DNA from: Phaeodactylum tricornutum CCAP 1055/1
Taxonomy: Eukaryota; Bacillariophyta; Bacillariophyceae; Surirellales; Neidiaceae
Length of the DNA: 64,000 bases
NCBI RefSeq assembly: GCF_000150955.2
Contig: NC_011681.1
Coordinates: 233,501 to 297,500, forward strand
Reading direction: 5' to 3'
Shown: piece after piece, positions 1 to 64,000 of the stretch
Position numbering within the stretch: the stretch's first letter is position 1
How the letters are laid out: each line of letters opens with the position of its first letter
Notes under the pieces: generated by a model
Seen by the model: only the letters and a program-made list of their open reading frames with translations
Databases searched by the model: none
Told to the model about the DNA's origin: nothing
Program-made: the position numbers and the translations under genes

Positions 1-1890
1 AAGTTGTTCATACTCTTGCTGCCGATACTCATCGAATGGGTTTGGAGGAAAAACATAGGCCGAACCTTCGTCTGCATAGTATGAGGAATCTGCTTGCCAT
101 CCACCTCGAGGCAAAGTTTTCTTCTGGTCAAATGACTCGCTTTCCAATTCTCGGCTCGCTTGTTCTAGCTCACGTCTTTGGGGTACGGCTGCCAACTCTG
201 ATGGAATGGCGTACTTTGGTGTGAAAGTAAGTTTTCCTCGACTCATAGCTGCAGACGAGGCACTAGCCGAGCTCATCCCCATGACTTCCTGAATGGATGA
301 TCCCAATCTGTTCTTACCAGAGGCATACAACCGCGCGTCCCAGCCATCAAATCCGGTGTCGGCAACTTCCATATGTAGCAGGTATGGGCACCGATCCCTT
401 GATGCTAAAATGCGGCTTTCCGGTACGACAATATTCAGGACACGGACGAGTTCGGGCGAACTCGTTGACGTCTCACTTTTGTACAGAGGGGATTTCTTTC
501 CCGTTGGCCACGTGCCTGCTTGAGGGACGAGCGGAAAGTGCACAGAATGCTTCAACATATCAATTGACAGGTCTTCGATTCCAGGCCAGTCGTAAGGACT
601 ACGGTTGTCTTCCACATCCAAGCTCACATCTCCACCTGTCACCATCCGACGTCGTATTCTGCGATTGGTTTCCAGCAGCCTTTCTTTTAAGTATGTGTCT
701 CGTTGAATGGTGGGAACCATGCGAAGGTCTAAGGATATTGTTGTTAAACGGTCAATGAAGTGCATAGTATCTCCGAAATGACTACACCTTCGCAGGCTTA
801 GACTGGACGGTAATCGCGAAGCAGTGTGTTCACCTTCGGCGGGAGCGGTTTCAGGAGAATGCTGATGTTGTCCAAGAGGTTCATGATACTGCGATGGTTT
901 ATGTAGATGTTGGTCCATTGTGTATCCGTAGGCTGTCGCTTGCTCGGCGTCCTGTAGGAGGTCAAAAGCTTCCCTTTTTTCCGTTCCGATTTTGGCTAGA
1001 ACGGCTGCTTTGTCAGCTGGTAGCACTATAATTAATCGTCGCCCAGTTTGCTGCCGGTGCTCAAAAAGAGTTTTCCACGCCCGACCGACCTCGGCCTCTA
1101 GCAACCAACACAGTTCGATTCCCCAACTAGGGTCTTGCAAACATCGATTCAGCATCAGATGTCGTAACTTTTGAATAGGATTGGTTAGGTGCGGTTCAAA
1201 TGCGGGCGGGGATTTCAGCACAGCCGACACCAATTGAGGTAGGTAGTTCTGTACTTGACGCAAACTCTGGGTTGCCTCTTGCGTCTCAGATATTGTCGAA
1301 GCCGACGAACGCGCATGTTCCAAATTTTGGGGGTCTACTGGAAGCTCTGTCTCTCTAGAGTCGTCTATTAAGTTGGTGCCGTTGCCTGAAATAATGAGTC
1401 GAGCATGTTTCTGCCTATCGCCGACCGGATTTTCCGATGTTGTACCGTCGTAGGGCAATTTTGCCTTCTCAAAAGCTCGCAGAATCTCAATGTCGGCATC
1501 CAAAAAGGGGTCCTCCTCGAGGTCATCAAATGCAGCGCATGCTGTTTGGCTCGCGTTTTCCTTGTCGTATTCTACAATCCGTTGCCGATGTGTTTTTTGT
1601 TTTTCCAAAATCGAGTCTATGGCCTGGAGTTTGTGTGACAGTCTCTGGACCAACTCAATGCGCAGCGCGTCCATCACCATGAGTCGTTGACTCCCTGGTG
1701 GGTAAGCCAAAATGCCGCGCAGGCATTGATCGCGCCAGGCTTCTTCGAGTTGGTGACGAGAGGTTGGAGGTGGAGGTGGAGGTGGAGGAGCATAATGCGG
1801 TTGGAAAGGCAATGTCTGAATCTCGGCGACGTCCCGTACCAAGTTCGACAGAAAAAGCCAGCGCATTAAAAAGGTGGATACGTCGAACAT
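1..1890 (-). CDS. PI4KB: phosphatidylinositol 4-kinase, class III beta-like (partial, N-terminal part)
   Basis: An uninterrupted 630-codon frame runs from an ATG at 1890 off the left edge. It would phosphorylate phosphatidylinositol at the 4-position on Golgi-type membranes. The match is by recalled family pattern. Near residue 200, YLPQLVSAV followed by PIQKLRHLMLNRC and GIELCWLLEAEV resembles the helical accessory domain (in PI4KB, YLPQLLNMY, YIVHRC, SLQCALLLGAY). Further on, FIDRLTTISLDLRMVPT precedes LVRVLNIVVPESRILASRD and CPYLLHMEV, the strands that open the PI4KB kinase region. The catalytic loop and DFG lie outside the window. A run of prolines, residues 37-43, comes from a (CCA/CCT)n stretch near 1770-1790. 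There is no ATG in this frame upstream before a stop at 1931-1933, but a 5' exon beyond cannot be excluded. Divergent from the glutamate dehydrogenase gene. Confidence 0.8.
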   Translation of the reverse strand, partial: MFDVSTFLMRWLFLSNLVRDVAEIQTLPFQPHYAPPPPPPPPTSRHQLEEAWRDQCLRGILAYPPGSQRLMVMDALRIELVQRLSHKLQAIDSILEKQKTHRQRIVEYDKENASQTACAAFDDLEEDPFLDADIEILRAFEKAKLPYDGTTSENPVGDRQKHARLIISGNGTNLIDDSRETELPVDPQNLEHARSSASTISETQEATQSLRQVQNYLPQLVSAVLKSPPAFEPHLTNPIQKLRHLMLNRCLQDPSWGIELCWLLEAEVGRAWKTLFEHRQQTGRRLIIVLPADKAAVLAKIGTEKREAFDLLQDAEQATAYGYTMDQHLHKPSQYHEPLGQHQHSPETAPAEGEHTASRLPSSLSLRRCSHFGDTMHFIDRLTTISLDLRMVPTIQRDTYLKERLLETNRRIRRRMVTGGDVSLDVEDNRSPYDWPGIEDLSIDMLKHSVHFPLVPQAGTWPTGKKSPLYKSETSTSSPELVRVLNIVVPESRILASRDRCPYLLHMEVADTGFDGWDARLYASGKNRLGSSIQEVMGMSSASASSAAMSRGKLTFTPKYAIPSELAAVPQRRELEQASRELESESFDQKKTLPRGGWQADSSYYADEGSAYVFPPNPFDEYRQQEYEQL

Positions 1891-2502
1891 GATAGAAAAT
1901 AACTGTGTAGCAGAATACCTTCCCTGCAGAACTTAAGCTCTTCAACGACGGTACGCAGGGGAAAATCCGTTGGCGGGCTGGAGAATCTTTCAATCGGAAA
2001 TAGCAATTAGTATGAAGCTCCTATGAGAGCTTCGGCGGCTGTCCTCGAAATTGTGTGCGCTCTATTAATAAAAAAGCCTGTAATTGTTTTTTCTCATGGT
2101 AAGGGAGGGCGCGGGTAGGGACAGAACTGGAAGTTGTGATAGACACGGGTGTACCTCATGGTTGGTCTCTTCCTGTTTACAGTTAATTTTCACTGTCAGT
2201 GTGCGTCTTGATGGTGGTAAACCTGTACAGCTTCCACGTGTATTCTCGTTCGGGTTTGACTGTACGTTCACGGGATTTATCACATTTTGGCTCTGTTCTC
2301 TCAACCGTGATTTGATCGTATTCAAGACTTCCAGGTGTTGCATTTTTGTGTTGGCGGTTCGCGAATAATCCAGAAAATCGCAACCCCCTATCCGAACATA
2401 AAAAAGCGAACCTCCGACCAGAATTTCAGAAAAGAGACCTGCTGGTGTTCCTTCCATTGTTTACGTGCCACTCTCCCGAGGAACGACGAACCTGCCGGAG
2501 GG
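1891..2502. promoter_or_regulatory. shared intergenic region between divergent PI4K and GDH genes
   Basis: About 610 bp separate the two start codons, so the stretch must hold both promoters and 5' leaders. Several short ACAGT/ACTGT words occur here (2180-2200 and 2255-2264) and recur in other intergenic gaps of the window. I see no TATA box at a convincing position. Reading frames here are short and overlap each other, with no recognisable protein. Confidence 0.45.
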
Positions 2503-4207
2503 ATGTCAGCACGATCCGAAGCCCCAACCATCTTCAAGTCCAGAAACGGCGATCCAACACAAAAAATTGATCTTACAATACAGAAAAAGAATCTTTTTAC
2601 TGTTAGGACGACTCGCACATTTCTTCTAAAGCAAAAGAGCGTTGTCCTTTTCGCAATCGTCTTGTTTCTTATCCAAGACCATACCATTGTGCAATCAAGA
2701 AGAGCTTTGATACCCGCTTCAAAGCGCTCTTCCTTCGAGGTCGCCAACGTCCTATCGGAAGCTACGGAGGCTACTACGACGAGCAACAACATGTCCACAC
2801 GCGGTGATCTAGACTTTCTCGATGATTTGCGCCGAAAGTATCCGCACCAACCAACGTTTTTGCAGGCAGTTGAAGAAATGGCCCTCGCCCTCAGCGATCT
2901 TTTTGATGGACCGGACGGAGATTTTTACCAAAGGGCCTTTCTGGCCATGGCGGAGCCCGAGCGTATCATTGCCTTTCGCGTTTCTTGGATGGATGATAAC
3001 GGAAAGATTCGTTTTAACCGTGGATGGCGGGTCCAGTTTAGCAGGTATGTGACAACAAGATAGTGGTTTTACATGCTTCGTGAACATCTCTCATTTCTAT
3101 TCTTGTAGCGTTCTCGGTCCCTTCAAGGGCGGTCTTCGCTTCCACCCAACTGTCGATGAAGGAGTCTTGAAGTTTCTTGGCTTCGAGCAGATCTTCAAAA
3201 ACGCTTTGACCGGATTGCCGTTGGGTGGAGGTAAGGGCGGGTCCGACTTTGACCCCAAGGGCAAATCGGACGGGGAAGTTCGTCGTTTTTGCGAAGCCTT
3301 CATGTCCGAGCTTTGCCGTTACTTGCATCCATCCACAGATGTTCCTGCTGGTGATATTGGAGTTGGTGGCCGCGAAATTGGCTACATGTATGGACAGTAT
3401 AAGCGTATAACAAATCGCCACGGTGTCGGTGTCCTAACGGGTAAGTCCATGAACTTTGGTGGCAGCGAAATTCGCCCCGAGGCGACCGGATATGGTCTTA
3501 TTTACATGACAAAGATTGCCGTCCAAAGGAAACTGAACCGAAACTTGACGGACATGCGCTGTGCAATTTCCGGTTCGGGAAATGTTGCACAGTTTGCGGC
3601 GAAGAAGTTGCTCGAGTTTGGTGCCAAGGTCATGACTGTGAGTGACTCCAACGGTGTGATCGTTTTCGAGAGCGGAATGACGGCCACAGACTGGGATGCT
3701 GTTTCCGACTGCAAAAATAAGCACCGCGGACGTCTTTCGTCCATCCAGGACAAAGTCAGCGGGCAGTATTACGACGGCGAAAGTCCTTGGAGTTTAGACA
3801 TCAAGTACGACTTGGCCTTGCCTTGTGCTACACAAAATGAAATTGACGAGAAGTCGGCCAGGCAACTTGTAAAAAACGGAGTGTTGGGAGTGTTGGAGGG
3901 CGCAAACCTACCGACCGACTTGGAGGCGCAGGCCGTGTTCCGTAAGGCCGACGGTGTTATTTATGTCCCGGGAAAGGCATCCAATGCTGGAGGTGTTGGT
4001 GTCAGTGGTTTGGAGATGAGTCAGAACGCACAGCGGCTCACGTGGAAATCAGAAAAGGTGGACGAAAAACTGCATGGCATGATGGACGAGATTTACAGTA
4101 TGATGGAAGAAGCCGAACTAAGTGGAGGAACTTTGGAACAGGGAGCAAACCGTGCTGGATTTCTGAAGGTTGCCACGGCTATGAGAGAGCTAGGTTGGGT
4201 GTATTGA
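2503..4207 (+). CDS. GDH: NADP-type glutamate dehydrogenase
   Basis: Reversible amination of 2-oxoglutarate to glutamate. Two exons: 2503-3044 and 3109-4207. The 64-nt intron starts GTATGT and ends TTGTAG, and splicing restores VQFSSVLGPFKGGLRFHP, the conserved core of the hexameric family. Downstream are LGGGKGGSDFDPKGKS (substrate lysines), TDVPAGDIGVGGREIGY with the catalytic Asp, and the Rossmann glycine run ISGSGNVAQF. The spliced product is 546 residues, about 95 longer than bacterial homologues. The extra N-terminus contains a hydrophobic stretch (VVLFAIVLFLIQ, about residues 48-59), which suggests a membrane or organelle targeting signal. The start at 2503 is the first sensible ATG; an ATG at 2791 (MSTRGDLDFL) would give a bare cytosolic enzyme. 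Identity is certain, targeting is not. Confidence 0.93.
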
Positions 4208-4510
4208 AGAGGGAATTTGATGGAGTAGCTACGTCTATTGTAAAATTTCCAACTTAATTGTCTCTTTGTCTGTGGATTTATTGTAGACTTGACAGTAAAT
4301 ATCGTAGTATCACACTACCTATGTCTTGTTATGCGGCAGAGTGACACTCACCGTGATTTCAGGTATATCTCAGGAGAGACACTTTTAATTACATTAACGG
4401 CAATGTAACTGTAAGGTAGTCAGTCAGCAGACAAACAAAATCATAAAACTATTGAAGAACACAAAACGACGATGGAGATCACAGTTGAGGACAACGATGA
4501 ACTACGAAGA
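4208..4510. other. intergenic, 3' of GDH
   Basis: AT-rich stretch with a TTGACAGTAAAT word near 4290 and ACTGT/GTCAGT words at 4405-4425. No gene seen. Confidence 0.4.
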
Positions 4511-4723
4511 TTATGAGTCTATATTGTACTCTTGGATATTCGTAGGGACTGTGGGGCTGTGATTCGTTGTGTGTGGGACGGAAGCGACTTGTCTTTTAGC
4601 AGTAGGCGATTGAACTTCTGGTGAGACGTTGTCCTTACCAGGAGTTTGATCAACAAAAACAACGTTGGACGGATCATTCGGAAAATCTGCTGAAGCCATG
4701 ACAGTCGTATCATCATCTGCCAT
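4511..4723 (-). CDS. possible small acidic protein, unknown
   Basis: A 70-codon frame with an ATG start. The product begins MADDDTTVMASADFPNDPS and is rich in Asp, Pro, Ser and Thr, without hydrophobic segments. I do not recognise it. It is divergent from the GNAT locus, with a CACAGTCA/GGCAGTGA pair of words between them. It could be chance or a terminal exon. Confidence 0.25.
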   Translation of the reverse strand: MADDDTTVMASADFPNDPSNVVFVDQTPGKDNVSPEVQSPTAKRQVASVPHTTNHSPTVPTNIQEYNIDS

Positions 4724-4749
4724 CCCAAGTCACAGTCAATTGGCAGTGA

Positions 4750-5859
4750 AACGTTACGATCGAACATGATGGCGCCGGAACAGCTAGCGTTGGAAAAATT
4801 CAACACGGTGTGGAAAGTGTCTGTCTCAATGCGTCGAGTAGCAGCGATCAGTCTTTGTGGACGTTCCAATCGGCAGTACTGCCGAATGTCGACAAGGATA
4901 CTGTGCGATTGTTTGGCTTTCAAACCAAGTGGAAGGGCATCCCATATTGTTTGACAACTTTTTACGTTGGGTACTCAACGTGGGATGGTAGGTTCTTATG
5001 TATTGATGTCCTTGCGGATCCTATTGATGTCGTCTTTTCAAAAACGAAAGAGCATGTCAATCTCTCTGGAGGAATAGTAGCGGAGCAAGTCTGCCTCCTT
5101 CTTTTGACACGAATCGCCGTTGCGCTAGATTGCGGTCGTCTGACATGGCAGCATTACTATCTCGAAACAGGGAAGGGTTGTGTTTTACCAAAACCCGAAT
5201 TCATGGAAGGATGGCTCACTCTACATTGGGAGGAAGCCGAAATGAGTGCGTAAGTCGGATTACTTACAGAAGTACAAGGGTCAGACACTGTGGAAGAATG
5301 CATTCGTTTGTCTTTACGTGATCAAGATAACGATAAGTATCGACTTCGGTTAGCGGCAATAGATGACAGTGAGCGCATAGCTCGACTGGTTGGGGGCTTG
5401 GCAATTTTTGAAAAGGAACCGGATGCGGTGCACGTATCTATTAATCACTATAAAGTGGATGGATTCGGCTCCCTACCTCTGTTTTATTGCCTGCTTTTAG
5501 ACTGCACAGAAGGAGGTCGCGAGTCTCAAAGCTGTGGAATGGCCTTCTTTTATGTCGGTTGTACAGTCAAAGGTGGAAGGTTCATGTACCTGGAAGATCT
5601 ATTCATCGAAGAATTTCACCGAGGCAAAGGTGCCGGAAGCGCCGCCATGAAGGCTCTAGCATCAGCAGCGCTCGCAATGAAATGCCAGCGACTTGTCTGG
5701 CAAGCGTTGGACTGGAACACACCAGCTTTGGGGTTCTATAAAAAAATCGGCGCAAAAATACAAAGTGGCTTGCTGACTTCTCGTTACGCCAATCGGCAAT
5801 TATATGATTTGGCCAAGCTCGAACTCGCACTTATTGAAGATGATCGGACCGCAAATTGA
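4750..5859 (+). pseudogene. tandem GNAT N-acetyltransferase locus with an in-frame TAA
   Basis: Two GNAT-like segments share one frame. The second (from about 5272) is a good SSAT-like fold: an RLAAIDDSERIARLV start, FFYVGCTVKGGRFMYLEDLF, then the acetyl-CoA loop RGKGAGSAAMKAL and LDWNTPALGFYKKIGAK. The first (4810-5245) repeats the pattern in worn form (TTFYVGYSTWDGRFLCIDVL, later LTWQHYYLETGKG) and lacks the RGxGxG/A loop. A TAA at 5251-5253 separates them. It lies in a 24-nt GT-AG stretch (5246-5269) whose removal would keep the frame, but that is shorter than any diatom intron I know of. No ATG opens the first segment in frame; an ATG pair at 4766 is in another frame. Read this as a decaying gene, a mis-modelled multi-exon gene, or an unusual intron. 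The acetylated substrate (polyamine or amino acid) is unknown. Confidence 0.55.
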
Positions 5860-6149
5860 GGAAGGACGGGCTATATTTGAAAGATGCTCGAGCTGCTATT
5901 TAGAATCAGCAGAGGCAGGGAGATGCTTTGATATGTTCTGTCGACCAAGATGTTGTCGTTGCTGACACTGACACCAAACCACTTGGGGGGGAAAATGTTT
6001 CTTTCGTTAGTTCCTACGGTCTTTGCGGTGCACAACGTATTGAAAGATCCTCACACATCCATCTTGTTCACAGTCAGCGCTCCCCGAAAAGCAGTGGCGG
6101 TTGTCCGGAGTGGATACGAATGCTACTAATTTACGCAATAGCTTCGGAA
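5860..6149. other. intergenic between convergent genes
   Basis: Convergent 3' regions of the GNAT locus and MGD1. Nothing recognisable inside. Confidence 0.4.
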
Positions 6150-7764
6150 CTATGATGTCCGTGTCAATTTAGCTCCGGCGTCTCCGAGCTTTTTTTTCTT
6201 CTCGGCAAAAACTGCGTCAGCCAAGTCTTTGGCAATATTTAGCGTAGCCTGTGGCCGCGCGGCGGCTAGCGCAGCATTTCGCATTGCTTCAAGCTTCTCG
6301 GGGGACAGCAGCCACGAGCTCACAGTATTGGCAATCACGGAGGCGTCGCCACTGTACTTTCCAAAACCAGCCTCTTCGACGAACGGAATATTGCCTTCTT
6401 CTTGGCCGGGGCTAGCCAATACGATGGAAAATAGCGTGTCAGTTGCTCAGCTATGTAATCTAGGGCCTCTGAACGGTGATACCAGTACGACGCATACCAT
6501 CGCAGACTTACAGATACGAAAAGAGCATGCAAGGTAGTCCACAGATTGATGCTTCAGCGATTGTTCCGGGGCCGGCTTTGGTCACCAAAGCATCCGAAGC
6601 CTTCATCCATTCGTCCATGTTCTCGACGAAGCCTTGAACGTTGACTCGCACTGTGGTACCCCAGGATTCCTTCTCTAAACTTGCCTTGGCTTCTTGGTTG
6701 TTGCCGCAAACAACAACCATTTGTGTAGTGGTACTGGCTGTGCCTAAAGCAACACCCAGACTTTTCGAAATCTCAACAATTCCTCCCATTCCATCCCCGC
6801 CACCGACGATCAAGACGGTCGGAAGATTTTCGTCCAAACCCAATTGACGGCGAAGCGATTTACGTACCTTTTCTGGCGCCACATGCGCCGACTCGCTGTT
6901 TGCCCAAAACCCTTGTCGGATTGGCAATCCGTATTGCACGATTTGCGAGTCTTGGAGCTGTCGCTTTTTGGCAGCCAGGTACAATGCATCGGACGGAACA
7001 AAGCATTTGTCGACACTACATGAAAGGCGAAAACAAAAATGAGAAACCAAAAAGTCTCCGAAATCTCTGACATCCAAAATGCTGACACTTTCCGAACGAG
7101 AGCCTATCCTCGTAACATACTCTTTGTTGAACCAAGTTGGATGGGCACTCCCGAGATCAGTGACGACGGTACAAAACGGCGTTTTCCGCCCGGTCCGTTC
7201 CCGCGTCGCTCCGTTCGAATCCAGTTCCGCCAATATCCGTAGCGGGATATCTTGGGTAAGAGGATGTACGGACACCACCATATCGGCCTTTTTCCCGGAA
7301 TTCCCCGATGGTCGAGACAAGCAAGTTTTGAAGGGTTCAAAACAAAACAACTCCAGCATGAGTCGATTCAACCAGATACCAAAATCGGTTGCGCCGAAAT
7401 GATAAAAAATATCCCAAGTGATCGGATATTTGGCCGCGAATTTATAGAGTTCAATATAGGAATCGTACGGCCAAAATGGTCCGTACTCTGTATAAATATC
7501 GACAATATCGCACTGTATTCTGCCGGGATGCAGTGTATCAAAGGCGTCTCGTAAGGCGTTGGCGGACGCCCTGTGACCCCCGCCAGTGTCGGACATGAGT
7601 ATCTGCACCGTACAAACTTCATCGGTTTCGATAGCGGCAGTAGTAGTACGGATGTAAGCGGCCACATCCAACCTCGTTGACGTGGGTCGCAAATTAGGTG
7701 AGAACGCTGCCGACCACTCGGCGGTGGACGACAACCAAAAACAAAGGAAAAACAGTTTGCACAT
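6150..7764 (-). CDS. MGD1: monogalactosyldiacylglycerol synthase (GT28)
   Basis: Transfers galactose from UDP-Gal to diacylglycerol to make MGDG, the main thylakoid lipid. Three exons, 7764-7121, 7015-6512 and 6411-6150, give 469 residues. The introns are 105 nt (7016-7120, GTATGT..TGTAG) and 100 nt (6412-6511, GTAAGT..GCTAG). Splicing restores TWFNKDVDKCFVPSD and CMLFSYLPGQEEGNIPFVEE, both typical of MGD enzymes. The N-terminal donor glycine loop is LMSDTGGGHRASA, and the C-terminal nucleotide site includes VTKAGPGTIAEA. The start at 7764 gives a signal peptide (MCKLFFLCFWLSSTAEWSA) ending at SAAFSP, an ASAFAP-like motif with Phe at +1, as expected for plastid import. The frame remains open to an ATG at 8079, which would bury the signal peptide, so I prefer 7764. 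The 105-nt intron has no stop in frame. Confidence 0.93.
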
Positions 7765-8186
7765 GACAACGAGTGTACAGGCGACAGCCACTTTCGATGC
7801 GGCGATTGCAGAGTTTTGCGTACGGACCCGCTCTACCTTGTTGGCGTTTTGGACGATTCGAAAGTCCAATCCACCAATGAGCCTGGCGCGTCCTAAGGAA
7901 ATCCGCAAGAGGGGTGATTGCACTTCATCGTCCCGAAGCTGGAGATCTCCAATTCTTGACGCCTTTGGTCTGTCCATGAGCACGGTTGTTGAATTGGAGA
8001 GATTTTCTTCGAGTTTACCATTTAGCCGTCGATGTGCTCCGGACTTGCGAACGTAGCTCAAGAGACAGTCGCAGGACATAGTCCACGGATCCTATACCAT
8101 ATTCGTCCTCGGCACACAAACAAACAACAGCACGAGTCGGCAAACACGCGGCTCGAACCAAAGGAAACGGACTTCCAAACTCGAAA
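7765..8186. promoter_or_regulatory. bidirectional promoter region MGD1 / ER thioredoxin-like gene
   Basis: About 420 bp separate the preferred starts of two divergent genes. The MGD1 frame stays open through much of it (to 8079), so it is either leader or an N-terminal extension. No TATA-like box is obvious. Confidence 0.4.
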
Positions 8187-8975
8187 ATGACCATGGGGAT
8201 GCGATCTTTTTTTAGTTTTTTGGCGTTTGCCACGACCGCTGCGGCAATCCAGGAGCTCGATGAAGCCTCTTTCGACCAGCTCATGGGATCCGGAAAGAAT
8301 GGCATGATTAAATTCTTTCAGCCGGTACGTCTCTGATCCTCCGCTGGTCTTCAACGCTACTAGTCTTTTTGGTTTACATTAGTATCGTACTAGCCATTGC
8401 AAACGATTTCCATTTTGATCTCTCTAACTCTTTCCGGCCTTTCACAATTGGCAGTGGTGCGGACAGTAAGTAGAAACGATGGATCTGGATGACTACATTG
8501 GACTTGCGGTTGATAACGAGTCTTTTTCGCTTTGTTTTTCAGCTGCACGCGTATGAAGCCCGACTGGGACAAACTAGCGGAGGAAGCCCACAGTTCCGTC
8601 TTTATCGCTGACGTTAATTGCTCCGACCAAGCCGAGTTGTGTGAGAAAAACGATGTGGCTGGTTACCCAACCATTAAGGTTTACAAGGATGGCGTGGACG
8701 AAAAGTACAATGGCGCTCGTGGGTTCGACGATCTCATGGACTATGTCGACGCCAATCTCGCCTCGAAATGCGACGTATCTAAGTTAGAGGAAACCTGCGG
8801 GGAAAAGGCAGTCAAGTACGCCAACAAGTGGAAGGATCGTGAAGCAGCCGATGTCACGAAGGAATTTTCCCGGCTGGAAGGCATGGCTGGAAAGAGTATG
8901 ACAATGGAGCTCAAAGCCTGGTTGAGAGAACGGATGGCAATTTTAAAGCAACTTACGGCCTCCGCCTCGAGTTAA
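8187..8975 (+). CDS. small ER thioredoxin-fold protein with ERp29-like C-terminal domain
   Basis: A disulfide isomerase-like protein of 193 residues. Exons are 8187-8324, 8455-8465 (11 nt only) and 8543-8975; introns are 130 and 77 nt, each GT-AG. The signal peptide is the first 20 residues (to TTAAA). After splicing, IKFFQP-WCGH-CTRMKPDW appears: the WCGHC redox site, with W, C, G and half of H encoded by the micro-exon. The thioredoxin core continues with VFIADVNCSD and VAGYPTIKVYKDG (cis-Pro). The last ~65 residues are helical, with VTKEFSRLEGM like the ERp29/P5 D-domain. No KDEL-type signal ends the protein (it ends ASS), so ER retention is uncertain. Divergent from MGD1. Confidence 0.85.
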
Positions 8976-9966
8976 AATAAAGACGGTTTCCATGCAAATA
9001 GTCTGATGAGAAAGCAGTAGATATTCCGTTTCCAGTTACTTCGTTTTTGTTGCATATTGTGAATGGTCGATTGATTAGTTCCTGCATGCACCAAGATGGA
9101 TGTGTACTGGTGGAAGAGGAAAGAAACCCGCTTGATTACGCTCGTCTCGAGACCGGCGGGAAGCGAGATTTTACTTACTGTTAGTTAGTGTAATGTAAGT
9201 TGGGGAATAAAGGACATTTCTACCGCATCTGTTGCGATCATTGAGACCTCTCTGTTGGCGGCTGCGCTTTCTTTCCAGGGAGATGCGGGAAATTTCGAAT
9301 TTTGAAAGTTGACCAAACATTTGACAGTTTGCCACCACAATCAGCTCGTTTTGCAATTTCATGAACCTAGCTAGAGGTGTAAGGAACTTTTCTCAGTTGT
9401 GTCAAGTGTCTTGTGTCCTTCCACATGCCGACAGCATCTTAAATTACAGATTTCGCAAGCGTATGACTACTACTTTGGTGAGAAATCAAAAGAGTCTATT
9501 CTCATCATTCGAATTTACCCTAATATCCCATTAAAAACATAGACTGACGGCATCGATTACTGCCCGTGCACGAAGATGATCCAGGCTTTCACCAGAAAAA
9601 AAATCTGAAACCTTGCTTACCGTTAAGTAAAATAAATATATAGGGTAAAAACATCCTTTCCATTAACCGTATTATAACGGTCTTTGTACTTCACCCCATT
9701 GAGAAACCGAACGCAGTGGTGCATCGGAGAAATGTGATCCATCATACTTTACCAGTGAGCCAATTTTTGAAAGAGAGACAATTTATTTCAAGTCTACCCA
9801 GTTTCCTGGCATAAAATTATCACATGACCTTCTCATAACGAGGCCTTTACAGGTTACATCGACGGAACTGTTTGTTGGGCCCCGCCTGATTGACAGTGAA
9901 GCAGCTATTGTTCCTCAAAGTTGACAGTGAAGCATAAAGTGTGATTCTCTACAAAGTTCGAGGAAA
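8976..9966. other. 990-bp intergenic region
   Basis: No convincing gene. It holds a TTACTGTTAGTTAGTG stretch near 9177 and, just before the next start codon, two near-copies of GTTGACAGTGAAGCA at about 9888-9902 and 9919-9933. These may be promoter elements of the 9967 gene. Confidence 0.4.
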
Positions 9967-12900
9967 ATGGAAGGAAGAAAATCACGCTCTTTGTCATGGA
10001 CTCTTCCTTTATGGTACGCCTTCTTCGGAGCATGCCATGAATTTGCCCATCTATTGACTGCAGTTATTTTGGGCTTAGGACGCGACGTTTGGGTTGAGGG
10101 AATAACCACTGTTCTGGGTCGAGCGCTAATCGAAAGACACTGTGTCCTGCCGGGGCTGGAAGACTCCAATGCTAGTGATTTCAATGTGGGGGTGGTACGC
10201 CATATCGGTTGGTTCTTCAGCGTGCTTTTGGCTTTCGGCGTTGCTCGGACGGCAATTCCGACGAGCAAAGAAGTTCGATTCGCGTCATTCGTAACGGCTT
10301 TAGAGGCTTTGTCAACAGACCTCTTCAGCTTAAATGTTCTGCCGATTTTGACAAAGATAAATTCTTCAGGCTCGATTTCCTCTGTCTTGTTTTGTGGTAA
10401 CTTTGGAATAATCCTTCTCCATCAGGCTTGGTTGTCCGATAATGGCAAATCGGCGATGGACATTTTGGAACGGATGATAAAAGTGACAATGATGAGAGGC
10501 GCTCAGTCAGGTGGCGTGGTCACCTTTCAACCGCTGAAAAATTCGCTTCGAGGTATGCGTAGTCGTGTTGTGAACAAGAAACGGACGGATTTGAGTGTTT
10601 TGGTGCGTAAGGAAGTGGAACGAGATGCGATACGTTCCGTTTCGCGACCCTTTCCAGAATCATTCGTGCAAAGCTTTTCGGGTCACACACGATTTGCCAC
10701 CTCAAGTAAAGCGAGTTTGGATGGCACACATCCTCACCTGTGGACCCCAGCAAGCAATCGTCGGCTTTATAATTTTTCAGTCCGACGTTCTGGTCCACAC
10801 CAATACATGCCTGAGACCACAAAAGTTGAAAACTACATAACTCACAACGGTGATTTTGATTTTTACATTGTCAATGGACAAACTTTCGACTTGGAAGTTA
10901 TTCAAAAATGGCTTCCGGTTGTCACCGGCTTTCCAATGCCGTCTTCCGTCGACAGCTGCGCGGTTGCCGGAGTAATTGATTTACTTCGAACTCAAGGCCG
11001 CTTCGGCCTCAGCGCCCGCTGCGCAATCTGCTTTGGGCTATCAACAAGCAAGATGGAAGAGGAGCTATTCTCTTTTCCGACCTATGAGCAGTTTGAACAA
11101 ATTGGACTTGTGTTTGAAGAAGCCATGGATGTAATGCTCCAGACGACAACATTTTCCACTTTGTGTGACGATCCGAATATGCGTCATTCATTCAGTCTTT
11201 GTGTGCTCAGTAAGCTAAAACCGCACAGGGTATCACTCTTGCAGCCGATCCAACGCTACATATGCGATGAAGAAGAGGGTGGCGCAAATCTGCTTTCTTT
11301 TTGCTTGTGTACAATCAATGCTTTCTTTGACAATGATCTCCTTATGGCAACCACGACGTTTTTGAAGAACGCGAAAGGATCGTTTGGTTTGTGTGTCACT
11401 TCATCAATAGACGCTCATCGGCAAATTTGTTTAGCTGCTCGCGGGCAAAAGGTGAGAAATGTCCTGTTGTTTTAAGTCGTCTTTACCACCAATAGCGCTC
11501 ATCACAGTGTTTTTCATTGACCATGTACAGATGTCCATTGCATTTTACCCGTCTAAAGGCCTCGTTTGCTACGGATCGGAGCAGGCGTCAGTCAAAGCAG
11601 GTATGAATACAGCATTCCCAGGTGCTGTAGACGAATTAGGAACATCTCGTGGTGACATTGACGCCGACGTTCTGCGGCTAGATTTGGACGATCTGGGCGG
11701 CGAAATCATGTGCCTCGATTGGGGTGGCAAAGCTTTTCGGAGTCCTGCAGTTTCTCTACCACATAGGCACTTGATTGAACACGTGCTCATGAAAGGGTCT
11801 GTCAAGGTAGTATTGGTACAGGAGTCTAAGACAACCATGCAACGCGCTCAACTGTTCCATCGTATGACACGCCTATCACGAAATCCACTCATCAAGATGT
11901 TAGCTGAAGAATCCAAAGACCTCGTCCTTTCCGACATAAACGATACTCCACGTGCATGCCAAGCGATTCAAGACGACTGGGACTCAAATCAAACTGGGAA
12001 AAGCATGAATCGCCTAACAGCTTACAATTTGTCGTGTTGTTTGCGTAAACGACTTGAAATGCATTTAAATGGACCGGTCCACAATCGAGCAGTCGACATT
12101 TTGTTAACTGGATGCGAAGTTTCTCTTTGGTTAGCTGAGCAGTTTGCGACTGATCTTCAAAAGGCCTTTCCCAGGCTCCGAACTAAGGCCATCAGCAGCA
12201 ATAAGCTCCTGGGACTGTATGGGCAGGAACTTGCGGTGCCGTCAATTGGGTTCCCGTATTCTCCCCGTACATACGACCTAAACGATGCCATTGTTGTGAT
12301 TGTGAGCCACAGCGGTGGAACATTTGCTCCGTTAGCTTGCTCGAATCTGCTTCAAAGCACAACCAAAAATATTTTTGTCGTTACGTCCGAATGGGATACG
12401 CAGATTGGCAAGCAGCTCCGTACTATGGACGGCCTTCTGGACGCTAGCTGGGACCATCTTTTCAGTAGTCGAATATTTTCGACGGAGGTGGGAATGCGCC
12501 CAGCAGAGCCCTGCTCTGTCACAGTGGCGGCTACCCAACAGCTCCTCACAAATTTGTTTCAGTATATCTCTGCAGTTATCCTCAGTGATGAAAGATTCCG
12601 TCAAGTAGTTGCTGCGACGATTTCTGAGCAGGACCTGAGGATTTTAGAGAAGTGCAATAGAGAGAACATTGCTGCTCTTTCCGACATTGTTGGAGTCAAC
12701 GAGTGCGGTTTTGCAATCAAAAAGCAAATTTCGGCAGAGATTGACCTTAGGAAAGCTGGCAATCTTTGGGCAGAGCATGTCCTCGAAAACGCGAAAGCTT
12801 ACATTATGACTTTTGTATACATTTTTGTGACCGTTGTTTCAGGCTACCATCTCATCTACGCAATTTCTTATGCATGTGGTCTAGACGATACAAGCAATTT

Positions 12901-14386
12901 TGTCCACCTCATTCGTGTTCTTGATGCTGCAATCTATTTCTGGTTACCACAGATCAATGTCGCTCTCTTGCGATTGTTTCAGAGTCGTGAACTGCTTCAC
13001 CGGATGGGTTGTCGCACTGTCGCCATTGCTGATATACCTTGGGTTGCGCAATCGGCCGAAGCATTCCTGAGTAAAATTTTTGCGTGCTCCTACAGCATTG
13101 CAGGAATCAACGTGCTCAGCGGCAATCCCAATGATCACTTTGTCCATCGTCATACGCACAGAGTTGTCCGCGGGGCACTGGTCCTCTGTGGAAGGCCCGA
13201 TGGTCGGCTTTCTGCATTGGCAACGGCGGAAGCCACTGTGTGCTTATCTGTCAATCAAGCAAGTTCTATTCAAAGTTTAGGCGGTACATGTGAAAGTATT
13301 ACAGTGGGTCACAATCCCTTTAAGCTGCCCTTGACAAAATTTGGAATCTTTCTCAAAAGCAATCGCCCGCAGTTTCTCTGCGAACGGATGCTGGTTGAGA
13401 AAGATGCTGAAGGAAAAAGGAATGAAGATGATTTGGCGCCTAGCCCGGTGGATCAAAGCTTACAATGTGAGGGCGTAAAGAACTTTACACAGGATGGGCA
13501 AGAACGCCATTCAGAGCTGAATATGGCACTCAGTTCCAGTGTACACTTACTCCCGCAGAAAACGCGGTCCGCATCAGCTTTGCTGGGAGCATACACGAAC
13601 ATTGCGGAACAAGCTGATAGAAATCGTGGATGCAATGGATCATCTGAACATAGCTCCATAGACGAAGTACTTTATTCTGCCATTCAAGAGCGATCTTGGT
13701 CAAATGAGGGCAAGAAGCTTTTTGAAGCCCTAGATGTGAACAGCGATGGCCTGCTCAGCGAGGATGAAGTCATTGATGGACTTTACAGGCTTGAAACTCT
13801 TTTTCTAGAAGACCACACTCGGGCAATGTTTAAAGTTGCAGACGGCAATTCTAGTGGGCATGTGGATTTTGACGAGTTTCTAAAGCTGCTTGACCTAGCC
13901 GATATAGATGGTGATATAAAGGTTCCCTCCGCGAGTCGAGACGAGCGCGGGAACATTCGGATAGAGCCCAGTCACGAGGAGTACTTTGGAGAAACATTGC
14001 GAAAATTCAATGCAGGCAAGACGCAAAACAATGTCGAATTTCGTTTGGCTCATAGTCAGCATTTCAGCCAAGAGTTGTACGAGAGCCGCATTGCATCGCT
14101 GCAAAGGTTTGTCTCAATGACTGTGATTTTCCATCAGATGGGCAGGCGCGTCGAACAATTCTTTGAAACTATTTCATTTGGGTTGCTAGGATACCGTATG
14201 GACAGGACGCACAGTATAATGAGAATTGCAACCACTGCCTCCCCAATCAGTGGAGCCGACGTACGCCACCGCATGAATCAATTACAGCTCCAAAGTAAGA
14301 TTCATTATTCAATTCATGTAATTTCAATGGCTTACTTGCGATATCGTGCTCGCAAACAATCATGCTATCCTGAACCCGACAAGTGA
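9967..14386 (+). CDS. membrane amidotransferase-like / SIS / EF-hand fusion protein
   Basis: Two exons (9967-11451, 11531-14386; 79-nt phase-0 intron) give 1446 residues. Residues 15-100 hold hydrophobic segments and HEFAH (24-28), a HExxH pattern in a helix as in M50 proteases. A class II glutamine amidotransferase-like domain follows: LFCGNFGIIL with Cys143, MMRGAQSGGVV, GHTRFATSS (239-247) and THNGDFDFY (292-300). These parallel CGIVGY, RGYDSAG, HTRWATHG and VHNGIIENY of GFAT. An SIS domain (about 685-770) has TGCEVSLWLAEQF and VSHSGGTFAPLA. Then come a hydrophobic segment (about 918-942), a second SIS-like segment, and two EF-hand loops (DVNSDGLLSEDE near 1230, DGNSSGHVDFDE near 1266). 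Family knowledge: GFAT makes glucosamine-6-phosphate. Inference: a Ca2+-responsive, membrane-anchored relative. Because Cys143 is internal, normal Ntn chemistry would need proteolytic release. Function unknown. Confidence 0.8.
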
Positions 14387-14547
14387 CTTTTCTTCCGACA
14401 TTGGCATGAGTGCAAGTCTGTCTAGCCCCTTTTTGCTCACTTTCCTTTTATTGATTTGCAGCAAGGGCTCAATGGTCACAATTTAAGTAAAACACTTAGA
14501 AATAATTTATTGAAATAGTCAAGAGATGAAGTTCTTCGAAGTAGTGT

Positions 14548-17500
14548 TTAGGACAACTCGAAGCCGGCTCCGGATTCAATAGCGTAGAGCAAACGTTGCT
14601 TCAGTACCTTCTCGCTACTGTACGTAGGTAACTTCAGCACATTAAAGCACGTCGAGGCTGAAGGTAGCTTATCTCCGTCTCGTAGAATACCCACCCGCTG
14701 GATTGTAAAAGGAGGATTTAAGCTCCCAAATCCAAGGGGTGGCGGACGCTCGCAAGACGTTACGAAACGCAATAGATCAGCTTGCTGCTTACTGCTCATT
14801 GAAGACAAGACACTCCAAAAGCGGTTGACTGTTCTGTCTATTCCAGTGAATCCACCAGCGTAGCGTGAATGTGCCCGCAAATCTTCGACATCAAGTTTTC
14901 CATCCGATACACCACTGATGAGAACTTGAAGCTCGGGCTCGTTAAAAAGACGCAGCCAAGACCGATCAATGACTTCCCAGAGTCCTCGCGTGAATGCCTC
15001 TGATTGATCTTTGACACGATCGACAACATAGTGCTTTGCAACAAGTTCAACATAGCGCTGCTTGTTGACGTTTGTAACTTCCACGTTTGCTCCGTCTGGA
15101 ATTAAGAGGACATCTTTGTTCCCACCAAATTGATCATGCATTATGCTGAAAGTGAGGCACAAATCTGTTGTATCACCCTCATAGGCCTTTAAAAACATCA
15201 AATTGTTGTAAAGCTGCGGGTCGACGGTACTCAGGTCTGCCAACATGTGTAGGTAGTTATAGTCACCTCGAAGAAAACTCAGAAAGAAATGAGCAAACCG
15301 TGGGTTGATTGTGATGCCTTCAAAGAGAGCCTTACCCAATATTCGGCCCAGGAATTCAAACAAGACAATATGGTCTGGTGTTCCATGGGCAGCACCGGAC
15401 GAGGGGTTTGGGTATAAGCAGTTTCCGGCGCCATCGGTGACCGAAAAAAGTGCGTAGTTGGGGTTGAAAGCAATTGCACACAGATCTGTCCAGAATTCTT
15501 TGAATAAGCCACCGGCATCAATGCCTGGTTCTCGAGCCCCGGCTTCGTTAAAGTATTGTACCGATAATCGCTGCCGCATGTTTCGGCCCAGATGATTCAT
15601 GGTTGCGAGTCCATCTTCAAGAATTCGACCTCGTGTTATTCGGACAGGGACCCCTTTCTTGAGAGGATTCGGATTGAACGGATTTGAGGAATTCTAAAAC
15701 AGTATATTGAAGGCCCTTACCGTTGTCAGACATTTCTGCTTGCAAGGTAAAGAGATATTCACAGTCAGTAACTTACCTCTCCTTGAATTTCTACTCGATT
15801 CGTAGTCACGATTCGTTCAAAGAGTTTAAGTCTTCGCTTAAAAGAAACAAGAAACGGACACATACGCAACACGGGTGTCGAGAGCAACGCTACATATTCG
15901 GCATGGCAGTTGCATTTCGAGAGATCCTTTTCCAACAGGTTTGGCAGCAGCCATAGCTTGGGTACACAGATTGGCCTCCGACTTGAACGATCATACAAAT
16001 CACGCATGGCCCTTGACGAGGCCGATATCAGAGCTACTCCAAAGTAATTAGAATGAACAGAAAGACTTGTCGAATCGATGCAGCAAGCCCGATACAAGAG
16101 CTTTTTGAGAAGCTGAATGACACGTCTTAGTTGATGTTTGGGCAAAGGGCGGTCCATGTCGTGGATTTCAACGTCGTCTGTAATAATCAAGGTGTGTGAC
16201 AACACTACAGCAAACATAAACAGCAACGCTGCCCCGTCTAAGTCGCTAATTCCACTAGATATCCCAGTAAGGCCAGTCTGCATGTCCAAACACCGTATGA
16301 AAGATTTGCCCTCATCCATCTCGACAATGCTGTGAATTTGGGATGCAATCCGACGGTCTGACTGCATGATTCCCCACGCACATTGCACAAATGGCGTAGA
16401 AAAGCACAGGGCGTTCAAAATAATAACAACGAATGGTTCCGCTCTTATGCAAGCCTTGGGGAATTCGCCCTTGGCGGATTCCCTGTTCTGACTAAGAAGC
16501 ATATCATCGTTCCCAGCGCCACCCCATCGTGCCACGACAACAGAGAAGCAGCGACACAAGCAAAACAAAAATGTCACTGTATAGTCGGATCGTGGGACAA
16601 TGTTAGTTGAGAAAATGGTCCCGATATCGCTACAATCACCTTCCACCCCTTCCGCTAGGTTGCGCGAAACCGTAGACTGATTCCTTAAAGACGACGGTTT
16701 CAAATTCTTGGCCGCTCGCTTTTTGGCGTCCTCACCGACCAGCAGGCTTGACATGCCCTTTGTTAGCTTCCGCGCCCATTTTGAAGAGTTCCAAAAGCTC
16801 TTATTGCGGTCCACACGTGCTTCTTTGGCTGCCAAACTTGCTGCCGACGAGCTTCCCACCTCCAGCATGTCCTTCTCGTGTTTTAAATCCTTATCGCTCT
16901 TGGTCGACAAGATGTTTTCTGTACCAAGTACTTGCGGATCCAGGGCGATTTGAAAGATGCGACGGACAAAGGAATCCACCATACATAGCCCTGCACTGGT
17001 CTTGAATGACCTTCGACAAGACAATTGGGATCGTATGACCATTTACTCCGTCAACCCAGACAACGGCCGAGTCACGGGAGGAGAATGTAGCTAAAGGAAT
17101 GGCTTGTACCAAAACTGTAATGAGATTAAAAAACACCACGGCAGCTCCAAAGTCCAGCTTAAGACTGTCAGTACCATTCAGCGTAGGACATAGAAGGCCT
17201 AGCTGGACCACATTGGCTAAGAAGCATTGTGTCGGCGTGGCAGGACATACCGTCATGGGCACATCGTCGAACGGAAACAAATTTTCGACGCCGTCATTTT
17301 GAAGCAAGCCGTCGCCTTTATCGCCAAAAAGTCGCAAGGCGGACACGAATGGACAACCTTTTGTCCCCGACGATGTGACCCAGTATGCCAAGAGCTCATT
17401 TGATACTTTCCACGTCAAGAGCGGAATAGTATAAATCTCGCGAACGAGACGAATCATCAAAAAGTCACCCCTTGCATCGTGATCACTCGCTTGTTCCACT

Positions 17501-18636
17501 GCATCACAAACGTTACGGATCCACACTCCTATACGTTGTTTACGTAAGTGAGACACGCAGGTTTCTCGATTCAAGTCCAGCATGGGTGGAATAGGTTTGG
17601 GACCGGCAACTGTAAAGAGTAAATAGTGTCGCCAAATTGACAGCATATCCAAGGGGGATGAGAAATATGCACAAGGTTGATGAAGTTGCGAGGCTGTGGT
17701 CGTAGTGGTAAGCCGTGTTCGGGGCCCTGCCTCCGTTTGGTTTGGCAACAACCAATCCCAAGATGTTCGAAAAACTGTAACGCGGCAATCTGACAAAGCC
17801 TGCAGAGAAGAAATCGATCGCGGTACGGCCATGACAGCCTTCAAACACTGTTGACAGGCATCAAACACGTCATTCCCAACCAACGGCTCCACACTTGGAT
17901 CAACCAGGGCCACTAGAATGATCCTCATCACAAACTTCATCCGGTAATTTCCCTCTTCCGAAGAATTCCAGCATGCAAAAGGGTTGACGTTTTCGTCCGG
18001 GCTTTGCAAGCCCGGAGTTACGGCATACTGTAAAACCTGCGACAGCAAGATGACATCTTGGCGATCGTTCCACACGATCACTCGCCTACTTCCCCACGGA
18101 ACAGAAGTATGGCCCTGACTTTCACGACGGGATGTGATGAACCAGAGGCTGCGGACTAGTGTCGTTGTTGTAGCCGGAGGCGGGATATACGTAGTGATGT
18201 TCTGGGACCGCGAAAGTAGATCGCGGACGGACCTCAAGTCGTACATTTTACTGACGAGATCGGCACGAATATTTCGTTGCATTCGATCGCGAGTGATGCA
18301 TCCCCGAGCCCTGCTCTGAATTTGGACGGCACGCTGGTGTTCTCTCACTTGGTTAGCTCGTCGGGCGCGTTCCTGCGATGCCTTGGTCACGGCAGAAATC
18401 GAAGTCCCGGAGGAAAAGGGGATTGTCTGGTTTGTTTCCGTCTTAACCGGTAGCGTCGACGCATCCGTAATAGTAACGGACGTCGCTGTACTTGTTTCTT
18501 TGGCTTTGAAAGCATTTGTCGGTGAAGTGGATGCGAACGAAGCTTTCGCTTGTTGCTGTTTGATTTTCAAGCGCCGTTGGCGGTTTTCGGCAGCCCTTTG
18601 TTGGGCGGCATTCTTTTGGAGCTCGTCCGCAAACAT
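14548..18636 (-). CDS. UBE3C: UBE3C-like HECT E3 ubiquitin ligase with an apparent frame change
   Basis: Transfers ubiquitin to substrates through a HECT cysteine. From the ATG at 18636 the N-terminus is a basic coiled region (about residues 5-30) and an IQ-like QSRARGCITRDRMQRN, as in UBE3C/UPL6-7. A helical mid-region follows (IYTIPLLTWKV; later CPFLVSFKRRLKLFERIV). The HECT domain opens with GVPVRITRGRILEDG, has GIDAGGLFKEFW and LGRILGKALFEG, and ends with STCFNVLKLPTYSS, carrying the catalytic Cys. The last intron is 15694-15776 (83 nt, GTAAGT..TTTTAG, phase 0). Near 16975-16995 the homology passes from one frame (..VIQDQCRAM) to the next (VDSFVRRIFQIALDP). No GT-AG intron explains it without deleting conserved residues, so it may be a 1-nt sequence error, a true frameshift or recoding. 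Total about 1330 residues. Confidence 0.88.
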
Positions 18637-19432
18637 GACCCTGTCGACACCTTGCGGGAAATGGGAAAGTGCGAGGAAGACGCAGAGAAGCTACCAAAAT
18701 TACCTAAGGAATGAGGGTCGGAAGTAAAAGATCATGGTCACGCGTTGGAGACATCAAGAACAGTCGCAACAAACGATTCCAGTTTTGCACCCCCTTGGAG
18801 ATAGGAGCCCTAAACCTATTGCCACTTTTCGTTCCCTTACAGTTACAGTTTTACTGTTAGGGAGGTGAAATTTTGTAACTCTCCAGTCGAAGTGTAGCAT
18901 CAGCGCAGGAACCTACAAATGAACCCCATTTATTCTAATGTAAGGCCTACAATCTGTACCATAACTTACTATAAAAGTTAGCAGTAGTAACGAAAGTTGC
19001 CAATGCATTGGCTGTTTGGAACTCTGTGCGGATTCCACAGGCTTGATGTGAATAGGACCGAGCGCGTTCGTTCCGTGCATCAGTCTTGACTACGTATACA
19101 TCCCAAAATTTCTGATTTACTGCGAGAGCTTAGTATAAACAGCGATGACATAAGCGCTGCCGATAACGATTCCCTTAGCTTCTATTGCTACTAATGTAAA
19201 ACACCATGCCCCTTTATTGCTAGATACCTAGAATACCAAGCCCCTCGTATTGCCCAAATGAAGCGGAAAAGAATACGAATTTGCTTTGTTACCGTGGGTA
19301 CAAAAAAAGCTGCCGCACTAAAATAAAAACTGATATCGTAAGGTTCATTGAAAGTCGGAGACTCGTCAGCGATCAACAGAATCGACCTTCGCTTGTAAAA
19401 GAGAGCATCTCTTGAGGTGGAATCGAAACCAG
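18637..19432. other. 800-bp intergenic region between divergent genes
   Basis: Upstream of both the HECT ligase and the SOD-like gene. It contains TTACAGTTACAGTTTTACTG at about 18837-18856 and otherwise no recognisable feature. Confidence 0.4.
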
Positions 19433-20675
19433 ATGTGGGCTGGTGCTTTTTTGTTCTCCCTAGTATGCCTCTACCAGATGGCCGTTGCACAGGCTAATAT
19501 GAATCACGGTGTTTACACGGCAACGATCGAACCTATCGCGAGCGCCACAACGAATCGCAACAGCGGTGTGATTGGCTCTGTGGTAGTCTTTGATGCTGGC
19601 GACGGCGTCACGGTTGGATACGGTGGCTTTGTGGAAGGCCTGCAGGCAAATTTGGAGGCAACTACGTGCACGGCTACGAACGGTTGCGGCGTTCACATTC
19701 ACAGTGGCACTTCTTGCTTCAACAGCACAACCCAGGGTGGCCACTATTTTGAATCACCCGTGACGGACGATCCCTGGGTGGAAGAGCGCTATTCGTCAGA
19801 TGAGACTGGATTTGCGCTCTTTTCCAGTGTAGCGGTGATCGGGACAAGCAACCTTGAAGGGAGAGCATTTGTAGGTAAGTATTCAAAATCTCACGCTCGA
19901 AAAAATGTGTATTATTTTACGCCTTCCTGTAATAGTGCCTGACTGTCACCTTTTCTCTGTGGAAATAGTGCATGCTGAAGATGGATCACGCGTTGGTTGC
20001 GGTCTCTTGACGGAGCTGAAGGACGATACGCGCATTCTGCAGGCCAATACGGTGGGTCTGGCGTCCTCCACGGTCGAAAGCGAATCCAAAGCGGTCATTT
20101 TCCCGGGTACGGATCGCATCTGTGTTGGCGGGAACGTGGACGCACTTCAGCCTGACATTCTCTCCTTCCAGGCTGGAGGTTTAGACTGCAACGCTACCAA
20201 CGGCTGCGGCGTGCATATTCACAGGTATGACTATTTCCCATCTTCTGTATGCACAATCCGGATCTTGTATGGACGACAGCAAGCGGCGGACGCAGTGGGT
20301 TCATGTTTTTCTAACCGATCCCCTCGCTTGCTTTCTAGCGGTACTGATTGCACCGACAGTACCACTCAGGGTGGGCATTTCTACAACGCGGATGTGGTGG
20401 ATGTTGATCCTTGGCTACTGGTTGGCTATGAGAGGACTAATGCCAACGGCGAAGCCTTTTACCTGCAGTGTCTTGTGACGGGCGAGGCGAATAACGAAGG
20501 GCATGCTTTGATTGTTCACAGTGAAGACGGAAGCCGATTGTCTTGTGGGATTTTGCAATTTGAAACCACCACTACCGAGGCAATTGCGAATGGTATGGAT
20601 GGAAGCGTACTCTCCCGCTTGGTCGGCATTGGGCTTCTTTTTGAATTCATCATTGTTTTGGCCACGCATTGGTAG
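19433..20675 (+). CDS. secreted two-domain copper-only-type SOD-like protein
   Basis: Three exons (19433-19874, 19969-20224, 20339-20675; introns 94 and 114 nt) give 344 residues. A signal peptide (MWAGAFLFSLVCLYQMAVAQA) is followed by two Cu/Zn-SOD-fold domains. Each has CGVHIH then SG, the pair of copper His; TTQGGHYF or TTQGGHFY, corresponding to the bridging His; and FVVHAEDGSRVGC or LIVHSEDGSRLSC, the last copper His. The zinc ligands expected after GGH (two further His and Asp) are not apparent, which is the pattern of copper-only SODs. The second intron falls inside the HIH-SG motif, and the first ends domain 1 just before its VHAEDG. A hydrophobic C-terminus (LVGIGLLFEFIIVLATHW) suggests a GPI or membrane anchor. 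Likely role: superoxide dismutation at the cell surface. The start at 19433 is chosen because it places the signal peptide at the N-terminus. Confidence 0.85.
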
Positions 20676-21747
20676 CCTTCGAAGTGTTAACGAAAGTAGG
20701 CAAATAAAACGTAATTCTTTGGAAATAAGGGAAACTTTGCTTCAAATCAGAAACATATCACTCATAGAAGCATACCTTAAGATAGCCGTGGACAGCAATT
20801 TATGTTAAGATCATCGAAGCAGGCTGCACTAGCAGTTGTTCACAGTCAAGCAATGCTGGAAATGTTCGTTCTCAGAAACTTGAAAAACGGCCGATTCCGA
20901 CGTAGTTCAAAGCTAACAAAGCCAAATTGCTATCACAAAAGGAAGGTTCCACTGGTATCCTCTGGGATGACATCTTACTTCGTGTCGACTGTTTCAGAGA
21001 CCCCTTTGTGATCCCCCTCACATCGGCAGTATTATTGGGTAGGGAGTGCATTCTTGACTTTCACATTTAAAAATTTTACAAATAATAGTTGCAAACCATA
21101 CCACAGAATCCTTTTAACTAGGAAAATGAAACGAGTACGAGCTAAGACGTGCCCAAAGGATCGTAGATACTGTCGTAAGAAGATAAAACACAAGTTGAAC
21201 CCCACAATATAGGGATATCAAACCCCATATGCTTGTTGTAGGATTTTCCTATACCATCAACATAATATATTGGAGAACGGAGAAATCCTTTTATGCAAAT
21301 CTTTAACAAAAGGATATTTGGTTACCAACAATTTACATTTACAGTTTGTGGATTCACAGTTAGCATAGGTAGTCTGACCATTCACGTCAGTTAACGAAAT
21401 TCCTCGAAAATACCAGAATCAAAAGTAAACGGTACGCCGAAACGCTGACTGACGGCGAAAAGTACAGTCACCCAAAACTTGTTGCAGTGACGTCTTTCTT
21501 GCAAGAGAAAGCTTGCTCTTACCTACTTCGCAACACCCATCGATCAACACCGCACAAAATGAAGTAGTTTCCTTTTTCGACCAGAAATTGGTTGTGTCAT
21601 CGCCTTCTGCGCTGTTGTTGCCCGACAGCATAGTAGAAGTCAACTCTGCTTGCTGTGAAAGAAACAATTGTCTTCCTCGGACAGAGCACTTTCTGGCTTT
21701 GATCGCCTCACGCACGCTCAAGCCATCTTACTATCCACTCCCGTGTC
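20676..21747. other. 1.07-kb intergenic region
   Basis: AT-rich, with short frames only. TTTACAGTTTGTGGATTCAC and a following AGTTAGC lie at about 21339-21366. No gene or RNA recognised. Confidence 0.4.
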
Positions 21748-24700
21748 ATGCCCAGCATCCTCCGCAAGCCTTCCTCGTCATCGTCTCGTCCCCGTAGGAA
21801 TAGTATGGTGACAATGTGGCTTTATTTTTCCACCGGCCGGACGGCTCTGGCGTTGGTACCAACTATTAATTTTAGCGGTGCACGGAGCCTTTCGCGAGAA
21901 ATCCCTTCATTTGGTGCGGCTTTTGCGAGGACATCTCATCTTTCGACCCGCCGGTCTCGAGTCGGCCAAGCCTTTATGTCCACCACCGCCGACCCTGATA
22001 CATCGAAAACGACCGAAACCGACAGAGCCTACGATATAATCAACAAGGAGCGTGGACTAGACAAATACGAGCCTGCTTCCTTCGAGTCCGACATTTATCG
22101 TTGGTGGGAAACTGCGGGTTGCTTCCAACCCGACGCCAAGCAAAAGGCGATAGACGACAACGACGACAGCACATCCACCGCACCGTACGTCCTTCCCATG
22201 CCCCCGCCTAACGTGACGGGGCGCTTGCACATGGGGCACGCCATTTTTGTCGCCCTCCAAGACGTTCTGGCCCGCTTTCACCGCATGCGCGGTCGACCCG
22301 TGCTGTGGTTGCCCGGCACCGATCACGCCGGTATCGCTACGCAACTGCAAGTCGAAAAACTTTTGATTGCGGAAGGAACAACGCGAGAAGAAGTGGGTCG
22401 CGACGAGTTTTTGCGACGCGTTTGGATGTACAAGGAAGAACAGGGAGGATTCATAACGTCGCAATTGCGGTCACTAGGGGCGTCGGCGGATTGGAGTCGG
22501 GAGCGCTTCACGATGGATGACGATTTGTCGCAGGCAGTTGTCGAAGCCTTTTGTCGCCTACACGAGAAAGGTCTTGTATACCGTGGGGAATACATGGTCA
22601 ACTGGGCACCTTTACTTCAGACAGCCGTTAGTGACTTGGAAGTAGAATACAGCGAGGAGGAAGGTAAATTGTACTACTTCAAGTATATGGTTGAAGGCAG
22701 TGAAGGTACGTAAAGACAAGTGCAAAATGTCTACAAAATTAGCTGCTATCTCACAAGTATTTGGGTTTCAGAATTTATACCAGTCGCTACGACGAGGCCC
22801 GAAACCATTTGTGGAGACACGGCTGTTTGCGTGCACCCCGAGGATGAGCGGTATAAGCATCTAGTTGGAAAAGCTTTGGTGGTACCAATGAGCGGAGGTC
22901 GTACCGTGCCCGTGATTGCTGACGAGTACGTGGATATGGAGTTCGGGACGGGAGCGCTCAAAATCACTCCAGGTCACGATCCCAACGACTATACCCTCGG
23001 TAAAAAGTTTGATTTGCCGATTATCAACATAATGAATAAGGACGGTTCGATGAACGCCAATGCGGGCCAGTATGATGGTCTCGATCGCTTCGAGTGTCGT
23101 CAACAGTTGTGGACCGACATGGAAACCGAAGGTCTCGTAATAAAGGCCGACCCGCACACGCAACGAGTTCCGCGATCGCAACGCGGCGGAGAGATAATTG
23201 AACCTTTGGTAAGCAGCCAGTGGTTCGTCAAAACAGAAGGGATGGGCGCCAAAGCTCTGAAAGCTGTGGAAGATGGTGACATCAAGATAGTTCCGCAGCG
23301 CTTCGATAAAATTTGGAATAATTGGTTGACCGACATTCACGATTGGTGCGTATCACGACAGCTATGGTGGGGTCACCGTATTCCGGTCTGGTATGTTGGC
23401 GAGACAGGCGAAGACGAGTTTATAGTGGCGCGGAACGAGAAGGAAGCTCGTGAAAAGGCGGTGGCAAATGGTCACTCCGCAGACGTTGTACTCCGACAAG
23501 AGGAAGATGTGCTCGACACGTGGTTCAGCTCAGGCCTGTGGCCGTTTGCGACGGTTGGCTGGCCTCAAAACGAAGGAGTCAAGGGTTCGGATTTTGATCG
23601 CTTTTTCCCTGCTTCTTGTTTAGAAACAGGCTACGACATCATCTTCTTTTGGGTAGCTCGTATGGTCATGATGGGTATTGAGCTCACCGGGAAGAGTCCA
23701 TTCAGTGTGGTGTATTTGCACGGCCTTGTCCGTGCCGCTGACGGAAGTAAAATGTCCAAAACCAAAGGCAATGTGCTGGATCCTTTAGATACTGTTGCTG
23801 AATTCGGCGCTGACAGTTTACGCTACTCTTTAGTTACGGGTGTTACTCCCGGACAAGATATTCCGTTGAACATGGAAAAGATTGAAGCGAATAGAAATTT
23901 TGCCAACAAGCTCTGGAATTGTTGTAAGTTTGTTACGGGAAACGCACTCAAAGATCTTTCAGACGAGGACTTGGCAAGTCTGGCCGTATCCGGTCCAATC
24001 GAGCAGGAAGAGTTCGATAGCCTTTTGCTACCGGAGCGATATATCATCTCAAAGTGCCACACTTTGGTAGCAAGCGTTACACAAGACATTGAGAAATATC
24101 AACTCGGAGCTGCCGGTAGCAAAGTATACGAATTTTTGTGGGATCAGTTTGCCGACTGGTACATTGAAATTTCCAAGACTCGCTTGTACGAGGGCGCCGG
24201 TGGGGGTGACAATATTGAGGAAGCACAAGCCGCTCGTCGAGTTTTGGTGTATGTTTTGGACACCAGTTTGCGTCTGCTACATCCCTACATGCCGTACGTA
24301 ACCGAACAGTTGTGGCACCACTTGCCTCGTGCCGACGCTGGCCCGGACCAAGCTGCACACGCACTCATGTTGGCGAACTGGCCGCAAATGAACGACAACG
24401 TGCTGACCACGAGCGAGGCCGCTGTGGCCCAATTTGAATCTTTCCAGGCATTGACCCGAAGCGTGCGCAATGCCCGCGCTGAATATAACGTGGAACCGGG
24501 CAAACGTATTGCTGCTGTGATCGTGGCGCGCGGCAAATTGAAACAAGCGATTGAAAAAGAGCTCAAATCGCTCATTGCATTGGCGAAACTGGATCCGGAA
24601 CAAACGCTAATTTACGAAGCAGGGTCGGAAGAAGCGAGACAGGCAACGCAGGTGGAATCAGTCCAAGTCGTAGTCCAGGACGGTGTAGAAGCCTTTCTGC

Positions 24701-24921
24701 CGCTGTCGGGATTAATCGATCCGGAAAAGGAACGTTTGCGTCTCGAGAAACGCCGCGAGAAGCTGGAGAAGGAAATCCAAAAACTTGCAGGGCGCTTGCA
24801 GTCAAAAGGATTCGTGGACAAGGCCCCCGCCGATGTTGTGGAGAAGGCCCAGGCAGAACTGGCCGAGCTGGAGGATCAAGCTGGTAAGGTACAAGCTAGC
24901 TTGGAGACTCTGACCCAATAG
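21748..24921 (+). CDS. VARS: valyl-tRNA synthetase
   Basis: Class I aminoacyl-tRNA synthetase charging tRNA-Val. Two exons, 21748-22705 and 22772-24921, with a 66-nt intron (GTACGT..TTTCAG). Splicing restores EFIPVATTRPETICGDTAV of the CP1 editing domain. The HIGH signature is GRLHMGHA, preceded by PPPNVTG. KMSKS is GSKMSKTKGNVLDPL. Editing and zinc-lacking core motifs (DWCVSRQLWWGHRIPVWY, DVLDTWFSSGLWPF) are intact. The C-terminus has the usual ValRS coiled coil, starting LSGLIDPEKERLRLEKRREK. Product 1035 residues, of which about the first 90 are targeting sequence. Internal ATGs at 21805 (MVTMWLYFSTGRTALAL) and 21976 (MSTTADPDTSKT) could give organellar and cytosolic forms from one gene. 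About 250 bp upstream of the Hsp70 gene on the same strand. Confidence 0.96.
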
Positions 24922-25177
24922 TAAAAACAGATTTTTACTCCAATGACCAATTGAGCCCTGTCTACATTTGAATGCACTATCCGCGAAAAAGTAATTTTCA
25001 TTTTGCGTCTTGCCCTTCTGTGGGATGTCCGCGCGTCGCTCGTAGTCCATTTGCGAAGGATCGTCTGCCCGCCAGTCGCCCCAGATCCACGTGGAGAAAC
25101 TCACAATTTCCGTCGTATTCCTACCGGATCCACAAAACGAGGACGTAAACTGTAAAACATGCCTCATAAAATCTACC

Positions 25178-27620
25178 ATGGTGCATCTTCCATCCTCCTC
25201 CACCCTCCTAACCTGCGTGTCGGTACTTCTCTCCGGAGCTCACCCCGCAAAAGCATCATGGCTAGCTCGTAGGACAGTAGAAAAGCCGACTCTGGCACGA
25301 ATCCATGAGCAGCGAGACTCTACGGACCGGAAATCGAGGGCGCCCTTCTTACATCGTCGACAGAATCACTACGCGCATCATCCCCACGGGCTACTCACTA
25401 CCCTCCGTGGTGGCGCCAGTAATGCAGACAACAAAATGGACGGTCCTTGTATCGGAATTGATCTCGGAACGACGTATTCGTGTGTCGCTGTCTGGAGAAA
25501 TTCTCGGGTGGACGTGTGTCCGAACGAACAAGGTAATCGGATTACCCCTTCGTACGTGGCTTTCGGCAAGGACGGCACCCGACTAATTGGCGACGCTGCG
25601 AAGAATCAGGCACCGTCCAATCCAACGGGTACGTTTTTTGACGTGAAACGCCTGATTGGTCGCAAGTACAACGATGCTACCGTGCAAAAGGACAAGACGC
25701 TCTTTCCGTTTTCGATCGAAAAGGGTCCCGACGACAAACCCTTGCTCGGATTGCCGACCGAGTTAAAAAAGCAGCAAGGCAAATCTCAATATACTCCAGA
25801 AGAAGTATCGGGAATGATTCTGCGCAAACTCAAGGAAACCGCGGAAACCTTTTTGGGATGCGAAGTGAAACACGCCGTCGTAACCGTCCCAGCGTACTTT
25901 AACGACGCCCAACGACAGGCGACGAAAGACGCCGGAACAATTGCCGGTCTTAAGATCGAACGAGTCATTAATGAACCCACCGCAGCCGCAATTGCCTACG
26001 GACTAGATAAGCAAGATGTCGAAGAGAATGTGTTGGTTTTTGATCTTGGCGGTGGAACGTTCGACGTGACTCTGCTCTCGATCGACCACGGAGTCTTTGA
26101 AGTGCGTGCTACGTCGGGAAACACACATCTGGGAGGTGAAGATTTTGATCAACGTCTCATGGAGTACTGCATGAGTGTTTTCAAACGTCAGTCTGGAATT
26201 GATGTTTCCGGGGACAAACGAGCGATTCAACGACTTCGCAAACAATGTGAACTGGCCAAGCGGACGCTATCGACTCAAACTTCCGCCACGATCGATTGTG
26301 ACGCTTTTTCCAACGGTGTTGACTTTACCACCACCATTTCGCGAGCCAAATTTGAAGAATTGAACATCGACTTATTCAAAAAGACTATGGTTCCTGTTAC
26401 TCAAGTCCTGAAAGATGCGGGAATGAGCAAAAGCGAGATTGACGAAATTATTCTCGTTGGTGGTTCTACTCGAATTCCAAAAGTCCAGCAGATGTTGACG
26501 GAGTACTTTGGCGGCAAGGAACTGAATAAGGGGATCAACCCGGATGAAGCCGTGGTACGTATACCTTTTGGAAGGAAAAAATGGTTCAGGGACTGGTGCT
26601 ACTGACGAAAACTTCGTAACGCTTGGCTACTGAAGAGGGCTTTGCGACCGGAGTAGTTACCGGGCCTACTCGCCGAGTCGCTCCTGATGCGAACAGTTAC
26701 ACATAAACAACAACCGAAGCACAACAACTCCATGGGACTATTGCCGAATGACTAGAAGTTTTCCGTATGCTGACACGCTGCTGTTTGTATTTTTGTAGGC
26801 CTACGGTGCTGCGGTCCAGGGAGGAATTTTGAGCGGCGACGCGGCCGAGGCGACCAAGGATGTGTTGTTACTTGATGTCGCACCCTTGTCACTAGGCATT
26901 GAAACCGCCGGTGGCGTCATGACTCCCTTGATCAAACGGGGTACCACAATTCCGGTCAAAAAGTCCCAAGTATTTTCGACGTACGCTGATAATCAACCCG
27001 GCGTGAATATTCAAGTTTTTGAAGGCGAACGGTCCATGACTAAGTCCAACCGGCTTTTGGGGCAATTCGAGTTGGCGGGCATCCCACCCGCTCCACGCGG
27101 TGTACCCCAAATTGAAGTTAGTTTTGACGTGGATGCCAATGGAATTCTAAGCATATCGGCATCCGACAAAGGGACTGGTAAATTGGAAACCTTAACCATC
27201 ACCAGTGAAAAGGGTCGGCTTTCGGAAGAAGAAATTGAACGAATGATACAAGAAGCGGAACAGTTCGCCGATCAGGATGCCGCCGAAAAGGAAAAGGTCC
27301 AGGCTCGGAATGATTGTGAAGCATATTTGTACAATCTGAAAAACTCCATGAATGATGCTCTTCAGGATAAGCTTTCTGCGGAAGACAAAGAAACACTATC
27401 ACAGGCCATTGAGGAAGGTTTGGTGTGGTTGGAAAACAACCCCGCGGCGGAAAAAGACGCGTACGATGCCAAGCAAAAGGAGGTGGAACAAGTTGCTAAT
27501 CCCATTCTCAAGCGAGCCTACGAAAGCACCAGTGATGGTGCGGCCGCTGCTGACAATGATTTTTTAGGTGAAGATTTGGACGGTGTAGATGACGGCCCGA
27601 GTGTAGAAGAAGTAGATTAA
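25178..27620 (+). CDS. HSP70: Hsp70 with signal sequence and C-terminal EEVD (candidate periplastidial form)
   Basis: ATP-driven chaperone. Exons 25178-26554 and 26799-27620, 244-nt intron (GTACGT..TTGTAG), 732 residues. The nucleotide-binding domain has [43 protein letters not shown] and [11 protein letters not shown]; the substrate domain has [10 protein letters not shown] and later [17 protein letters not shown]. The chain ends GPSVEEVD, the mark of eukaryotic cytosolic Hsp70. Yet about 90 extra residues precede the ATPase domain. They begin with a signal peptide-like stretch ([20 protein letters not shown], then AHPAKA) followed by a basic, Arg/His-rich segment. A cytosol-type Hsp70 with a bipartite presequence is the pattern expected for the periplastidial compartment, the relict cytosol of the red algal symbiont. 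The residue after the likely cleavage site is Ser, not Phe, which fits retention there rather than stromal import. Targeting is inference. Confidence 0.92.
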
Positions 27621-27669
27621 CCATAGCATAGAACACAGACAAGCTCTGAAAGCTTCCTTCGATACCAAC

Positions 27670-28953
27670 TCAATCTTTCGGTTTTCGAGTTGGCTCGTGA
27701 AGCCACTGCCAAGAATCAGCCTCCATGTCCGGTAGTTGAGCCCAAAAACTGCGTACGTGCTGGACGCCATCCCACTGATACTCACCAGTCGTCTGCACTC
27801 CAGCAAAGGGACCCAATACTGGATCTTGTAGGAGTTCGTAAGTGTCGTATTCCCTCTCGGTCAACACATGCTTCAAAATTGTTTTGTACGAGTTACTCCA
27901 ATCAACGTTTGCAAACCGTGTGGCTATCACTTGCAAAGTCTGTACCTGAGCAACATCTTTCATCCCCAACAGTGTACACGGCACGCCAGGATAAGCCAAG
28001 GCGCAAACAAGCGCAAGTGTGACAATGTCGCATTGTCTCGAGTGGGCCAAGTCTACCGCAGCCCGGCACGCATCTTGAAGTGCTGCACTTGCCGGGTGCC
28101 ACAATGGCGGTCCTTGTGGTGATAATAGACCCATAGATACGGGAGCCGCCGCGAGGACGACAATTTCGTTTTGGGCACAAAAAGCTCCGAACGATACGTC
28201 GGTATTGAGCAGTTGGCCGCGGTGCAAACTTTGGTCGTGCAGATTCAAGTGCCCGTACGTCAAACTTTGATCCCAGACTTTTGTTTCTGGAAAACGGTCT
28301 AGCGTGGCTTGTAAGATTTGATATTGTACCTCTAGCGGATATCCCGTCAGGCCGAGTGCGCGGCAATAGCCCTTTTCGCGACACTCAAGCAAGGCCGGAA
28401 TCGTTTCGTCGAGTAAGAGATTCAAAGAAGGACTATATTCTGGATCGTGAAGTTGGAGGACGTCGATATAGTTTAGCTGTAGTCGTCGCAATGATCGTCG
28501 AACCGAAGCTAACGTGGCCTTCCGGGAAAAATCGAATTGTCGAGAAGCTTTTGACTCATAGCGACCCACTTTGGTGTTGATGACCAAATCCTCTCGGCAC
28601 AAAGTGCCGTCGTCCAGGTGTAACGACTCCAGCGCCCAGCCCACAACTGTCTCGGAAACACCATGGCCGTACCAGGGAGCTGTATCTAAAATCGTGATAC
28701 CGACATCTAGAAGAGCGAAACGAATCGTTTCGATCCAACTTTGCACGGTTGGATTGGTTCGTTCCAACGTGCCAACGGTCAAGGCCTTTCCGTCGTCAAA
28801 GAAGAAGCTCGAGAATGAAGAGCAACCTAATCCAACAAGCGACAAGGTTTCCGGAAGACGATTTATGCAAGAAGTCGAACACGAAGTCGGTCGTGGTATG
28901 GATCGGCAAGGAATCCTGTTGGCAGTATGAGCGGAGGAATTTGGATACATCAT
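27670..28953 (-). CDS. aldo/keto reductase, L-galactose dehydrogenase-like
   Basis: A single 427-codon frame with an ATG at 28953. The AKR barrel shows LVGLGCSSFSSFF, the catalytic Asp-Tyr pair in ILDTAPWYGHGVSE, the Lys in VINTKVGRYE and the His in LNYIDVLQLHDPEY. GalDH oxidises L-galactose to L-galactono-1,4-lactone in ascorbate synthesis. The long form with YGHGVSE and KVGRY is the pattern I associate with that subfamily, although related AKRs share it. About 100 residues more than plant GalDH, part of them a Ser/Pro-rich N-terminus (MMYPNSSAHTANRIPCRSIP). Convergent with Hsp70, 49 bp between stop codons. Confidence 0.85.
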   Translation of the reverse strand: MMYPNSSAHTANRIPCRSIPRPTSCSTSCINRLPETLSLVGLGCSSFSSFFFDDGKALTVGTLERTNPTVQSWIETIRFALLDVGITILDTAPWYGHGVSETVVGWALESLHLDDGTLCREDLVINTKVGRYESKASRQFDFSRKATLASVRRSLRRLQLNYIDVLQLHDPEYSPSLNLLLDETIPALLECREKGYCRALGLTGYPLEVQYQILQATLDRFPETKVWDQSLTYGHLNLHDQSLHRGQLLNTDVSFGAFCAQNEIVVLAAAPVSMGLLSPQGPPLWHPASAALQDACRAAVDLAHSRQCDIVTLALVCALAYPGVPCTLLGMKDVAQVQTLQVIATRFANVDWSNSYKTILKHVLTEREYDTYELLQDPVLGPFAGVQTTGEYQWDGVQHVRSFWAQLPDMEADSWQWLHEPTRKPKD

Positions 28954-29282
28954 TTTCCTGACACCGAAAGGAGCACTCTGGTGTAACTATAAGTTTAATT
29001 CACAGTCACAGTCAGTGAAATAAAAATGCAGATTGGAAAAACCAGATTAGAGGTGCCGTCTAAATTCTCGGAAGACCCAATTACTATATAGAAAATACCT
29101 ACGTCAAGCATATGGGTTCGATAGCCCTAAGTCTACTGGGCAAGCTAGTAATTTTTTGTTTTACGCCTTTGATCTACCTGTAAATACGCACCATCTACGC
29201 TAGGAGCAACCGGTCCAGTGTCAGGAAGCATACGGGCAATTTCAAATGATGCATGCTATTCATGTTACTGTTCGGAAAGCCC
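28954..29282. other. intergenic region
   Basis: Contains AATTCACAGTCACAGTCAGT at about 28998-29017, one of the clearest copies of the recurrent ACAGTCA words. No gene seen. Confidence 0.4.
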
Positions 29283-29711
29283 CTACCTGGAATACAAGGG
29301 ATCGCAAGCATTTGTAGTTGCATTTACAAAGGAACGGTACATGTTGCAGAAACCAAAGCACTCTTCGTAAGAGCTTCCACCTAGGGGGAGCAACAAATTA
29401 TCAAAGTCCCCAGGAAAAGGTGGTCCAGGAAATGCCTGGCAAGCGCGGATTGTTCCAAAGGCTTTTGTCTCATCAAATGGAATGCGCCAGTTATGCTCTG
29501 CGGCAACCAGGAAATCGGTGTACATATCCACGTTATCAACAAAGCCTACAAATTCATCTGATAGTAACGTGAAGCAATCAAGGAAGCTGCATCCCACATT
29601 TGTACGGTAATGACAATGACAGGCCGGTAAAAGCCAAGGCTGTGCCAAAAACAAGGCTAGAACAACGAGATGGCGATCTCCGGTTGGTACAGCAGCAATT
29701 AACTTTGAGGT
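29283..29711 (-). CDS. possible small Cys-rich secreted protein (5' end unresolved)
   Basis: The clear open part ends at 29283 and holds CHCHYRTNVGCSFLDC near its start and SSYEECFGFCNMY plus NACDPLYSR at its end, so at least nine Cys in about 125 residues. Upstream in frame comes a hydrophobic stretch (HLVVLALFLAQPWLLPA) that looks like a signal peptide. I find no in-frame ATG, so a first exon or a wrong frame upstream is likely. Not recognised; it resembles small secreted proteins. It borders the transposon graveyard and may be decayed. Confidence 0.35.
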   Translation of the reverse strand, partial: TSKLIAAVPTGDRHLVVLALFLAQPWLLPACHCHYRTNVGCSFLDCFTLLSDEFVGFVDNVDMYTDFLVAAEHNWRIPFDETKAFGTIRACQAFPGPPFPGDFDNLLLPLGGSSYEECFGFCNMYRSFVNATTNACDPLYSR

Positions 29712-30139
29712 CAGAGCTATATTACAATCAGCCGAATTTCATGTTAGTAAGAGTTCAACTGTTCAGCTTTGCTTGACTGTGAATATGACAGTAAACAGCA
29801 AATCCAACCTGATTTGATGCTCTTGAGTTGTTTTATTTCTCAGGTATATGCTTTTATAAATGAAGTTTTTTTTCTTAAAAATTTTGCTTGTAAGAAAGAA
29901 GATCAGCGGTTAAGCACCCATTTATTGGATTCGGTAGAGTCTGTATGATCACCCATTTGCAGACCGCTTTATTTGCGGTGTTTTGGCCTGAGTTCCGCAA
30001 ATAACCGCAAATAAGGTTTCAAAATCGCCGCATACTAAAGTACTAAGTTAACTGCAACTTAGCTTCATCCACGTAGAGCCAGTACAAAAAAAATAACTCG
30101 CACCCAAAGTGGCCCACAATCCTACTTCTGTATTTGACA
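29712..30139. other. gene-free stretch with inverted repeats
   Basis: AT-rich. TTGACTGTGAATATGACAGT occurs near 29772, and the hairpin listed separately lies at 29969-30014. It may be the end of a transposon. Confidence 0.35.
29969..30014. repeat. inverted repeat TTATTTGCGGT / ACCGCAAATAA
   Basis: TTATTTGCGGT (29969-29979) is perfectly inverted as ACCGCAAATAA (30004-30014), and a second copy of CCGCAAATAA sits between (29995-30004). This could be a terminal or subterminal repeat of the neighbouring hAT-like relic, or an independent hairpin. Confidence 0.5.
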
Positions 30140-30760
30140 TGACAACATAGCTAGTGTGATCTTTGAAAGACTTTTTGTGCTTTGTTCAACACCAATGTAC
30201 TTGCCTGAGTATTGCCATCATATTGCAGTTGTTAGTAGTGGCAATGAAACATTTGATACAAAGTTGCCACCTATACTTCCATATAAGCTAGCGGCAACCA
30301 ACATGAGAACATTTGTCAAAAACATTCAGAGGCATTGAGCCCGACTGCAACGGAAATTTACGGACGAAGAAATTGACCAGCTCAGCCAGGAGTTCAGCAC
30401 TTTTCTTCGAGCATATTGAGAAGAGCCAATATTCCAAGAGGTATTGCTCTGCTTCAGCATTCGGAAGCACAACTTTTCAGACAGTTGGGCAGCGACACAT
30501 GGACGGTTCCCGCTTGTTCAGAAATTTTGTGGTGGGCTGGCCTCAACATTTCCAAACAAAGTGACAGTGGAGTCTTTAGGATCTACACAAACCAAAAGGT
30601 CTGTTTCTCTAGGATAGTTGGTCCCGATACATTCTATTGCTTGACATGACCAACTAACTCCTTTGAGAAGTTCTTCCCCTTCCTTAACGCAAGGCTCCAC
30701 CTAAGTCTTTTACGGCAGGCGCGGACGCTTTTGCGACAATTTGGCAAATTTCCTCAACTA
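30140..30760 (+). mobile_element. decayed hAT-like transposase relic (C-terminal part)
   Basis: Fragments in several frames. RKFTDEEIDQLSQEFSTFLRAY (about 30350-30415) is followed in another frame by FCGGLASTFPNKVTVES (about 30525-30575). The latter matches the pattern of hAT C-terminal dimerisation regions, GG..FPxTxxVES. Stops interrupt every frame, so this is a dead copy. It differs clearly in sequence from the second relic at 32150-33800, so the two are separate lineages. Confidence 0.45.
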
Positions 30761-32149
30761 ACATAGTTAGAAAAGTTGTGGTTCCCATTCATATTGCAAT
30801 TTCTATCCCAATGGGAAACTAATACCAACACAGCTTGATGACGCATTTCTACTACCTAACAGTAACAAGCTTGCAACACCTATGTGTAGGGTTTTGAGAT
30901 GGAAAGCATCAAGACACTTCCGCAAGTTTTTCACAAACAGAACTGGATTTTGGCGAATGATCTACATTCTGTTTTGACGGCCGCGAAAGTCCACTAGACC
31001 CACTTTTGAGGGTCTACTCCAAGAAGAACAATATTATATGACCTGCCTCAAATTTCATTAAACAAAAGAGACTTCCCGTCAGCGAAAACTTGCCAGAGCC
31101 TTTTTGGCCGACAATACCGCATTGTTTCACTAGACTGACTGGAAGGAAACGTTTCGCAAGGTCAGAGGAATATTGGAGCGACGTCGCATACACACATTAT
31201 TACACTTGGAAGTTACATTCTCAAGTCGCTTTTCATTAAGGATTTATTGATGGATCATCTCTCAGGATGCCTCCTGGGGAAGAAGCGTCGTTTGGAGATC
31301 TCCTTGCCAACACAGGCCTCAAACAAATCGCGAATGTATCCAGTCTCAAAAACAAATAGTGAATGTGACCCTTGTATACTTGAATTAACAGTAAGTAGGA
31401 TCTATTGCATGCGATAATTGTCACTACTAGGGAAATTTCTAGCGCCATACCTTTTTTACTTACACAAACCGCTGCGACGTCAGGCACTACAAACGTCGTG
31501 GTTCAACTATCGACACGGCAAGAATGCGATGCGTCCGGCGAACAGGGAAAATGTGAGGCCTGTTTGGCGAAGAAAGATCACCGGCCGGACAGATTTGAAA
31601 TTCCTGTGACATCGGCCGAGTCCGGGTTCGCCGTGACGTGGCACTGTGGCGACGGACAGGCGCGATTACAAACCTGTAGTCGATCCGTAAAACGGCCCAA
31701 AACTGTGGGACGAAGGAACTTACAGTGTGTGAATCTTTATTTTGTCCGTAATAGTGATTTTGCGGCATGGTTTTGGCCGGATTAGTGAATTTCTTCTCTA
31801 GTTTACAGTCAAAGCTACATCTTTTTCGCGTACATGGACGGATTCAATGGCAGAGAGTCACAGTCACAGTTGTAGTAGTCATCAAAACACACTGCTCACT
31901 TGATATGATGGCAACAAGATCAAAGAGACATCACCAGGCCTCTATAAATACGGCATTTTCATCTATTTACGGCACTGGTGCCAAATTAGAGATCTGAAAA
32001 CGCCCATAAATAGTTTAGGATCATAACCTATCATTCAACAGCAAAATGCGACTTTTTGATGCTTGTGGCCTTTTTTTGCAAGCAAGCAACAACGGGAAAT
32101 TGTGTGGTCCTGGTCCATTTTTTCACCTGTACTGCTGACATGGCAAAAC
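30761..32149. other. gene-poor stretch with a GC-richer island
   Basis: Mostly AT-rich with no recognisable gene. About 31480-31720 is more GC-rich than its surroundings and keeps a plus frame open from 31399 to 31785. The frame has four Cys and reads KCEACLAKKDH and TWHCGDGQ, but has no ATG. It could be an orphan exon or chance. GTCACAGTCACAG lies near 31858. Confidence 0.3.
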
Positions 32150-33800
32150 AAAAGACGCCCTTTCAAACAAAGCATGAAAGTCTCACAGAGAGATCCAGTC
32201 ACCCTAAAAGTTCTGTCTGTGTCCTGTAATTTCTGTGTATTTTTCGGTCGCAAAGAAAAAGTCGGGGGGAAATGAAGGAAGACAAATAATGGCAAGAATT
32301 TCAAGCCACCAGTCTGACCAGAAAGTTACCTACAACACATCCAAGGGCAGCACCCAATGCGCCGGGAACAATATTCTTTACTTACTCTAGAAGGAGAGAA
32401 AATGTTACAATATATGATATGTTGTTAGGACAAGTGTTACCTAACACTGATAATGGAAGTGTGAATCAGGAAGAGAGACATTGTGGAATTGTATCTTTTA
32501 TGTTTGCCTTATTGCAGGACTTGATGTATTTACAAGATGATTGGTGTCATCCCATGTTGGATACCACAAGTACAGGGCATATGCATGATAAGGCATGACT
32601 CAGTCTCACAAATTGCAATGCAGGAAAGGGGTATGTCCCAATGCTTGCTGAGGAATTCTATGTGGGATTTATACTTAGAGGAATATATTCTATGTGAGAA
32701 GGGCATACTCCCAGTACATAGTGTGGAGTCATTCAGTGGACTGGATGATCACAATCCCATGGACTAGTCACAGGATAAACTCTTCTCATTGTTCTAGAAA
32801 CTCATTTGATCCAAACATTGCACTAGCATGTTTCCCTGTATCCACTCTCTAACCTGTGGGGAGCATTACAAGCAAGTTGAGTATTATAGTCCCTAGGTTT
32901 GCTTAGGTGTTGGTTGGTTGTCATAAAGCCCAACCTGTGGTGTTTGAGGCTACAGTTGGAAGCAAAATTCCCCAAACCTTCAAGCTCATTCTGGATTACA
33001 CTCTTTGCCATCAATGATATTGTGCAGCAGGCATTAATCACATTTGTGGCTCTTCAGGGAAAACCAACACTCTTGGCCCAGCAAAAAGAGAGCCTTTTAA
33101 GGTTTTGTTCAAGAATCTCAGAACTTTCAAGGTGCACTCTCTGGATGGTGTCACTGAGCTGAACAGCAATCTAGTACAGTCAGCTAAAGAGAAATTTGGC
33201 ATTTCAAGAAGTGTTGTATTTGAGTATTTCCAAGATTTGGGTAGTTTTGTGTTGTCCATGATAGCTGATATGGCCAATGAAACATTAGAAGTAGTGAATG
33301 CATCATTTGCACAAGGAATAGCAAATTTGATTGAACAGTCAACAGAAATAGTAGCTGAACCCAATTCAAATAATGAAGCCAGCAACTGTGTTCCCTCTTT
33401 TTTCTTGCTCAATGGTAAAAATGCGTGGAGCCTTCTTTGCAGACCTTCTGTCCATGCATCATTTACTGTTGCGTGAAACCTTTTCTGAAGATATGCTGGA
33501 AGATAGGAAAGATCAGTTTTGTCAGCTCACAATGGCGTACAGCCAGGAAGCAGAGTTAGAAGAGATTTTTGACTCCTGCCCTGAGAGTACCTCATCTCCA
33601 TCAATGATTGTTTCCCATTATTGCACAGTTTTGCGGGAGGGATGAATACTGTTTTTCCTGGAACAAGGACTGTTGAATCAGATTTCTCTGTCCTGAAATG
33701 GTCTAAGGAGGAGTTCTGCTCAAACACAAATGATCTCTTTTTTGAAGGCATAATGCATGCTAAGCAATACAAAGCTTTGCACTATAGCACTAGCTAAACT
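32150..33800 (+). mobile_element. decayed hAT-like DNA transposon with BED-type finger
   Basis: Coding traces run left to right. A BED-like zinc-finger region DPVTLKVLSVSCNFCVFFGR (about 32200-32260) is followed by FKPPV and ESYLQHIQGQHP (the His pair). The middle is eroded. Then come FVALQGKPTLLAQQKESL (about 33040-33100), SRSVVFEYFQDLGSFVLSMI (about 33205-33265) and finally VFPGTRTVESDFSVLKWSK, leading to EGIMHAKQYKALHYSTS and a stop at about 33797. The order finger, body and C-terminal dimerisation motif is that of hAT transposases. At least five stops or frame changes separate the parts, so it is inactive. Terminal inverted repeats were not found by eye. Confidence 0.65.
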
Positions 33801-33977
33801 CTGCACAACATAAAGTACATAAATAAAAACTGAAATTGACCTTTAATAGCTTGTTGATGGTATTTCTGGCATGTGCCGAATTTATTGAGGCCTGGACATC
33901 ACGGTACACTGTCATATCGTTGAGACGTCTTTAGGACAGTTGTGTTTTTTGGATTTGTCGAGAAACGATCGAAACCA

Positions 33978-36900
33978 ATGCCCCAAAATTGGTTGCTTTC
34001 AAGGCCTCGGTCCAAACATTCGTTCCCCGCAACTTATCCTGTTCGATCTCGTCGCGCTAATCACCACATGACATCCTCCTTGCGCAATCCGGATTCGGCG
34101 GTCGCCCGTGCCGCCATGGCGCGGCGTCGGCAGCGAATTCCGCACCACGGGGCCGTTGCGACATCGTCCGGTACTACCGATCAGCCCCGCGATCCAACTG
34201 CTAGACGAAACTCGGCCGTTGCGGAGACTTCTCGCCAGGTTTACGATCACGAACGGCTACTAGAAAGAAGTTTTGAAGTCGCAGACGAAGCGGCGTCCGT
34301 GTTGGCGTCGGTACGTCAACGTCGTCAGCGGGATGGCTCCACACGAATGAATATCGAGCCCGAGTCGGACTCCAACCTTTCGACGGCATCACACGTACCA
34401 CAACAACACCAAGGGCGGACACCGACAGTCAAGTTTGCAACGCAAAGCTCGTCTACGAGAACGAGCGTCCGTAATGTGCCATCCAGCATTACTCCACTAC
34501 TGTCTGCCGCCGTCACCGTTTCGAGTGCCCCTCCGCCCACATCCTCACGAACGCCCTCAACGGTGACTAAAGTTTCCCCCGTACCTTTGCCTCCGCCACC
34601 GTCAACCTCCGTCGACGGAACGCGCCCGGAACGTGCCGTGTCTTCCCACGGACCCATGTCCCGTACCGGATCCGCGCCATTGTCCACTTCGTCCGCCAAA
34701 GCAACCTCGGCGGTACCTCGCACGTTTGTTGCTTCGCGCAGCACGTCTCCCATGCCTCAGCAAACTTCCGACAGTGAGGAGGATAACGATCAAGTCTCGG
34801 GAGAAACGAAGCTGCCGCCCACCGTGGAAGAGCTGGAACCCGTCCTAGTTGAAGATGATGACGACGAAGGCCACAAAGGTTGGACCGCTAACGATAGTCA
34901 TGCGGCCGCAACGACCCATTTACACTACGGTGACCGTATTCGTATACTTTGCCACACCGAAACACCCTGGAGTATTGTACGGGAAAGCTCCCCCGAAAGC
35001 AAGGTAACAAAGGCGATAGCAGTCCCCGTTACGTCAGCCACCATGGCCGCCTTTACGGTACAGCGACCCCGCCCCACAGCACAATATGATCCTTGCCTAC
35101 GCTATGGAGATGTCGTATCTTTGCACCATACCGACGGATCAATTATGAGTGTCCATCGTCAGCAATCCGAGAAAGGCCATAACATTGCTTACGTGCCCGC
35201 TTGGATCGATCCGGTGGAAACCGACGACGAACGTATGGAAGTTTGGAAACTTTTGCGGGCGGTCCGGAACGGTCTCGTGCGTGTCGGACACTCTGCGATA
35301 GAAAAGGTCACACCACGGTCTGGTCGGACGGCTCCAATAAATTCGGGTGACGCCATTCTCTTTCGGCACGAGAAAACCGGCGGGATTTTACGGTTGGACG
35401 TGTCCGGTCACTTGGAAGTAGCCACGGATTCATATGTTCCCAGCAACAGTAATATCCGCCAACGTCGAACTTTGCTGACGCGATTGCAAACGCACGATAT
35501 CTTAGAAATATCCAAGCACGAAACTTTTCACGTGATTACCGGAACCGTTCCACCGACACCTCTGTGGACTAACGGTCCGGCAGATACGCAACGTTCATTC
35601 TCCAACGGCACTCATATCCTGGATGCCCAACGACACGCTTCTACACAAGTAGAGGAAGCACTGTTTGTTGATGTTGATAAGAAACGCAAGATTGAGCTGG
35701 CAGACCACATCGGAATATTGCAAGCGAATCGGTCGAAACAGATGGACACCCCTTTGGGACAAGAAATGGTTTTGATTGACGAGCTACTAGGTTCCTTCGT
35801 GGGATTAGAAGGAAATTCAATCCGCGTTCATGGGGCAAAATCCCTAGACGACGACAGTTTTCGCTTCGAAGTTGGTACATGTACGAATCTGGACGAAGGC
35901 TTACGGTCCATGGTGGAGAGTTTATTGCCTCTATCGACGGCATTTGTTCGCGTAAATCACTTTGTAGTTAGCACGCTTCCACGATACGAAATGGGGCTCG
36001 TCATGCACGCTTTCTGCGAAGCGCTGGACGAGTTGTTGCAAAACTACGTTGCTTTGACAGCAACCTTGGAACGCGAATATCGAAGTCTCATAGACTATTC
36101 GTTTGGGATCTCAAAATTACAGACACACATTTTGTCTGCACTACATACAATGTCGGTGTTACACCATGCCGTAGAGACTGTTCGTCACAGCAAGGGCGGT
36201 GCTCTGATAAATTCGCTTCAAGAATATAAAGACAATCGTTGTGACGGTGATCCAGCCGCCGAGTCTATGATGCATAACCTTGTGGAACGGGCAAGCATAC
36301 CATATATGAACATGCTTCTGCAATGGCTCAACAACGGTATCCTTGACGATCCGTACAGCGAGTTCATGGTAATGTGGGACAAAAGCAAGCTATGGAATGA
36401 GCAGTACGCTGTCGTGGAAGCGCATGTTTTGAGCAGACACTTTGGATCACGACAATTGATCGAAAGAACGGTCTCTACGGGACAATATTGGAACGCTGTT
36501 CGCCGATGCCAGGGTCACGTTCAAGAATCTGCTGTGCTCGTGGATACTCTTCCTTTGCGATATAGCGACCCCATTGTTTCTTTTGCTTCCAGCGTCCAGC
36601 TGCAGTATCACAAAGCCTCCCGTGTTCTTGTTAGTCTACTGCTGAACGAATACGATCTGCTTGGCTCTTTGCGTCTTATGAAACGATACTTTCTGCTCGA
36701 TCATGGTGACTTCTTCGTGCACTTTCTTGACGTCGCAGAACGGGAATTGCGTAAATCCCTTTCGAGTGTATCACCTGGAAGGATACAGCATTGGCTGAAA
36801 ATGTCGATCCAGCTTTCGGAGAGTCACACGGAGGATCAAGCAGCTAGCCCCTTCTTTCAAACACGAGGTAATCGATCTCTGAATGGAAACTCGATACGCT

Positions 36901-37892
36901 GTAATTTCGCCCCGGAAAGTCTTGCCGATCAATTAGACCAGCTGCACGCCGCCACAGGAGGTATCGATACGCACGAACCCAATACACCTCAACGACATGC
37001 GTATGGGGCATCACTAGACGAAGGGCTGACGGGTTTGGACGCATTCCTTATCGAGTTGAGCTTTGTTCCATTCCCTGTCTCTGTGGTTCTTTCGCGTCGT
37101 GCGTTGACCAGCTATCAGCTCCTCTTTCGCCATTTGTTTCTCACGAAGCACGCCGAACGTAGACTGGTAGGAATATGGAAAGATCATCAAACAATGAAAG
37201 AACTGCAACAGATTCGTGGGTCTATGGGACCTGCTTTTCTTTTGAGACAACGAATGTTACATTTTTTGCAAAATTTGATGTACTATATGATGTTTGAAGT
37301 TATCGAGCCGAACTGGTCCGAATTGGAAAATGAGATTGATTCACTCAAACAGCAACGGGAGTACACAGTTGACGATATGTTGCAGGTTCATTCTGAGTTT
37401 CTCCAGTCAACAATCCAAGCATGCCTACTGACCAGTCGCGAGTTAATACGAGCCTTGACGAGACTTTTGAAAACGTGTCTGCTTTTTAGCGATCAAATGG
37501 GTCACTTCATTAGAGCGACCCAGATTAATGAAGACCGTGACGCTGTTGCGACAGAGAAGCAAAAAGTAGTAGAAAGGAGCCTTAACGGCAGAGATCGCGT
37601 TGGAGTTTCAATTTCTGAGAACAGACTCCGTCACACTCTTGAAGAAGCGCGTCGGGAACGTGCCGAGCGAGTGAATCGTCAAACCCTTCGTGTGAAAAGA
37701 GAAGTGGCGAATGAGTCGTATAGATGGATGATTGTCCGCTTCGAAGAGGTTTTCTCTGAGCACTTGAAAGAGTTCATGGTCCGTCTATCGTCAGCAGATG
37801 ATTCATATCCAACCAATGCACAACTAGCAAATTTGTGCGTACGTCTTGATTACAATGGTTACGTCTCGAAATCAATTGTCCGGTCTCCCTAA
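33978..37892 (+). CDS. GCP2: gamma-tubulin complex component 2 (GCP2/Spc97 family)
   Basis: Core subunit of the gamma-tubulin small complex that nucleates microtubules. One exon, 1304 residues from the ATG at 33978. The first ~330 residues are low-complexity (Ser/Thr/Pro, poly-Pro PLPPPPSTS, acidic VEDDDDE). Residues about 330-510 contain three beta-like YGDxxxLxH repeats (HYGDRIRILCHTE, RYGDVVSLHHTDG, NSGDAILFRHEKTG). The gamma-tubulin-complex fold begins at QEMVLIDELLGSFVGLEG. GRIP1 motifs include RYEMGLVMHAFCEAL and the insert EFMVMWDKS; GRIP2 includes LRLMKRYFLLDHGDFFVHFLD and LQNLMYYMMFEVIEPNW. It ends RLDYNGYVSKS. The C-terminal basic coil (RRERAERVNRQTLRVKRE) is an insertion within GRIP2. 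No introns. Confidence 0.93.
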   Translation: MPQNWLLSRPRSKHSFPATYPVRSRRANHHMTSSLRNPDSAVARAAMARRRQRIPHHGAVATSSGTTDQPRDPTARRNSAVAETSRQVYDHERLLERSFEVADEAASVLASVRQRRQRDGSTRMNIEPESDSNLSTASHVPQQHQGRTPTVKFATQSSSTRTSVRNVPSSITPLLSAAVTVSSAPPPTSSRTPSTVTKVSPVPLPPPPSTSVDGTRPERAVSSHGPMSRTGSAPLSTSSAKATSAVPRTFVASRSTSPMPQQTSDSEEDNDQVSGETKLPPTVEELEPVLVEDDDDEGHKGWTANDSHAAATTHLHYGDRIRILCHTETPWSIVRESSPESKVTKAIAVPVTSATMAAFTVQRPRPTAQYDPCLRYGDVVSLHHTDGSIMSVHRQQSEKGHNIAYVPAWIDPVETDDERMEVWKLLRAVRNGLVRVGHSAIEKVTPRSGRTAPINSGDAILFRHEKTGGILRLDVSGHLEVATDSYVPSNSNIRQRRTLLTRLQTHDILEISKHETFHVITGTVPPTPLWTNGPADTQRSFSNGTHILDAQRHASTQVEEALFVDVDKKRKIELADHIGILQANRSKQMDTPLGQEMVLIDELLGSFVGLEGNSIRVHGAKSLDDDSFRFEVGTCTNLDEGLRSMVESLLPLSTAFVRVNHFVVSTLPRYEMGLVMHAFCEALDELLQNYVALTATLEREYRSLIDYSFGISKLQTHILSALHTMSVLHHAVETVRHSKGGALINSLQEYKDNRCDGDPAAESMMHNLVERASIPYMNMLLQWLNNGILDDPYSEFMVMWDKSKLWNEQYAVVEAHVLSRHFGSRQLIERTVSTGQYWNAVRRCQGHVQESAVLVDTLPLRYSDPIVSFASSVQLQYHKASRVLVSLLLNEYDLLGSLRLMKRYFLLDHGDFFVHFLDVAERELRKSLSSVSPGRIQHWLKMSIQLSESHTEDQAASPFFQTRGNRSLNGNSIRCNFAPESLADQLDQLHAATGGIDTHEPNTPQRHAYGASLDEGLTGLDAFLIELSFVPFPVSVVLSRRALTSYQLLFRHLFLTKHAERRLVGIWKDHQTMKELQQIRGSMGPAFLLRQRMLHFLQNLMYYMMFEVIEPNWSELENEIDSLKQQREYTVDDMLQVHSEFLQSTIQACLLTSRELIRALTRLLKTCLLFSDQMGHFIRATQINEDRDAVATEKQKVVERSLNGRDRVGVSISENRLRHTLEEARRERAERVNRQTLRVKREVANESYRWMIVRFEEVFSEHLKEFMVRLSSADDSYPTNAQLANLCVRLDYNGYVSKSIVRSP

Positions 37893-38140
37893 AGATCCAC
37901 CCTTTGCGCCAATTTCCAACGAAGCGAACAGTGTTATGTAGTTGCGAATTGAAATCAATTACAAGATGCCGCAGAGAAGCTGATACTAGTCGGTGGCGAA
38001 CAAAAGGGACTGGTTGGCTTGCCGGAAGTGATGAAACAAAGAGAACAGCTACTAATTTATTTTTACTTCTCCCCGTGACTGCACGATTAATCGACTTGTC
38101 ATCAGTAAATCCTATGCACTACCTAGCTACTTGCTCTTCC

Positions 38141-40009
38141 TTAGGGGCAGAGCTCCACATTATCGCATCCGGAAATCGTTGCCCCAGATCGAGCAAACGT
38201 GGTAGCGGGGGCGCAAAATGTAGTGTTCGCGCTACAGGTTACCAAGGCACTGCCGGAGTCAATAAGATCGCCTGCTGAAATATCAGGGCCCAGGGGAGCA
38301 GTATTCGCGAAGAAGAAAGAGTTGATTATTGTCACTTCAGGGTTTAAACTTGGTCCGACGTTGAAGGCACTTATGGCACCACCAGATTCCTAATGTTATA
38401 AAGGAGAAGAGTGATGCGCTGTGAGTTGCGGTTCCGGTTACAAATGTTTGCCTCGTTCTCAAAGTAAGACTCGCAACAACAGATACGTACCGAGGCAGCA
38501 TTTTCAGTAATCAGACACCCGATGACACTGACGGCTCCCTGAGAGCTTACGGCGATCGCCCCACCACTTCCAGAGTTCTAATTGAAATATACAAGTCAGA
38601 GACAGTTCAAAGAGGACAAAGTTTCGACTACAATGCCAAGTAAAGAGAGCCTTCTCATTTTTTGCAGAAACTTACCGCGGTGTTATTCAAGAATCGGCAT
38701 CCAGGTCCTACGAAGCTAGTAGTTCCTCCAACGAGACCGAATGCACCTCCATCGGGAACGGGATCACTCTATTGTCAACAGCGTGATAAAGACAAAAGAA
38801 TTAGGAGCAACAGAAAACGTGAGAAACATAAACCAAGTATAATGCCATTCGCAGCAACTGGTACTCGATCACAAGGCGTTCGGCGCCTACGACATCTCAA
38901 AACCCGCGATGAAGGCCACTTACAGGATCGCTGGACCCGTCCCAAAATTGAATCCCCGAGAAACAAATGTCGTGGCCATTGTTGGCGCTACCAGTGCTTT
39001 CCGTCCTAAATAGTTGGGTGTTAAAGTCGCCTTGAATAACACAGCGACCCGGGACTTCGCACCTATATCCGAAGGAAGCATTCTCGGGAATCACGATTGT
39101 TTCCGTTATACCAATGAAGGTCTGGTCACAAATCACACCACTGAGGTTGTTTTCGATGTCCATTTGAAGCCTTTCCGCGGTATTGATGCAATCTTCAGCG
39201 GATATTTCTTGCGCCAAGGCGCAAACATCAGTCGGATTAACTACACCAGTTGGAATCTGAGTCGGAGTGTCAATCGGAACCGCCGTTGGGGTAGCCTCTG
39301 GGGTCTCGGTGGGTGCAGCTACGGGGACCTGTGTTGGCGCGTCTATGGGAACCGTAGTTGGTATATCTACCGGAGTCACGGTCGGCGCGTCTATGGGAAC
39401 CGTAGTTGGTAAATCTACTGGAGTCTCGGTGGGTGCTTCAATAGGAACTGTAGTTGGTACATCTACCGGAGTCTCGGTAGGCGTTTCAATAGGAACCGCA
39501 GTTGGTACATCTACCGGAGTCACGGTCGGCGCTTCAATAGGAACCGTAGTTGGTATATCTACCGGAGTCGCGGTGGGTGCAGACGCTGGGACCTGCGTTG
39601 GCACGTCAATCGGCGAGTAAACCGGATTAAAGGTGGGCATTTCTTCCGGCGCAACGGTCGGCGGCTCAACAAAGGTCTCCGTGGGGGAAGGAGTCGGCGA
39701 CACGGGAAAACTTTTGGGGTGCGGTGACGGCGCTACGGATTTTTGGCTTTTGGTGGACGATCCTTTGCCCGCAGCTTCCTTTCCCGAGGAGTCCTTTGCG
39801 GACAAGTCTTTAAACATGGAGCCTTTCCCAGGCCTATCGGAGGATTTGCTCTTTTTGCTGGCCTTCAAATGGCGCACGGGGTGGATCGGGGACGAAGCAC
39901 TCGGATCGCCGAGCGAGCGATCCAACGACAATCCGTGGTCGGCCTCGAACCACGCGGCGTCCCACGCCATCACCGCTTCTAGCAAGAGCCCAAGACGGAC
40001 GATTCTCAT
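38141..40009 (-). CDS. secreted Pro/Thr-repeat protein with beta-helix-like C-terminus
   Basis: Four exons (40009-38924, 38768-38676, 38577-38491, 38389-38141), three GT-AG introns all in phase 0, 504 residues. A hydrophobic N-terminus (RLGLLLEAVMAWDAAWF) acts as a signal peptide. Next is a Lys/Ser-rich tract, then about five 16-residue repeats of the type TPVDVPTTVPIEAPTE (residues about 150-250), likely O-glycosylated. The C-terminal ~240 residues (from DVCALAQEISAEDC) have short Gly/Ser-rich rungs such as NSGSGGAIAVSSQGAVSVIG and ESGGAISAFNVG. The two small middle exons each encode about one rung, typical of right-handed beta-helix (pectin lyase-like) proteins. Probably a cell-wall or surface protein. 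Precise role unknown. Confidence 0.8.
39264..39617. repeat. 48-bp coding minisatellite
   Basis: About five to seven units of 48 bp encode the TPVDxPTxVPIxxPT repeats of the gene above. Units differ by a few bases each. Because the period is a multiple of three and the units lack stops, a plus-strand frame is also open across it. Confidence 0.8.
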
Positions 40010-40846
40010 ATTGATTCGCAGTGGGGTGTTCGGAAGGGATCCTAACTGGAAGGCCTAGCAATCGTTTGGGGGAAACGAAAAGTGCGTTTCACCCAACACA
40101 ACACACTTTTGGGGAGCGGCGGCACATCGTAAGGCATTGGACCCGGCCGGATTGAAACATAACCGCTGGCTATTTGAGAAAATTCGTTTAAGGACCGAAA
40201 TTGGATGCAAAACAACAAGACCCGATTTCATGGGCAATTCGTTTCGAAATACCTATTGGATAGATGTCTGAAAACATTCTCCGATAGATAGCATCTCCGT
40301 TGTGGAGAATTTCTTTCCCATGTTTGGATGGGTAATTAGGGCCAGCATGAAAAGTTAAACAATGCACATACAATATATTTTCTGCACGCTGTTTCGATCC
40401 TTTAAATCCGAACAACCGAGGCAAAGCACATCCTATACATATTGGACTGTCCATCCAAATTGCTGGACTGGAATTGCTAGTTACACCGATTCAAATAGAT
40501 ACTCGTGATGCTAGATGGCGTTTCGCTTCCCAGTATATAGAACGCCGAGAGCTGGCCAGCTCTCCACCGGTAACCATAGCCGAAGCGGGAATAAAGAAAC
40601 ACGCTTCGCCCCGCCCCCTTAGCACACACAACCCTAGTTTGCCTGCCCCCCCCCCCTATCTTTCGACTAGCATAGGGCGAAATACTGACTGTGAACAACC
40701 CCAGAAGCCTCCCCCATCCCCCCACAATGGCGTTGCAAATGGTCCACCGTTTCCAAAACACCAAGTGACACCATCACGAGTCGTCCAGGGCACAACAGAA
40801 GCGACAACCGACGGCACTCGTTTATTTTGTGCCATCAAATAGCTAG
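40010..40846. other. intergenic between divergent genes
   Basis: Upstream region of both the beta-helix gene and the GT64 gene. It has a C-run (about 40646-40656), CCCAGTATATAGAACGCC near 40530 as a weak TATA-like candidate, and ACTGACTGTGAACAACC near 40684. No gene seen. Confidence 0.4.
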
Positions 40847-42091
40847 ATGCACCCCAGTGGGTCGGTAGGGGCGACTGCGGGTGCTTCTTCCTCCACTAGG
40901 GCCGTGGAAATGCGCTCACGGGCTTCCGAGATGGACCTCGAAACGAGACCCTTCGTAACGGACCGGAAAGTTCACCGCACACCCCATTCCACCGGTAATT
41001 CGTTTCGACGAATAGGACAACAATTGCGTTTGCGATGGAGTCTATTGTCGATGTCGGCCCGCATTATTTGTGCCCTTTGCCTACCTCTGTTGCTGATACA
41101 CGTCACGGTAGGGACGGCCGATTGGCTCTGGGGAGGCTACCAGAAGACCTTACCGAATGTCGCCACGTCTTCCGCAACCGACTTTGCCGTGGTAATCAAT
41201 ACCTATAAACGGCCAAATATGTTGCGTGAGGCGGTCCAGCACTACGCACAAATCTGCGGACCGCGGTTTGGCGTCGGACAAGTCTTTGTCGTGTGGGCGG
41301 AACTCGACGTGGTGCCTCCGGAACCGTCCACTTTCTTGGAGTCGGCCGGAACGCGCGGCCTTAAGACAACAGCCGAAGTGCATATGGTAGCGGTGGCGAA
41401 AGATTCTCTGAATTCACGTTTTTTACCGATCGAACGACTCCGGAGTGACGCCATTTTCATGGTGGACGATGACGTGCGCGTCGATTGTCAATCGCTGCGT
41501 CAAGGTTTCTGGGCCTGGAAAGCCTCGCCCCATTCCATGGTGGGTTACTACCCCCGGCTTGCGCAAGCCCCTCGCCGGCGGCAATCGGTAGATACCGTCG
41601 GGGCGGAGTACGTCTACCACTCTTGGCCCATGGTCTTTTGGAAATCGCGCCTCAATTTCATTCTCACCAAGGCAGGATTCGTACACCGACGCTACCTGAC
41701 CATATACTCGGACCCTTCCCAACATCCCGTGGAAATCTTGGACTACGTAGACCAGCACTTTAATTGCGAAGACGTCGCCATGAGTCTGTTGGTTGCCAAC
41801 GTGACGCGCGCGGAAACGGGCATCCCGGCACTCCCGGTTTACGTGGAAGCGTCCGTTTCCGACCAGGGTTTGTTCGGCGGCATTAGCACCGGATCAGGTC
41901 ACATGTCTCAGCGATCGCGCTGTTTGACCGACTTGACCAAGGTGTACATCCAACACGGATGGTCGCCACCGTTGGACCGTACCTTTGCGCTGGCCGACGC
42001 CTCGTGGGTCCAACACGCCCCGGGGACCTGGTGGCAACACCGACCCAGCAACGTGTTTGAATGGTTCGCCCTCGAAAATGTATTCCAGTAA
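40847..42091 (+). CDS. exostosin-type (GT64) glycosyltransferase, type II membrane protein
   Basis: A single 414-codon frame. A cytosolic tail of about 70 residues is followed by one membrane segment (IICALCLPLLLIHVTVG), giving a Golgi type II topology. The catalytic domain starts FAVVINTYKRPNMLREAVQHY. It contains the metal-binding acidic motif FMVDDDVRVDC and SMVGYYPRLAQ, then NCEDVAMSLLVANVT and a terminal aromatic patch (WWQHRPSNVFEWFALENVF). These are the landmarks of the EXT C-terminal / EXTL2 family, which transfers HexNAc or related sugars. The acceptor in a diatom is unknown; matrix polysaccharide or glycoprotein glycan is possible. Confidence 0.88.
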   Translation: MHPSGSVGATAGASSSTRAVEMRSRASEMDLETRPFVTDRKVHRTPHSTGNSFRRIGQQLRLRWSLLSMSARIICALCLPLLLIHVTVGTADWLWGGYQKTLPNVATSSATDFAVVINTYKRPNMLREAVQHYAQICGPRFGVGQVFVVWAELDVVPPEPSTFLESAGTRGLKTTAEVHMVAVAKDSLNSRFLPIERLRSDAIFMVDDDVRVDCQSLRQGFWAWKASPHSMVGYYPRLAQAPRRRQSVDTVGAEYVYHSWPMVFWKSRLNFILTKAGFVHRRYLTIYSDPSQHPVEILDYVDQHFNCEDVAMSLLVANVTRAETGIPALPVYVEASVSDQGLFGGISTGSGHMSQRSRCLTDLTKVYIQHGWSPPLDRTFALADASWVQHAPGTWWQHRPSNVFEWFALENVFQ

Positions 42092-42171
42092 CAGAACGTG
42101 TAAATTAAAAATTATTGCATTTATTTCAAAGCGACCGAGCATATTTGCGATGGACTTTTTCCTACGCTTTC

Positions 42172-42741
42172 CTACAGGAGCGTGGGGCATTCGCCGCGTC
42201 GGTGCCCGAGTACCGCACATTCGGTACAAATATCCACTTCCGAGACAATTGCTCCATCTTCCTTCTTGACCGCCAGTGTGCCCAGCGTGTAGGCTTGCAG
42301 GACGAGTTCTTCGTACGTGGTTCCGCTCAACGGACCGTACTTTCTGGATTGTTCCAGATTAGCGGGAATCTCGTAATACTGCTCAATCAACGCCAAGGCG
42401 GTACGGGTGTGCGTGGGCAGATCCTTCTTCTGTCCGCGTCGTTGATAATCGAGCGTTTGGTGCAGATAACGTGGAACGTATTCCACCGCTACCGGCCGAG
42501 GCTTGGGCGCATCGGGGGTGACGACGGACCGGGACGGCGTCCGACGCGTAGGTGTCGCCGTCGGGCGTGCCTTTTGGGTCCGGGGTGAGAATCGTAGCTG
42601 AGTTTGGGACGGATCCGTATTAGAAGATACCGGTGACGGGGACGAAGACCGTAGCTTGCGTTTGGGAGCGGCGGATGCGTCCGGTCCATCCGCGAAATCC
42701 AAACGGCGTTTGGCCGTACGATTCGTCTCGTTCGGGGACAT
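42172..42741 (-). CDS. conserved-looking 189-residue protein with C-terminal CxxC motif, unknown
   Basis: The start is taken as the ATG at 42741 (MSPNETNRTAKRRLDFADG); the open frame extends to 42861, but that part looks like leader. The N-terminal half is basic and disordered, with KRKLRSSSPSPVSS and PTRRTPSRSVVTPDAPKPRP, and may be a nuclear or phosphorylated tail. The C-terminal half is ordered: YVPRYLHQTLDYQRRGQK, ALIEQYYEIPANLEQSRKYG, and finally ICTECAVLGHRRGECP, which has the spacing of a zinc knuckle (CxxCx4HxxxxC). I cannot name the family. Convergent with the GT64 gene, 80 bp apart. Confidence 0.6.
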   Translation of the reverse strand: MSPNETNRTAKRRLDFADGPDASAAPKRKLRSSSPSPVSSNTDPSQTQLRFSPRTQKARPTATPTRRTPSRSVVTPDAPKPRPVAVEYVPRYLHQTLDYQRRGQKKDLPTHTRTALALIEQYYEIPANLEQSRKYGPLSGTTYEELVLQAYTLGTLAVKKEDGAIVSEVDICTECAVLGHRRGECPTLL

Positions 42742-43384
42742 CTTATGTATTTGTTCTGTCCGATTATCCAAAGCAGGGGGGAAGGGGTCTTGTACAGAAC
42801 TGTGTGCGGCCCTACTAGATATATGTATACACCCACCCACACCGCTTGGTGTGTGGAACAACGGATGTAGTGTATGGTAGGATCAATTCCTCTTTACTGA
42901 ATGTGGAACACTGCACAAAACCGCCAAAACAACAACTACGTAGTTTTCTTCTCTGTCACAGTCAGTTGGGTTTCGGAGTTCGGCGATGTGCAGCTAGCTA
43001 GAGTGTCTGGTAAGGGAGGGCGTAGGCAGCCTTGGTGACGACAGACAAGATCACGAAAGCACGCAAAATTACTGTTGCATATAGGGAGAGAAATATGGGA
43101 GGTGGTAGAACCCTGGAAACCCTCTCTCTCCTAGGAAGTCCTAATTATTTCGTCGCAGAAATCCGCAAACTACGGGTGCAAATCCGTTCCGCTTTGCTCG
43201 CAGTTTCTAGCACCAATTGAACATTCATCCAACACTTGTGTGTGTTTTGTCATTCGTTACACCGTAGCCTTGCGGCCTCGTACAAGTTTCTGCGAATCTC
43301 CGGTCGACGTACTCTTGCTTTCCGCATAATTCGCTGGTTGCACCGTTTTACGCACCGTGCCACCGCAGCACAAGTACCGTCGGC
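42742..43384. other. intergenic between divergent genes
   Basis: Promoter region for the CxxC protein and the CLEC16A homologue. CTGTCACAGTCAGTTGG lies near 42954. No coding signal. Confidence 0.4.
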
Positions 43385-46300
43385 ATGTCGTTTCGCGCGT
43401 CACGACGGATGGGGTCCGGTGTCGTCACGGCACCGTCCGGATCCGCCGCGTCGCCGTTGACCGAACTCAATTACCTGTTGAGTCGGTGGGAACAACGGAT
43501 TGAACGCGTCCGCCAAGCGCAGCAGCGACAACGGGAGCAACCACCGCCGCCGTCGCCGGCGTCGACGTCGCGGCCGCTGTTGGGACGATTCGGCTTTGGA
43601 CGCAAAGCGCCGGTGACGCCCACATCCGAACACACGGGGGATTCATCCGAATTAACGAGTCTTCCGATGGAGACTCCTGTCGTGTCGCCCCTGCAGGATG
43701 TGGTGCCGTCGACCCGGGGAACAACGCACGTGGCGCAATTTATTGATTTGCCGGATGCGGACGATTGTGTAGAAGATTTGCGGAGACTCGCCGAGCTCGT
43801 CGTGATTGGGGAAAACTTTGTGACCACACTGCAAAAGAAAAAGGACACTTTGCGGTCGAAAGAAGGATGGGGAGGCGACGTCTTTGAAGACTTGTCGGAA
43901 CGGGAACGGGAAATGGAAATAGCGGAGGAAGATGACCGTCTGCAGCTCTTTGATACATTCTTCGAACGCGAGGCCCTGGAGCTTATCGTCACCCTCTTGA
44001 TGGGCCGTGCGTTTCACTCTACCCGTCAAGATATCCAACCAGATGTAGACGCGAATGAGTCGAACGACGACTCGATCGAACACGATTCTTCTCTGGCGGT
44101 ACCGCCTGATCCTTCGGACGAAGTCTGGTTGCCGTCCCTATACATTGCGACCCAGGCGATTCAGTCCATTTCCATTCTGATCCAGAACGTATCCCGGGCC
44201 ACGTCGCTTTACGTCATTCTCTCCAATAACCACGTCAACACCTTGATCAACTTTCCACTCGACTTGTACGCGGAAGCGGAGCAAGGCCGACAGCATGATG
44301 CCATCCGGGACGGCACACTCACGCACATGTTCAAAAGTCCCGAACTCGCGGAACTGACCACCCACCTCGTTACACTGTTGAAATCCCTAGCCATGCGCAT
44401 GAACGCCGAAACGCTACAGTTCTTTCTCAAATACCCGACCGAACACCTCGTGGACAGTCACGCGGGTCCGGCGTCTTCATCGCACTTTGAACCAACAATC
44501 GGTAGTGTTGATTCCGTGGAGGACGACGACGACAACGAGAAGCAAGGATCGGAAGGACTGCCAACGTACCGAGTCGAATTTCCTCTCTACGAACGCGCCT
44601 TGGAATTCTGCGCCGGTCACCACGACTCCTTTGTGCGCGTGACCGCCATGAATATTTGCCTGAATACCTTACAGTTGACGACCGTATCGCCCAAAGAAGA
44701 CGCCGGCGAAGAGACCATGGATTCCGTGAAGTCTCCCGACGGTGTTCTGCACAACTCCAAGGCGTTGCCTTTTCGGGAGCGTTTGGCCATTGCCCAGCAC
44801 GCGTGTACACCATCTCGGGTGGAGCGGTTGGTCGCACCAATCTTTGGCAAACTGGCGGAGCGATGGAACTCTCTCGAAGAACACATTCGAGAAATGGACA
44901 CACATAAGAATCGAATGGGGGCTCATGACGGGCGGAACGAGAAAATGGCCCAGGCGCGTGAAAAAACCCGACGCGAACGATTGCTGCGGGGCTTTCAAGA
45001 GAAAGCTGACAGTTTACAGGATGAGTTATTGTTGTTGGAAGACGTCTTCAAGGTAAGCAAGATCGGACCTCCCATATACCTAGTATTTTCCATAAGACTA
45101 ACCTTGCTTTCCTTGCAGGTCGGTCTTACAGTGTTGAATGAGCAAACCATTGAAATGATGCTGGCCACGTTCGTTTATCCATTGCTCCTCCAACCGCTAC
45201 TGCTTTATTATCAACGTTTTGACGGTGCCGTTGACCCGGGAAGGAACGACAAGATTGAACATCCCTTTAGTGGATATGGAGGAGATTTTAGTCACGCTGA
45301 AACCACCCTTGCTGCAGTATCAAGTCCAGCAAAGACCGCGCTGTTTACTCTCGCTTCTGTGTTTCACTTTATGACGAATCCTCCCTTGCTTCGTCTGGTT
45401 TTTGCTGCACTATTTCACCCGCTGTCACCCGACTCCAGCACAGTCCCTACCGTCAGAAGCAATTTGGAAGTGGCGGGTCAAGGCAGCAACCATCAATGGA
45501 CGATTCGACTAGATATGAAGCGTACTTCAGACGGCCCACTATCGGACGATCGAACTACGTATGACTTTGGTACGAAGCCATCTAATAGAAGGATAGCCAG
45601 ATCCGAGATGCCAACTTTAGATAAAATCGAAGAAAGCGAGGAATGCATCTTTGTTCTTTCTCCGGCACTGGCAGAGGTGCTTGAATTTCGAGGCGGCGAT
45701 GACGCTCTCATGGAGCGGACGCGACCGAATCCGTATCGCAAATCCCTGCTTGAATGTTTGAATGTTCCTTACGAAATGGACGAAGTACGTCAATTAGCCG
45801 TCTGCGCATTCGATGTAGCCTTGTCAGTATTCGATCCCAGGTTTACTTCCGATATTGTTTTTGGTACGGATGTGAACACGAATAACAAGATCGTTCTTGA
45901 GGATCACACGCTAGATGCAGAGCAAGCTCAACCTGATAATGATAAAGGAATCTGCGGGAGCGGTACTGATCGTTCATGCCACTCATCGCCTATAAAAGAA
46001 AGGCTCATTGGCGTGAACCCAATTGGTGAAGTAGTCACTGCACTTTGTGGAAGTGCTATCTTCGCCCCAAAGGACAACTTTGGAGGGTTCAATATTGAAT
46101 TTGACAGCGTAGCTGCTCACGCATTAATTAACTGCGTTCGCCGAAACGACACAGCAATGAGGATATCAGCAAAGCTCGTCGAAACGCGACGACGACAGTC
46201 ATCAGTTTTCATTGCCCACCAGGTCACCAACCTACAAGAAATGACTGTGGGTGGAGCGACTTTGTTCTTAAGTGGTTCGCCTGCAGCAGATGATCCGAAC

Positions 46301-47320
46301 TTTGAAGAGCAGATGCGGGGCAGAATCACGAATTTACTATTCTTTGAGTCTATGGACGAGCCAGTCAAACTTCCTGCCGTTGAGGGTTTCGTGGAGCTGC
46401 AAGGCTCTAGTACAAAGGGTGATAAGGAATTCTCTCTTTTAATATCTTCAGCGAGTACCTTTAAAGATATGTGTGGACGAGTTGGCAATTACCTTTTGAG
46501 CGAGCTGGATAACGGCGACAACCACTACGATCAACAAGTACTCGAAGGCTGCCAAGCTAGTGCAAGAGCTTTATTTCACATCGACGCTTTCTCTGCCTTT
46601 CTTAAAGCTTTAGCGACTAATGGAGGCGCCTCTATCTACCACGCTGCACCTCATGGACTCGCTATTTCTGCCTCTGGGGGTTCCGTCGACATATCCGATT
46701 CATGCATTTTAGAGATGAAGCGTCAAATTTTTGCCCCCCTCTCGGCAAACATCCTTAGTGCAATCTTTTTCAGCGAAAACGAAATTCCAAATCTTCCCAT
46801 TCCCGGTTCAATAATTTCGCTTGTTGGCAGCTTGGCGATTCCATGCGTCTGCGAGATTCCGGCATCGATGTCTCATCTCTTCTTGCAAAATGGTTCGATG
46901 ATTATTTCCGAAGGCGTCACATGGCAATCACTGTATCTTGCCTTTCAGCATAATTCTCTTGTGTTCGCACAACCTCAACCAGACGGCGAAGCAGGAAACG
47001 GGAGGGCGGTATCGTCCTGTCTTTTGGAACGCCTCTCCGTCGTTGTTGACCAGTCACCGGATCCTTCCTCGCCAGCTCGCCGCCTCATACTATCGTACAA
47101 AAGCTTTGACTCGGATCCACCGCCTCTGTTTCTATTTGACGAGCTTCCGAAGCGCGCGAAGTACGGCCCCTTCTCTAGAATCGAGCCTTTCACTAGTACT
47201 CTGGATGTGTGGTTTGAAGACCAACGTGCCACTGAGCAGGCGTTTCAAATCTTTATGCAGACTATATTTGCCGCCAAGGCACAAGGCGGCCTAGCAATTT
47301 TCCAATTCCTTTCTTCCTAG
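43385..47320 (+). CDS. CLEC16A: CLEC16A/Ema-family protein (FPL domain)
   Basis: Endosomal/autophagy regulator family (CLEC16A, fly Ema, plant GFS9/TT9). Two exons, 43385-45052 and 45119-47320, 1289 residues. The 66-nt intron (GTAAGC..TTGCAG) has no stop in frame. The FPL region is split by insertions: LLSRWEQRIERVRQAQ, LFDTFFEREALELIVTLL, then QSISILIQNVSRATSLYVIL followed by SNNHVNTLIN, then LVTLLKSLAMRMNAETLQFF, and FPLYERALEFCAGHHDSFVR. This order and spacing match CLEC16A (LLSNNYVNSII, FYNE..FALYTEAIKFFNHPESMVR). The C-terminal 600 residues are divergent and contain acidic and Ser-rich loops. Despite the human name there is no C-type lectin domain. Confidence 0.85.
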   Translation: MSFRASRRMGSGVVTAPSGSAASPLTELNYLLSRWEQRIERVRQAQQRQREQPPPPSPASTSRPLLGRFGFGRKAPVTPTSEHTGDSSELTSLPMETPVVSPLQDVVPSTRGTTHVAQFIDLPDADDCVEDLRRLAELVVIGENFVTTLQKKKDTLRSKEGWGGDVFEDLSEREREMEIAEEDDRLQLFDTFFEREALELIVTLLMGRAFHSTRQDIQPDVDANESNDDSIEHDSSLAVPPDPSDEVWLPSLYIATQAIQSISILIQNVSRATSLYVILSNNHVNTLINFPLDLYAEAEQGRQHDAIRDGTLTHMFKSPELAELTTHLVTLLKSLAMRMNAETLQFFLKYPTEHLVDSHAGPASSSHFEPTIGSVDSVEDDDDNEKQGSEGLPTYRVEFPLYERALEFCAGHHDSFVRVTAMNICLNTLQLTTVSPKEDAGEETMDSVKSPDGVLHNSKALPFRERLAIAQHACTPSRVERLVAPIFGKLAERWNSLEEHIREMDTHKNRMGAHDGRNEKMAQAREKTRRERLLRGFQEKADSLQDELLLLEDVFKVSKIGPPIYLVFSIRLTLLSLQVGLTVLNEQTIEMMLATFVYPLLLQPLLLYYQRFDGAVDPGRNDKIEHPFSGYGGDFSHAETTLAAVSSPAKTALFTLASVFHFMTNPPLLRLVFAALFHPLSPDSSTVPTVRSNLEVAGQGSNHQWTIRLDMKRTSDGPLSDDRTTYDFGTKPSNRRIARSEMPTLDKIEESEECIFVLSPALAEVLEFRGGDDALMERTRPNPYRKSLLECLNVPYEMDEVRQLAVCAFDVALSVFDPRFTSDIVFGTDVNTNNKIVLEDHTLDAEQAQPDNDKGICGSGTDRSCHSSPIKERLIGVNPIGEVVTALCGSAIFAPKDNFGGFNIEFDSVAAHALINCVRRNDTAMRISAKLVETRRRQSSVFIAHQVTNLQEMTVGGATLFLSGSPAADDPNFEEQMRGRITNLLFFESMDEPVKLPAVEGFVELQGSSTKGDKEFSLLISSASTFKDMCGRVGNYLLSELDNGDNHYDQQVLEGCQASARALFHIDAFSAFLKALATNGGASIYHAAPHGLAISASGGSVDISDSCILEMKRQIFAPLSANILSAIFFSENEIPNLPIPGSIISLVGSLAIPCVCEIPASMSHLFLQNGSMIISEGVTWQSLYLAFQHNSLVFAQPQPDGEAGNGRAVSSCLLERLSVVVDQSPDPSSPARRLILSYKSFDSDPPPLFLFDELPKRAKYGPFSRIEPFTSTLDVWFEDQRATEQAFQIFMQTIFAAKAQGGLAIFQFLSS

Positions 47321-47682
47321 CTAGCACACTGACTTGAGGTATTATCGTTGAAGGATTTACAGTTAATAATAAATTGCCGCAAATGTCCAAAGCATTTACT
47401 GAAGAACTGGCATCAGATGATCTAGCTGCATCAGAGTTCCACGACAGCTTCCTATCAAGGCAAAAGTGGATGTGAGGCATTCTTGGGGCAGCATAAAGTA
47501 AAGAAGGCGAAGGATTTGAGAATTTTCCCCTAAGCTAGTTGGAACAATGCAAACCCCTTTCTTGTATCCAGCTTCGTTATAGGATTTATTCAGCTCGCGA
47601 TGTTCTTAAAGTATGATAACCTACATCGTTGACTGTCACCCTAGTTGGAGGCGCTTTTTGTTGAACAGGCTTCACGTCCTGT
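47321..47682. other. intergenic between convergent genes
   Basis: 3' regions of CLEC16A and the pseudouridine synthase. TTACAGTTAATAATAAA occurs near 47357 and TTGACTGTCACC near 47630. No gene. Confidence 0.4.
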
Positions 47683-48654
47683 TTAAGATTGCTCCGCCTC
47701 GCGAATAATATTGTGTAGCATGGTAACTTCATTCTGCTCAAGGGCGCAAAACTCCCCCGGTTGTTGTAAGGGATCCAGGGTCAATTCCATGAACTGCACT
47801 CGGTGAAGCCTCTTGACAGTGTAGTTGAGAGCACCCAACATTTTTCGAATTTGTCGATTGCGACCTTCCACTAGTGTCAGTTGCAATTTTTCTCTTCCCA
47901 AAACTTGAACTGCACATGATTTTGTTCGAGCTGTGAGCGGCTCTGCACGATTGCCGTCCCGTTGCGCGACAGTCGTAATGATGACCCCGTCCCGTAATTG
48001 AGCAACATCTTTCGCTAGCACTGGTCGATCTACCCACACTTGGTAAATTTTGGGTTGCTTGTGCCGACCTCGAAGAACCGCATTCGGAACACGCCCATCA
48101 CTAGTCAACAGTATTAAACCGGACGTTTCTTTGTCGAGCCGGCCCACCGGAAATATACGCTTGGATGAATCAAAGCCGGCTTCTTCGAGAGCATCAATGA
48201 TATTTCCAGCTATTTTCCGATCCGTCGTGCAGGTGACGCCCACAGGCTTCCAGTACTTCACATAATCAAAATTTATCGTTGCGTCAGACGTTCCTGGTAA
48301 TCCAGTGCTTACAATGGCGTTCATTCCTTCCCAACCTGTTACGGGTATACCGTCAAGAGTTATCTTGTCATGAAAGGGAACGACTTTGAAACCCCCCTTG
48401 CTTTTTACAGGGATGTCATTCACGCTCACACGGCCAGCCTCAATCAATTTGTCAGCCTCTCTGCGGGAATGCGTCTTTTTGAACACTTTGTTGAGTCGAA
48501 TTCCTTCTTCCAAAGGCTCAAACGACGAAGCTGTCCCTAGATTTGTCGTGAACGACCAAAAACCACAGCCTCGAGTATGTGCTACGATTGAAGTACTACG
48601 AAAGGCCGAGGCGAAAGTCCGCACCAAAAGTAGCGCCAGCAGCAATCGGGCCAT
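47683..48654 (-). CDS. plastid rRNA pseudouridine synthase (RsuA/RluB/E/F family)
   Basis: Converts a uridine in rRNA to pseudouridine. A single 323-codon frame. The signal peptide MARLLLALLLVRTFASA is directly followed by FRSTS, so the motif ASAFRS is a diatom plastid import site with Phe at +1. An S4 RNA-binding domain follows (GIRLNKVFKKTHSRREADK, LIEAGRVSVND). The catalytic motif is GRLDKETSGLILLTSDG, with the active Asp. VEGRNRQIRKMLGALNYTVK closes the family pattern. The opening PLEEGIRLNK is nearest to RluF-like enzymes by memory, but the target site cannot be told from sequence. Confidence 0.92.
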   Translation of the reverse strand: MARLLLALLLVRTFASAFRSTSIVAHTRGCGFWSFTTNLGTASSFEPLEEGIRLNKVFKKTHSRREADKLIEAGRVSVNDIPVKSKGGFKVVPFHDKITLDGIPVTGWEGMNAIVSTGLPGTSDATINFDYVKYWKPVGVTCTTDRKIAGNIIDALEEAGFDSSKRIFPVGRLDKETSGLILLTSDGRVPNAVLRGRHKQPKIYQVWVDRPVLAKDVAQLRDGVIITTVAQRDGNRAEPLTARTKSCAVQVLGREKLQLTLVEGRNRQIRKMLGALNYTVKRLHRVQFMELTLDPLQQPGEFCALEQNEVTMLHNIIREAEQS

Positions 48655-48981
48655 GAAGAAGTATGCAGGCAGGGGTTCTCGAGTAGCGCTTGGCTCAACT
48701 CATGCTTTATCGGAATAGGGCATGGTAGTTTGTTCAATAATGCGTTGGAATAGAGTGTGCGAGAAATGATTTTTACTTAGGTTTGACTGTAGACACGAAA
48801 CAACCAGACGGACGGACAGAACAAAAGTCGGATTGCCGTCGCCGTGATTTTTTCGTCTGACAAAACAAACAACGCTCCATACTTCCAACGACTTTTCAAA
48901 GTTATCAATATGTTAAGCTATCATGAGTTTAATAACAAGACCAGAGATCAGGCTTTAAATCAACACAAGTATCAAGAGATG
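48655..48981. other. intergenic, 5' of pseudouridine synthase
   Basis: About 330 bp between the LipA stop and the pseudouridine synthase start. It holds GGTTTGACTGTAGACACG near 48780. No gene. Confidence 0.4.
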
Positions 48982-50361
48982 TCATGCATTTTCGCCGATA
49001 TCTATTGCTGCTTCCGTTCGCTCCTTCTTGATCATGTGTTCCAGATAAAACTCTCCCGCCTTGTACGAGCTACGAACCATTGGGCCAGAAGCCACATATT
49101 TAAAGCCCATGTTTTCTCCGACTTGGCGATAGTGGTCAAACTTTTCCGGCGTCACGTACTCGACAACAGACAAATGGTGTTCGGTTGGACGCAGATATTG
49201 GCCAAAGGTCACCACATCCACGCCAATGGCTCGCAAATCTGTCATTGTCTGCGTTACTTCCTCCTCCGTTTCACCCAAGCCCAACATTATCGAAGTTTTG
49301 GTATACAGCTCAGGTTTGACCACTTTGGCGTGTTGCAGGGTCGAAAGGGATTGTTGATAATTAGCACGAGCGTCGCGCACGAAGGGTTGCAATCGTTCCA
49401 CCGTCTCCACATTGTGCGCGTACACGTCTAATCCAGACAGTGCCAGTGTCTCTACTGAATCCAACATGCCTTGAAAATCCGAAACCAGGCATTCAACCAA
49501 CAAATTTGGTTTGTTCTGTTTCAAGAGCTGGACGGTTTGGGCAAAATGCTGTGCTCCACCGTCGGCAATATCATCCCGGTCCACCGACGTCAGCACGATG
49601 TAGTCGACGCCCCACGCCACCACGGCTTCCGCCGTTTTAAAAGGTTCGAATGGATCCGGTGGAGGGGGCTTGCTGTCCGTGTTGACGGCACAAAACATAC
49701 AGCCACGCGTACATGTGTCACCAAGCAACATGATCGTACCCGTACCTCCGTTCCAGCATTCGCCAATGTTCGGGCATTGCGCTTCTTCACAAACGGTATG
49801 GAGGTCTAGCTTTTGTAAGCTGTCTTTCACTTGTGCGTAGCGTGAGTCTTTGGCTAGATGCGATGAAATAAAGTAACGTAAATCAGAAAGGCAAAGCTGA
49901 GGACGGTGGTGTTGCGCGTTACATTTACACGACGCAGTGCTATAAGTAGATTGCGTACCTTGTGAAGGCGCCGGGACTTTGAACCACGAGGGCCTCCCTT
50001 TCGGCATTTCGGCTCCAACTTTGGGTCGCTTCAATGAAGGATCGATAGGAATTTCCTCGATGTCATCCTTGTCGGCCGCGTGCCGCAGTGGCATCGGTAG
50101 CCCTCCTCCGCCGGTGGAACCATCGCCACGAGCTACCGCGTAGGGAACAGTAACGGAAGATTCCACGTGATCATCTGTCTCCACGGTTGTAGAGACCTTG
50201 GTGCAGAAAGGTCTATGGGAAGGTCGCCATGTCGAGACTAAGTTTGCAGTAGGCCCTCTGGAGGAGTCAAGTGCCGTCCACGCCCAGCTCTCCAAAAACG
50301 ATGTCAGCGCTAATAGTGGTACCAACATATATAATGGCGATGAAGACCTTCTTCTTGACAT
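48982..50361 (-). CDS. LIPA: lipoyl synthase, probably plastid-targeted
   Basis: Radical SAM enzyme inserting two sulfurs into octanoyl groups on lipoyl domains. Exons 50361-49959 and 49853-48982, 424 residues. The 105-nt intron (GTACGC..ATCTAG) has no stop in frame, so it would add 35 residues if retained. Splicing gives [20 protein letters not shown]. The auxiliary cluster is [12 protein letters not shown]; the radical SAM cluster is [29 protein letters not shown] and [13 protein letters not shown] are intact. The ATG at 50361 gives a signal peptide ([20 protein letters not shown], ending near ESWA) with an aromatic +1 residue, which favours plastid import; ATGs further upstream only lengthen the N-terminus. 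The mitochondrial isoform must be elsewhere. Confidence 0.94.
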
Positions 50362-50663
50362 GTTGCTATTTGCTATGCTTTCAGCTTGGACAGTGCAGTA
50401 GTTCTTAATCATAAAGCGTTTGAGCAAGTGTCGTCAAATTCTTCTTACTAGCCTCTTTATTCCGAGAGTGATGGGTCGACGACGTGACCACTTTCGTCCT
50501 GCTGTGTAAACTGTCTGTGACAACCTCGTACGATGGTATCCGGTTTGGAAACCATTTTGACGACGTCAGTGTATCCATAAGTATACAAGCCTATCATTGC
50601 AATCGGAAGTCTATTCTCAGTCTGCAAGACCAAGCTTACAATTAGGACAGAAGTTGGCAAAAA

Positions 50664-52001
50664 CTAACGAGATTCCCAGCTATGCAATGACATCAAAACG
50701 TTCCGGCGTAACGATGCAGCTTTCAAAACCTCTTGTTCCACTACGGTCCAGTCTACGCCATGCTTGGCGGGGGGCGTCAAGAGAACCGGTGGAAAGGCCA
50801 GTTCGGGTGGAATAAGATATTCCGCCAGCCTTTGCCGAGCCGCCGGGTCGTCTACGGATGGCGAAAAAGATAGCCATGTCTGCGCTAGGCAATGCTGCGC
50901 TTTCCAACGCAAAGCTGGATTCCATGCTACGGTATGTTCGAAAAAAGCCACCAGACCAGGCTCCTCCGCCGCTTGCGGCAAGGCATCTTCCCACCTTTGC
51001 CTCTTTTTGGGTGTAAAATTCAATTTGCTGTAATCAGGTAGCGTCATTGCTTCGGGCCAAGTTGACACGTCCGGCGTCCCCAAAACATTGCATACTTGGC
51101 AAATTTGATCCAACACATTGCGCCCGGCAAAGAGTACCCTGCCAGTCAAAAGTTCCGCGACCACTGTACCAGCACTATACATATCCATAGACGTGTGAAC
51201 TTCGGTAGTCCCCAACAACACTTCCGGCGGGCGGTAGTACAAGGTACATAGACCACGAGGCGGCACAGGTAAGGTAGTGTCATTATTCTGGTCGTGGTCG
51301 GGCCCGGTCCGTTGAGACAGTCCGAAATCACACAAGCGTACGATCCCACTGTACGATACGAGCAAGTTGCCTGGTTTGACGTCACCGTGCACAATCCCAT
51401 GCCCGTGACAGTGAGCCAAGGCGGCGCATATGTCACCAGCAATCGTTCGAATAATTGTGGGATTATTGAAAGACGGAGGCGACGTCTTCCGCCGACGCCA
51501 TTCGAGGGACAAGGCCAAGTCAACCGGGCAATACTCCATTGCAATGGCCACCGATGACGGGTCCTGGCTGTTACCAAATGAGCCGGTATTCGAAGGATAT
51601 ACGGCATATACGTGGCAAATATTGGTATGAGATGCCAGTAAGCGCAGAGCACATAATTCATTGTAAACGAGAGGATCCAATCGGGAAAGAATGGTAGCAG
51701 CTGATGACGCAGCATTTGTTGTTGACGTTGCAGCACTCCTGTTGCTCCCTATCCTCTCCTTGTCAATTTGATCTTTCTGCTGTATACATCCAACGATTGT
51801 TTTGACAGCCACCAAAGATCGCTGCCCAGGATGAAACGCGAGTGAAATCTCCCCAAATGCTCCGCGGGTTAAACGGGCGTTGCCTTGAAAGACCTCGACA
51901 ACGACACGCTCCTCATCCTTGGACGAGGATGGAGACGACGACGGACCCCACCTACAAACCGACCAGTCGTCTAAAACGCGAGAAGCCTCGTATTCCACCA
52001 T
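50664..52001 (-). CDS. CMGC (CDK/MAPK-like) protein kinase with HGD catalytic loop
   Basis: A single 445-codon frame from the ATG at 52001. Kinase subdomains: glycine loop [18 protein letters not shown] lysine in LVAVKTIVG, Glu in [12 protein letters not shown], catalytic loop [18 protein letters not shown] in RLCDFGLSQ, and activation segment [12 protein letters not shown], followed by [31 protein letters not shown] and [20 protein letters not shown] are the CDK-type landmarks. The usual HRD is HGD: the Arg that contacts a phosphorylated activation loop is Gly, so activation may be phosphorylation-independent. Low-complexity inserts occur in the N-lobe (Ala/Thr-rich, about residues 85-105). 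No PSTAIRE-type helix is recognisable. Confidence 0.85.
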
Positions 52002-52713
52002 CGGCGGACGCTTATTACTTTCTTGCTTTTGTTGATGATTAGTCGTTTTGTTTCGTTAGCGAGGTGTTCGAAGAACCAAACATGGGCCACAGGACTTGTA
52101 CTTCACCGTTAGTAGTACACCGGCCTAAGTATGAGTAGTGACCATGGCTATTAACAAAATGTGTATGAGCTATTCTAGAGTACATGTTCTTGTCCAGCCA
52201 AACAAGAATATTCGCCATTCAACGTCATCGATTGACAGTGAAAGCAGAATTTCTGACTGTTAATGCCATTGATCGCGAGGTCTTGATCCTCGCTATAGTA
52301 GAAAGCAATGATTTATCTATCTGCCGACCCCTTCGACTTCCTTACTGTTTTACATCGAAGCGTTTTCGGCAATGATCCGCAATCCGTATGTGCGACGCAC
52401 AGCTAGTACATCCTGATAGCTGCAGCGAAGTACTCGTCCATGCATATCTCTCGTCAAGCGCCGGAATAAGCGTCCAACAAGTTTGCCGTCACCATTCATA
52501 TACAAGAACGAGCTGTGTTTTTGTTCGGCGGCATATCCTATCTAACGTTGTATTTGGATTTAAAAAAGTATCACCGGTGGCAACAAGGAAATGTCGGGCT
52601 TAAAAGCGAGGGAGCCAAAATTGTCTGTTGGTCGGGCGACGGCGAAGTTCCTGAAGGTACATCTTGTATTTCGATTGGTTACACTAGTGTCTGGGCGACC
52701 GGCGCTTGTCCTC
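52002..52713. other. 700-bp intergenic region left of the piggyBac element
   Basis: Contains CGATTGACAGTGAAAGCAG and TCTGACTGTTAATGCC at about 52228-52266. No gene seen. It ends in the palindrome at the element border. Confidence 0.4.
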
Positions 52714-52723
52714 TTAAGAGGAC
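52708..52723. repeat. palindrome GTCCTCTTAAGAGGAC at left transposon border
   Basis: A 16-bp perfect palindrome centred on the left TTAA. The same 16 bp recur at 55952-55967 around the right TTAA. The inner halves are the transposon ends. The outer halves (GTCCTC left, GAGGAC right) lie in flanking DNA, so the target itself resembled the element's ends. Confidence 0.75.
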
Positions 52724-55700
52724 ACGAAAAAAGCGAAAACTATTTGATAATTGTGTAGCTCTAGTACAATATTCTACGCAAAACTAGAATTTGACCATGG
52801 TGGTCAAGAATGGCACTATGTTTTCGAGACTTTACTCGAATGCATAGAAAGTAAAATAAAATATATATTTAATCACTATGGGAGGTGGCCATATGCTCAG
52901 AATAGCACAGCTTTCCATTTTTGGTGCAGCAAATCCATGGTTCTATACTACCAGGTTTTTCCTCATCTTTGCATAGGGAGCAGACATGTGTTGACTTACT
53001 AGAACACACCAAGCACCTTCCCTGTAGCCTAATGCTGGTTGAATTCCCTTTACTATCTCTTCTCCTCTTTTTTGTGGGGGATAGATGGGCAGATATACCG
53101 CTTCTCGGTTCTCCCGTTGTCCTGCAAAGTGTTGGGCTTATTTCCGTGTCGAAAAAACATCCCCCTCTGACTGACGTTCTGTTGCCTCCAACTATGTCAT
53201 ACTGGTTATCCACCAGTTCCTCAGCCAAGTAAGTATAGAAGTCTTTCTGTTTTTTGTCTTTCCCGGTGCCCCCATTACGCCCTGTGCACTGACTGTAAGC
53301 TAGCCAGGTATCAACAACCAGCATACCAAAAATTGACAAGTTGACCCTCATGGACCAATCTAATGTACCCACTTTCCTTTCAATTGTGAGGGTATCCTGA
53401 CAATGACGGTTATGCCTGTCTACCATTCCGCATGTAGTATAGTACAATTCTGCTGCTTTTGGTTGTGGTACAACAATTTTGATTCTCTCTGGGTCAGCAT
53501 TTGGCAATTGCTGAATCTGCCTCTATTGATATCAAACAAATGGACTGCCGGCATCAAGACTGGACACACTTGATATAAAGTATTGACAATTGCAATCAAT
53601 CCATACAAACACCATCAAGCTACTTCCATTGAGTCCGTCTTTCATCAACAGTCCTTTTTGGTCTCCTTGATGATTGAACTCCAGTCTCAAAAGATAAGCC
53701 ATTGGAAAGTGCTTTGTTGCACTCTTCACAACCCCAATAAATCCCAAACCTATTTGTCTCAACTCCAATGCAGCACCAACAGAAGCGAAATAGGAATCAG
53801 CACATACAACTTGGTTTGTCCATGCCCAAAGAGTAACTAGCTCTTTGAGAATCCTTGTGCCAAGTAAAAGATTATTGTTGCTTAGACCACCCTCATCCCC
53901 TTCTTCCCAAGCAGTCTTTGACTTGACCAGTTTCAACCGAAGCATAATTCCGGAACATCTACATGCCGCATTTTGGATCTCGCAACCATTCTCTGGCTTT
54001 CAATCTATGGCAACATACATAGGCAGCCCATGATTAATCCAATTCCCCCCTTGGCCATACCAGCGAGAGATGGACTTGTCAACACAAATCATGTGAGAGG
54101 GCTTGAAAGCTGTACTTTGGTGATCATTGTACCTGGCTACAAAGCCATTGACACGTTTCCATCTGTAGCTCTGCAAACTCATACCTTCTGGCCGCTCAGG
54201 AGGCTGCTCACTCCAGCAAAGACATTGCCATATATCATTGAATCGCTGTCTTGACATTCCTGTCCGTCCAAAGCATGGAGCAGAATATATTTTGACAGTG
54301 CAGTTGTTGACCACAGCTGGAATTGGCTTGTGTACTCAAACTTTGTTGTCAGAATGACTATTCCAAAAAAGCGAAGCAGCTCTCCAGTAGTGATGATGTG
54401 CTTGTTCTGTTGCACCAGAGCATTGTTTCTTAGCTGACACATAGTGGTGAGCTGTTTGGGTGGAAACATCAGAAGGAAGTATTCCAGTCTCGAGTACTTT
54501 CCGCCAATATCAGAGTTTGGACCCAAGACTTCACCAACAGGCGTGGAAATACCGAAGTCTTTGATTGGCACACTGCCATTTGTACCATTTAGAGTAGCTT
54601 CATCATCTTCATACCACTTTGTGCCATGTGCTACTGCAGCAGGGACAGCTTCTGCCTCGGAAAAGTTTTTGTTACCAAAGTCAGCATTGGGTAGAATTGG
54701 AAGTACTGGTAGCTGCACCAGTGACTCCGTGTCTTGTTCGAGAATTGGATGTTGATCAAACCCTGCTTCCATATGAAACAAATCAGTCTCAGTTGCAGTA
54801 TCCGCTGTTACGGTTGGAAGCGCATCAATGTTGTCAAGCATATTGTTGGGCGCTGCCACAGCTGCTATATCAGCGTCATTTGGTGACGTGGTCAAGTCTG
54901 GTACAAAGGCCTTGACGCTACGGATGTTCAGAGTGCTTCGCTTCACTGCTCCACCCCCCAAATCAAAGTCAGCAGTAACAAAGGTGGAAGTACGGTTGGT
55001 TTGAGGCTTCCTGGTGGTTGTGACCTCTACAACAGTCCCAACAATAACCTTGGTAGTCTTCAATGCACCATATCTGTCAATGGTCAAGTATCTCCTGGCT
55101 TCTGAAGACAGCACAAGGTGATCAAGACTCGTCTGGCTTCTAACAAAGAGATACGAACTAACAAATATGGTTTTCACACAATTGTTGTTAAGATTTATAA
55201 GCTCTAAACTAAAGCCAAATCTATTCAATTTCATCAAGTTCCACGGTGCCAAAACCACCGTGGTCCAGTTCCACGATCTTAAGCATTACCGTGGACCATT
55301 TTCATCAATCCCACAGTATTGTACACGCTACCGTGGGCAAGTTTGCCATAGTAACCATGCTTCCAAGCATGGTAACGGTCGACACCCAAAACAGTCACAT
55401 GATGTATTTGGACATTCAACTGTCCAGTCACCAATCCAAAACAATCATTGTTGCAATCTGCGACCAAACACACATGATTAGTTTTGGCCAACTTGCCTTG
55501 GGTGTCATGACTCAAGGCATGCGCGCAATTGCGCAATGCCGTACTTAAAACCAACTTTCCAGTTGACAATATCTACGAGCACATTCACAAAGAAAAACAA
55601 CGTGACAAGCTTTTGCAGTCACCCTTCCCCCAATTTTACAACGCACAGCTCCTTCTGACATATTGGATGAGGTCTACTTGGTGTTATCTTTACTCAGAAG

Positions 55701-55961
55701 GGACTATTGCAAATGCAATGGCCATTTTACTGCCAGCAAAACGACATATTATTTTCGACAAATGTTTTCGAGCAACCATTACGACAACAACAAAACTTGA
55801 AGTCTGACCCTTGAATTAAAGGATGCCACTTTCCCCCAAGACATTTGAGAGCACGGCAAACACGAAGGTACTATTTGTTTTATATACATCTAACTATAAT
55901 TGTTAGTTCTGATGGGTTGAAAAGTGTCCTCTTTCGATCCCGGGTCCTGGGTCCTCTTAAG
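52714..55961 (-). mobile_element. piggyBac-family DNA transposon, inactivated, between TTAA sites
   Basis: The element (about 52718-55957) lies between TTAA at 52714-52717 and TTAA at 55958-55961, the target of piggyBac transposons. Its ends share the inverted GAGGAC. The transposase reads on the minus strand: an acidic N-terminal region and the start of the DDE domain (55258-54179), then the first catalytic Asp in MICVDKSISRWYGQGG (near 54070), the second in VCADSYFASV (near 53790), the third in MVDRHNRHCQDTL (near 53415), and a C-terminal Cys/His finger with CLVCSSKSTHVCSLCKDE. These parts lie in at least three frames, so it is inactive now, although erosion is slight. The 5' part (55260-55960) is non-coding with many CCGTGG/CCACGG words. 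Confidence 0.8.
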
Positions 55962-55967
55962 AGGACA
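55952..55967. repeat. palindrome GTCCTCTTAAGAGGAC at right transposon border
   Basis: Second copy of the 16-bp palindrome, centred on the right TTAA. The copia element begins 6 bp beyond it. Confidence 0.75.
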
Positions 55968-55973
55968 ACAGTT

Positions 55974-56361
55974 GTTGAAATACTTGTTTGTTCCCAGTAG
56001 ATTATCCGTATCTACTGCCTAACCTAGATGTAACCGTTCCGTTTGTTACCTTGTTTTAAGTTGTGAGTTGCTTCACATTATGTTTCTATCTACTTCCTGT
56101 ATTGAGATGCTGGTCTTTTGTATGCCAGTCATTCAATCGTAGCATCCATCGCGCTTGTTATATATTCGGTCTTATAACCTTTCACTGGGTTGTTTGATAA
56201 TCGTTTGGGTAAGTTCCGCTTATACTTTGTTGGTGACTGTGGTCGTGGGAGTCTTCTCAGTTAGTCACTGGCATAGTTTCAGCTCTGGACTTATGGATAT
56301 TGGAGCCCTACTTGTATGTTCTCATGCGGGCTCGTCTGCCGTCGTACCACTCTCATTAACA
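55974..56361 (-). repeat. LTR (left copy; 3' with respect to the element)
   Basis: 388 bp, begins TGTTGAA and ends TTAACA. Preceded by AACAGT (55968-55973), probable target site duplication. Confidence 0.9.
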
Positions 56362-59300
56362 TCCTCCCTCCAGAAGTCCAGAAGTCATCCTTCTTGAATT
56401 GCAGCTTCAAATTTTAAAAACAATGCTTCCGTCAAATTTTTGGTCCCGCAGTCTGAAGGGTTCTCTGCTGATGGAGTGAAAATTACCCAAAGTAATCCTG
56501 CCTTCAATAGTTCTCGAATAAAATGGTGCCGCATGTCAATGTGTTTGGTTCGGAATCCAACTTGAGAGTTCTTGACCAGGAAAATTGCACCCATGTTGTT
56601 GTTGTGTATAATACCTGGAGTTACTGAAGTATCAATCTCATTGAGGAGCATTTGCGTAAAACGTAGTTCTTGCGCACACTGCGAGAGACTAAGATATTCT
56701 GCTTCCGTGCTTGATAATGTGACCGTAGCTTGAGTTTTTGATGTCCAATCAGTGATGGTTCCTCCTCCAAGCATGTTAATGATACCCGAAACACTTCGTC
56801 GCGTAGTTCAAATCCGCCCAGCTCACCGATTGCAACTCCTTTGGTCTTTGATAAATAAGTCCTTTTCCTTTTGTGGTGCCTAAGTATCCAACCAAATGTT
56901 CAAGGGCTTTCCAGTGTTCTTCACCTGGATGCAACATGTGTTGAGCAAGTTTGCGAGCCGCATTAGCAATCACGGGCATAATTTTTTGTGCCACATACAT
57001 GATTTTCCCCGTGAGACTCCGAAATTTGTCCAACATAACTGGTTTTTCCCCTTCGTGTTTCTGAAGCACTTTCCCTGGATAAGCAGGCGTAGAAACCGCT
57101 GATGCATAATGTCCAGTCACGTTTCTGAATGCTTCAATTGTTTCGTCAATAAGCAAATCCATTGTTGCCTTGAAAAAAGTATCTCCGTTTTCGTCTCTTC
57201 CCCACTCATACCACACACCCAAATGTTTTCGCAACTTTCCGAGATCAGTAAAATTGAATCTCGACGAAATTTTCGTTTTGAACCACTTGACCATTTTTTC
57301 CGTTCCGCCAAGTAAAACATCATCCACAAAGACAACCACAAGTAAAACTAGATCATTTTTTCCGTCTTTCTTGTAGAACATGCACGGATCAGCCGAACTC
57401 TGTTTCATGTCCATTACATCACTCGTTAGGAAATTCGCAAAAGTCTTCATCCACTGTAGCGGAGCGTCAACGTTCCCATACATTGCTTTGTTAAGTTTAC
57501 AGCAATATTCTTCCGCGTCGTCTTTCAAGATGAATCCAAGTTCTATCATTCCTTCCGGCCATTCAATGTAGACTGGTTGATCCTGGTCAGCTTCTAGGAA
57601 AGCTGCTTCAATGTCCATCATTTCCAAAACCCAAGATTTTGGTTTCTCCTTGTAGAGAAAGACTCCGAGAGCAATTTGAATTGTAAAATCGCTAGCAACA
57701 GGTGAGAAGGTTTCGCTAAAATCCACGCCTGGGATCTGTAGATATCCCAGCGTAACGCATCTTGACTTGTATTGCTTGCTACCATCCTGTTCAACTTTGA
57801 TTTTAAATACCCACTTTGTGCCCAACGGTTTTCGTCCAAGAGCTTTCACTTTTTCGCGTTTGACTTTCTTCCACACTCCCCTGCTTATGAAATTCATAAA
57901 TTTGCTCTTAACCGATGGTATCCACTTGCTCTTGTCATTTCCGTTGATTGCTTGTTTCAGTGTCTTTGGTTCCCACGGATCCAATGAGAGCTCAGCACTA
58001 AAAACAAAGTAGATTTCTTTTTCTTTTGTTGTTTCCGTACCGTCTGTGTTTCCAGTGTTGTTGACAACAGTCACTGACTCCATTCCACTCATTGGATTAA
58101 GAAATGGTGACTCAAGGCGTTTCAGCTCTCGCTCAAGACGCGTTGTTTTTGGTCTTTTGATGGCAACTGCTTCTGGAGCATCACTAGCATCACTTTCCAT
58201 CCTCCCTGCGTCAGGAGCAGGTATTTCAGCAACCTCGTCAGGAGCATGATTAATGTCATTCGGAGTTTCGTTAGTGTTGTTGAGTTCATTGTTGTTGTTA
58301 GGCATTGTAAGGCAGGCATCTATGCCGGGTTTTCTAATGGAGCCAAACTCTGCCATACCATCCTTAGGATCTGGACATTTCCAGTCATCCCATGTAATGT
58401 CACGAGAGAGAATTATTTTCTGCGTGAATGGGTTGTACATCTGATAAACGTCTCCAGAATGGTCTTGTGCATATCCAACAAAGATGCACGGAGCCGCCTT
58501 TGGCTGGAATTGTTTCATGATCTTCTGACGGTCCGCAACGTAACCAACGCGTCCCCATTCAATAAGGTGAGCATAAATTTTCGGCTTTTCTCCTGTCCAC
58601 AATTTGAGAGGGCTTTTCTGTTTGTTTTTTGTATTGCACATGATATTTGTGTTTTCCGAAGCTGCCGAGCAGGCTTCCGCCCAAAGTAGCTGCTGAGCGA
58701 CATCCGTGAGGCAAGCCTGGATCATACTTGCAAGGGCTTTCCCTCCATTGGTGGCAAATTGGCATTTGACCGGTCCATTCATCTGAGGAGAATGCGGGGC
58801 AGTGAACTCTTTTGTTACCCTGGCGGCGTCACACCAACTTAAACGTTGACTGGTGTTCACCAGCATTGTCGCAGCATACAAACTTAACCTCATGGCCTCT
58901 GGCTTTGACCTTGGAAATAAAACCCTTAAAGATACCAAGAACCTCACTTTTCTTCCCAATAAAGTAGTCAAAGGAGCAACCCGTCGCGTCACAGACTATT
59001 TTCACCCAGTATTTGCTTCCCTGCAGAGTAGGATGATAGAGTCCGGCAGTATTGATAAATATGCATTCTTTTCCTGTTTCTTCTAGATTTTCTTGATTCT
59101 CATTGTCCCCTCCAATAGTGCTCATCACTTCTAGATAATATAATCCTGATTTCTTTAGAATAATCATTTTGTTGTCTCCTTTCGAGATTTCCATGCCATT
59201 TTCCGTAAGTTTGACATCATTCCCTTTGTCATTGAGCAAAGTTAGACTCACAATCTTCTTTGCAAAGTTGGGAACATACAACACTTGTTCAAGTCCTATT

Positions 59301-60335
59301 GTTTTCCCTGATGTTTTCTGTCGTAACATAACTTTTCCGTGTTCTCTAGCTAGGAGAACACTGCCGTTTCCGACCTTGACTGTTTCGTCACACGTCTTCA
59401 CTTCCGTTAGATTGTTTCGATTGTTTGTAATGTGAATGTTAGCTCCCATATCCATGAGCCAGTTGTTTTGTTTGGTCTCTGCACTCATGCAGAATGTCAT
59501 TCCAACAAACACTCCGATTCCTTTGTTGCCCTTCTTGTCTTTGTTCTTCTTCTTGTCTGGGCAGTCCTTTGAAATGTGACCCTTCTTGTTACAGTTGTAA
59601 CATTTTCGTGTATTGGTTCCGTCTTTCTTTGGGGACTTGCAATCTGATCCCTTGTGGCCATACTTGCCGCAATTATAGCAGACTCCCTTGAATTTCTTGT
59701 AAGATCCTCCCTTGTTGTTCTTTCCGTCCGCTGCAAGAGCTAGCCCTCCGGCATCTTTCTTGCTTTACCAACGGCTTAAACTTTCGAACCCACAACTCAC
59801 GAATTGACTTCTTAAGTTTCTTGAATGTCGCATCCCCACTTCCAAGATTCTTGTATGCCGTTACAACCTCCAAGTACTTGCTTGGTAAGTTTGCAATGAC
59901 ATGAGCCTTCAACTGAATTTCAGACTTTTTGCTCTGCTTGGAGATCTTCTCGACTCAAGCGTTCAGGTATTCAATATTGTTAAACCATTCATTGGGATCC
60001 TTCTGAGTATTGGTCAAAATGCATTAAGCGCATGACCATTCGCGTTCTTGACATACAGGAAGGCTGTCCCCATCACAGATTGGATAAGGAAGTTGTAGGC
60101 TGTGTTGTTTTCCTTTTTGATCTTCTTTGCTTCTTCTGTCCCTGGCGTTTCTTTGACCATGCGGCTCTCTGTAAGAGCTTTATCAAATCCTTTCTCCCGC
60201 CCAAAAGCGAGAGCCTTGCTTGTCCACTCACAATACTCATCTTCATTTCTGTCGAAGGGAATTGACTTCACGCTTGTCAAGGACGTCGCGTTGGTGATCA
60301 TGATTGCTGCCTATCTCAAGAACCGTTTATAAATG

Positions 60336-60724
60336 TGTTGAAATACTTGTTTGTTCCCAGTAGATTATCCGTATCTACTGCCTAACCTAGATGTAACCGT
60401 TCTGTTTGTCACCTTGTTCTAAGTTGTGAGTTGCTTCACATTACGTTTCTATCTACTTCCTGTATTGAGATGCTGGTCTTTTGTATGCCAGTCATTCAAT
60501 TGTAGCATCCATTACGCTTGTTACATATTTGGTCATATAACTTTTCACTGGGGTGCTTGATTTCCGTTTGGGTAAGTTCCGCTTATACTTTGTTGGTGAC
60601 TGTGGTCGTGAGAGTCTTCTCAGTTAGTCACTGGCATAGTTTCAGCTCTGGACTTATGGATATTGGAGCCCTACTTGTACGTTCTCATGCGGGCTCGTCT
60701 GCCGTCGTACCACTCTCGTTAACA
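60336..60724 (-). repeat. LTR (right copy; 5' with respect to the element)
   Basis: 389 bp, begins TGTTGAAA and ends TTAACA. Followed by AACAGT (60725-60730), matching the left flank. Confidence 0.9.
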
Positions 60725-60730
60725 AACAGT

Positions 60731-61150
60731 AGCCCAGACACTAGCTAGATGTCGCTCAAAGAGCAAAGACCTTCACATAGGGTTGGAGTGTAAACAAAAG
60801 CAAACACGATCGCAACAGACCGGTTTGATGGACGGAGTCGTACATTTGAAGCAGGCCGGTTAGCCAGTCCCGCGTGTTGGGGTCATTCGTTTTATGTCGT
60901 CCTAATTTTCCATAAATAGAGTCATACTTCATATCATATTAAATATATATCAAAAAAGTCCAGAAAGCGATTGGGAGTAGGTAACACCCCGAAGTTCGAG
61001 CAGGGCAGCAATGTACCGACGAACGAAACTTCACGTCCGCAACAAATTCCGGACTATTCCCGTTCCCACCCAATCAGGCAGTTTCCGATAGAGCGCTCAC
61101 TTGCGTCAATACCGTCCCTTTGGACCAGGCTAGTATTGTATAAAGTTATC
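60731..61150. promoter_or_regulatory. upstream region of the ArfGAP gene, abutting the LTR
   Basis: About 420 bp between the LTR end and the ArfGAP ATG. It contains AT-rich CATATTAAATATATATC near 60935. The retroelement sits close enough to affect this promoter, but nothing in the sequence shows that it does. Confidence 0.4.
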
Positions 61151-61795
61151 ATGGCGGAACAATCACCCCTTTCTTGCCAAACACTAGAACAAGCTGCGGC
61201 CGAACTGGAAGCATTGCGTGGTAATTCGCAGGAAGAACGCAGGCACGGACAGCACGTTGTGGGCTTCCCTCGTGCCTGCCGAGCTCTCTTGCGTTCACTA
61301 CCAGGGAACACAACCTGCATTGATTGCGGCGCGCCGAATCCGGACTGGGCTAGTCTATCCTACGGATCTCTGATTTGCTTAATTTGCAGTGGACGACACC
61401 GCTCCTATGGCGTACAAACGTCCTTCGTCCGTTCGGTAGATATGGACGCCTGGAGTCAAGCCCAGATTGTCGCCATGCTGGAAGGCGGCAACGGGCAATT
61501 ATGGGCCTTCTTTGAGCGTCACGATCTAGGAAATTCCTCGAGAATGGCTAACAAACGCTACAAGACAAAGGCAGCCTTATTCTACCGGAAGCATCTGCAG
61601 CAACACGCCTCGCATGTCAGCGACCGTGGAGTGTACGAAGGCCGGGACTCCAGCCGTGCTCGTCCGCAATCACCTACTTCCCCACCACAGATCGCAAACG
61701 CAAAGAACGTCCCTACATGCAAGCAAGAAGCAAAGCTTAAACAAGAGCCGTCATCGGTTATCCGCCGACGCTCAGCGGGTGTCACGAGTCAATGA
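61151..61795 (+). CDS. ArfGAP-domain protein
   Basis: Activates GTP hydrolysis on Arf GTPases in vesicle traffic. 214 residues from the ATG at 61151 (MAEQSPLSCQTLEQAA). The zinc finger is CIDCGAPNPDWASLSYGSLI followed by CLICSGRHRSYGV, i.e. CxxCx16CxxC with the arginine finger in HRSYG. FVRSVDMDAWSQAQIVAML and GNGQLWAFFERH complete the domain, then YKTKAALFYRKHL. The tail of about 60 residues is basic and Ser/Pro-rich with no ALPS or BAR-like part visible. Only the GAP domain can be assigned. Confidence 0.92.
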   Translation: MAEQSPLSCQTLEQAAAELEALRGNSQEERRHGQHVVGFPRACRALLRSLPGNTTCIDCGAPNPDWASLSYGSLICLICSGRHRSYGVQTSFVRSVDMDAWSQAQIVAMLEGGNGQLWAFFERHDLGNSSRMANKRYKTKAALFYRKHLQQHASHVSDRGVYEGRDSSRARPQSPTSPPQIANAKNVPTCKQEAKLKQEPSSVIRRRSAGVTSQ

Positions 61796-61888
61796 AGTAG
61801 TTTGCCTCACGGTGCTATTGAGTGTTCCCTTTTTGTCAATTTTTTGGTGCTCTCGATTCTCTAGCAGTATTCTATGCTAGTTGATTTT

Positions 61889-62992
61889 CTATTGCTTAAG
61901 CGAGATAGTGTATTGCAATAGCTGCTCGTTAGGAAAGTAGTCCTTGGGGTTTGGTCGGTATTCGGGGTCGACAAAGAACACTTCCCAAGAACTTGTTAAG
62001 TCAGCTTGTTCCCAAACCGCCGATAAGGTAGCTCCAACAAAGTCGGGACCAAAACGTGATTGCTCCCCGGTTATTTGCAACGAGGCACCCAACGTGGCTG
62101 GTTCGAGCACACTGACGAGACAATCAATCGATGCCCCCGAAGTCAGGGCGTCATCATCCAAGTCGTCAAATAAAATAACCGGAGGAGCATCGGCAGCGAT
62201 TTTACCCTTTTTGTCTAACACTGGTGCTTCACCTATTCGGTAGTCTCGGCAGAATCCAGAACTGGTAAATGTCTGTAAAACTGCTTGCATCGAAGGAATT
62301 GTTGCCGTTGCGCTACCACGTATAGCGGTACTTTTGTTGGGAAGTAAACCCTTCTCCTGCATGTTATTCAGCAAATCACGGCCAATCCCTCGAATAAATC
62401 TATCGCGGTCAACAAAGTTGGGCAACAGATCCGCCGCGGTGCGCCACAATGCGTAGGAAGTTAAATCAAAGTAGTATTGATCGGATACTAGAGCGTTCTC
62501 CCAGGGAGCTTTGGCATAAAAGCTTTTGCGAGCCTTTTCACGATATGCCCTCAGCCGTTGCTGTATATTTCTTTCTATTTCATTCGAGTCTTGTGTATTG
62601 GATCGCGACTGAAGAATAGTTTGCACGAGCGTGGCGATTGGCACACACGACGCCGAGCAATCGTCGTTGAGCAACAGCGATAGTAAGGGCTCTTTCAATG
62701 TCCGTGGCAGTGGAGGAGTCGGCGACAGCGAAGGCAACACGTTACCTTCTCTCTTGTTTCCACTTACGGCGGATCGAATGTAATATTCGAAGTCAAGTTC
62801 AGCGGCTCCTCGGGCGGCTTGCGCCTGGGATGGAATACCAGACACGACGAGCAAACCCGTAGTCGCCTTGCCGATCCAGGCAACTCCTTCATGTACAGCT
62901 TGCCGACGAGAAGATGAATTTACAGTCCATGATACGACAGCAAGAGGTGCTATTGATATGACCAAAAGCAATCTCGCGTACATCAGCATCAT
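61889..62992 (-). CDS. probable thylakoid-lumen protein of unknown function
   Basis: A single 367-codon frame. The N-terminus is layered: a signal peptide (MYARLLLVISIAPLAVVS), a short basic segment with a twin-arginine (SSSRRQAVHEG), and a second hydrophobic stretch (TTGLLVVSGIPSQAQA) ending in AQA-A, a lumenal processing site. This tripartite form is that of Tat-imported lumen proteins in secondary plastids. The mature part has ELDFEYYIRSAVSG, YYFDLTSYALWRTAADLLPN and, at the end, SAVWEQADLTSSWEVFFVDP followed by EYRPNPKDYFPNEQLLQYT. I cannot name the family. Convergent with the ArfGAP gene. Confidence 0.75.
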   Translation of the reverse strand: MMLMYARLLLVISIAPLAVVSWTVNSSSRRQAVHEGVAWIGKATTGLLVVSGIPSQAQAARGAAELDFEYYIRSAVSGNKREGNVLPSLSPTPPLPRTLKEPLLSLLLNDDCSASCVPIATLVQTILQSRSNTQDSNEIERNIQQRLRAYREKARKSFYAKAPWENALVSDQYYFDLTSYALWRTAADLLPNFVDRDRFIRGIGRDLLNNMQEKGLLPNKSTAIRGSATATIPSMQAVLQTFTSSGFCRDYRIGEAPVLDKKGKIAADAPPVILFDDLDDDALTSGASIDCLVSVLEPATLGASLQITGEQSRFGPDFVGATLSAVWEQADLTSSWEVFFVDPEYRPNPKDYFPNEQLLQYTISLKQ

Positions 62993-63447
62993 GTTTTAAG
63001 GAAACCAAAATCCCTATGATTTATTGGTTGACAACGTGAGGTCAACAACAAAATGATCAACATTTGTCAGACTTTTCATTGATCTACAGTTACAATTATA
63101 AGAATCAAACTCTATTGGTCAACCTTCGTCGTCGTAGAAGGTTTGCGGGCCTTTCGTGGGACAAGGATGTCACAGTGGGCTTTGTAGGCGCTGTCGTGTT
63201 TGACAAATGGAAAAGCCTCTGTTCTACTTGACAAATAGAGACACAAGCTGTCTACCTCCTGAGTTGTTGTGTTTCAAAAGTATAAATGAGAATGACTGTA
63301 ATGAAGAGATAAAACAGTCACATGGCGTGGCTGATACTAAAGCTCTTTGGGCAGCTCGAAATCGTCGGGCACCGACCGTAGGTGCTCCAAAGAAATCCGT
63401 GAACTGTGAAGAGTGCAGCTTAACCAAATACGTTCCCGAAAGCATAA
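62993..63447. other. intergenic region
   Basis: 5' of the lumen protein gene and 3' of the EXS gene. TCTACAGTTACAATT lies near 63083. Nothing else recognised. Confidence 0.4.
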
Positions 63448-64000
63448 CTAGTTTGTGGCCCACAGTCCCAAGCCCACAAAAGCGACGGCCCACAAGAAAA
63501 GCTCCAGTATGAAGAGACGTTGGCGCATTCTTTCGTTACATTCCAAAAATCTCCGAAAACGATCCCGCAAACGAAAAGATGATTCGTCTTGCAGCTGTGG
63601 AGAGCCCAACCACGACGGCAGCCGCACCTTACTACTGCCATCCGACATGCTCGACATTTCCGACTGGTCAGCATTTTCTTCATCCGGCTCATCGACACTT
63701 TCAATCCGTGAGTAGCTCGCGTTGCCATTCTGCAATTTGATCGTCTCATTTTCCAAAAACAAGAATCCCCAAAGTGCGCGACGCAAAATTTCAGCCAGAG
63801 GTAGTAACACCCCTACGTAGGTCTTGGTATCCGACGAAAAAGTCGTCACTTGCTCCTCCCCCGATGCCGACAAATGGTAAGCAGGAATATAGCACAGCAT
63901 CCACGTAAATCGAAAGAGTGTATTGTATACAAAAACCTTGTAGTAAAACGCTTCGCTTTTGTACAACCGTTGTGGTCGTAGTTTGATTTGTTTGTAGCTC
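63448..64000 (-). CDS. XPR1/SYG1-type EXS-domain protein (partial, C-terminal end)
   Basis: The frame enters from the right edge and stops at 63448 (about 183 residues). FYYKVFVYNTLFRFTWMLCY, later LLPLAEILRRALWGFLFLEN, are the closing motifs of the EXS domain (RxxW and EILRRxxWxFxRxENE) of phosphate exporters XPR1, SYG1 and PHO1. After it come an acidic, Ser-rich linker (VDEPDEENADQSEMSSMSDG), a basic segment and a terminal hydrophobic helix (FILELFLWAVAFVGLGLW) not usual in the family. The N-terminal SPX domain would lie outside the window. Probably a membrane phosphate or polyphosphate-sensing transporter. Confidence 0.8.
   Translation of the reverse strand, partial: SYKQIKLRPQRLYKSEAFYYKVFVYNTLFRFTWMLCYIPAYHLSASGEEQVTTFSSDTKTYVGVLLPLAEILRRALWGFLFLENETIKLQNGNASYSRIESVDEPDEENADQSEMSSMSDGSSKVRLPSWLGSPQLQDESSFRLRDRFRRFLECNERMRQRLFILELFLWAVAFVGLGLWATN

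What the first reader, a model, noticed from the sequence alone, without database searches (positions are those of the whole stretch)
9967..14386. Membrane-anchored amidotransferase/SIS/EF-hand fusion with HExxH and an internal catalytic-type Cys
GFAT-type class II amidotransferases need their Cys at the mature N-terminus. Here the Cys of CGNFGII is residue 143, behind a hydrophobic domain that itself carries HEFAH and a NVLP element like a worn M50 protease. SIS domains, another membrane segment and two EF-hand loops follow. No known enzyme I can name has this order. It could be a Ca2+-regulated hexosamine enzyme freed by proteolysis, possibly its own, or a sensor that has lost catalysis.
Basis: partly seen in the sequence, partly recalled or inferred. 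Interest (0 to 1): 0.75.

Follow-up and report, generated by a model that had tools for sequence, protein, structure and literature searches.

The report
Membrane-caged GFAT-like amidotransferase with calcium insert
A diatom gene encodes a membrane-bound relative of the sugar-amination enzyme GFAT whose essential first amino acid is buried behind a membrane protease-like domain; algal and bacterial relatives suggest that this domain is a removable cap that must come off before the enzyme can work.

Summary
The gene (two exons, 1446 aa) lies in a 27.45-Mb diatom-type genome and belongs to an undescribed family found in diatoms, a pelagophyte, dinoflagellates, a green alga and scattered bacteria. 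Pfam and NCBIfam see only EF-hands in it. AlphaFold models of the two exons match human GFAT-1/E. coli GlmS over the glutaminase and both SIS domains; the register puts Cys143 on the GFAT catalytic Cys. Glutaminase residues are conserved; the classical isomerase residues seem not to be. The front domain is M50-like (HExxH, invariant Asp; NVLP not conserved). The EF-hands are inserted within the SIS2 fold.

Main new fact: of 120 listed bacterial relatives, 87 carry the cap, 30 begin exactly at Met-Cys, 3 lack the start; none is intermediate. At least 7 switches are needed on the tree, and none of 7 free-form genomes has a match to the cap. So Cys143 very probably is the mature N-terminus. Algal-type caps keep the catalytic Glu (96 of 101); cyanobacterial caps mostly do not (79 of 87 HGxGH). 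Self-cleavage by the cap is plausible in algae but cannot be the general rule; Cys-driven autoprocessing is the main rival. No cleavage was measured.

The parts
9967..11451 (+). Exon 1, residues 1-495: front membrane domain and most of the glutaminase
11452..11530 (+). Intron, 79 nt, GT...AG, phase 0
   Evidence: unbroken alignment of relatives over the junction
11531..14386 (+). Exon 2, residues 496-1446 and stop: end of glutaminase, SIS1, membrane hairpin, SIS2 with EF-hand insert, C-tail
9967..10392 (+). M50-like cap domain, residues 1-142 (long helices 12-34, 71-94, 101-119 and a short one 46-56 in the model)
10036..10050 (+). HEFAH (24-28), HExxH motif
   Evidence: HExxH in 96 of 101 algal-type proteins (this one included) with at least 100 residues before the Cys
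10198..10212 (+). RHIGW (78-82), aligned to the AGPxxN region of M50 proteases
10318..10320 (+). Asp118, invariant in A4; candidate third metal ligand
10393..10395 (+). Cys143, equivalent of the GFAT/GlmS N-terminal nucleophile
   Evidence: model residue 148 aligned to GFAT-1 residue 7 and GlmS residue 5 or 6, extrapolated 5 residues back
10396..11451 (+). Glutaminase domain, first part: Arg177 (10495), Arg242 (10690), His255 (10729), Asn294-Gly295 (10846), Asp329 (10951), all invariant in A4
12110..12322 (+). SIS1 phosphosugar-binding motifs GCEVS (689) and VSHSGGT (753)
12785..12979 (+). Hydrophobic hairpin, residues 914-978, between SIS1 and SIS2
   Evidence: a hydrophobic stretch at the same place is in the cap-less L012 protein
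13031..13390 (+). SIS2, first part (from DIPWVAQSAEAFLSK)
   Evidence: fold match only; no sequence match to GlmS SIS2
13733..13876 (+). EF-hand pair: loops DVNSDGLLSEDE (1230) and DGNSSGHVDFDE (1266)
14201..14239 (+). C-tail DRTHSIMRIATTA (1386-1398), counterpart of the GlmS C-terminus DQPRNLAKSVTVE; Arg1393 at the place of Lys676, Thr1396 at that of Thr679
   Evidence: register by eye between the VIA end points

Best explanation
It is a membrane-bound, divergent GFAT-type glutamine amidotransferase made as a capped precursor. The first 142 residues form an M50-like membrane domain with three long helices that sits on the N-side of the nucleophile Cys143. Removal of this cap just before Cys143 (inferred, not shown) frees the alpha-amino group that class II amidotransferases use and switches on the glutaminase. 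Ammonia then passes to the SIS pair and a phosphosugar-like acceptor (inferred). The enzyme stays membrane-bound through the SIS1-SIS2 hairpin, so the cap is not needed as an anchor (inferred). In algae, with HExxH and Asp intact, the cap is the likeliest cutter, in cis or in a dimer. In most cyanobacteria (HGxGH) it cannot use the usual chemistry, and Cys-driven autoprocessing or another protease must act. The algal EF-hand pair, inserted in SIS2, probably lets Ca2+ tune the sugar site or domain coupling (inferred).
Against: No cleavage product was seen; everything on processing is comparative. The residue before Cys is not conserved across groups (F/L/Y in most algal-type, N/Y in most cyanobacterial forms). 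79 of 87 fused bacterial caps lack the catalytic Glu. The LDG motif of M50 is missing. Residues 124-147, Cys143 included, are of low confidence in the model, so the Cys itself is not aligned. The exon-2 model is of middling confidence (pLDDT 72). The free/fused changes have no known direction: free could also be the older state with repeated gains. SIS2 has no detectable sequence similarity to GlmS (2.35%). Acceptor and product are unknown.
Confidence: 0.6

Rival explanations
1. The cap is removed by the Ntn-hydrolase itself: Cys143 attacks the peptide bond before it, as in other class II precursors. The M50-like domain is a metal-binding regulator or folding aid and no protease.
For: 79 of 87 cyanobacterial-type caps are HGxGH, without the catalytic Glu, yet both His and the Asp are kept. 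The residue before Cys varies. In class II amidotransferases the Cys is preceded by a few residues that are cleaved autocatalytically (review PMC9140057, passage).
Against: 96 of 101 algal-type caps keep the Glu while neighbouring residues vary, which a mere metal binder would not need. The propeptides named in the review are a few residues long, not a membrane domain.
Confidence: 0.3
2. No cleavage takes place. The capped protein is a membrane sensor or scaffold that binds glutamine, sugar phosphate and Ca2+ without glutaminase activity; only the cap-less cyanobacterial forms are enzymes.
For: No processing data exist; the classical isomerase residues seem not to be conserved; in some bacteria the gene lies beside signalling genes: hybrid histidine kinase in 4 loci, Ser/Thr kinase in 4, a GGDEF/PepSY_TM-type gene in 4 of 32 (one of each kind or more checked in Pfam).
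Against: The glutaminase residues are invariant in the 38-row algal-type alignment, and kept in 112 to 119 of 120 bacterial ones, by motif; Cys143 is in all 108 records that reach it, which is odd for a site that never works.
Confidence: 0.18
3. It is simply a membrane-anchored GFAT that makes glucosamine-6-phosphate under Ca2+ control.
For: Fold, phosphosugar serines of SIS1 and C-tail are kept.
Against: Of 257 proteins, 220 matched the SIS2 search pattern; in none of the 220 does an acidic residue lie in the six positions after its SK, where Glu561 is expected by eye. Lys676 is Arg in 115 of 115 scored algal-type proteins, 22 not scored. The genome has a canonical GlmS on another contig.
Confidence: 0.12
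4. Gene-model artefact: two neighbouring genes read as one.
For: There is one intron and no cDNA of this species was at hand.
Against: Unbroken homology over the junction and one-transcript proteins in other species; the fusion recurs in single open frames of bacteria.
Confidence: 0.01

Closest known systems
GFAT / GlmS (glutamine-fructose-6-phosphate amidotransferase)
   Same: Class II glutaminase followed by two SIS domains; nucleophile Cys and glutaminase residues; SIS1 phosphate-binding motif; C-tail
   Different: About twice as long; internal Cys behind a membrane cap; membrane hairpin between the SIS domains; EF-hand pair inside SIS2; isomerase residues seem not kept; no Pfam or NCBIfam hit outside the EF-hands
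PurF and other class II amidotransferase precursors
   Different: Their propeptides are short; here it is a metalloprotease-like membrane domain
Peptidase family M50 (site-2 protease, SpoIVFB, RseP)
   Same: HExxH in the first of three long helices, AGPxxN-like second motif, conserved Asp at the end of the third
   Different: No NxxPxxxLDG (motif recalled); Glu replaced by Gly in most cyanobacterial forms; fused to an enzyme at the likely cleavage point; below the Pfam cut-off
EF-hand regulated proteins such as CDPK and SCaMC carriers
   Same: Canonical EF-hand pair
   Different: The pair interrupts a catalytic domain; in CDPK and SCaMC it flanks it (recalled)

Membership tests
GFAT/GlmS | Class II (Ntn) glutaminase fold with the Cys at the right place | tested here: met
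GFAT/GlmS | Glutaminase residues (human Cys2, Arg95, His108, Asn123, Gly124; E. coli Arg26, Asp123) | tested here: met
   C143, R177, R242, H255, N294, G295, D329 invariant in 38 rows; human residues from PMC7000685 passages, E. coli numbers recalled; pairing by eye. Trp96 is Phe and His99 is Ser here
GFAT/GlmS | Cys is the mature N-terminus | tested here: inconclusive
   Encoded right after Met in 30 of 120 listed bacterial relatives, internal in 87, start missing in 3; no protein chemistry
GFAT/GlmS | Two SIS domains | tested here: met
GFAT/GlmS | Catalytic Lys676 of the C-tail | tested here: not met
   Arg in 115 of 115 scored algal-type proteins (22 of 137 not scored); Lys 47, Arg 67, not scored 6 of 120 bacterial; register by eye
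GFAT/GlmS | Catalytic Lys558, Glu561, His577 | tested here: inconclusive
   No acidic residue after SK in 220 of 220 that matched the pattern, 257 tried, but the SIS2 register is not fixed by sequence
GFAT/GlmS | Curated family models (TIGR01135, PF01380) match this locus | tested here: not met
Peptidase M50 | HExxH in a membrane helix | tested here: met
Peptidase M50 | Third-ligand Asp | tested here: inconclusive
   Asp118 invariant in A4 and at a fitting place, but not in an LDG motif; metal binding not tested
Peptidase M50 | NxxPxxxLDG motif | tested here: not met
   NVLP not conserved and no LDG in residues 1-142 of this protein
Peptidase M50 | Pfam PF02163 above cut-off | tested here: not met
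   No hit in this protein; 12.4, 8.9 and 12.4 bits in 3 of 5 caps scanned, cut-off 27.2
Peptidase M50 | Proteolytic activity | not testable with these tools
   -
EF-hand | Two canonical 12-residue loops, Pfam above cut-off | tested here: met
   (PF00036 35.8 bits, PF13499 33.5 bits); loops

The most novel reading that the evidence does not exclude
A zymogen that carries its own intramembrane protease: in algae the M50-like domain cuts the chain just before Cys143 and so switches on the amidotransferase it is fused to. More than one membrane-protease fold may have been put in this place: an Elusimicrobia relative has an Rce1-like domain with EExxxR, FxxxH and HxxxN motifs directly before the Cys. 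Membrane state or metal, and in algae Ca2+, would then control amino transfer to a so far unknown sugar acceptor.
Probability: 0.3. Interest if true: 0.87.

Novelty: new variant of a known kind. Interest (0 to 1): 0.72.

Why it matters
A widespread algal enzyme family has no Pfam match outside its EF-hands in the members scanned and no description in the papers searched. It offers a natural experiment, caps gained or lost at least seven times at one exact residue, for how N-terminal nucleophile enzymes are matured. If the cap cuts itself off, it would be a new way of coupling membrane proteolysis to metabolism. It also points to an unknown amino-sugar or related product in marine algae.

Tried and rejected
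Direct family searches for the catalytic parts: no Pfam or NCBIfam match except EF-hand models; single-sequence PDB search of exon 1 gave nothing of value and the 60 chains shown for exon 2 matched in the EF-hand region, as did the 60 shown for the alignment profile (797 matches in all, the rest not seen). The Rfam search of the window gave 0 matches. A viral-contig scan found no relative (5 pattern matches, none confirmed). TIGR01135 and PF01380 in the own genome hit canonical GlmS and other places, not this gene. Sequence comparison of SIS2 with GlmS SIS2 failed (2.35%). The VIA list for exon 1 covers mainly residues 147-495; no M50 structure is among the 50 rows shown, which tests nothing for the cap.

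Considered and rejected: NVLP as the M50 motif (not conserved); EF-hands as a C-terminal add-on (the counterpart of the GlmS C-tail follows them); the cap as the only membrane anchor (the cap-less L012 protein keeps the hydrophobic hairpin region; four other cap-less forms were seen in alignment A6); use of an internal start codon (no Met before Cys in 187 fused proteins). L027 (Verrucomicrobia MAG) is not used for bacterial arguments: its match is broken into several frames, it is the only hit at E <= 1e-20 among 288 genomes of its phylum and it branches with the algae on a long branch, so it may be an algal contaminant; it did stay in alignment A6, in the algal-type cap profile (with L034), in one of the five caps and in the tree. 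Paper searches for such a protein; titles and abstract starts of the listed papers seen, nothing on this family (no paper held all terms; 10 of 232 listed). Background from passages of PMC7000685 and PMC9140057; listings only.
Full report
THE GENE. The window is G000:C13:233501-297500 of a 27.45-Mb genome in 88 contigs; by recall this fits Phaeodactylum tricornutum, and the nearest named relatives are diatoms. The finding is one two-exon gene, 9967-11451 and 11531-14386, with a 79-nt phase-0 GT-AG intron, coding 1446 aa. Relatives run through the junction without a gap, and 14 of 19 transcriptome-labelled proteins in the two listings carry front domain and core together, 13 with HExxH.

THE FAMILY. 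Named sources include diatoms, a pelagophyte (P0124), the dinoflagellates Effrenium and Durusdinium (P0129, P0131) and the green alga Pycnococcus (P0135). A genome scan added 32 loci in bacterial records, mostly cyanobacteria, then purple sulphur bacteria, and single Elusimicrobia, Omnitrophota and (doubtful) Verrucomicrobia records. It is sparse in bacteria: 3 of 386 cyanobacterial genomes at E <= 1e-100, the starting genome among them, and 1 of 288 of the Verrucomicrobia phylum at E <= 1e-20, the starting genome itself; both searches scored only two candidates a genome, so these are lower bounds. In some Omnitrophota and Elusimicrobia, very long open frames carry the core, while most weaker hits there are frames of ordinary GlmS length (about 500-720 aa). 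Of 18 such loci opened, 14 read CGI-type GlmS starts, one starts late and three gave nothing.

CATALYTIC RESIDUES. Cys143, Arg177, Arg242, His255, Asn294, Gly295 and Asp329 are invariant in a 38-row alignment. The Cys motif is present in all 108 of the 137 listed algal-type proteins whose record reaches it; the other 29 records begin downstream of it. GFAT-1 uses Cys2 with a free alpha-amino group, Asn123, Gly124 and Thr679 for glutamine hydrolysis and Lys558, Glu561, His577 and Lys676 at the sugar (PMC7000685, passages). Thr679 has a counterpart in the C-tail (by eye); Lys676 is Arg in 115 of 115 scored algal-type proteins (22 not scored), and Lys 47 / Arg 67 / not scored 6 among 120 bacterial ones. 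No acidic residue follows the conserved SK of SIS2 in 220 of 220 proteins that matched the pattern, 257 tried. So glutamine hydrolysis is expected, classical fructose-6-phosphate isomerisation is not.

THE CAP. In the model the first 119 residues form long helices 12-34, 71-94 and 101-119 and a short one 46-56, followed by a linker of low confidence up to 147. HExxH is kept in 96 of 101 algal-type proteins with at least 100 residues before the Cys, although the residues within and around it vary. Bacterial caps align to M50 proteases with 92.5% probability (score 53.6; 40 shuffles at most 18.1, reversed 23.1), algal-type caps (with L027 and L034 among them) with 77% (38.8; 15.7, 11.2): HGxGH/HExxH on HELGH, and ALGGxxFN / RHxGW on AGPxxN. 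Pfam M50 is the only hit, below its cut-off, for 3 of 5 caps scanned; the other two gave SprT-like (L027) and EMC6 (L009), also below cut-off. Asp118 is invariant in A4, and its bacterial counterpart in the 8-row A7. NVLP is not conserved. I call the domain M50-like and not a member.

THE CAP IS REMOVABLE IN EVOLUTION. Of the 32 loci in bacterial records, 7 start at Met-Cys with an in-frame stop within seven codons upstream of the Cys. In the bacterial protein search (510 hits, 120 listed) the Cys is residue 2 in 30, residue 167-268 in 87, and in 3 the start is missing; none lies between. On a FastTree of the 117, the free/fused label changes 8 times, at least 7 forced by starred branches (at least 5 for the free label in the smaller IQ-TREE tree). 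Direction is not known. L014 and L026 (fused) and L015 and L022 (free) fall in one starred clade and have a histidine-kinase gene of the same kind directly upstream, so the cap differs at one locus type. The cap profile has no match in any of the 7 free-form genomes but is found in both fused controls. The free L012 protein still has the hairpin region. Together this suggests that the cap is not the anchor, works only on its own enzyme, and ends exactly where the enzyme begins. None of 187 fused proteins has Met before the Cys.

WHO CUTS? If the cap is removed, two agents are at hand. The cap itself: plausible in algae, where Glu is kept, and in 8 of 87 bacterial forms (HELGH), but not by usual chemistry in the 79 with HGxGH. 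Or the Cys itself, as in other class II precursors (PMC9140057 passage). In the Elusimicrobia locus L025 the place before the Cys is taken by an Rce1-like domain (E 2.6e-4, 21.7 bits, cut-off 22.4; EEIFFR, FAFYH, HISWN in the sequence; motifs recalled), a different membrane-protease fold. This is one sub-threshold case, and other Elusimicrobia and Omnitrophota relatives have HGxGH, HEWVH or HEWTH instead, but it fits the idea that a protease belongs there. I found no report of cleavage in the papers searched.

EF-HANDS. Canonical and above the Pfam cut-offs here; weak, below cut-off, in the matching region of Effrenium and Pycnococcus and strong in the pelagophyte; no EF-hand hit in the 7 bacterial cores or proteins scanned (2, 5). 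So they were probably gained on the algal stem and wore down in some lines (inference).

VERDICT. A real, conserved and, as far as searched, undescribed GFAT-like amidotransferase family; new variant of a known kind. Fold, residues and Cys position are shown computationally; cap removal is inferred with good comparative support; the cutter, the acceptor and the Ca2+ effect are open.

Noticed in passing
L025:829-8100: Elusimicrobia relative, a 2424-aa open frame with an Rce1-like (CAAX protease) domain directly before the CGNVG Cys instead of the M50-like cap; Pfam just under the cut-off.
   Followed up: partly
L014, L015, L022, L026 upstream of the match: A multi-receiver HisKA-type hybrid histidine kinase lies directly upstream of this enzyme gene in four cyanobacteria; Ser/Thr kinase-type or GGDEF/PepSY_TM-type genes lie nearby in four others each.
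   Followed up: partly
L061, L062, L047, L048, L063-L068: Omnitrophota and Elusimicrobia carry this core in very long open frames (about 1900 to 4600 aa), several with HGxGH-type caps and varied Cys motifs.
   Followed up: partly
P0186, P0203: Relatives of about 1590 aa in the bacterial search with many precomputed Pfam domains, by recall of WD40 type, added to the core.
   Followed up: no
P0153: A cap-less relative in Oculatella sp. FACHB-28 is labelled 'restriction endonuclease, SacI family' in NCBI, which looks like a wrong name.
   Followed up: no
L027 / G003:C420: The Verrucomicrobia MAG hit is broken into several frames and resembles the algal proteins: possibly a eukaryotic contaminant contig.
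   Followed up: partly
Fused bacterial forms: Asn precedes the Cys in 47 of 87 fused bacterial proteins, which recalls the Asn-Cys junction of inteins (recalled).
   Followed up: no
window 56779-58992, minus strand: Copia-type retrotransposon frame (RVT_2, SH3_retrovirus).
   Followed up: no
window 6511-8079 minus; 14551-15600 minus; 3080-4204 plus; 33942-37889 plus: Neighbouring genes: MGDG synthase-type glycosyltransferase, HECT ubiquitin ligase, ELFV (glutamate-type) dehydrogenase, gamma-tubulin complex component.
   Followed up: no
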